DNA of 27,491 bases, taken from positions 1 through 27,491 of IMG/VR virus record IMGVR_UViG_3300032401_000063. One strand, 5' to 3'. The first letter of the stretch is position 1; each line of letters starts with the position of its first letter. The position numbers were made by a program, and so were the translations under genes. A model generated the notes under the pieces. It did no database searches. It saw nothing but the letters and a program-made list of their open reading frames with translations, and was not told the DNA's origin. This DNA comes from a virus. Positions 1 through 27,491 of the stretch are shown piece by piece.

Positions 1-6
1 TAAAGT

Positions 7-198
7 ATGCTTGAATTAATTGTGTCGATTTTAGCTGCGTTTTTAACTGCGACCTTGGGTTTCACTGGGGCCTTTGCAGGTAGAAATCTGATCAATTCTC
101 ATATTGAAGAGAATTGCAGCTCAAGGTTCATGATAGAGCTTTTGCTTACTAGGAGCCCGAGCTACTGCAATTTACCTAATTCAACATCCTATCGTTAA
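7..198 (+). CDS. small membrane protein, function unknown
   Basis: A 63-residue protein with a hydrophobic N-terminal stretch (about residues 3-26, rich in Leu, Ala, Gly and Phe) that could be a membrane anchor or signal segment, followed by a polar tail with two Cys. The window opens on a TAA that may be the stop of an upstream gene, so this is probably an internal operon member. Its stop lies 8 nt before the next gene. No family is recognised. Confidence 0.5.
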   Translation: MLELIVSILAAFLTATLGFTGAFAGRNLINSHIEENCSSRFMIELLLTRSPSYCNLPNSTSYR

Positions 199-205
199 CT
201 CTATT

Positions 206-550
206 ATGGAAAGTTACCCCTGCACCAGTTGTGGCCTATGTTGCAAGATTGTTGGTCTTGTATTAGAGCAACGAGACGAAATTAAGGATCCTTTAGTGGC
301 GAAAGTCGTTAAAGAGTTTCCTTACAAAACAGTAGATGGAGTCTGCGAGATGTTACAGCCAGACAATACTTGCGCTGTATATGAAAATCGTCCTGACTTA
401 TGTAACGTCAACACAATGGCTAAGTTGAAGGGAGCTGAGTTAAACGAGTACTACAAACTCAACGCTCAGATATGTAACTCCTGGATTCAATTAAGCAAAT
501 TAGATCACTCATTCCTCATCGACTTGGAGCAATTCAATCATGCTGATTAG
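206..550 (+). CDS. YkgJ-like Cys-cluster (Zn/Fe-binding) protein
   Basis: A 114-residue protein with the hallmark of the YkgJ/CxxCxxCC family. An N-terminal C6-x2-C9-x2-C12-C13 cluster is followed by C47, C56, a YENRPDLC motif (residues 59-66) and C90. The family is annotated as zinc- or iron-chelating and its biochemical role is poorly known. The length is typical of compact members and all expected Cys positions are present, so it is probably functional. It overlaps the next gene by 11 nt. Family membership is fairly sure; a function in infection is not known. Confidence 0.8.
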   Translation: MESYPCTSCGLCCKIVGLVLEQRDEIKDPLVAKVVKEFPYKTVDGVCEMLQPDNTCAVYENRPDLCNVNTMAKLKGAELNEYYKLNAQICNSWIQLSKLDHSFLIDLEQFNHAD

Positions 551-761
551 ATACAAGATCACAGTTAATGTTGAGATTGATTCCGGCGAAGAACTAAACT
601 TTTCCATCTTTCGATCTTTTTTTGAGAACAAAGATGCTGAAGCGTATTGCAGGGCTTTTGCTGACGGGGTAGCTGTTGCACAAGACGGTTCTATTCTAAG
701 TAGTGCCTTTAACTCTTTACAAAAAGTTCCCAAATTAACACAAAATCATGCACAAACTTGA
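540..761 (+). CDS. hypothetical protein
   Basis: A 73-residue protein that starts inside the 3' end of the YkgJ-like gene and overlaps the next ORF by 14 nt, a chain of overlaps typical of a compact phage operon. The N-terminal half looks like a beta strand followed by a helix, with a central FRSFFENKDAEAY stretch. No family is recognised. An antisense ORF of similar length across the same bases is treated as a shadow because this frame keeps the operon direction and spacing. Confidence 0.6.
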   Translation: MLIRYKITVNVEIDSGEELNFSIFRSFFENKDAEAYCRAFADGVAVAQDGSILSSAFNSLQKVPKLTQNHAQT

Positions 762-1041
762 TGTTCGGCCAGTACTTACAGCCAAGTGCTACATAGACCC
801 AGTGTATGAATGGGTTGCATTGAAGAGAGCAACTGTAATGGAGTTTATGGGCTCTAAAGTGGCAGAGATTAGCAAGTTTAGTTATCAGCGTGGACAAACT
901 GTGTATTTAGATGTAGATCGAGACTACCCTATGTTTTTAAGGTGTGCCCACGCAAAGAATTATTTAGTTCAATTAGAAGATAAATGGACTAAGAAAGCGA
1001 GTCCGATTCGTAATTACGAACCCTTTTGCGAGGTTGATTAA
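748..1041 (+). CDS. hypothetical protein
   Basis: A 97-residue protein of mixed composition. It begins 14 nt before the end of the preceding gene, so it is probably translationally coupled to it. The middle is beta-rich (residues about 40-70, with a YLDVDRDYPMFLRCAHAKNY segment). No known domain is recognised. Its last 53 nt overlap, in antisense, the 3' end of a minus-strand small gene, giving a tail-to-tail convergent arrangement. Confidence 0.6.
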   Translation: MHKLDVRPVLTAKCYIDPVYEWVALKRATVMEFMGSKVAEISKFSYQRGQTVYLDVDRDYPMFLRCAHAKNYLVQLEDKWTKKASPIRNYEPFCEVD

Positions 1042-1168
1042 AAGCACCAACTTGTTCCTCAATTGTATTATCTGCTTCATTTAACATTGATGGAGCTACG
1101 AAACCACTTTCGCCTCCAATCAAAGGAATTTGTAGATAACTATTGAGGAACTTAGTTGGATTTAACAT
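989..1168 (-). CDS. small hypothetical phage protein (antisense)
   Basis: A 59-residue ORF read from an ATG at 1168 to a TAG at 989. The product has a hydrophobic, Pro/Gly-containing start (IPLIGGESGFVAPSML) and a basic C-terminus (QPRKRVRNYE). In style it resembles the short minus-strand virion-type ORFs at 8330-8554 and 22229-22741. It lies 7 nt downstream of the Gly/Lys-rich microORF, forming a two-gene minus-strand unit. No homologue is recognised; the call rests on its intact frame, location in a gap and protein-like composition. Confidence 0.45.
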   Translation of the reverse strand: MLNPTKFLNSYLQIPLIGGESGFVAPSMLNEADNTIEEQVGAFNQPRKRVRNYESDSLS

Positions 1169-1175
1169 AATCGAA

Positions 1176-1274
1176 CTACTTCTTCATTCCGCCTTTAGAT
1201 CCACCTTTAGCACCAGCCTTACCGCCGCCTTTAGTGCCGCCAGTAGCGCCACCTTTTTTAGTCATGCCAGCCAT
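1176..1274 (-). CDS. Gly/Lys-rich basic microprotein
   Basis: A 32-residue ORF from an ATG at 1274 to a TAG at 1176. After MAGMTKK the chain is nearly all Gly, Lys, Ala, Thr and Ser with repeating KGG/TGG units, ending KGGMKK. It has about nine Lys and no acidic residue, so it is strongly basic and probably disordered. A role in nucleic-acid binding or virion packaging is possible but is only inference. It sits just upstream of the 59-aa minus gene. The frame could be a low-complexity artefact, but the clean ATG-to-stop fit in a gap favours a gene. Confidence 0.45.
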   Translation of the reverse strand: MAGMTKKGGATGGTKGGGKAGAKGGSKGGMKK

Positions 1275-1310
1275 GAGACTTAAAACGAAGTACACCCAAG
1301 TATAAGAACA

Positions 1311-1328
1311 ATTGTTTACTGAAACAAT
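1311..1328. repeat. perfect inverted repeat, possible operator
   Basis: ATTGTTT and AAACAAT separated by ACTG form a perfect 7-bp dyad. No T-run follows on either strand, so a terminator is unlikely. It lies 37 bases upstream of the minus-strand microORF start, where a repressor site would fit. Confidence 0.4.
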
Positions 1329-1446
1329 ACTAAGTAAAGTTTATTCAGTTACCTCAACGTAACTAATATATCTTTTCTAAAAGACGCGCAAAACACGACT
1401 CAATTTTAATGGTTTAAAAAGAGTTATGAGTATAGTATGTTAAGCA

Positions 1447-1480
1447 GAAGTACTACCTCAGGGTGTATTAGGTAGTCTTC
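1447..1480. other. RNA hairpin in 5' leader
   Basis: The arms GAAG-T-ACTACCT and AGGTAGT-CTTC pair over 11 bp with one bulged T around an 11-nt loop. No U-tract follows. It lies about 70 nt upstream of the 1548 start, so it may be a leader structure or part of a small RNA. Confidence 0.35.
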
Positions 1481-1547
1481 TATATAGTTGTGTAACTGTC
1501 TACTTGCTTTTTTTACTTCAATCTGCAATCATGTTAGAGGACTTTCA

Positions 1548-1730
1548 ATGACAATGCTTTCCAGACAATCCACGGCCATTCAAAAGTTTGACGTTTTTAC
1601 TCGCGAAAGAGGTAGATGGAAATTTAGTTGCTGCGTTGAGGCAGACAACGAATTTTTAGCGAGGCTTAAAGTTTTAGAGGAGAACCCCGTCCTTCCTGAT
1701 TCATCTATTAGTGTGTACCCTTGCCGTTAG
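1548..1730 (+). CDS. hypothetical protein
   Basis: A 60-residue basic protein (starting MTMLSRQST, with a central FTRERGRWKFSCC segment). The start at 1548 is preferred over an in-frame ATG at 1488. The 1548 ATG is preceded by a purine-rich AGAGGA about 6 nt upstream, and the extra 20 residues of the longer form would begin next to the hairpin at 1447-1480. The pattern of a strand-rich 'RERGRWKF' followed by a helix and a short tail suggests a compact fold, but no family is recognised. Confidence 0.5.
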   Translation: MTMLSRQSTAIQKFDVFTRERGRWKFSCCVEADNEFLARLKVLEENPVLPDSSISVYPCR

Positions 1731-1736
1731 CAACTC

Positions 1737-1871
1737 ATGAGCACTCGCTTTATTTTAAGATTAACAGCAGCTGTTTATCTTGTCTTAGCACTTTGCTCTT
1801 TATTCTTTTTTAACTTCTTTTTCAGTGTCATATTACTAGTTTGTGCCTTCGTTTTGTTGAGCATAAACTGA
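1737..1871 (+). CDS. 44-aa double-span membrane microprotein
   Basis: This ORF begins 6 nt after the preceding stop. It encodes 44 residues that are almost entirely hydrophobic after a basic MSTRFILR start: two stretches rich in Leu, Phe and Val (about residues 9-24 and 26-42) with no charged residue between them. It would sit in the membrane as a hairpin or one long span. Phage membrane microproteins act as holins, antiholins or superinfection-exclusion factors; nothing here decides among these. Confidence 0.5.
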   Translation: MSTRFILRLTAAVYLVLALCSLFFFNFFFSVILLVCAFVLLSIN

Positions 1872-1885
1872 GGAGGAGGGTTCTT

Positions 1886-1934
1886 TTAACGTAAAGTTTA
1901 CGTTAAGACGCAGGTTCAACTCCTGCGCTTACTC
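1886..1934 (+). other. tRNA 3'-half-like block, candidate attP core
   Basis: The segment has the exact spacing of the 3' half of a tRNA. There is a 5-bp stem with 7-nt loop (1888-1904), a 5-nt variable region, a 5-bp T stem with a TTCAACT loop (1910-1926), seven acceptor bases (1927-1933) and a discriminator C. The anticodon-like loop lacks T33. No 5' acceptor or D arm that could pair lies upstream, so it is not an intact tRNA. Phages that integrate into tRNA genes carry such a 3' fragment as attP, and this window encodes an integrase, although it lies about 24 kb away. The first stem is also part of a 21-nt palindrome (1886-1906). Confidence 0.35.
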
Positions 1935-1936
1935 CT

Positions 1937-1954
1937 TGCCTCGTCACTGAGGCA
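1937..1954. repeat. 6-bp hairpin beside the tRNA-like block
   Basis: TGCCTC and GAGGCA pair around GTCACT. No T-run follows, so a terminator is not supported. Together with the preceding hairpins it makes 1886-1954 an unusually structured intergenic stretch. Confidence 0.35.
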
Positions 1955-2035
1955 GAGCATACATTGCTTTTATAGCTTTGGTGTGCTACCATTTGTTCGG
2001 GAACAACCTCCCTCTCTTTATCTTCTTTAAATAAC

Positions 2036-2458
2036 ATGACTCCTACCTTCCTCTCTCTCAGACAAGACGCTGAACTCGCTGCTAACTCTTGGAACGAGTT
2101 TGACATTGCCACATTGGCGTGCACCGAAGCTTTTGGGATGCCTTTTCAACTAGCGAAAGACAGTCTGACTAACAACATCACAGTTGCCGACTCAAAGAAA
2201 TTTGATCTGTCTGTGTTCAGTGGTGCTGATTCAGCCTTTAAATTCCCAGATATAGAAACAAATATTGTCGTTCGTGTTACCCGCAAGCCCACGGCACACA
2301 CAAAACTAGAAAAGATTGACGAAAAGATTGAGTTGCTTGAGCAAAAGGTCAAAGTCGCAAAGATCGAGCGCAAGAAACTGATTGAGCAACTAGCTATCAC
2401 AGGCGGCATTGACTTGGTAACCGATAAAATTAACCTCGCTTTTACCCGCTTAAAGTAA
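2036..2458 (+). CDS. hypothetical protein with C-terminal coiled coil
   Basis: A 140-residue protein. The N-terminal 90 residues are mixed alpha/beta with no recognised motif. Residues about 92-120 form a charged heptad-like helix (KLEKIDEKIELLEQKVKV), a likely coiled coil. The stop codon overlaps the ATG of the next small gene by 1 nt (TAATG), indicating coupled translation. A minus-strand ORF opposite it is a shadow. The oligomerising tail suggests a structural or adaptor role, but no function can be named. Confidence 0.65.
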   Translation: MTPTFLSLRQDAELAANSWNEFDIATLACTEAFGMPFQLAKDSLTNNITVADSKKFDLSVFSGADSAFKFPDIETNIVVRVTRKPTAHTKLEKIDEKIELLEQKVKVAKIERKKLIEQLAITGGIDLVTDKINLAFTRLK

Positions 2459-2619
2459 TGGTTCGTATCTTCTCTTTCCTCTTCTTATGTCAGATGTTTG
2501 CGATTATCACATGTGCAGCACTGGGTTACGATCCTCTAACTTGGGAAAGCAAAAGCACGCAACAAAATTTAATATGTAAAACTGCCGAGATTAACCGTAA
2601 TGATTGCGTTCCAGACTAA
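2458..2619 (+). CDS. 53-aa exported or membrane-anchored peptide
   Basis: The ATG overlaps the preceding stop by 1 nt. The 53-residue product starts MVRIFSFLFLCQMFAIITC, a basic-then-hydrophobic stretch like a signal peptide or anchor with Cys residues near its end, followed by a polar domain with two Cys (residues about 40 and 50). The two downstream Cys could form a disulphide outside the cytoplasm. It is the last gene before a strong terminator. No family is recognised. Confidence 0.5.
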   Translation: MVRIFSFLFLCQMFAIITCAALGYDPLTWESKSTQQNLICKTAEINRNDCVPD

Positions 2620-2643
2620 TATGGCTCTGGATACAGCATCTCG

Positions 2644-2672
2644 GAGCCGTTTAAGGGGCGGCTCTTTTTTTT
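2644..2672 (+). terminator. rho-independent terminator
   Basis: GAGCCG and CGGCTC form a GC-rich stem around a 9-nt loop, followed directly by eight T. It closes the small-gene operon that ends at 2619 and separates it from the AAA+/VWA cluster. Confidence 0.9.
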
Positions 2673-2701
2673 ATCAACTTCTCAAATTATCGTAACTAAC
2701 C

Positions 2702-3895
2702 ATGAATTATTTGCTCTCCTGTTCAATTTCTGCGAATGTTCGTCAAAGCATTCAGATTAAATTTGACGATCTTAAACTCCCAGCTTCAGTGATACACACG
2801 CTAGAGCAGAACAACACTGTTTCTCTGCGGCCTACATTGTCCACGGCATTAAAGACAGAGTTAGATGTGTTGCGTGTTATGCAACGCGAACTATACGATG
2901 ACTACTGCATACACTTCGGTGACAATCACTTCGTCACAGCTAACTACTTTAATGATGCTAATAAGCTGATCAAACAAATACGAGGTGAGGTCAAAGAAGC
3001 AAACGAACGACTCTCAGGACTCTGGGAATCGGAATATGGTAAATGGAGTAACACAGTTGAAGGTTTCTTGCTTCCTTTGTTTACCGATGAGATGGAGTAT
3101 AAACTTGCTAGCGATGCTTACATGCGTGTATTCCCTACTCGTGAAGAATATCGTAATCCTGTACGAGTTCATGTTGTTGGCCCGTTACCTATATCCTTAG
3201 AGATTGCATCCGAGCCAACAACAGATGACGTAGGTTCGTTACTTGCCTATGAAAATTCAATAAATACAAAAGAAGTGATCGAAGCTGCTCATGCAAACGC
3301 AGCAGACAAAGCTCTTTTATTAAGTGCAGAATTACTGGATGATTTAGACGTAAGAACTGTTACTAAAGTTGGGCGTCAACAAACAGGAGGTAATAGAAAG
3401 CGAGGTTCGTGGCAGCTTACAGCAGAAAGATTGAAATTAATCAGTGATTCTGTCGCAGGCTTTGACGGATTAGCACACCTAGCAGATAAGTTGCTAGCGG
3501 CAGGGAACGCGATACAATCTCCTATGAGACAAATACGCGAAGAAGGTTGTACTAACTTCCAATTAGTTCAACAAGAGATTCGTGCTGAATTGGAATCAAT
3601 TGTAAATACGCGAGACACATCAAAAGGTCTTGAATCATTGCAGAAATCGTTAGCTTTGTCTAATACTTACACAACATTATGTGAACGAATTAAGACAGCA
3701 GAGAATATTAATTCCCTTAATCTTCTAGCTTTAGACTCAAACCTTGAGTTAGAGATCTACGCACAACGCTCTAAGCAACTTAATAAATTAATCAAACAAC
3801 GCCGGGAGCTCATTAGTGTAGCGGGAGATAATTTAGACAATTTAATTTCTGATACAAAAGCAGCCTCTCTTGCACAACAAGAGCCTGACTTCTAA
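2702..3895 (+). CDS. helical protein of MoxR-VWA cluster, DUF3150-like
   Basis: A 397-residue, mostly alpha-helical protein. Residues 50-115 contain a charged helix rich in Lys/Glu/Arg, and residues 280-390 contain several amphipathic helices. A basic TGGNRKRG patch lies near residue 230. No catalytic motif is seen. It heads a tight cluster with a MoxR-type AAA+ ATPase and a VWA protein. Phage and mobile-element clusters of this kind often carry a third protein annotated DUF3150, and size and context fit, but the family is inferred rather than read from a signature. It probably acts as the adaptor or target-binding partner of the AAA+/VWA pair. The stop overlaps the next ATG (TAATG). Confidence 0.7.
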   Translation: MNYLLSCSISANVRQSIQIKFDDLKLPASVIHTLEQNNTVSLRPTLSTALKTELDVLRVMQRELYDDYCIHFGDNHFVTANYFNDANKLIKQIRGEVKEANERLSGLWESEYGKWSNTVEGFLLPLFTDEMEYKLASDAYMRVFPTREEYRNPVRVHVVGPLPISLEIASEPTTDDVGSLLAYENSINTKEVIEAAHANAADKALLLSAELLDDLDVRTVTKVGRQQTGGNRKRGSWQLTAERLKLISDSVAGFDGLAHLADKLLAAGNAIQSPMRQIREEGCTNFQLVQQEIRAELESIVNTRDTSKGLESLQKSLALSNTYTTLCERIKTAENINSLNLLALDSNLELEIYAQRSKQLNKLIKQRRELISVAGDNLDNLISDTKAASLAQQEPDF

Positions 3896-4116
3896 TGAAA
3901 CGAATTGTCTATGCGTTTAAATCTAAGGAAGGTTACTTATCTGACATTGAAAAGTACACAGACGATCCGGAGAAAGCAGTTACTTTTATGTACCTTGAGA
4001 CTGCCATAACACGATTAGCTTCAGTCAAAGACAAATTAAAACATAACTGCTGTGTCATAGAACTAAAATTAGATTTCCCGAGAAAGACTGCAACACGTTT
4101 ATACGTTGAACTATAA
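3895..4116 (+). CDS. hypothetical small protein within MoxR-VWA operon
   Basis: A 73-residue protein translationally coupled to the upstream helical gene by a 1-nt TAATG overlap and followed 25 nt later by the AAA+ gene. It has an alpha/beta look: an opening strand (RIVYAFKS), a helix around residues 25-48, and a closing strand ending LYVEL. Its position inside the operon suggests an accessory role for the AAA+/VWA machine. No family is recognised. Confidence 0.65.
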   Translation: MKRIVYAFKSKEGYLSDIEKYTDDPEKAVTFMYLETAITRLASVKDKLKHNCCVIELKLDFPRKTATRLYVEL

Positions 4117-4141
4117 ATTTATTTGACAACAAATCAAACTC

Positions 4142-5329
4142 ATGAACGACTCCCTGTTTACGTCTCTTCAAACATTTAGAGCGAATCTTAATGCGGCCAC
4201 GCTGGAACGTCAACATGTAATTGACGGTCTTTTAGCCACTCTTTTGAGTAAACAAAATGCTTTCCTTCTTGGCGAACCAGGCACAGGCAAATCAGATCTT
4301 GTCCGTAACATATGTGGAGGTATTTCTGGCGCTAATTACTTCGGTTATTTATTGACGCCAACTACAGATCCCTCCGAAATATTTGGTCCTGTTGCGGTTA
4401 CAAAACTGCTGAAGGACGAGTATACTCGCGACGTTGTAGGCTACCTCCCTAATGCTCACATTGCTTTTACTGACGAACTGTTCAGGGGATCCTCTGCTAT
4501 CCTTAATTCACTTTTAACTTTACTGAACGAACGGACATACAACAATGGCAAAGAAGTTATTCAAACTCCCATTCAATCTATTGTCGCAGCGACCAATTCC
4601 TGGCCTGATGAAGAGTCCCTCCAAGCATTTGCAGACAGATTTCTTTTCAGACCCACAGTGGAGTTTCTTAAAAAATCCACTTCGAAACGGATCCTTGACG
4701 GCTGGGCTCTTGGGTTGGAAGAGAGACCAACTGTAACTCAGCACTTAACCTTAGATCAGCTTACACAACTGCAAGACGCAGCTAAAGCAATAAAAGTATC
4801 AGAGGATTTTATAGACAAGTATGGTGAAGTGTGGGATATGTTAGCGGGACGAGGAATTGTAATTAGTGATCGCAGAAGAGTTCAGATTCTCAAATTCTTA
4901 AAAGCTTGGGCAATTGTTTTAGGTGATGACGAACTTGTACCAGAACACATGCACGACTCCCTCGTGCACATCGTATACCAGAATATAGAGGACAGAGAGA
5001 CAATAGTAGAAGTTCTAGAGCAAATTATACCCACGGCGGATAAGATGTTTGCCGACGCTAAGAGAGGTGCTGCAGGAATAATGACAGAGTACAACCTTAA
5101 TTCAAGCAAGCTTCACTCACGCGGGATCTCAGATTTAAATGACTTCGTTATTCAACTCAGGAAATATTATAAAGACATGAACACTTTAAAAGAAAAAGTA
5201 AATGGGATCCTTGATGGTACTAAGTACCGTATGAACTTAAGATCACGACAAAGCGGAGTAAAGCTGCAGAAACAACTAGAAAGCTGGTGTGAAACTCTAA
5301 CTGTTGCCATAAGCGACATAAGCAAGTAA
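4142..5329 (+). CDS. MoxR/CobS-family AAA+ ATPase
   Basis: A 395-residue AAA+ ATPase. Walker A is GEPGTGKS at residues 44-51, Walker B is IAFTDELF at 107-114 (Asp111, Glu112), then LNERTYNNG (about 128-136), sensor 1 AATN (149-152) and a DRF motif near 165 that would carry an arginine finger. This order is the MoxR clade, which includes RavA and the CobS subunit. These act as hexameric chaperones paired with a VWA protein. The C-terminal 150 residues are helical. The downstream VWA protein at 5520-7070 is the expected partner. T4-like cyanophages carry a cobS-like gene, so the class is known in cyanophages; corrin synthesis itself is unlikely since no such pathway is nearby. Confidence 0.9.
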   Translation: MNDSLFTSLQTFRANLNAATLERQHVIDGLLATLLSKQNAFLLGEPGTGKSDLVRNICGGISGANYFGYLLTPTTDPSEIFGPVAVTKLLKDEYTRDVVGYLPNAHIAFTDELFRGSSAILNSLLTLLNERTYNNGKEVIQTPIQSIVAATNSWPDEESLQAFADRFLFRPTVEFLKKSTSKRILDGWALGLEERPTVTQHLTLDQLTQLQDAAKAIKVSEDFIDKYGEVWDMLAGRGIVISDRRRVQILKFLKAWAIVLGDDELVPEHMHDSLVHIVYQNIEDRETIVEVLEQIIPTADKMFADAKRGAAGIMTEYNLNSSKLHSRGISDLNDFVIQLRKYYKDMNTLKEKVNGILDGTKYRMNLRSRQSGVKLQKQLESWCETLTVAISDISK

Positions 5330-5361
5330 CCTGAACCCACCGTCCACCCCCAACAATCCAA

Positions 5362-5523
5362 ATGTCTAACGTTAAAGCAGAAGATCTAGTTCTCGTTCGA
5401 AAACGACTGGCTGACTTTATTGAGATTGCGGAGGAGATAAAGCCTGTCTCTGCTTACGACAAACTTGTGACTTTACTCATCGATCTGGATCGAGTAATTA
5501 CAAAAGCTAAAAAACAATTATGA
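5362..5523 (+). CDS. 53-aa small helical protein between AAA+ and VWA genes
   Basis: An ATG at 5362 opens a 53-residue ORF whose TGA overlaps the ATG of the VWA gene by four bases (ATGA), a translational-coupling signature. The product is one or two amphipathic helices (RKRLADFIEIAEEI and a Leu/Ile-rich second half). Its fixed place between ATPase and VWA genes suggests a small subunit or regulator of the complex. No family is recognised. Confidence 0.7.
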   Translation: MSNVKAEDLVLVRKRLADFIEIAEEIKPVSAYDKLVTLLIDLDRVITKAKKQL

Positions 5524-7070
5524 AACTTAATAGACAGACAGACTTTGTAAGGCTCACGCATAACGAGCCACTGACACTTGCTTGCTCTGCGTTAGCTGAC
5601 TTTTTGTGGAGCGACTTCATCATTGACGCAAAACCCTCTCTAACTTATTTAATTGATCATTACAATATCAAAAGTTTATCTCGCTTTGGTAAAGAACTTT
5701 TTGAACGGCTATATAACGCAGACGAAGTTAAGTGGTTAGTTACAGAAGATGCTTACGAAACTTACTTTCGTGCCCAACAAAATGGAGAAGACGTAAGATT
5801 TCCAGAGGGATACAAACCGGAGAATTCCATATGGTACGCAATCATGTCTGACTTAAGTGCTGCCGCCGCATGGTCACAGATGTTAGGGCACTGTGTGAGT
5901 AATCAATTTAACGCTGGAAACAACTCTATAAACATAATGAATCAATTGGCTGACTTGTTAGAGCAGTTAATAGAGGAGGATAAAATTGACGTTCAACTTG
6001 TTTTTAATTCCGGCGAGAAGCTAACTAAATTAAGAGAAGCTTTTCAAGAAGCTCGTGCTAATGGGGATACTGCAGAAATGAATAAATTACAGGCACAAGG
6101 ACGGGCACTTAATCAAGCACTCAACGAAGCTGTAGAACACCTAAAGAATCAATTGGGTTCGCAAGCAAGTCAAATGATTGATAAGGCGAACAAAGAATCA
6201 GACGAGATGAACGATTCCCTTTCAACTCTGTATGGGGATGAACAGGGAACAGGATTTCATACAGCAGATTTACAAACGAAAAAGGATTTAGCTCTTAAAT
6301 TAAGTAAGAATCCAAAGTTAAAAGCTTTAGCGAAAAAGTTAGGTGCTCTTCGTAAAGTCTGGCAAGAACGCAAAAGAGCAAAGATATTGAAGTCAAAATA
6401 TGAATCTATTAACGGTGCAGTTTTTTCTGACGATATTACGCGAGCGTTTCCAATAGAACTTGCACTGGCTGCTAGCGACAAAGGTAAAGCTTTATTCGCT
6501 TTGAAATTCTCACAGAAAACTTTGTTAACAAAAGACTATGATACTTCGCTAAAAAACCTAGGTAAAGGACCAATAGTAATGTATGTAGATGTTTCTGGTT
6601 CTATGGGAGGAGAATCAGAACTCTGGTCTAAAGCCATAGCCTTTGTAATTTCAGAAGAAGCATTGAAGGAAAAGAGAGAAGTACAAATATACTTATTCGA
6701 CACACGAATAGAACGAGAAGTAGTTCTTAACTCTAATAGAAAAACAAACAAAGACCTTTTAGATTTTGTTGGTACGTGGAGCTTAGGTGGAGGAACCAGT
6801 TTTAATTGTGTAGTAACCCACGCGGTACAAAAAATTAAAATAGAAAATCGTTCAGACTTTCTTCTTATTACGGATGGTCACTCAGAGGTTTTAGACTCTA
6901 ATATCAGAACGCTCAACGCAGTTAAACAACGTACAGGCACCCTCTGGAGTACAGTCTGTATCGGGACTCACGTCCCATCAATTGTGCATAAATTTTCAGA
7001 TGAAGCTTATTCTGTCGACGTCTCTGCACCTGTAGAAGCTGTCGACGTAATTCAAAAATGTATTAGGTGA
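5520..7070 (+). CDS. VWA-domain protein, ViaA/CobT-like MoxR partner
   Basis: A 516-residue protein. The N-terminal 330 residues are helical, with a Gln/Lys/Ala-rich middle (about 170-250) and a strongly basic stretch (about 265-305). The C-terminal third is a von Willebrand factor A domain with an intact MIDAS: D357-x-S359-G-S361, Thr426 in a GGGTS loop and D452-G453. This build, a helical N-terminal part with a C-terminal VWA, is that of ViaA and CobT-like partners of MoxR ATPases. It would bind a divalent metal and target, and be remodelled by the AAA+ ring. It is coupled to the 53-aa gene before it and to the gene after it (4-nt overlap). Confidence 0.9.
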   Translation: MKLNRQTDFVRLTHNEPLTLACSALADFLWSDFIIDAKPSLTYLIDHYNIKSLSRFGKELFERLYNADEVKWLVTEDAYETYFRAQQNGEDVRFPEGYKPENSIWYAIMSDLSAAAAWSQMLGHCVSNQFNAGNNSINIMNQLADLLEQLIEEDKIDVQLVFNSGEKLTKLREAFQEARANGDTAEMNKLQAQGRALNQALNEAVEHLKNQLGSQASQMIDKANKESDEMNDSLSTLYGDEQGTGFHTADLQTKKDLALKLSKNPKLKALAKKLGALRKVWQERKRAKILKSKYESINGAVFSDDITRAFPIELALAASDKGKALFALKFSQKTLLTKDYDTSLKNLGKGPIVMYVDVSGSMGGESELWSKAIAFVISEEALKEKREVQIYLFDTRIEREVVLNSNRKTNKDLLDFVGTWSLGGGTSFNCVVTHAVQKIKIENRSDFLLITDGHSEVLDSNIRTLNAVKQRTGTLWSTVCIGTHVPSIVHKFSDEAYSVDVSAPVEAVDVIQKCIR

Positions 7071-7315
7071 CCCCAATGCCACGTCCATCAAACGATCAAA
7101 TCCTAGAGCTGTGGCGCGACTTGAATGCGTCCGCTCGCATAGATGAACCAGCCCCTCCTACAGATCTTGTGATAGTCAGCTTTGCTGACGCATTACTAGA
7201 TAAGTGGCAGTACGCAGAAAAGGATACTAATTTAGACAACCTTTTTGACAATTCAAATTGGATGTGGGCTGACGAAGAAGAAGAACATGGACCAGATATA
7301 ACAGTATTTAATTAA
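7067..7315 (+). CDS. acidic hypothetical protein at end of VWA operon
   Basis: An 82-residue protein. The GTG at 7067 overlaps the VWA stop by four bases (GTGA) and is preferred because of this coupling; an in-frame ATG at 7076 is the alternative. The product is acidic, with a DEEEEHGPD cluster near the C-terminus and several Trp (positions about 16, 46, 67 and 69). It may be an adaptor or regulator of the MoxR-VWA complex by position only. No family is recognised. Confidence 0.6.
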   Translation: MTPMPRPSNDQILELWRDLNASARIDEPAPPTDLVIVSFADALLDKWQYAEKDTNLDNLFDNSNWMWADEEEEHGPDITVFN

Positions 7316-7352
7316 TCTTTTAAAATTCTTCACTGCATTTGTTTACTGCGCT

Positions 7353-7571
7353 ATGACCCCTGACTTCGCTGAGTACTTCTCTCTGGATTCAACTCTTTAT
7401 AGTGGTTTAAGATGGCTTAAAAGAAATGGACGTATGTCTCCCGGCGAACCCGCTGGAACAATATATAAAACTAAACAATATTATGTAGTTCAGCTTCTTG
7501 GAAAGAAATATAACTGCAATGACATTATTGATGAACTTGTAAAACAAAAATTAAATTCTCTAATTAAATAA
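7353..7571 (+). CDS. small protein resembling the N-terminal module of phage HNH enzymes
   Basis: A 72-residue protein. The pattern SGLRWLKRNGR, GEPAGTIY, YYVVQLLGKKY, IIDELV matches the beta-rich N-terminal module seen in many phage HNH homing endonucleases and AP2-like DNA-binding proteins (G-L-x-W, AG, Y-x-V, GK-x-Y). The HNH nuclease half is absent and there is no catalytic His-Asn pair, so it may be a DNA-binding remnant or a stand-alone binder. The resemblance is by eye. Confidence 0.6.
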   Translation: MTPDFAEYFSLDSTLYSGLRWLKRNGRMSPGEPAGTIYKTKQYYVVQLLGKKYNCNDIIDELVKQKLNSLIK

Positions 7572-7589
7572 ACAATTCAATCTAAAACA

Positions 7590-7853
7590 ATGCCTGACTC
7601 TCATTTCCACGAAACGCTACTCGACCATTGCTGTAAGGTTTTCTTGAACGTAAGTCAAGGTCTCAAGTTATCCACTCGATCTGTATGGCAACAGGAATTG
7701 CAGGACCCGATGGCTGCTGTATTGAGAACATTGGCTCAAGAACTTGTGTCTAACCTACTAAAACCAGAGGATGACGAGTACAACAAGATTTTATTCGATA
7801 TAGAAAAGTATATTTTAATGAAAGCAAACGAACACCTGGACGACGAAAGCTAA
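7590..7853 (+). CDS. hypothetical protein
   Basis: An 87-residue helical protein (helices at about residues 5-28, 35-57 and 62-80) with an acidic C-terminus. It starts 18 nt after the preceding stop and belongs to the run of small plus-strand genes after the VWA gene. No family is recognised. Confidence 0.6.
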   Translation: MPDSHFHETLLDHCCKVFLNVSQGLKLSTRSVWQQELQDPMAAVLRTLAQELVSNLLKPEDDEYNKILFDIEKYILMKANEHLDDES

Positions 7854-7904
7854 TTCAGTACAGACACTTTACCTTTAATAAAACATTCGCTTTGGAGCAA
7901 AAGC

Positions 7905-8327
7905 ATGAACGCAGCTGAAGAAATAAATAAAATAAAACAAGCTTACTATTGGGATTCAAGTTTAGAAAACTTGGCTAACTGGATACTTTGTGCTCTTTGG
8001 ACAGAATGGCAAACAAAAGACACCGATAAAGAACCTTACTTAGAAGACTTAATCTTTAAATACAAAGAAGCAATAATTGAATACAACTTTGCAAAGAAAC
8101 TATTTAACGTAACTCTATGGTGCGAAACAGAGTGTGTTTACAACGTGGTTTTGCCTTTAGACTCTTACTTGCACTCCGCCTACGGAAATAAAACATTTAA
8201 AGAAGTATGCTCAGACATTGTTTTTGACATTCAGGAATTAGAATTCCTGTCGTTTACTGTGGCTGAAGATATTAGTATATGGATTAAGAATATAGTTAAT
8301 GTTTACGAAGAAGTCTGTAATATTTAA
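7905..8327 (+). CDS. hypothetical protein
   Basis: A 140-residue acidic, aromatic-rich, mostly helical protein (Trp and Tyr throughout, five Cys). A GGAGC purine stretch lies about 8 nt before the ATG, a plausible ribosome binding site. It converges on the minus-strand gene at 8330-8554 with 2 nt between the stops. No family is recognised. Confidence 0.6.
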   Translation: MNAAEEINKIKQAYYWDSSLENLANWILCALWTEWQTKDTDKEPYLEDLIFKYKEAIIEYNFAKKLFNVTLWCETECVYNVVLPLDSYLHSAYGNKTFKEVCSDIVFDIQELEFLSFTVAEDISIWIKNIVNVYEEVCNI

Positions 8328-8329
8328 AC

Positions 8330-8554
8330 TTAAACGTAAGCGGGTAGACTCGGACGCATAGGAAGTTGTTCCTGCATACGAGGAATTAGCCTCTGCTCTC
8401 CGGGTAGAACAGGCTGAGTGTAACCGCTGTTTCCTCTAGGTAAGGCACCTTTTTTAAATATGTCTTCCCCCACACCAGCAAGTAACTCGGGGTCCTCCAT
8501 CAGGTAGCGATTTAAAAACTCTTCAGCTGGGGTTATGCTTTCTTCTGGTAACAT
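8330..8554 (-). CDS. Pro-rich small phage protein
   Basis: A 74-residue minus-strand ORF from an ATG at 8554. The first half is helical and acidic (EEFLNRYLMEDPELLAG), the second rich in Pro, Arg and Gln (LPRGNSGYTQPVLPGEQ). It fills the gap between two plus-strand genes exactly, with no plus-strand ORF of merit opposite. Composition is like short virion or scaffold-associated proteins on the minus strand elsewhere in the window. No family is recognised. Confidence 0.55.
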   Translation of the reverse strand: MLPEESITPAEEFLNRYLMEDPELLAGVGEDIFKKGALPRGNSGYTQPVLPGEQRLIPRMQEQLPMRPSLPAYV

Positions 8555-8637
8555 TGCAGATAAACCTCTTCAGGAAGCTTAGCACTAATACGTTACCTAT
8601 TCTTAAAACCCCTAAAATTAAATTTTTATAAAACCAC

Positions 8638-8676
8638 TTGACATGCTTGGTATGTCCATTACATTGGGCGTGTCAA
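8638..8676 (+). promoter_or_regulatory. sigma70-type promoter inside an inverted repeat
   Basis: A consensus -35 TTGACA (8638-8643) is followed after 16 bases by TACATT (8660-8665, four of six to the -10 consensus). The same TTGACATGC is mirrored by GCGTGTCAA at 8668-8676 (eight of nine), so a dyad brackets the promoter, as expected for an operator. Transcription would begin near 8672, upstream of the ATG at 8688, which fixes the start of the next gene. Confidence 0.55.
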
Positions 8677-8687
8677 CAGACCTTACT

Positions 8688-9476
8688 ATGGACATCAAAT
8701 TTAAATACCAGGGTTGCACTCTGGAAAATCTCGAAGCCATCGCTTTAATGAAGGCAGCCAAGGCTCCTCAACCATTTGAAGTGGATCTAGGTAAACTGAT
8801 TGACATAAAAGTGATTGACAGCCAAAAGCTGTTCACACTTAGTGTTGAGCAGCAAAACCCTGCACTAGCTAACCTAGCTTTTAAGCTTGCTACCACGGAG
8901 AAAAAAGACTTCAAAGTTGTAGTTAAAGCACCAAAGGCAGCCAAGGTATCGAAGAAACAGGAAACTTTAACGAATGCACAAGCGGTTGACATTGTAGATC
9001 ACCTTAATCGAAAGTCTTGTTACCGCAACGCAGGAGCTACTCTGCTGCTGCATTTTTGTACAACAAGTGAATCTCGTGCAATACGCGACATTGCAGTAGA
9101 GTTTGCGAATAAATGTCTTTCTGAATACAAGATTGATCCCAGATCAGTTGTGTTTCGTGGATTTACTAAAACTAAAGCCGGTCTTCTTGAACCGGTGGAA
9201 ACACATTCTGCCGTTGTTCGCCGTGATTCCTTCCACGTCTGCCCTTTATACATCGCTTTACGTGCGGGTCTTACTTACTGCGATACTAACGGGTTGCTGT
9301 CTATTCGTCAGCAGTATTCCAATGGTTCCCATAGCCAAAACGCAAGTGCTAAAGCGGATTTGATGCGTCGTATGTTCTACACCTTCAAACTTAGTAGCAA
9401 AGGAAACGAAGTGAAAGAGACTTGGGGTGATATGGAAGCATACTTAGTTAATTTCTTTAACTCCCGTCACGCTTAA
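8688..9476 (+). CDS. unknown 263-aa protein at head of replication region
   Basis: The ATG at 8688 (MDIKFKYQG) is preferred over 8643 because the longer form begins inside a likely promoter. The protein has a beta-rich N-terminal 75 residues, a Lys/Ala-rich linker (about residues 80-100, KVVVKAPKAAKVSKKQ) and a C-terminal 160-residue domain with several Cys, His and Arg (FHVCPLY). No family is recognised. Being first in the replication region, with its own promoter, it may be an early regulator or replication accessory protein; this is inference only. Confidence 0.7.
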   Translation: MDIKFKYQGCTLENLEAIALMKAAKAPQPFEVDLGKLIDIKVIDSQKLFTLSVEQQNPALANLAFKLATTEKKDFKVVVKAPKAAKVSKKQETLTNAQAVDIVDHLNRKSCYRNAGATLLLHFCTTSESRAIRDIAVEFANKCLSEYKIDPRSVVFRGFTKTKAGLLEPVETHSAVVRRDSFHVCPLYIALRAGLTYCDTNGLLSIRQQYSNGSHSQNASAKADLMRRMFYTFKLSSKGNEVKETWGDMEAYLVNFFNSRHA

Positions 9477-9481
9477 CTTTT

Positions 9482-9754
9482 ATGGGAACTTACAAGAGCC
9501 GCGCAGATCAAACTGAAAAAGAAAGATGTATAAATGACTTCTCAGATACAATATGCACCTACATTGACACGGTAGGATCCGAAGAATTAATATCTTGTTT
9601 TTGGTCTAGTATCAATGACTTAATTAAGTACCACGACGGAGAGTGTCAAAAATACCTGGACTTAGTTAAGTTTAACTGGTCGTTTGCATCTTTACTTGCA
9701 GACGAGACGGAGGATGAAACAAAGGAGCCAGAGACGCAAGACAATATAGAATAA
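9482..9754 (+). CDS. hypothetical acidic protein
   Basis: A 90-residue protein, 5 nt after the preceding stop and hence in the same operon. It is helical with three Cys, and its C-terminal 20 residues are strongly acidic (DETEDETKEPETQD). A rho-independent terminator follows directly. No family is recognised. Confidence 0.6.
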   Translation: MGTYKSRADQTEKERCINDFSDTICTYIDTVGSEELISCFWSSINDLIKYHDGECQKYLDLVKFNWSFASLLADETEDETKEPETQDNIE

Positions 9755-9768
9755 ATTTTAAAGCTGTG

Positions 9769-9804
9769 GCGTCCTCGCGCTTTGCGCTGCGGGGGCGCTT
9801 TTTT
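9769..9804 (+). terminator. rho-independent terminator
   Basis: A GC-rich stem (GCGTCC/GGGGCGC and GCGC/GCGC arms with G-T wobbles) precedes six T. It closes the 8688-9754 operon and lies upstream of the polymerase start at 9824, which excludes the longer in-frame start at 9782. Confidence 0.8.
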
Positions 9805-9823
9805 ATTTACTACTAAACTTCTA

Positions 9824-11719
9824 ATGCACATTAATTACATAACGTCTCGCCCAGATTACACTCAAGCAATTAAAATTCTTTCTGACTACAAAAAGCTTTG
9901 CCTTGACTTTGAAACAACAGGACTCCAAGCTAGGTTGGCTAAACCGCGCTTACTCCAACTTTGTGACAGCTGCCCGACTACTACGGATCGCACAGTATAT
10001 GTTTTTGACCTATTTAAAGTTCAAGCTGACACGGAATTAAAGGAGCTGATTGAATCCCGTGAAATGCTTATAGGTCAGAATTTAAACTTTGATCTACAGT
10101 TTCTTTACTACCTAGGTATAGATTTTAAGAATAAAATATTCGATACTTATATAGCTGAGCGGATACTTCGAGCTGGTTTTAAGGAGAAGCGGGTAAGCCC
10201 ACAAGCGCAAAAAGTTTATTTCGCAGACATCTCTTGTGGACTAAAGGCAATTGCTGAACGTCGGTTAGGTATTGAACTAGACAAAGAACAACGCAGAACA
10301 GACTGGTCTCAAGACAACTTGACACTAGAACAAATAGAGTACGCAGCCAAAGACGTAGACATATTGCCGAGTATCGCAGCGGATCAATTAGCCGAACTGC
10401 AAGAAGAGAATTTGACTCCTATTTTTAGCGTGGAGTCGAAGTGTGTCCGCCCGGTAGCTCTTATGTGCTACAACGGATTTGGCATCGACATTACTAAATT
10501 AGTTTCCCTGCGCAAAAAAGTAGAAGACGAATTAGCCGCGAAGACAGAACAGTTTATTTCGGAGCTGGACTCTAGACTACCAGAGCAATTAAAACTCCCT
10601 AAAACAGTTGAAGGTCTTGTTGCTATTGGCAAAAAACCAAAAAAAGAATTTAACCCTGGCTCAACAGCTCAAGTTGTCGCGGCCTTTAATGCTTGCAATA
10701 TACAGTTGCCTACAGACGCCACGTCGGGCAAGGCGACGCTTAATCAAATAGCTTTAGCCGAGTTTGATAGTGACGACTCGACACTCATTCTTTATCGCGA
10801 ACGAACAAAAATTGAGACAAGACTAGAACATGTAAATAAATTACTCACTAATGTGCATCCGATAACACATCGAATTCATTCGGGGTATAACCAAGTAGGA
10901 GCAAACTCAGGTAGGTTCACCAGCAGTGGACCTCCTAAAGCAAGTAAAAAAGAAGGTAAATCGGTTTATGCTGTAAATATCCAGCAGATCCCACGATCGA
11001 AAGATTTCAGGGAATGCTTTGTCGCTGCTGCAGGATATAAGCTAGTCATTTGTGATTGGGCTCAGATTGAACTGAGGTTAGGTGCAGAACTAATAAATAT
11101 TCCGCAGATGAAAGAAGCCTTTGTCAAAAACTTAGACCTACACGTGTTAACAGCGAGTCTTATTTACAAGATCGACATCTCTGAGGTTACCAAAGCTCAA
11201 CGACAAGAAGGTAAGACACTGAACTTTGCTCTTCAGTACGGTATGGGCTACCGCAAATATAAAACTTATGCTGCTCAGAGCGGAAAGATGATTAGTTTAT
11301 CCGAAGCTAAAATCGCTCACGCTGCTTTTCACATTGCATATCCACGCTTACGTGCGTGGCATCAAGAACGAGCAGCTCTTGTTCAAGACGGCTGGGCATA
11401 CGTAAGAACTGCTTGTGGTAGAAGGAGATTACTTAGTTACGATGACGCAACGATGATGTGCAGTGCAAACACCTTAATTCAAGGTAGTGGAGCTGACATT
11501 TTAAAATTGGCTATTGCCGAGTTAAATCAACACTTGAACGATGATGTCCGTTTAATAACAGCAGTCCACGACGAGCTTGTGCTAGAAGTAAAAGAGGATT
11601 TAGCTGAGAAGTATAAAGAAATTCTTGAGTCGATCATGATTGACGCAGCTAACTTTGTTCTAGACTCGGTTCCGTCCTCTGCTGACGCTTCAGTAGGAGA
11701 CTCATGGGCGTCGAAATAA
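9824..11719 (+). CDS. polA: family A DNA polymerase with 3'-5' exonuclease
   Basis: A 631-residue replicative polymerase. The N-terminal proofreading domain has Exo I D28-x-E30 (LDFETTG), Exo II NFD90 and Exo III Y173-x3-D177. The C-terminal polymerase domain has motif A D411 (DWAQIELR), motif B R460-x3-K464-x2-NF468 ending YG473, and motif C H582-D583-E584. All catalytic Asp are present. There is no N-terminal 5'-nuclease domain, as in T7-type and many phage polymerases. Motif B has Ala469 where Gly is usual. The ATG at 9824 was chosen because an upstream in-frame start lies in the terminator stem. It should copy the phage genome with the SSB-like protein and the primase-helicase. Confidence 0.96.
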   Translation: MHINYITSRPDYTQAIKILSDYKKLCLDFETTGLQARLAKPRLLQLCDSCPTTTDRTVYVFDLFKVQADTELKELIESREMLIGQNLNFDLQFLYYLGIDFKNKIFDTYIAERILRAGFKEKRVSPQAQKVYFADISCGLKAIAERRLGIELDKEQRRTDWSQDNLTLEQIEYAAKDVDILPSIAADQLAELQEENLTPIFSVESKCVRPVALMCYNGFGIDITKLVSLRKKVEDELAAKTEQFISELDSRLPEQLKLPKTVEGLVAIGKKPKKEFNPGSTAQVVAAFNACNIQLPTDATSGKATLNQIALAEFDSDDSTLILYRERTKIETRLEHVNKLLTNVHPITHRIHSGYNQVGANSGRFTSSGPPKASKKEGKSVYAVNIQQIPRSKDFRECFVAAAGYKLVICDWAQIELRLGAELINIPQMKEAFVKNLDLHVLTASLIYKIDISEVTKAQRQEGKTLNFALQYGMGYRKYKTYAAQSGKMISLSEAKIAHAAFHIAYPRLRAWHQERAALVQDGWAYVRTACGRRRLLSYDDATMMCSANTLIQGSGADILKLAIAELNQHLNDDVRLITAVHDELVLEVKEDLAEKYKEILESIMIDAANFVLDSVPSSADASVGDSWASK

Positions 11720-11764
11720 AAATACAACTTACCTTACTGGGTTTAAAACACACATTTTAAAAAC

Positions 11765-12055
11765 ATGACTAAACTTCCTGAGCAACCTATTTTGTTTTCC
11801 GAGGCCGATATGGCTTCCAGTTCTACACTAGATTTTTACGAGATATGGGTTATAGAAAACCCAGAGGGGCTTTACGTCTGCTCTTTTCTAAGGAATAAAA
11901 AAATTGTTGATTACTGTTTGGATAAAGATGATGCAGAATTCTACAAGACATATGAAGAAGCCTCTTTAAAAGCTAAGACCTTAGACATGACTGTGCGAAG
12001 AGGACATAAACTCCGCCGATTTATCACCAAGAAATTACAGAGCGAATTTTGCTAA
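11765..12055 (+). CDS. hypothetical protein
   Basis: A 96-residue protein, 45 nt after the polymerase stop. It has alternating beta strands (EIWVIENPEGLYVCSFL, NKKIVDYC) followed by a helix and a strongly basic C-terminus (VRRGHKLRRFITKK). The basic tail would suit nucleic-acid binding. No family is recognised. Confidence 0.6.
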   Translation: MTKLPEQPILFSEADMASSSTLDFYEIWVIENPEGLYVCSFLRNKKIVDYCLDKDDAEFYKTYEEASLKAKTLDMTVRRGHKLRRFITKKLQSEFC

Positions 12056-12079
12056 GATAAAGCAGAATCAAGTAAACTC

Positions 12080-12253
12080 ATGCGTTTCGCAGGCAATATA
12101 TTTAATCAAGATGAGCAAGAGTCGGAGGACGACTCTATGCTGTCTCGTTATTTTCCTGATTTAAAGAAGATATACCGTCCAGGATTTAAAGCTAAGGTCA
12201 GTTCACCTGCTTCACAACCGAAAGAATCCACGGGTTCAACCTTGTATTCATAA
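12080..12253 (+). CDS. 57-aa hypothetical protein
   Basis: An intact ATG-to-TAA frame between two larger genes, 24 nt after one and 14 nt before the next. The product has an acidic start (DEQESEDD), then YFPDLKKIYRPG and a Ser/Pro-rich disordered tail. It is protein-like in composition and in the operon direction, but no family is recognised. Confidence 0.5.
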   Translation: MRFAGNIFNQDEQESEDDSMLSRYFPDLKKIYRPGFKAKVSSPASQPKESTGSTLYS

Positions 12254-12267
12254 ACTCTGTACTAACC

Positions 12268-13428
12268 ATGCCTTACTTTCTCGCCGGTAAACCTCTCGCA
12301 AAAGATAAATCCTTTTCTGCAGGAGACACGCTATTTCCGTCTAATTTTCTAGATCTATCTACTGCAGAAGAGCGCTCCTCACTAGGTATTACGGAGGAAA
12401 GTGATTCACCAAGTACAGCTCCCTCTGAGACTAGATTAGCCGGGGGCAACTTTGAAACATCAGTGCCTACGGTAACAGGATCCCCCACGGAAGGATCGAA
12501 TCAACCTATTGACAACGAATTTCCAGACTTAGATGACGCAACAAAGTCATATATTGACGCCTTAGGTCAAGATTTTTTTAAAGCAAATATTGCGCCTCAA
12601 TTAGCTGGTAGTCGTTTTGGCACTGACGGAGAGGGAGTAACGTATAGAAAACCCTCAAATCTTAAAGGAGGTGTTTTAAGTTTTAACAGACAAGATAAAA
12701 TAGAACCTCCTGCTCCAATAGCGCAGGCTCCCGCACCGCAAGCTCCGACAACGCAAACTCCCGCACCGCAAGCTCCTAGCGTACCTACTACATTTACCCC
12801 ACCCCCAGGTGCTTCCCCACAAATAAATTATCCAGCGGACACAAGACCTAATATCTCCGCTCCATCCGACGATAATAACAATGATGATTCCAGCCCTCCT
12901 CCTCCTTTAGTTACTACACCTCAACCTGAGGCTGCTCCTGCTCCAACTCCTGCTCCTGCTCCTACTCCTGATCCTACTCCTACTCCTACTCCAACTCCAC
13001 CAAAAGCGCAGCCCCAAATAATGGCGATGGAGAGATTTTACAAGCCTGGAGAGGGGCATTTACAAACATCAAACCCAAGTGTCGAAAATCTCGAAGGTTT
13101 TACGAGGGAGGGTACCTCTTTTAACCTTTATAAAGATGAGAATTTATCCGAAGCTTCCGACGTATATAGAATATTTAACCCTTCGACAGGTAATCATTTA
13201 CTGACGACAAATAAAGCGGAAGTAGACGCGGCAGTTGCGGGTGGTTATCGAGCTGAAGGAGTAACAGGAGAAGCCTATACTTCTCAGCGAGAAGGAACCG
13301 AAGCAGTTGAACGTTATTACAACGCAGTAACGGGTCAACACTTGTTAACTAGAGACCCTAACGAGATGGCTGCTTTAGCGGGACAAGGGTATAACTATGA
13401 AGGCACAGCTTTCTATGCACCTAAATAA
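12268..13428 (+). CDS. Pro-rich modular fibre-like protein with DUF5648-type repeats
   Basis: A 386-residue modular protein. Residues 1-45 share a module with the 205-aa protein at 26665-27282 (FxAGDTxFPxNxLxL, then EERxxxGITE). Residues about 130-250 are low complexity, rich in Pro, Ala, Thr and Gln (PAPQAP and PTPTP repeats). From residue 252 to the end are three copies of a DUF5648-like unit, of the form RxYNxxTGxHLLT, a Glu-rich helix, GYxxEGxAFY. Such units occur in secreted and phage surface proteins. It is probably a virion adhesin or fibre accessory, although it lies between replication genes. Confidence 0.75.
   Translation: MPYFLAGKPLAKDKSFSAGDTLFPSNFLDLSTAEERSSLGITEESDSPSTAPSETRLAGGNFETSVPTVTGSPTEGSNQPIDNEFPDLDDATKSYIDALGQDFFKANIAPQLAGSRFGTDGEGVTYRKPSNLKGGVLSFNRQDKIEPPAPIAQAPAPQAPTTQTPAPQAPSVPTTFTPPPGASPQINYPADTRPNISAPSDDNNNDDSSPPPPLVTTPQPEAAPAPTPAPAPTPDPTPTPTPTPPKAQPQIMAMERFYKPGEGHLQTSNPSVENLEGFTREGTSFNLYKDENLSEASDVYRIFNPSTGNHLLTTNKAEVDAAVAGGYRAEGVTGEAYTSQREGTEAVERYYNAVTGQHLLTRDPNEMAALAGQGYNYEGTAFYAPK
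12728..12776 (+). repeat. tandem 30-bp repeat in Pro-rich linker
   Basis: A 19-base unit (CTCCCGCACCGCAAGCTCC) occurs at 12728-12746 and again at 12758-12776, a 30-base period giving PAPQAP units. Further Pro codon repeats continue near 12930-13000. Slippage here would alter linker length. Confidence 0.8.
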
Positions 13429-13433
13429 AACTA

Positions 13434-14012
13434 GTGTTACTAAAAGAATATAATCTCGAATTTACTAAGCAAGATAAAAAAATTCAACTTCACATAGAAG
13501 CTAACAATAGTAACCACGCGGTGGCGCAGGCTGAGGATATCTGTAGATCTCTTGATGCAAGCTCATTTAATTTAAACTATGGAGCTTGCAAGCAAAATCA
13601 TCTTTCAACTCTATTTAAGAAACTTGCTTTAAACTTATTCGACTATAAAGTTTGCGTGCCTTGGACAGAAACGTTTAGTAATAATGTTCCCTGTCTTTAC
13701 GTTTTTAAGCAACGTTACTACGTACGAAATTTAATTCTCAAATACTTAGATATACCAAAAGAAGGTGCTACTGCACGCCCAAGCTGTTCCTGTAAATCTT
13801 GTATAAACCCATATCACTTTTCATATCGATTCGGAAAAAATTCAAAATTAACTGGCGGTGACGTGCAAATGCTCCTAGCCTTTATGGGTCAAGGCGCTGG
13901 CGTAAGCCAAGCAGCTAAGGCTCTAAAGGTACACCGTTCAACCATCTATCGGAAACTCAAGAATGAACATCTTTCTGTTGGGTCTGAAAATTACAGACCC
14001 TGCTCAAATTGA
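13434..14012 (+). CDS. degenerate HNH-like zinc module with HTH domain
   Basis: A 192-residue protein starting with GTG at 13434, 5 nt after the preceding stop. Residues about 85-130 resemble a phage HNH fold (C118-x-C120-x2-C123-x-N125-P-x-H128), but where HNH enzymes have H-x-C there is P116-S-C118, so the catalytic His appears lost. Residues 139-178 form a helix-turn-helix (LTGGDVQMLLAF, SQAAKALKVHRSTIYRKL), similar to the HTH of the 15503 protein. A DNA-binding regulator derived from an HNH enzyme is likely. Its last 50 nt overlap the start of the SSB-like gene. Confidence 0.7.
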   Translation: MLLKEYNLEFTKQDKKIQLHIEANNSNHAVAQAEDICRSLDASSFNLNYGACKQNHLSTLFKKLALNLFDYKVCVPWTETFSNNVPCLYVFKQRYYVRNLILKYLDIPKEGATARPSCSCKSCINPYHFSYRFGKNSKLTGGDVQMLLAFMGQGAGVSQAAKALKVHRSTIYRKLKNEHLSVGSENYRPCSN

Positions 14013-14607
14013 CGAACAAACAATCAACGTCTTAGCCGAAGCTCTTCCGTCGAACGACAGACGAGTTAACACAAAGGTTCAACTACTACAAAACAAAGAT
14101 CACTATGTTGGTAAACTTTTACAACAGCTACAAAAAAATGAGTCTGTTTTAGCGATCGGTCCCACGAGATCGACCGTCGACGGGGTGCTGCAGATGCAAC
14201 CGATGCTTGTAGTATCCAAAGATAACTTTGATGACCTGCTTGCAATAAACCTCTTTATCGCTGCCGGGGGTCTTGGACCTAAAGCAGATGAAGTAGAACT
14301 TTCTGATACGACAGTAACCAATCGGTCTTTGGCGTGGCAAGCAGAAAATTCTGAAACTTGTTGGTTCAAGCTCACAGCATGGGCAGAGTTGTCAAAACAG
14401 TTGTCTGATCTAGCTCCTGGAACGCCAACAATTGCTGTGGGTAAGGTATCCACGAGCGAAAAAGACGACAAGAGCTACCTAAACTACACACTGGATAAGA
14501 TTCTTTACTTACCCAAATCCTCCAAGCCCGCACCTAAAAAAGCAGCTGACCCTGAAAAAGGTAAAGTTGCAGCGGCGGCTATTGGATCAATCGACTTCTC
14601 CCTGTAA
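13963..14607 (+). CDS. SSB-like OB-fold protein
   Basis: A 214-residue protein whose start overlaps the preceding gene by 50 nt. Residues about 98-185 resemble a single-stranded DNA-binding OB fold: a GLGPKADEVELS strand, then WFKLTAWAELSKQL and a GKVSTSEKDDKSYLNYTLD hairpin with a closing ILYLPK strand. The tail is Lys/Ala-rich and ends GSIDFSL, recalling the acidic-hydrophobic SSB C-terminal peptide though less acidic. The N-terminal half may be a second, divergent OB domain. It would coat ssDNA for the family A polymerase and the primase-helicase. Confidence 0.7.
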   Translation: MNIFLLGLKITDPAQIDEQTINVLAEALPSNDRRVNTKVQLLQNKDHYVGKLLQQLQKNESVLAIGPTRSTVDGVLQMQPMLVVSKDNFDDLLAINLFIAAGGLGPKADEVELSDTTVTNRSLAWQAENSETCWFKLTAWAELSKQLSDLAPGTPTIAVGKVSTSEKDDKSYLNYTLDKILYLPKSSKPAPKKAADPEKGKVAAAAIGSIDFSL

Positions 14608-14622
14608 TTCTGGTATCTAATC

Positions 14623-15438
14623 ATGGTCTTTATTGCTAGCCAATTCTCCGAAGAAGAAATTCTCGCCAACGTTCCACCTCACACACTACGAATTGATTTA
14701 CAAGCTCGACGATGGAAATCAGATGTAGATTCTGATTCAGCTATCATCGATGCCAACGACAACGGGATTCCAATTGAGTTCATCCTTTTAGGATTTACTC
14801 CTTTCTATGGCAATATTGGAATGCGAAATCAAGAAGAATTTATTCGTATCGCGTACATAGGTGTTACTCCAAAACATCGCTTGTTACCTCCGCGCTGCGT
14901 AACGACCTCTATGATTTCTGGTAAGTCAAGTCAGAAGAACTTTATAGCTTATTTTCAAACTCTTTACAATAACAGAATTAACTGTGCTTCAATAATTACT
15001 TCAAGTAAATTTGTCACTCGTTCCTTTAACGAACGAGATCCAGTAACTGGAGCTGACGGAGCGAAAATAAACTTTAATGCTCTCGAGTTTAAAGATCGCC
15101 CTACACAAAACGAAGAAGAAGAGAAGCTAGTTAAAGATATAATTGACTGGTTAGGAACCACGGGTTCTGATTCAACTGTGCATTGCTTAAAGTCACATAT
15201 CCCAGGCTCTGACTTAGTTGAATTACCTCTTGGGTCTGATCATATTTCAATCAAAGCACAGTTCGCTGCTGCTCGACCAGAGATAGAAGGCTCACCTAAA
15301 CCCCGCATGTTCTCTCCAGTCGCTGCCCCCGCATCGGAAGACGCGATTGTTATAAAGGCTGAACCCCCACAGCCAAAACGTAAAAAAGCAGTAGAACTCA
15401 CGGAGGAGCAAGCGAAGGCACTAGGCGTAGATTTTTAG
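14623..15438 (+). CDS. unknown 271-aa protein next to SSB-like gene
   Basis: A 271-residue protein. It starts 15 nt after the SSB-like stop and is in the same operon. The first 100 residues are beta-rich (RIDLQARRWK, IEFILLGFTPFYG, FIRIAYIGVTPKHR). Residues 205-260 are a low-complexity Pro/Ala/Lys linker (PKRKKAVELTEEQ). The C-terminus ends AKALGVDF, similar in style to the SSB-like tail of its neighbour. I do not recognise the family with certainty. A DNA-binding or recombination-mediator role fits the context and is inferred only. Confidence 0.7.
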   Translation: MVFIASQFSEEEILANVPPHTLRIDLQARRWKSDVDSDSAIIDANDNGIPIEFILLGFTPFYGNIGMRNQEEFIRIAYIGVTPKHRLLPPRCVTTSMISGKSSQKNFIAYFQTLYNNRINCASIITSSKFVTRSFNERDPVTGADGAKINFNALEFKDRPTQNEEEEKLVKDIIDWLGTTGSDSTVHCLKSHIPGSDLVELPLGSDHISIKAQFAAARPEIEGSPKPRMFSPVAAPASEDAIVIKAEPPQPKRKKAVELTEEQAKALGVDF

Positions 15439-15464
15439 ACTATAGTTTTTGTTGGAGCAAACCT

Positions 15465-15490
15465 AGCGCCGGCACTCCCGGCGCTTTTTT
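15465..15490 (+). terminator. rho-independent terminator
   Basis: AGCGCCGG and CCGGCGCT form an 8-bp GC-rich stem around a CACTC loop, followed by T residues through 15490. It ends the operon with the SSB-like gene and isolates the zinc-ribbon/HTH gene. Confidence 0.9.
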
Positions 15491-15502
15491 ATTACAAGGC
15501 AA

Positions 15503-15856
15503 ATGTTCTGTCCAAACCCCAAATGTACTTGCATAAGTACACAAGTAATTTACGTTCGTCAGAAAAGTAACGGAAAAACCAGAAGACGGTTGTGTCCAAT
15601 GTGTAATCTTAAATTTTCCACGGAGGAGATATTACTCATCCCGCACGGAAAAAAACTTATTAATCCCTACGACTTAAAGAATGCTTCGTCAAGAGGATCA
15701 AATCATCCAATGGCCGTGTTAACAGAAGAAAACGTATTAGCTATGCGCAGAGAGTACAAAGAAGGTAAGACTCAGAGAGAGTTACAGGTTAAATATGGTA
15801 TGAGTAAGTCTCAAATAAACAGAATCATTGCTCATCAGTCGTGGGTTCACATTTAA
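15503..15856 (+). CDS. NrdR-like zinc ribbon fused to HTH, regulator
   Basis: A 117-residue protein. The N-terminus has paired Cys (C3, C8 and C10; C31, C34) with a TRRRLCPMCNLKFST core, like the zinc ribbon of NrdR (RRRRxCxxCgxRFTT). Residues about 70-115 form a helix-turn-helix (LTEENVLAMRREYKEG, GMSKSQINRIIAHQSW) close to the HTH of the 13434 protein and of HNH-associated HTH domains. It lacks the ATP-cone of true NrdR. It is probably a DNA-binding regulator. It starts just after the terminator and overlaps the antisense NblA-like gene by 32 nt. Confidence 0.75.
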   Translation: MFCPNPKCTCISTQVIYVRQKSNGKTRRRLCPMCNLKFSTEEILLIPHGKKLINPYDLKNASSRGSNHPMAVLTEENVLAMRREYKEGKTQRELQVKYGMSKSQINRIIAHQSWVHI

Positions 15857-16103
15857 CATCCTCTTTAATCGAACGCCGATCTATCTCACGAGGCACTAAA
15901 AGATCAGTCAACGGGGGAAGAGTAATCCCGTTTTTAACACACCAACAAACTAAACCAGAAAAAAATCGTTTATGTAAAAGATGCTGTCTATGCACTTCTT
16001 CAAAAATCTCTAAAAGCTGTTCTCTATCTAGCTTTTTAGCTTGCATGAGAACACGTTGATGCAGAAAACTCTGTTCTGCATCAAGCCAACTTAGATTCAG
16101 CAT
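15825..16103 (-). CDS. NblA-like phycobilisome degradation protein
   Basis: A 92-residue minus-strand protein. Residues 5-55 follow the NblA layout: L-S-x3-A-E-Q-S-F, then an R/Q-containing helix (VLMQAKKLDREQLLEIFEEVHRQ) and a second helix (HLLHKRFFSGLVCWC). NblA proteins are short helical adaptors that bring the Clp protease to phycobilisomes, and several freshwater and marine cyanophages carry them. The residues past 60 are longer than in typical 55-65-aa NblA. The match is by eye and moderate. The gene faces the 16173 gene divergently, with only 69 nt between. Confidence 0.55.
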   Translation of the reverse strand: MLNLSWLDAEQSFLHQRVLMQAKKLDREQLLEIFEEVHRQHLLHKRFFSGLVCWCVKNGITLPPLTDLLVPREIDRRSIKEDVKCEPTTDEQ

Positions 16104-16172
16104 GGCTTAAATCTGACTTGTATTAACTCTAACATCACCTCTATAGACAGACAACCCTTATTTCAGTACACT

Positions 16173-16736
16173 ATGACTTCCGACGAGATCCTCATGGATG
16201 ACTTTTATGTGATTCCAGATGGTGTAACGCACACACTGCTCAAGCACACGTATGTGTCGGGCAACATATTAGTGCCGCACGATCCTAACAAGACGTTGAG
16301 TGCTCAGCTTCAGAAACACAGGTGCACGGTCACGACAAACGAAGACCCATCAAACTTAGTGGACCCAATTTGGTGGGTCTCTATGCGTGAGAGGAATTAC
16401 GATTGGATCGTTTGCTCGACAATGGGCTTAAAAGAATATAGTGAATACATATTGGAGTACGGTATGTCGATTGCAGTAAACGGTGTTGCGTTTTTAGATA
16501 GGTTATCTTTCTTAGAACCTGTAGCAAAAAGACGGAACTTCTTATTAAAAAACAAGCTCTCTAACCTGGTCGTCTTGTCGCCACGGCCAAAATTTAGATC
16601 GGTAGGCTCGGCTAAAGACTCAGTCACTGCCTGCTGGTTCGTCTTCCAAAAGCCAGATAAGTGGATGGATGGCACGATGATGAGTTACGCAGTAAATTGG
16701 GAAAACATCGGGGCACTCCCAGAGTTACCAGCATGA
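16173..16736 (+). CDS. degenerate adenine DNA methyltransferase-like protein
   Basis: A 187-residue protein that keeps the C-terminal skeleton of small phage N6-adenine methyltransferases: AFLDRLSFLEP (106-116), PRPKF (137-141), then D149-S-V-T-x-C-WFVF (to 158). The SAM-binding Asp/Gly-rich loop is absent; the equivalent position reads NILVPHDPNK (31-40). The catalytic NPPY/DPPY is replaced by CSTMG (81-85) after YDWIV. It is probably inactive as a methyltransferase but may retain the fold or bind DNA or another partner. It is coupled to the following gene by a 4-nt ATGA overlap. Confidence 0.65.
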   Translation: MTSDEILMDDFYVIPDGVTHTLLKHTYVSGNILVPHDPNKTLSAQLQKHRCTVTTNEDPSNLVDPIWWVSMRERNYDWIVCSTMGLKEYSEYILEYGMSIAVNGVAFLDRLSFLEPVAKRRNFLLKNKLSNLVVLSPRPKFRSVGSAKDSVTACWFVFQKPDKWMDGTMMSYAVNWENIGALPELPA

Positions 16737-17101
16737 CATCACGTAGTGAGAAATTCGAGCTCTTTCAGAAATCTGTTCTGGACCATTTGACAAAAGTAAA
16801 CAATAAACTTGATAGACTCTGTGCTCTCTCTGTATCGAATCAACTTTTGCAAGAATGCGTAGGACCTGACGGCTCCGGACGAACTGCGGAAGAGTGTGCA
16901 GATATAGTCGTAGAGAGCTTTATGGCCGGTATCTGTCTTACGGACGAACTAGACAACAGGACACGTGAATTCGATTATCAAAAATCAGAGTTCTTTATAG
17001 ATCAGGAAGTAGAAGACGAGGATGAGGAGAATGAAGAAGAGGATGATGACGAGAACACAAATAACTCCAATGCTCCTCGTCGCCCAGTTAACGCTTTTTA
17101 A
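16733..17101 (+). CDS. acidic hypothetical protein
   Basis: A 122-residue protein. The ATG at 16733 overlaps the preceding TGA (ATGA) and is preferred over an in-frame start at 16661, since the extra 24 residues lie wholly inside the preceding gene. Residues 1-40 are helical (FELFQKSVLDHLTKVNNKLDR), and residues about 80-110 are almost all Glu/Asp with Asn, a disordered acidic tail before RRPVNAF. The tail recalls DNA mimics or chaperone-binding tails, but no family is recognised. Confidence 0.65.
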   Translation: MTSRSEKFELFQKSVLDHLTKVNNKLDRLCALSVSNQLLQECVGPDGSGRTAEECADIVVESFMAGICLTDELDNRTREFDYQKSEFFIDQEVEDEDEENEEEDDDENTNNSNAPRRPVNAF

Positions 17102-17114
17102 TCAAAGTAAGCTA

Positions 17115-17153
17115 GAGTTTGGTTAATTCGACACAAAATTGTGTCCCAAACTC
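17115..17153. promoter_or_regulatory. nested inverted repeat covering a GTG start
   Basis: GAGTTTGG (17115-17122) pairs with CCAAACTC (17146-17153), and inside it GACACAA (17130-17136) pairs with TTGTGTC (17139-17145). The GTG start at 17141 sits in the inner right arm. As RNA it would bury the start codon; as DNA it would be an operator-like dyad. The left side has a 7-nt bulge. Confidence 0.6.
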
Positions 17154-17911
17154 GATTAACTTTAAACGGCTTAAGACACTACAACTGCGCTGGGGTTTCT
17201 AGACCTCTCCCTTCTGTAACAAGCGTTTTATCTGCTACACAAACAGAAGACACGCAGAAAAAATTAGCTCATTGGAACGTTTTAAATCCAGGAGTCGCAG
17301 ACGCAGCAGCAGCGCGAGGCTCTTGGGTCCACGGTGCGGTTGAAAACTATATCAGAGGTTTGGTTGTAAAACCTCCAAAAGATCTCCTCCCATTTTGGGA
17401 TGATCTACCAGAAAAGCTTGATGAGCTTTTATTAGATAGCAAAGTGCTATGGTCAGAAAAACCCTACAATCAACCTCAGTGGTCAAAATTCGTAGGAGAT
17501 GACGGCATAGGAAGAATTCATTTTTACGATAAAGAAACAGATCACGGATATGCAGGGTGCCCAGACATAATCTATAAGGACCAAAACGGTGAATGCATAC
17601 TAGCTGACTTTAAGACATCCGCAGGTCCTTACAGTTATAGATTTCCTAAACCAAAGAGTGATATAGATGAAAAAACTCGTAAAGCTTTAGTAAGCGGTGT
17701 TTTTAAACTTAAGAAAACAAAGTTACAATTGGCTGCTTATACGATCGCGGCTGAACATTGTTTAGGAATTAAAATAGACAAGACTCGTATAATTGTTTCC
17801 ACGCCAGTGCCAGAGTACTCTGTTCAGATATTTACTTTTGGAGCGGGCGAGTTAGAGATAGATAAGAGACAGTGGCTTGAGGTTTTAAAGAAATATTACG
17901 AACAAGTTTAA
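17141..17911 (+). CDS. PD-(D/E)XK nuclease, RecB/Cas4-like exonuclease
   Basis: A 256-residue nuclease. Motifs run in family order: RGSWVH with H64, then a D142 in GCPDII, D156-x-K158 in ILADFKTS and Q196-x3-Y200 in LQLAAY. These are the active-site and supporting residues of the RecB/Cas4/phage exonuclease branch. It starts with GTG at 17141, the only reasonable start, because no ATG occurs near the N-terminus. It follows a regulated-looking dyad and precedes the primase-helicase, fitting phage replication and recombination. A DNA-end resection role is likely. Confidence 0.85.
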   Translation: MSQTRLTLNGLRHYNCAGVSRPLPSVTSVLSATQTEDTQKKLAHWNVLNPGVADAAAARGSWVHGAVENYIRGLVVKPPKDLLPFWDDLPEKLDELLLDSKVLWSEKPYNQPQWSKFVGDDGIGRIHFYDKETDHGYAGCPDIIYKDQNGECILADFKTSAGPYSYRFPKPKSDIDEKTRKALVSGVFKLKKTKLQLAAYTIAAEHCLGIKIDKTRIIVSTPVPEYSVQIFTFGAGELEIDKRQWLEVLKKYYEQV

Positions 17912-17930
17912 GCTCAATTTCCAAGTTACC

Positions 17931-17952
17931 CGTGGCCTAAGGCAAGACCACG
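17931..17952. repeat. short inverted repeat before primase-helicase gene
   Basis: CGTGG and CCACG flank an 12-nt loop containing CCTAAGG. It lies in the 69-nt gap between the nuclease and primase genes and has no T-run. A leader hairpin or a protein site is possible; the evidence is weak. Confidence 0.3.
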
Positions 17953-17980
17953 TGTCAAAATAGTAAGACGAGGTTATGCC

Positions 17981-20722
17981 ATGCGATTTGTTTGCTCCCT
18001 GAACTCAGAGGTTAAGAAATATTTAAACCCAAAGACAGGCAAGTTAAGTCAAGGTGGGAATTTTAAAGCATTCAACGAAAATTGGGTGGCTGTTAATGAA
18101 GATATAAATTTTATATCTGAGAAAGTCAAGGACAGTTTGGGTCTCTGCGCTTGGCATCTGGTAGATGGGAAACGTGTAAAAGAGAAGACAGGCTGTATCC
18201 AAGCCGGTTTAATAATCGTAGACATCGATAACCAACTCGACGGTAAAACAGAAGAAGGCGATAAGATACAAAAACAAGAACTAACTGTTGCTGAAGCTCT
18301 AGAACTAGATATTTGTAAAAAGTATCTGTCTTCCGCTTATTACTCTCCGAGCTCCGCAGACGGGTGGCCTCGATTTAGATTAGTTTTTGGTTTAGAAAAA
18401 ACCATAATTGATCCAGACTTTTTTCAATGGTTTACCCGCCAAATCTCACAGCAGATACCAGGGTCAGATCGTAGGGCCACGCTGACCGTCAATCTTTTTT
18501 ATGGCTCCAAAGAAGGAGAAGATCTTATCTGTGTAACCGACAAGTACATCCCCGCATTAAAAATAGACGAAGCTTACATCGCTTACGCTCGAATACCAAA
18601 AGAAAAACAAAATGAATCCGATCCAGATGAGGCTTTAAAACTAGATTACGCCGACACTGGAGTGTATATCAGCAAGTTAGTCAGCAATGCGGTAAGAGAA
18701 ATACTCGAAGGCACCCAGGTAGAAGACCGCTCTTTCGCAATGGCGATGGCTTTGAAAGAGATAATCGGTTGGTGTAACTGGCTTAAGGAAGCTAAAATTC
18801 CAACAAGAGAAACACCACTTGACATAGCACACCGTGCGTTCTATGCTCTGTATGACTACGCCCCTGAGCTAGACGGCAAATTCAATCGAATCCTGACCAG
18901 TATTTCCGATTCTTCTTCACTGAAACCAGCAATTTCAATAGCTGCTGAGAACGGGGATTTAGCTCCTTGGAAAAAGATTAAGTCTCACCACCTTGATCTC
19001 TTTGAACAATTCTGCCCAGACCAAGTTAAAAATGATATCAAAAGCAAACGAGCTAAACCAGTAAATTCGATTCTAGCTTTTGATATATTTTCAGACGACA
19101 AGCCTCAAGAAACACTTACTTCCCCTCCTCCTATTTCTATGGTTACCACGCCAGAAACACCAGCCCAATTAATTAATCTTCAACAGAACAATCGCCAGTT
19201 CTCGGAGAATGATATTGCAGACGTAATAGTAAACAACTATGGCGATCGTTTCTTATTTGACTCTACATTAGATGAGTTCTTTACTTATGACGAAGACCAA
19301 GGCATTTGGTACTTACAAGATGATCAGCACATAAAGCGTCGAATTGTAAAGACGTTAGATACATTTGTTACTGCCGGTGTGCTTCCGAAGTACAACGCAG
19401 CTACCGTCTCGTCTGTATATCAGATACTTAAAGCCAAAATGCTCCGCTCCATCGATGGAGGTAGAACTGCAATTTGGAGCAAGGGCAGACGATTTATTCC
19501 TTTTAAAAATGGAATACTCGATCCTGAAACGCAACAGTTTAACTCAGGTAATCACAAGGACTTATTTTTACGGACAAAACTAGATTACGATTACGATAAT
19601 ACAGCTACTTGCCCTAAATTCTTAGCTTGGTTAGACACTGCGGTAGGAACAGAAAAAGTAGTTATTATTCAAGCATTTCTTAGAGCGCTTGTAACAGGAT
19701 ACGTAACAGGGGAAAAGTTTTTACACTTGATCGGTCCGGGCGGAACAGGTAAGTCCACGCTGCAACAGATCCTCATTGCGCTTGCTGGATTTGGTGGCAC
19801 ACATACGAGTGATCTAGAAACAATAGAGACGAACCGCTTTGAAACGCACAACCTTATAGGTAAGCGTTTACTTCTGTTAACAGACGAAGCGTCGTTCTCT
19901 AAACGTTTAGACACCTTGAAGAAACTTACCTCTTCTTCCGACACACTACGTGCTGAACGTAAGTATGGGACGCAAACGATAAACTTTAAACCTGAACTCT
20001 TAGTTTGTATCGCGTCGAACGAGCACATCTCTTCTTCAGACATAAGCAGTGGATTGGAGCGAAGGCGACTCACAATCGTGATGGACAAAGTTGTTCCTCC
20101 CTCACAGCGAAAGAATTTGATAAACGTATTTGAGGATCGAATTGAAGGCGAGCTAGCTCCAGAACTTTCAGGAATTGTTAGCTGGGCTTTATCAATGTCG
20201 AAAGTTCAAATGCGTGACGTCTTAAGCAATCCCGTGAAGCATTGCCCCACGCTGAATACAACTGATATTGAAGCCCTGGTCTTCAACAACCCGATCTGTG
20301 CTTGGCTGTCAGACTGCTGCTTGTACTCTCCTAGCACTAACACAACAATTGGCGGAGGTGCCTTCAGACCTTCAACAGACGAAAGCGAAAGGGGTATGTA
20401 TGTTAAGAACGCATACAATGAACTGTACGCTAGCTATGTTAACTTTTGTAAGTCGAATGGATACAAGCACGCAGCAAAACAACGATTTGTAGATCGTTTA
20501 AAGGAGACAGCGCAGAACGTTTTAAAGATAGAAAAAATAGAACCTCGGTTGATTAGCGGCAAAGCCGTGGTTACTGGTCTACAATTAAAGCCGTATGATG
20601 TCACTACAGATCGTGCGTCATACGGAGACAATCGTCTCCCCTCACCGATTGAATGGGCATCAAATCCTACCTATAGTCTTTGGAAAACTGCTTTCGAAAC
20701 TCATGACAAAAACACAAACTAA
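17981..20722 (+). CDS. primase-helicase (AEP-like primase plus SF3/D5 helicase)
   Basis: A 913-residue replication protein. The N-terminus looks like an archaeo-eukaryotic-type primase: IIVD81-x-D83, then YSPSSADGWPRFRLVF (121-136) and an FYGSK strand. The C-terminal third is a D5/P4-type superfamily 3 helicase: Walker A GPGGTGKS (585-592), Walker B LLTDE with D635/E636, then an SNE sensor and a conserved ERRR patch. The region between is helical and Pro/Thr-rich. Such fusions prime and unwind replicons in phages, satellites and plasmids. Its stop overlaps the next gene by 20 nt. Confidence 0.92.
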   Translation: MRFVCSLNSEVKKYLNPKTGKLSQGGNFKAFNENWVAVNEDINFISEKVKDSLGLCAWHLVDGKRVKEKTGCIQAGLIIVDIDNQLDGKTEEGDKIQKQELTVAEALELDICKKYLSSAYYSPSSADGWPRFRLVFGLEKTIIDPDFFQWFTRQISQQIPGSDRRATLTVNLFYGSKEGEDLICVTDKYIPALKIDEAYIAYARIPKEKQNESDPDEALKLDYADTGVYISKLVSNAVREILEGTQVEDRSFAMAMALKEIIGWCNWLKEAKIPTRETPLDIAHRAFYALYDYAPELDGKFNRILTSISDSSSLKPAISIAAENGDLAPWKKIKSHHLDLFEQFCPDQVKNDIKSKRAKPVNSILAFDIFSDDKPQETLTSPPPISMVTTPETPAQLINLQQNNRQFSENDIADVIVNNYGDRFLFDSTLDEFFTYDEDQGIWYLQDDQHIKRRIVKTLDTFVTAGVLPKYNAATVSSVYQILKAKMLRSIDGGRTAIWSKGRRFIPFKNGILDPETQQFNSGNHKDLFLRTKLDYDYDNTATCPKFLAWLDTAVGTEKVVIIQAFLRALVTGYVTGEKFLHLIGPGGTGKSTLQQILIALAGFGGTHTSDLETIETNRFETHNLIGKRLLLLTDEASFSKRLDTLKKLTSSSDTLRAERKYGTQTINFKPELLVCIASNEHISSSDISSGLERRRLTIVMDKVVPPSQRKNLINVFEDRIEGELAPELSGIVSWALSMSKVQMRDVLSNPVKHCPTLNTTDIEALVFNNPICAWLSDCCLYSPSTNTTIGGGAFRPSTDESERGMYVKNAYNELYASYVNFCKSNGYKHAAKQRFVDRLKETAQNVLKIEKIEPRLISGKAVVTGLQLKPYDVTTDRASYGDNRLPSPIEWASNPTYSLWKTAFETHDKNTN

Positions 20723-21302
20723 TCCTTGCATCGGTATCATTGCCGCTATCGGTGGGGCAGCCAGTTTATTAACAGTTTATTTTCAGCCCGCTGTATTTAC
20801 TTCAGTACTCGCTGCTTCTGGCGGAGCTCTGGCGGGAGCCTCTATTATTGCAGAAAAAAAACGTGAGCACGAGAATGTTATTTCGGAAGCAGCTCGTGTA
20901 ACCACGGCATTTAGCCAACTCTACGATTTAAACAAGGGTATCGTTTCGGTAGAGCAATTAGCTTACATCGCACACGTAGCCCCAGAGCGCATAAAAGAAT
21001 TTCTAGATCGCCTAGCTGAACAACAAAAAGGTCAGCTAATTACGACTGAAAAAGGAGTCGTATACTCCTTCCCACACCCGGCTCATGTACTAACAGAGCT
21101 AACGAACAACGCTCAGAACTGGGCTTCCTCACAACACAAAGAATTATTAGAACAAGTAAACCTGCTGCAACAACGTTTAACAATGCTAACTATCCAGCAA
21201 ACTGCTGCGAGGTCTCAACCTTCTGGCCTGTTACCTCAACAAGAGTTAAATAATAATAAAGATACAGAATACCGGATAGATCCTTGGAATAAACTACTAT
21301 AA
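20703..21302 (+). CDS. membrane-anchored winged-helix-like protein
   Basis: A 199-residue protein. The ATG at 20703 (MTKTQTNP) is chosen because the longer frame from 20595 lies inside the primase gene. Two hydrophobic stretches (about residues 8-24 and 27-44, with small-residue GGAxxGA patterns) form a membrane hairpin. Residues about 75-125 resemble a winged helix (VEQLAYIAHVAPERIKEFLD, then a hairpin). A Gln-rich helix follows. A membrane-tethered DNA-binding or partition-like role is inferred. A hairpin terminator follows the stop. Confidence 0.6.
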   Translation: MTKTQTNPCIGIIAAIGGAASLLTVYFQPAVFTSVLAASGGALAGASIIAEKKREHENVISEAARVTTAFSQLYDLNKGIVSVEQLAYIAHVAPERIKEFLDRLAEQQKGQLITTEKGVVYSFPHPAHVLTELTNNAQNWASSQHKELLEQVNLLQQRLTMLTIQQTAARSQPSGLLPQQELNNNKDTEYRIDPWNKLL

Positions 21303-21321
21303 TTAAGAAATGCGATTGCAG

Positions 21322-21360
21322 AGCGAATTAAGAGCGGGCCTAATTAAGCCCGCTTTCGCT
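21322..21360. terminator. bidirectional terminator hairpin
   Basis: AGCGGGC and GCCCGCT form a stem around CTAATTAA, and outer AGCGAA and TTCGCT extend it across a 5-nt bulge. It lies between the convergent ends of the 20703 gene and thyX. The T-rich tail is weak, so a bidirectional role is inferred from position. Confidence 0.7.
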
Positions 21361-22053
21361 TTATCTATACGTTACATTAAACCAACCACGCAGGCTGTGA
21401 TCGTTTTGAGCTGATACTTTCACTGCTTCGATTGTTGTTGGGAGAATAGGTGAGAGTTTATTTCCTATCGCAGTAGCAATTAATCGATGTTCCTTTTGTG
21501 TTTCGATAGAAGCTCGAAGCCCAACATAATGAATAAAAGATCTTATAGAACCAGTGATATGAATTTTTGTAGGCGAACACATTAACAGTATATTTCGGGC
21601 GCATTCTTTCGCAATTCCCTCTTTCAACATGTCTTTATATAGTTCTTTTCCTTCGTTAAAATAATCAAAAATTCGTTGTTTAAATTTAGAGGCTACCTCG
21701 ACATCAACATTATTGGTAGAGTTTTGACGATTTTTTGGATCTTGTTTACGTAACTCAAAATCCCAGCACGTCTCCTCTTCCTCTAGAAGATTTAAAGGAT
21801 CACAGTAGCGTTGGCTTGTTTCTTGAAAGTTAAAAGATTTATGACGAATTATTTGTGCAGATATGGCGCGAGAAGTTATAATTTCAAAACTCGCAGAAGC
21901 TTGCTCAAAAATACTCCAGTGACCTTGACGAACACAGTACTTTATAAGTTTTGCATACTCTTCTTTTTCTGGGTCCTTCGCACTCACCCTTGCATGTCGA
22001 GCAATTACTCGTTCTGCGTCAGGTGTAATCCAATCAAGCTGAACGCTGTGCAC
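21361..22053 (-). CDS. thyX: flavin-dependent thymidylate synthase ThyX
   Basis: A 230-residue minus-strand enzyme. The family signature R-H-(R)-x7-S appears as R70-H71-K72-x7-S80 (continuing QRY), so the third position is Lys. H45-W-S-I-F-E50 matches the FAD/substrate-binding HxSxxE motif. It converts dUMP to dTMP using methylene-tetrahydrofolate and FAD. The start is GTG at 22053. It is the last gene of a minus-strand run. Cyanophages commonly carry ThyX to support dTTP supply during replication. The length is normal for the family. Confidence 0.93.
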   Translation of the reverse strand: MHSVQLDWITPDAERVIARHARVSAKDPEKEEYAKLIKYCVRQGHWSIFEQASASFEIITSRAISAQIIRHKSFNFQETSQRYCDPLNLLEEEETCWDFELRKQDPKNRQNSTNNVDVEVASKFKQRIFDYFNEGKELYKDMLKEGIAKECARNILLMCSPTKIHITGSIRSFIHYVGLRASIETQKEHRLIATAIGNKLSPILPTTIEAVKVSAQNDHSLRGWFNVTYR

Positions 22054-22083
22054 AATAAACTAAACGATTGGACTTATATTAGA

Positions 22084-22113
22084 CCCACGCTAGGAAATTT
22101 TTAGGTGCGTGGG
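22084..22113. repeat. 7-bp hairpin at end of minus-strand small gene
   Basis: CCCACGC and GCGTGGG pair perfectly around 16 nt. The stem sits at the 3' end of the 22101-22229 gene and upstream of thyX. A weak T content follows on the minus strand, so it may be an attenuator or processing site. Confidence 0.45.
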
Positions 22114-22229
22114 AAAGCTTCTTGGTAACGAAGTCTCTTCGTAAGCTCCGTTGGTGTTATACCTGCCATCTTTGTGGGATCTAATCCTAGCCGAGCTCCT
22201 GCCATCCTAACGGGGAAGTCGTTATCCAT
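22101..22229 (-). CDS. 42-aa small phage protein
   Basis: An ORF whose ATG at 22229 overlaps the stop of the 170-aa gene (TGATG) and whose TAA lies in the hairpin above. The product is basic (ARLGLDPTKMAG, ELTKRLRYQEAFPR). The overlap and direction put it third in a coupled set of minus-strand genes. No family is recognised. Confidence 0.55.
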   Translation of the reverse strand: MDNDFPVRMAGARLGLDPTKMAGITPTELTKRLRYQEAFPRT

Positions 22230-22741
22230 CACTTACCCATCTGTTTCATTGCTTTTACCTTAGCTAAAACCATTAAATTCGTAGGAGTGTTATGACTGGT
22301 CACTACTTTATTGTCGTTTACTTCCTGAGTATTTAAAAAGTATTGATTGGTTTGGAGTGTGAGTTGCTGTAGTGCTGCCCTGTTCTGTGGGTTATTAGTA
22401 GCTACGGACCGCATGTACTCCATTTGCGACATATCATCGGGGCTATTACGAAACGGAATTTGTTTGTGGTTGTATCCAGCAACCCCGGTAATCTCTGCGC
22501 TCTTCTTAATGTTGCCTTCGCTGTACTCAACAGGCCCCACGGGTTGTCTTTCGTATACACCACGATCGCGAAGAATTTGTGACGCTATCCGATTGGACTC
22601 GTCCATTTGCACCCCTCGACGGATGCCGATTTCAAGAGGAGTGTTAACCGTCATCAATCCGGGGGGAACTGCTGACAAGCCACCTAGCGGTTTCATCTCC
22701 GCAGGCATTTGATTTTCACCAGGCTTAGGTATAATCGCCAT
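22229..22741 (-). CDS. virion-type hypothetical protein
   Basis: A 170-residue protein. It is coupled to both neighbours by TGATG overlaps, with its ATG at 22741 inside the HNH-like gene stop. The N-terminus is Pro/Gly-rich (PGENQMPAEMKPLGGLSAVPPG), the middle is charged and polar, and the C-terminal third is Asn/Gln-rich then helical (MVLAKVKAMKQMGK). This low-complexity style is typical of phage capsid-associated proteins. The plus-strand frame of 121 codons opposite is a shadow. Confidence 0.6.
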   Translation of the reverse strand: MAIIPKPGENQMPAEMKPLGGLSAVPPGLMTVNTPLEIGIRRGVQMDESNRIASQILRDRGVYERQPVGPVEYSEGNIKKSAEITGVAGYNHKQIPFRNSPDDMSQMEYMRSVATNNPQNRAALQQLTLQTNQYFLNTQEVNDNKVVTSHNTPTNLMVLAKVKAMKQMGK

Positions 22742-22971
22742 CAGTGTTTAGCTCTGTTTGCACTACGGGACATTACTCTAATATTAGCAGGACTGTTATC
22801 TCTCGGGTTACCATTCTTATGATCAACATCTTTTCCATCGTTCTTATGTACACGACCTTGACTTTCTAAACGTCGGCGAGCTTTATTTCGAGCGGCACGA
22901 CGTTCTCTTTGATCTTTCGTGCCATGATACTCTTGGTACTCTTCTTTATAATCGCGTGGTTTTTCGGCCAT
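22741..22971 (-). CDS. small HNH-like phage protein
   Basis: A 76-residue basic protein. The ATG at 22971 (MAEKPRDY) is preferred over a TTG at 22980. After an Arg/Lys-rich helix (RERRAARNKARRRLESQG) comes DVDHKNGNPRDNSPANIRVM, the DHxxG...N core of the small phage HNH superfamily, without the Cys pairs. Proteins of this type recur among virion and packaging genes of marine and cyanobacterial phages. It may be a nicking enzyme or a structural DNA binder. Confidence 0.75.
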   Translation of the reverse strand: MAEKPRDYKEEYQEYHGTKDQRERRAARNKARRRLESQGRVHKNDGKDVDHKNGNPRDNSPANIRVMSRSANRAKH

Positions 22972-23056
22972 AAAGTCCAACTATTCTCTATTCAGTTTAA
23001 CTCAATCCTTAGACTTATTCTTTAGTCACCTTTAGATTTTATAGCTAAGGTAAAAT

Positions 23057-24301
23057 TTACGAGTATGAGCCTTTAATATACCATCCAGATCCTTGCCCTT
23101 CTACCATCCAACGTGGTCCTAAATTCTTCTTGGAGTACAAAAGGTTAGACCCATTTGAATTTTGGTAGCCTCCCTCAACAAGATTTAACTCTCCAAAAGG
23201 ATCATTGACCACGTAAGCGGTATTACTTTCGTTACGTCCTATGATCACAATCCAATGTCCGCCACCAGTGGGGGCACTTGAAGGACCATGATGAAGGATA
23301 CCGATAGGAATTGGAATATTTTTAGTTAACAAAGAATCAATATCAGCCCAACCACCATTCTGTTTAAATTCAGCATTTAGTCCGTAGTGATCTAAAGCTT
23401 CTATCTGAGCAGGCGCACTGGTTGTATCTCCATATTTATACACTGTGACCATATACTCATCATCACTTTTGACACTATTTGGCTTCATATAATGTAACAT
23501 CATCGCGCACGAGCTTGAAAAACAAGACCTTAGAGGATCTTTCTTATTATCCCTTTGCGAAAAATAAGGTACATCCAAAACAAGTTTATTTACACTTACT
23601 ATTTGTACGGGTGCCTCGCCAGGTTTAGGGTCGTTAATAATTTTCCAATGTTGGGGATAAAACCACCAGGCTTTATCTGGCTGCGACTCTAATAAAACCT
23701 TGTAGTCGATCTCCCCTGGCACCATCTCAATAGATTTCCACGCATGAGCGCTTCCCTTGGGTACAAATAATTTCTTTTCGGGTTCCAATAGTGTGGCTTG
23801 ACTTGGCTCACGTTTCAACCAAGTGTCCCGTTGAGCAATAATCGTGTGTGCCAAAACATCATTTATCGCGCCCTTCAAGAATAGCTCACGCTCGGCTTTT
23901 CTCCTATTGACTAACCCTGGTAAAGTTTTATCTCCCGCTTTTACCCACTTTAAAAATTCACTAGAGACAATTAATTTGCTTGTCTTTTCATTCAGAAGGC
24001 GTAATAAAGTTGAAGATTTTAAAGCTGAAATGCCCACGTTGTATACGAAACTAACAAGAGCATCAAATTGATTTTGATTTACAGGCACAGTTAACGATTC
24101 GTTAACCGCTTTCTCGAACATTACTAAATCTTTTCTTAGTAACTCTTCTGCTTTTACTTGCGAAATTACTTGACCTTCGTACACACCAGACGTTGTACCG
24201 TACCCAATAGTCCACACGCCAACGGCATCTTGATATGCTGTTAACTCGCAACCTTCAAACTGTTTAATTAAAGCAACACCGGCTGCAGAAGTCTGCATCA
24301 T
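23057..24301 (-). CDS. bifunctional endolysin: GH24 lysozyme plus C39-like peptidase
   Basis: A 414-residue lysin. Residues 5-150 are a phage T4-type lysozyme with the catalytic triad E16, D25, T31 at the same 9 and 6 residue spacing as T4 lysozyme (GYGTT follows). Residues about 240-375 are a C39-like cysteine peptidase: VPYFSQRD (244-251), Cys260 with CAMML behind it, H349 in GGGHW and D367 in NDPFG. The peptidase would cut peptidoglycan stem peptides while the lysozyme cuts glycan. It is coupled by a 4-nt overlap to the gene upstream and lies close to holin-like genes. No signal peptide is seen, so release needs a holin. Confidence 0.92.
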   Translation of the reverse strand: MMQTSAAGVALIKQFEGCELTAYQDAVGVWTIGYGTTSGVYEGQVISQVKAEELLRKDLVMFEKAVNESLTVPVNQNQFDALVSFVYNVGISALKSSTLLRLLNEKTSKLIVSSEFLKWVKAGDKTLPGLVNRRKAERELFLKGAINDVLAHTIIAQRDTWLKREPSQATLLEPEKKLFVPKGSAHAWKSIEMVPGEIDYKVLLESQPDKAWWFYPQHWKIINDPKPGEAPVQIVSVNKLVLDVPYFSQRDNKKDPLRSCFSSSCAMMLHYMKPNSVKSDDEYMVTVYKYGDTTSAPAQIEALDHYGLNAEFKQNGGWADIDSLLTKNIPIPIGILHHGPSSAPTGGGHWIVIIGRNESNTAYVVNDPFGELNLVEGGYQNSNGSNLLYSKKNLGPRWMVEGQGSGWYIKGSYS

Positions 24302-24738
24302 TGGTTGTAAACATCAACTCCGATCCGATACTCAGAGCTAGTACGTCCCTGTAACTCGATATACATATAGTAAGAACCAGAACTCGTGATACGTTGTTGA
24401 GTGATAGAGTTATTTCGGCGACTTAGTTTAGATGCTTCAGCAAAGGAAACAGGAGTTCCTGAGCCATCCAGCACAACAACTTGCTTAACGTTCATTTGAT
24501 CGCGAATATTTACTTGTAAAATACCCGTTCCGTTGACTGTTAGCGGATAGTAATCGGATAAATTAAAATATCCATCGCTTGTGTACTTTTTAGAATTAGT
24601 TGTATCTACTACCACACCGCTTCCACTAACCTGACGGCGCTGATCAAAGTGAGTAGAAGTACTACGTTGTAATCCAAAAGTGGAAGTTCCGCTAGCAAGA
24701 ACGACATTCAGCTCTAAATTTTTAGAAAGTTCAGACAT
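24298..24738 (-). CDS. beta-rich protein, possible virion or lysis accessory
   Basis: A 146-residue Ser/Thr/Val-rich protein with alternating strands. A segment with FNLSDYYPLTVNGTG, then VVVLDGSGTPV and GSYYMYIELQGRTSSEYRIGVDV, looks like a jelly-roll or PPC-type sandwich. The ATGA overlap with the endolysin start links the two. A surface or tail-tip role is suggested by the fold style and by the neighbour. No family is certain. Confidence 0.6.
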   Translation of the reverse strand: MSELSKNLELNVVLASGTSTFGLQRSTSTHFDQRRQVSGSGVVVDTTNSKKYTSDGYFNLSDYYPLTVNGTGILQVNIRDQMNVKQVVVLDGSGTPVSFAEASKLSRRNNSITQQRITSSGSYYMYIELQGRTSSEYRIGVDVYNQ

Positions 24739-24793
24739 TTGATAGGTTACGCAATAACTATAGTTTAGCCTAAAAAAACCTATAGGACGGTTC

Positions 24794-24799
24794 TATAAT
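24794..24799 (+). promoter_or_regulatory. TATAAT -10 box upstream of holin-like genes
   Basis: A perfect TATAAT lies 30 bases upstream of the 24829 start. No good -35 is visible 16-18 bases before it. The divergent minus-strand gene starts at 24738, so promoters for both are expected here. Confidence 0.4.
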
Positions 24800-24828
24800 T
24801 AGTTGTATGTTTTACAAATGTGACGAAG

Positions 24829-25080
24829 ATGGAAGCTTTTGTTGCTTCGTTGGCAGGACTTTTAGGGATTTTCACTTGGACCCACGAGCAACGACAAAGA
24901 GTAACCGACAAAAGATTTGAAAATATAAAGAAAAGATTAGAGCTAGTAGAAGAAAAAATTGAAAAGCTACCTATCGATTACGTTTTAAAGAAAGATTTAA
25001 ACAACGACCTTCATGAAATACGTACTTGGCTTCGCTCGATTAACGACAAAATCGATACTTTGATTTTATCCCGATCGTAG
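24829..25080 (+). CDS. membrane-anchored coiled-coil, holin/spanin-like
   Basis: An 83-residue protein with one N-terminal span (AFVASLAGLLGIFTW) followed by a charged coiled coil (about residues 17-80; KRLELVEEKIEKL). ATG at 24829 is preferred; a GTG at 24820 in frame adds three residues. One span plus a cytoplasmic or periplasmic coil is a common shape for phage lysis-cassette accessory proteins, and the endolysin is nearby. Direct family assignment is not made. Confidence 0.65.
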   Translation: MEAFVASLAGLLGIFTWTHEQRQRVTDKRFENIKKRLELVEEKIEKLPIDYVLKKDLNNDLHEIRTWLRSINDKIDTLILSRS

Positions 25081-25114
25081 GTTGCTAACATAAGAGCAGA
25101 AACTACTTTAGATC

Positions 25115-25294
25115 ATGTTCTCTCAAGTACTACAGCACGCAACTAACTTTTTCGCTACTGCTGCCACGGTGCACGCTTTGGCGTTAGTGATTGTAAACCT
25201 TACAAAAACACCTAAAGATGACGAGTACTTGAGTAAAATATACCGAGTTATTGAGATCTTAGCTGGTATCGTTACAAGACTAGCTAAAAAATAG
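25115..25294 (+). CDS. holin-like 59-aa membrane protein
   Basis: A 59-residue ORF, 34 nt after the preceding stop. An N-terminal amphipathic stretch, then a hydrophobic span (TAATVHALALVIVNLT), a polar turn KTPKDDEY and a second helix (YRVIEILAGIVTRLAKK) with a basic end. This resembles small cyanophage holin-like proteins with a conserved NLTxTPxDD turn. It and the 24829 gene would supply the membrane part of lysis; the endolysin lies on the other strand 0.8 kb away. Confidence 0.7.
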   Translation: MFSQVLQHATNFFATAATVHALALVIVNLTKTPKDDEYLSKIYRVIEILAGIVTRLAKK

Positions 25295-25690
25295 TTAGTC
25301 ACTACTTACAGGCAGACTTAGTGGGTGCCTACATATTTCTTCGTATTCCCTAGCGGCAATACTTTGTTCGTGGTTATAAATAAGCCATTGCCAGATAGCA
25401 TCCTCTTTAACTTGATTCCAAAAAGTTTGAGATCTATACCAAAGTAGCCAGTCAATATCTGACTTAGCCAGGTTACATGTAGGGCACGCGGCTAGTAAGT
25501 TTCCTCTTTTTGTAGATCCTCCTTTAGCCCGAGGAATAATATGATCCAGCGTATGTGCCCGGTCATCTCCACAGTAGGCGCACACATTTCCCCAGGCTTC
25601 GATTATATCCTTTCTAAATTTCTTACGTGCATTTCTACGCTGAAGACAACTGAGATTAAAAACAAGATCGTTCTCTTCAGAAACACTCAC
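25295..25690 (-). CDS. HNH endonuclease
   Basis: A 131-residue HNH nuclease with the complete zinc-finger form: C37-x2-C40, D49-H50, N64, C69-x2-C72-N73 (GDDRAHTLDHIIPRA then ACPTCNLAKSD). All key residues are present. The start is GTG at 25690. The stop abuts the holin-like stop on the other strand. Free-standing HNH genes are frequent in cyanophages and cyanobacteria, as homing enzymes or packaging-linked nickases. No intron is seen. Confidence 0.92.
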   Translation of the reverse strand: MSVSEENDLVFNLSCLQRRNARKKFRKDIIEAWGNVCAYCGDDRAHTLDHIIPRAKGGSTKRGNLLAACPTCNLAKSDIDWLLWYRSQTFWNQVKEDAIWQWLIYNHEQSIAAREYEEICRHPLSLPVSSD

Positions 25691-25776
25691 GCATGAAAAG
25701 CGTCTACTTTAGTTTACTACTTATAAAAAATTAAATTTAGGAAATATAGAGCTTTACCTGCTTAGGTGCGATACAT

Positions 25777-25795
25777 GCGCATTATGCGCTATAAT
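25777..25795 (+). promoter_or_regulatory. integrase promoter with palindromic operator
   Basis: GCGCAT-T-ATGCGC (25777-25789) is a perfect dyad directly followed by TATAAT (25790-25795), 20 bases before the integrase ATG. A factor bound to the dyad would cover the -10/-35 region. No clear -35 is seen. Confidence 0.5.
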
Positions 25796-25815
25796 AAACT
25801 TGATTTATTTTTCTT

Positions 25816-26670
25816 ATGACAGCCACTCTACAAGACGCATGGGTCCAATTCAAAAACGAACGTGCAGTAACCCTGTGCCCTACGAGTTTAGTTTCCGACT
25901 ACAGGCAGGTAGAAAAATGGATAAATAATTGTCCTCTGACAGACTTAAATGAAGGTCGTCAGATTATGGCTTGGGTCTTAGGACAAAAACCAATTAAATC
26001 TAGCCGCCGTGTCGCAATGTACGTAAAAAGTCTGTACAAATGGGCATCTAGTGAAGACATTGCACTTCTGTCAAAAAATCCAATTACAACTTTTAAAATG
26101 CCAAAACCTCCGCAGGAGGACATAGACATTATTGTTATACCCCAGAGCGAAACTTTAATAGTTTTAAACGCTTTAAACTCAAAGACCACGCGAAATGGGG
26201 CTCGTTGGTCTCACTACGCGGAGTTTATGTTGCAGACCGCAATGAGAACCGGAGAAGTAAGGGCTTTAAAGTGGGAAGATATAAAAGAAAATAAAGTATT
26301 AGTTCACGGTAATTACACACTTACTCATGGATATAAAAATTCAACTAAGACAAACCGCAAACGTTGGGTACCTCTAAACATCAAGACGCAAGAAATTTTA
26401 GATAAAACAAAGAAAGTTGACGAGTATATATTTCCGTGGAATAGATACGCATTTCAAAGTTACTTTTACGACAGAATGTCCGAACTACATAAGGAAGGGA
26501 TAATCGAAAACAGGTATCGCCCTTACGATCTTCGCCACACGGCGATTAGTCGTTGGATAGAAGCACAAATACCTGTAGCCCAAGTAGCGAACTGGGCTGG
26601 AAACAGCTCTGAAGTTATTTGGCAACACTATGTAAATGTGACCAAAGATTACGAAATGCCCGTTTTATAA
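25816..26670 (+). CDS. int: tyrosine recombinase integrase
   Basis: A 284-residue phage integrase with an N-terminal SAM-like domain (about 1-95) and a C-terminal catalytic domain. The catalytic Arg144 is in TAMRTGE, R240 in YDLRH, and Tyr272 in WQHYVN is the nucleophile. The box-II His of H-x-x-R is Tyr237 here, and the usual LGH is AGN (Asn263). Related integrases tolerate these changes, so it may still be active. It would recombine attP with a host attB, giving lysogeny. A palindrome plus TATAAT precedes it. Confidence 0.92.
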   Translation: MTATLQDAWVQFKNERAVTLCPTSLVSDYRQVEKWINNCPLTDLNEGRQIMAWVLGQKPIKSSRRVAMYVKSLYKWASSEDIALLSKNPITTFKMPKPPQEDIDIIVIPQSETLIVLNALNSKTTRNGARWSHYAEFMLQTAMRTGEVRALKWEDIKENKVLVHGNYTLTHGYKNSTKTNRKRWVPLNIKTQEILDKTKKVDEYIFPWNRYAFQSYFYDRMSELHKEGIIENRYRPYDLRHTAISRWIEAQIPVAQVANWAGNSSEVIWQHYVNVTKDYEMPVL

Positions 26671-27282
26671 AACTATGGTGTCTTCTCCATTACTACCAAA
26701 TAAACCTGCGCTGTTAATCGTTCCCGCGCTAGTGACACCGGTAAATACACTGTCTGTGCTGCCGCCAGTAAATACGAAGTCAGAGGTAGCACCTACGCTA
26801 CCTTCGACTACAACAACTGGTTGCTCTTGAGAGGGCCAAACAGGGTAACCAGACCCAGTTATGTAACTAGCTAGTTCATCAGTGGAGATTGTTGTAGCTA
26901 TGTTAAGAACTTTATAGTTACAGGCTCCTCGTATATCTTGACGCCATATTTGAACACCGCTTGGTATTGGTGTACCGTTATCAACCATACGGACCACGGA
27001 CCAATCAGATGGACTTAGAAGAGTATTAGCTGTAGTTCGAGTTTGATCTACCCAACCAGATACTAAAACGCCATGATCCTTAGGTATTAAAGTACCACTA
27101 GCGGTATAACCCCAATAAAAGCGTTGATCGTAATAAGGACTTGGGGGATCAGGAACCTCAGTAATACCAATTGCAGCTCGTTCCTCTGGAGAAGCTAAAC
27201 GAAGCCAATTGGCGGGAAACATAGTGTCTCCTGCTTCAAAAGAAACGTCTAGAGGTAACCGATTCCCGTTTAAAACAAACAC
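26665..27282 (-). CDS. tail-fibre assembly/chaperone-like protein
   Basis: A 205-residue minus-strand protein from GTG at 27282. Residues 1-45 carry a module also found in the 386-aa protein at 12268 (SFEAGDTMFPANWLRL, SPEERAAIGITE). Then comes YYDQRFYWG and an SPSDWSVV...YPVWP stretch, like the tail-fibre assembly chaperone gp31/TAP domain (DW...YR...WP). The C-terminal 50 residues are Gly/Ser/Thr-rich with SVFTG repeats. Its end overlaps the integrase by 6 nt, tail to tail. Confidence 0.7.
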   Translation of the reverse strand: MFVLNGNRLPLDVSFEAGDTMFPANWLRLASPEERAAIGITEVPDPPSPYYDQRFYWGYTASGTLIPKDHGVLVSGWVDQTRTTANTLLSPSDWSVVRMVDNGTPIPSGVQIWRQDIRGACNYKVLNIATTISTDELASYITGSGYPVWPSQEQPVVVVEGSVGATSDFVFTGGSTDSVFTGVTSAGTINSAGLFGSNGEDTIVL

Positions 27283-27378
27283 AGCAAAACATTTTTACGT
27301 ACTTTTATTATAATCAACTCTCAGCTATCCATATAGAAAATGTACTTTGAATTAGACTGAGGTAAGTCAAAAAGTTAC

Positions 27379-27491
27379 ATGACTACATTAGTAGCCAACA
27401 TACCTCCGGTCAAAGTTTGGGTAAGACGCGAATATTTACGAGATTTACGTGACGGACACGGGGAATACACCCCCGGATATTGGGTTACATG
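27379..27491 (+). CDS. 5' part of conserved hypothetical phage gene (truncated)
   Basis: An ATG at 27379 opens a frame that runs past the window end without a stop, 37 codons seen. The text begins MTTLVANIPPVKVWVRREYL and continues with HGEYTPGYWVT, a basic-aromatic beta pattern like a small conserved protein of cyanobacterial phages that I recall only loosely. It is divergent from the 26665-27282 gene, with 96 nt between holding AT-rich ATTATA/TATAAT boxes on both strands. Confidence 0.6.
   Translation, partial: MTTLVANIPPVKVWVRREYLRDLRDGHGEYTPGYWVT

Follow-up and report, generated by a model that had tools for sequence, protein, structure and literature searches.

A RavA-ViaA-like MoxR-VWA pair with a proposed third subunit, H397, beside the replication genes of freshwater cyanobacterial phages

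Chaperone motors built from a MoxR-VWA pair are widespread, and little is understood of how they recognise their clients. Their occurrence in a phage raises the question of what such a motor acts on there, and which of the neighbouring genes belong to it. The question is posed here by a block of six genes in a stretch of 27,491 nucleotides (the window; IMG/VR record IMGVR_UViG_3300032401_000063), which comes as a fragment from a lineage (about 80-87 kb) that is uncultured and sister to Synechococcus phage S-EIV1. The block is carried by a group of freshwater viruses of cyanobacteria, likewise uncultured. The answer favoured here, held at about even confidence, is a three-component AAA+ remodelling machine, consisting of a MoxR ring, a VWA lever and the adaptor H397, that acts on an early, probably replication-linked, complex. 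The block and its surroundings are arranged as follows.

2036-2458, plus strand: g140, a protein of 140 aa of unknown function
2643-2665, plus strand: intrinsic-terminator-like hairpin with a 10-pair stem followed by a T run, from a consensus scan, just before H397
2702-3895, plus strand: H397, a helical protein of 397 aa
3895-4116, plus strand: s73, a protein of 73 aa
4142-5329, plus strand: RavA-like MoxR AAA+ ATPase, 395 aa
5362-5523, plus strand: s53, a lineage-restricted protein of 53 aa
5520-7070, plus strand: ViaA-like VWA protein with an intact MIDAS, 516 aa
7067-7315, plus strand: a82, a lineage-restricted, acidic-tailed protein of 82 aa
8643-9476, plus strand: g277, of unknown function, between the block and PolA and syntenic in nearly all relatives
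9782-11719, plus strand: family A DNA polymerase, PolA (DNA_pol_A, 2.6e-63)

All six open reading frames of the block, which an earlier note had described from the sequence, are present. The same note had linked them by coupled junctions, and this is borne out for TAATG between H397 and s73, ATGA between s53 and the VWA gene, and GTGA between the VWA gene and a82, but not for the MoxR gene, which overlaps neither neighbour, with gaps of 25 nt before it and 32 nt after it. Conservation across the lineage was counted from 83 distinct MoxR sequences. The VWA gene comes next after MoxR in 81 of 81 loci, so that neither is a solitary element, and H397 directly precedes MoxR in 74 of 75. The linkage of these three genes is thus obligate in the phages, except that one lineage (L009) has the MoxR-VWA pair without H397 or g140 in its contig.

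By sequence, the ATPase is homologous to RavA of E. coli and the VWA protein to ViaA. The ATPase matches bpMoxR (PF20030, 1.2e-56) and AAA_5 (2.5e-21) in Pfam, its best NCBIfam family is the RavA model (NF010054, 2.1e-37, its 129 bits lying below the equivalog cut-off of 681), and it aligns with E. coli RavA itself over residues 8-270 (146 bits). Its Walker A (GEPGTGKS) and Walker B (FTDE) motifs are intact, as are sensor 1 and the arginine residues. Of the earlier designation as a MoxR/CobS-like ATPase the first half stands, whereas a CobS/CobT (chelatase) identity was rejected on the family scores; in PHROG the protein matches phrog_19600 at 2.8e-68 and the 'porphyrin biosynthesis' family 249 at merely 1.7e-4. 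The VWA protein contains VWA domains (2e-6), matches the NCBIfam ViaA model (NF008230, 1e-16, under the equivalog cut-off) and aligns with E. coli ViaA at 51.6 bits, the alignment taking in the segment before the MIDAS. Its MIDAS residues (D357/S359/S361, T426 and D452) are intact, and the motif residues of both proteins, which the earlier note had already read as complete, are invariant or nearly so among the relatives. A sequence search of the PDB with the VWA protein gave a weak match to the PARP4 VWA and nothing more, while its predicted fold, from a model of modest confidence (pTM 0.44), matches NorD in the NorQD complex 9qhe (TMt 0.55).

The system therefore resembles RavA-ViaA in its homologous AAA+ core with a VWA partner, the adjacency of the two genes, the MIDAS and the pre-MIDAS segment. 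It differs from it in its proposed third subunit and its replication context; furthermore, E. coli RavA carries LARA (PF20265) and C-terminal (PF12592) domains, both missing from the window MoxR. With NorQ-NorD and CbbQ-CbbO it shares the arrangement of a MoxR ring with a VWA lever, but the sequence kinship is via the domains alone, and those pairs, which act on metalloenzymes or Rubisco, have no H397.

The coupled small proteins had been viewed in the earlier note as unrecognised subunits. All three are under purifying selection and so are genes rather than chance open reading frames, with dN/dS values of 0.23-0.33 for s73, 0.07-0.28 for s53 and 0.16-0.26 for a82. Their distribution, however, does not make s53 (8 of 81 relatives) or a82 (6 of 81) general components, and s73 is intermediate (45 of 75, each time with a 1-nt overlap with H397); they would be lineage-specific accessories. 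The real unrecognised subunit of the block would be H397, and the idea of a chaperone-type MoxR-VWA pair that has at least one additional subunit of its own and stays together with it across dozens of phages is supported in this form.

From its sequence and gene linkage, H397 is proposed to be a dedicated adaptor of the pair. It belongs to no Pfam family and has no convincing match in the PDB by fold or sequence, with an AlphaFold model at pLDDT 83. Every one of the 85 phage sequences has -DF at its C-terminal end, and this D...F is also kept in the intact homologues from plasmids and Nostoc, whereas the acidic motif DDLDxR is phage-specific and absent from the plasmid homologues. Membership by sequence in DUF3150, a family for which the earlier note had suggested a search, was rejected: the profile PF11348 had no match in H397 at E<=1, nor in the phage records, where the positive control was weak. 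The predicted fold gives a match to one DUF3150-annotated phage protein (Foldseek prob 1.00, E 1.7e-4, TMt 0.58), although the TM to the full query is low (0.45).

The trio recurs outside phages. The order H397-MoxR-VWA is found on conjugative plasmids of Acaryochloris (pREC1) and Chroococcidiopsis (pA and pCHRO.01) and in the genome (MAG) of Nostoc sp. S4; the cassette is intact on the one Acaryochloris and the two Chroococcidiopsis plasmids and in Nostoc S4. A genome pattern scan with a phage-only H397 alignment found no H397, and the homologues were reached via the context of plasmid MoxRs and a mixed alignment (A11). Phage H397 matches the plasmid and Nostoc homologues at hhalign E-values of 4e-14 and 1.6e-14, and HMM comparisons in both directions reach 2e-28. 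In addition, the MoxRs that accompany H397 in phages, plasmids and Nostoc form one clade (support 95/94) with E. coli RavA outside it. The same three homologous genes thus occur in the same order, but the plasmid H397 has a longer N-terminus, and in Chroococcidiopsis toxin-antitoxin genes lie between MoxR and VWA. No description of the plasmid trio was found in the literature searched.

A more distant relative of H397 is found in cyanobacterial chromosomes (A11 model, E to 6e-14), where it is followed by a DUF1257 gene, a small open reading frame, an AAA+ ATPase of another kind and a WGR gene. This adjacency to another ATPase suggests that the H397 family accompanies AAA+ motors. A broader proposal, which we regard as possible but doubtful, is that H397 represents an unrecognised family of AAA+ partners in cyanobacteria and their mobile elements that works with two or more AAA+ classes unrelated to each other, namely MoxR-VWA and, next to the DUF1257 and WGR genes of the chromosomes, a Ycf46-like ATPase, with the phage and plasmid trio being a dedicated remodeller of mobile-DNA replication complexes.

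On the plasmids the trios have toxin-antitoxin and NACHT genes around them and adjoin HigA/RelE, AbiE and recombinase genes, surroundings that would also suit a role in conflict. The trio would then be a ternary MoxR-vWA system directed against competitors or host defence in phages and plasmids alike, and a MoxR, a VWA protein and a third gene are the architecture of such systems (Kaur et al. 2020; PMC7159879). Their third component, however, is a VMAP, iSTAND, FtsH or beta-propeller protein, where here it is H397, and no such domain, other STAND protein or effector was recognised in the six block proteins. The bpMoxR match is not diagnostic of these systems, since plain E. coli RavA scores alike (1.6e-56), and PADLOC gave no convincing match. 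Moreover, in the phage lineage the block is almost always present and strongly conserved, rather than patchily distributed and variable in composition. On balance we consider a conflict module unlikely.

The genomic position of the phage block points elsewhere. The block is part of the replication operon, next to DNA-replication genes and on the strand opposite to that of most structural genes, and the operon runs on from it into PolA and an SSB-like gene, which makes a replication-stage complex the most likely target. Upstream, g140 precedes the block in 62 of the 63 relatives with enough flank and abuts or overlaps H397 in other lineages, whereas in the window the terminator-like hairpin lies between them; taken over the whole scan, such hairpins were no more frequent than expected by chance, so that this one is at most a putative terminator, and a promoter scan was uninformative, giving fewer sites than shuffles. 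Downstream, g277 has no Pfam match. Window-type PolA and the block are both present or both absent in the informative contigs tested, although this co-inheritance may merely reflect exchange of the whole early module.

It could be supposed that the pair remodels structural proteins as a virion or tail assembly chaperone, as is thought for MoxR p618 and VWA p892 of Acidianus two-tailed virus (PMC4124505) and has been proposed for group 2.2 jumbo phages (PMC7824862). Besides the operon and strand, the phylogenetic profile argues against this: S-EIV1 and S-EIV1-type contigs have a homologous terminase and portal (E<1e-170), yet lack MoxR, H397 and the rest of the trio, as well as g277 and the window-type PolA. 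The trio is also carried by plasmids, which make no virions, and an assembly role is accordingly quite improbable.

The known clients of cellular MoxR-VWA pairs are respiratory and Rubisco complexes. This background and the homology to RavA-ViaA would fit a remodeller directed at a host enzyme complex (a respiratory complex, NDH-1 or Rubisco), in the manner of RavA-ViaA and CbbQO. We rate this no higher than virion assembly, given the absence of both accessory RavA domains and the linkage to phage replication genes; why plasmids would carry the same machine is not obvious either. That the pair inserts a metal or a cofactor into an enzyme of the phage is very improbable: NorQD, CoxDE and chelatases are of the MoxR-VWA type and the pair in phage 0305phi8-36 was named a metalloprotein chaperonin (PMC2147016), but no metal-binding motif was noticed in H397 and, as the earlier note had remarked for corrin genes, no gene for corrins, porphyrins or the assembly of metalloenzymes was recognised among the window proteins scanned.

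The favoured three-component machine can be outlined with NorQD as mechanistic template (PMC13036017, PMC9976466). The motor would be a hexamer of the RavA-like ATPase and the lever the ViaA-like VWA protein. The conserved stretch that immediately precedes the MIDAS of this lever may enter the ring pore like the NorD finger, with the MIDAS face gripping an acidic residue. H397 would join this motor to its target as a dedicated adaptor or stator, probably docking via its flexible tail and the invariant C-terminal Phe after Asp. We infer that the machine is made early in infection. The L009 contig and the failure of DDLDxR to persist in the plasmid homologues count against this outline. The earlier note's description as a phage remodelling machine remains fair, and the operon position and phylogenetic profile add a direction to it.

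Virus-encoded MoxR proteins near or next to a VWA protein are also found in ATV (p618-p892), Hardycor1, 0305phi8-36, group 2.2 jumbo phages, Aphanizomenon phage CL131 and Moorella phage MTATph1, and several of these pairs sit in a replication or accessory region, like the window block. In CL131 and MTATph1 no H397 was found in the vicinity of the pair, and the upstream genes there encode LPD29 and DUF6744 proteins; the DUF6744 proteins that precede MoxR-VWA in Bacillota elements gave no hhalign match to H397 and are at most analogous.

Taken together, the motor is of the known bacterial RavA-ViaA type, and what is new is a third, previously unnamed, candidate subunit. The role indicated for MoxR-VWA in these phages is linked to replication and not to virion assembly, and the literature examined had not assigned such a role to a phage MoxR-VWA motor. 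Since H397 is co-inherited with the pair in both phages and plasmids, it offers a tangible starting point for learning how motors of this type choose their targets, and the three genes form a natural compact system in which target choice can be tested.

All six open reading frames described in the earlier note are present in the window with the lengths given there, on the same strand behind a hairpin (2643-2665) that, with its run of T, resembles a terminator and lies directly 5' of H397. Its coupled junctions stood in part: H397/s73 (TAATG), s53/VWA (ATGA) and VWA/a82 (GTGA) overlap, whereas the MoxR gene has short gaps on both sides.

The gene block in the window
2702-3895, + strand, H397, helical protein of 397 aa
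3895-4116, + strand, s73, 73-aa protein
4142-5329, + strand, MoxR ATPase
5362-5523, + strand, s53, 53-aa protein
5520-7070, + strand, VWA protein
7067-7315, + strand, a82, 82-aa protein

The dN/dS values of s73, s53 and a82 (0.33, 0.07 and 0.16 against the nearest relative, 0.23-0.28 against the next) identify them as real genes. Elsewhere, the window encodes a small CxxCxxCC protein (206-550; putative zinc- or iron-chelating domain, Pfam PF03692, 1.1e-10) and two otherwise different proteins with a similar N-terminal 'GDT-x-FP-x-N-x-L...EER...GITE' segment. One of them, which has a DUF5648 domain, is encoded midway through the replication region (12268-13428) and the other at the structural end (26665-27282); the segment may be a shared virion-attachment domain.

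The ATPase matches Pfam bpMoxR (1.2e-56), AAA_5 and AAA_lid_8, the NCBIfam RavA model (2.1e-37) and RavA structures, and scores 146 bits against E. coli RavA directly. The bpMoxR match was rejected as a sign of conflict systems, because E. coli RavA scores equally with the same model (1.6e-56). Unlike E. coli RavA, the phage ATPase has neither LARA nor C-terminal domain in a Pfam search. The VWA protein matches the NCBIfam ViaA model (1e-16) and E. coli ViaA (51.6 bits, residues 226-501, including the segment preceding the MIDAS), and NorD (NorQD complex, 9qhe) is one of its Foldseek matches. Relatives keep the MIDAS and Walker residues with little or no variation. The NorD finger enters the NorQ pore (PMC9976466, PMC13036017), and the pre-MIDAS segment, with stretches of pLDDT <50 in the monomer model, may correspond to this finger, judging by its position beside the MIDAS.

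H397 is the probable third component beside this MoxR-VWA pair. The order g140 - H397 - [s73] - MoxR - [s53] - VWA - ... - g277 - PolA is repeated across dozens of contigs. The comparison covered 83 distinct full-length MoxRs; where the flank is long enough, VWA lies 3' of MoxR in 81/81, H397 5' in 74/75 and g140 upstream in 62/63. The sole H397/g140 exception is a 45786-base contig (L009) with MoxR-VWA-PolA, where neither was found in an upstream region that is unlike the others and contains many small unrelated ORFs. The suggestion that the small proteins are subunits holds best for s73 (45/75, overlapping H397 by 1 nt every time) and poorly for s53 (8/81) and a82 (6/81), rates that depend on the HMMs used and may miss diverged small ORFs. 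Several relatives carry an ORF of ~220-238 aa without counterpart in the window.

ORFs inserted 5' of MoxR in relatives, after s73 (or H397)
L003:5922-6632
L127:5237-5935
L132:5276-5932
L144:4816-5487, and similar

H397 gave nothing meaningful in Pfam, PHROG, NCBIfam or PADLOC. Plasmids found with MoxR (Acaryochloris marina pREC1, Chroococcidiopsis pA) encode an unnamed 442/467-aa protein, then MoxR, then VWA; hhalign aligns H397 with these proteins over ~355 columns (E 4e-14 and 1.6e-14), and reciprocal phage- and plasmid-side HMMs find each other (E down to 6e-25 and 2e-28). Five of the seven plasmid records with an H397-like protein are typed conjugative. A Nostoc MAG holds a complete trio; at the other cellular MoxR-VWA pairs searched with H397 HMMs, H397 was not detected. 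In the MoxR tree, the phage and four cyanobacterial MoxRs with H397 form one clade (support 95/94), the next branch being cyanophage CL131, without H397. All 85 phage H397 proteins end in -DF, and those plasmid and Nostoc homologues that are intact have -GF at the end, preceded a few residues earlier by an Asp; following a low-confidence, probably flexible stretch, this end looks like a docking tail. An earlier suspicion that H397 is DUF3150 is echoed by its predicted fold (pLDDT 83), which matches a DUF3150-annotated phage protein, but not by the DUF3150 sequence profile, which gave no match. In Bacillota elements, a DUF6744 gene 5' of MoxR-VWA, with small ORFs between (L371:3884-8893, L040:6373-10564), apparently stands as an independent third gene in a cassette of this type. 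Some plasmid trios are broken by a split or truncated H397, MoxR or VWA, which suggests that the trio is dispensable to some plasmids.

Broken cyanobacterial plasmid trios
L457:6986-11990
L373:6582-8276
L456:7001-8122

Relatives of the window phage reach 80-87 kb. The portal of one, the 87.5-kb G010, has Synechococcus phage S-EIV1 as its sole phage-record match (42% identity), which makes a picocyanobacterium the probable host. G010 carries the block, PolA and a D5 helicase-primase on one strand and most structural genes on the other; g214 of the window has a weak SSB match. The structural proteins that G010 and S-EIV1 have in common include terminase (5e-171) and portal (2e-175), but a search with G010 proteins found no g140, H397, MoxR, VWA or g277 in S-EIV1, and its PolA differs. 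Among 18 records searched, S-EIV1 and S-EIV1-type contigs, including those of 81 and 84 kb, gave no MoxR, H397 or full window-type PolA match; several others in this set are fragments that carry no weight alone. Where a PolA contig extends far enough upstream, MoxR and VWA are almost always present; a few contigs with long insertions 5' of PolA end before the block, and in one 23-kb contig, possibly a fragment (G031, L297), PolA is present and MoxR was not found. Position and co-inheritance point to an early or replication stage. Exchange of an early module as a unit explains the co-inheritance profile as well. Plasmid trios have toxin-antitoxin and NACHT genes in their vicinity, which makes a conflict role a possible reading. 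A purely structural role, as for MoxR-VWA in Acidianus two-tailed virus (PMC4124505) or as proposed in jumbo phages (PMC7824862), is less likely, since S-EIV1 types share the structural genes without the block, PolA is so regularly accompanied by the pair, and MoxR-VWA pairs of unrelated caudoviruses are likewise near replication or non-structural genes. H397, MoxR and VWA thus read, from sequence, as a probable three-part machine, in which the MoxR ring and VWA lever would form a remodeller and H397 the client adaptor; a replication-linked complex as its target is a tentative suggestion.

When 386 sampled cyanobacterial genomes were searched with the A11 profile, built on phage and plasmid H397, the Nostoc trio came up together with distant relatives of H397, chromosomal proteins of ~360 aa (E down to about 6e-14) with up to four copies in one genome. 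The neighbourhoods examined run ~360-aa relative, DUF1257 protein, small ORF, AAA-family ATPase (which we take to be Ycf46-like) and WGR protein.

Cyanobacterial chromosomal clusters with a distant H397 relative
L554:5464-9986
L555:6530-11386
L556:6604-11174

Members of the H397 family are thus encoded beside AAA+ motors of two kinds.
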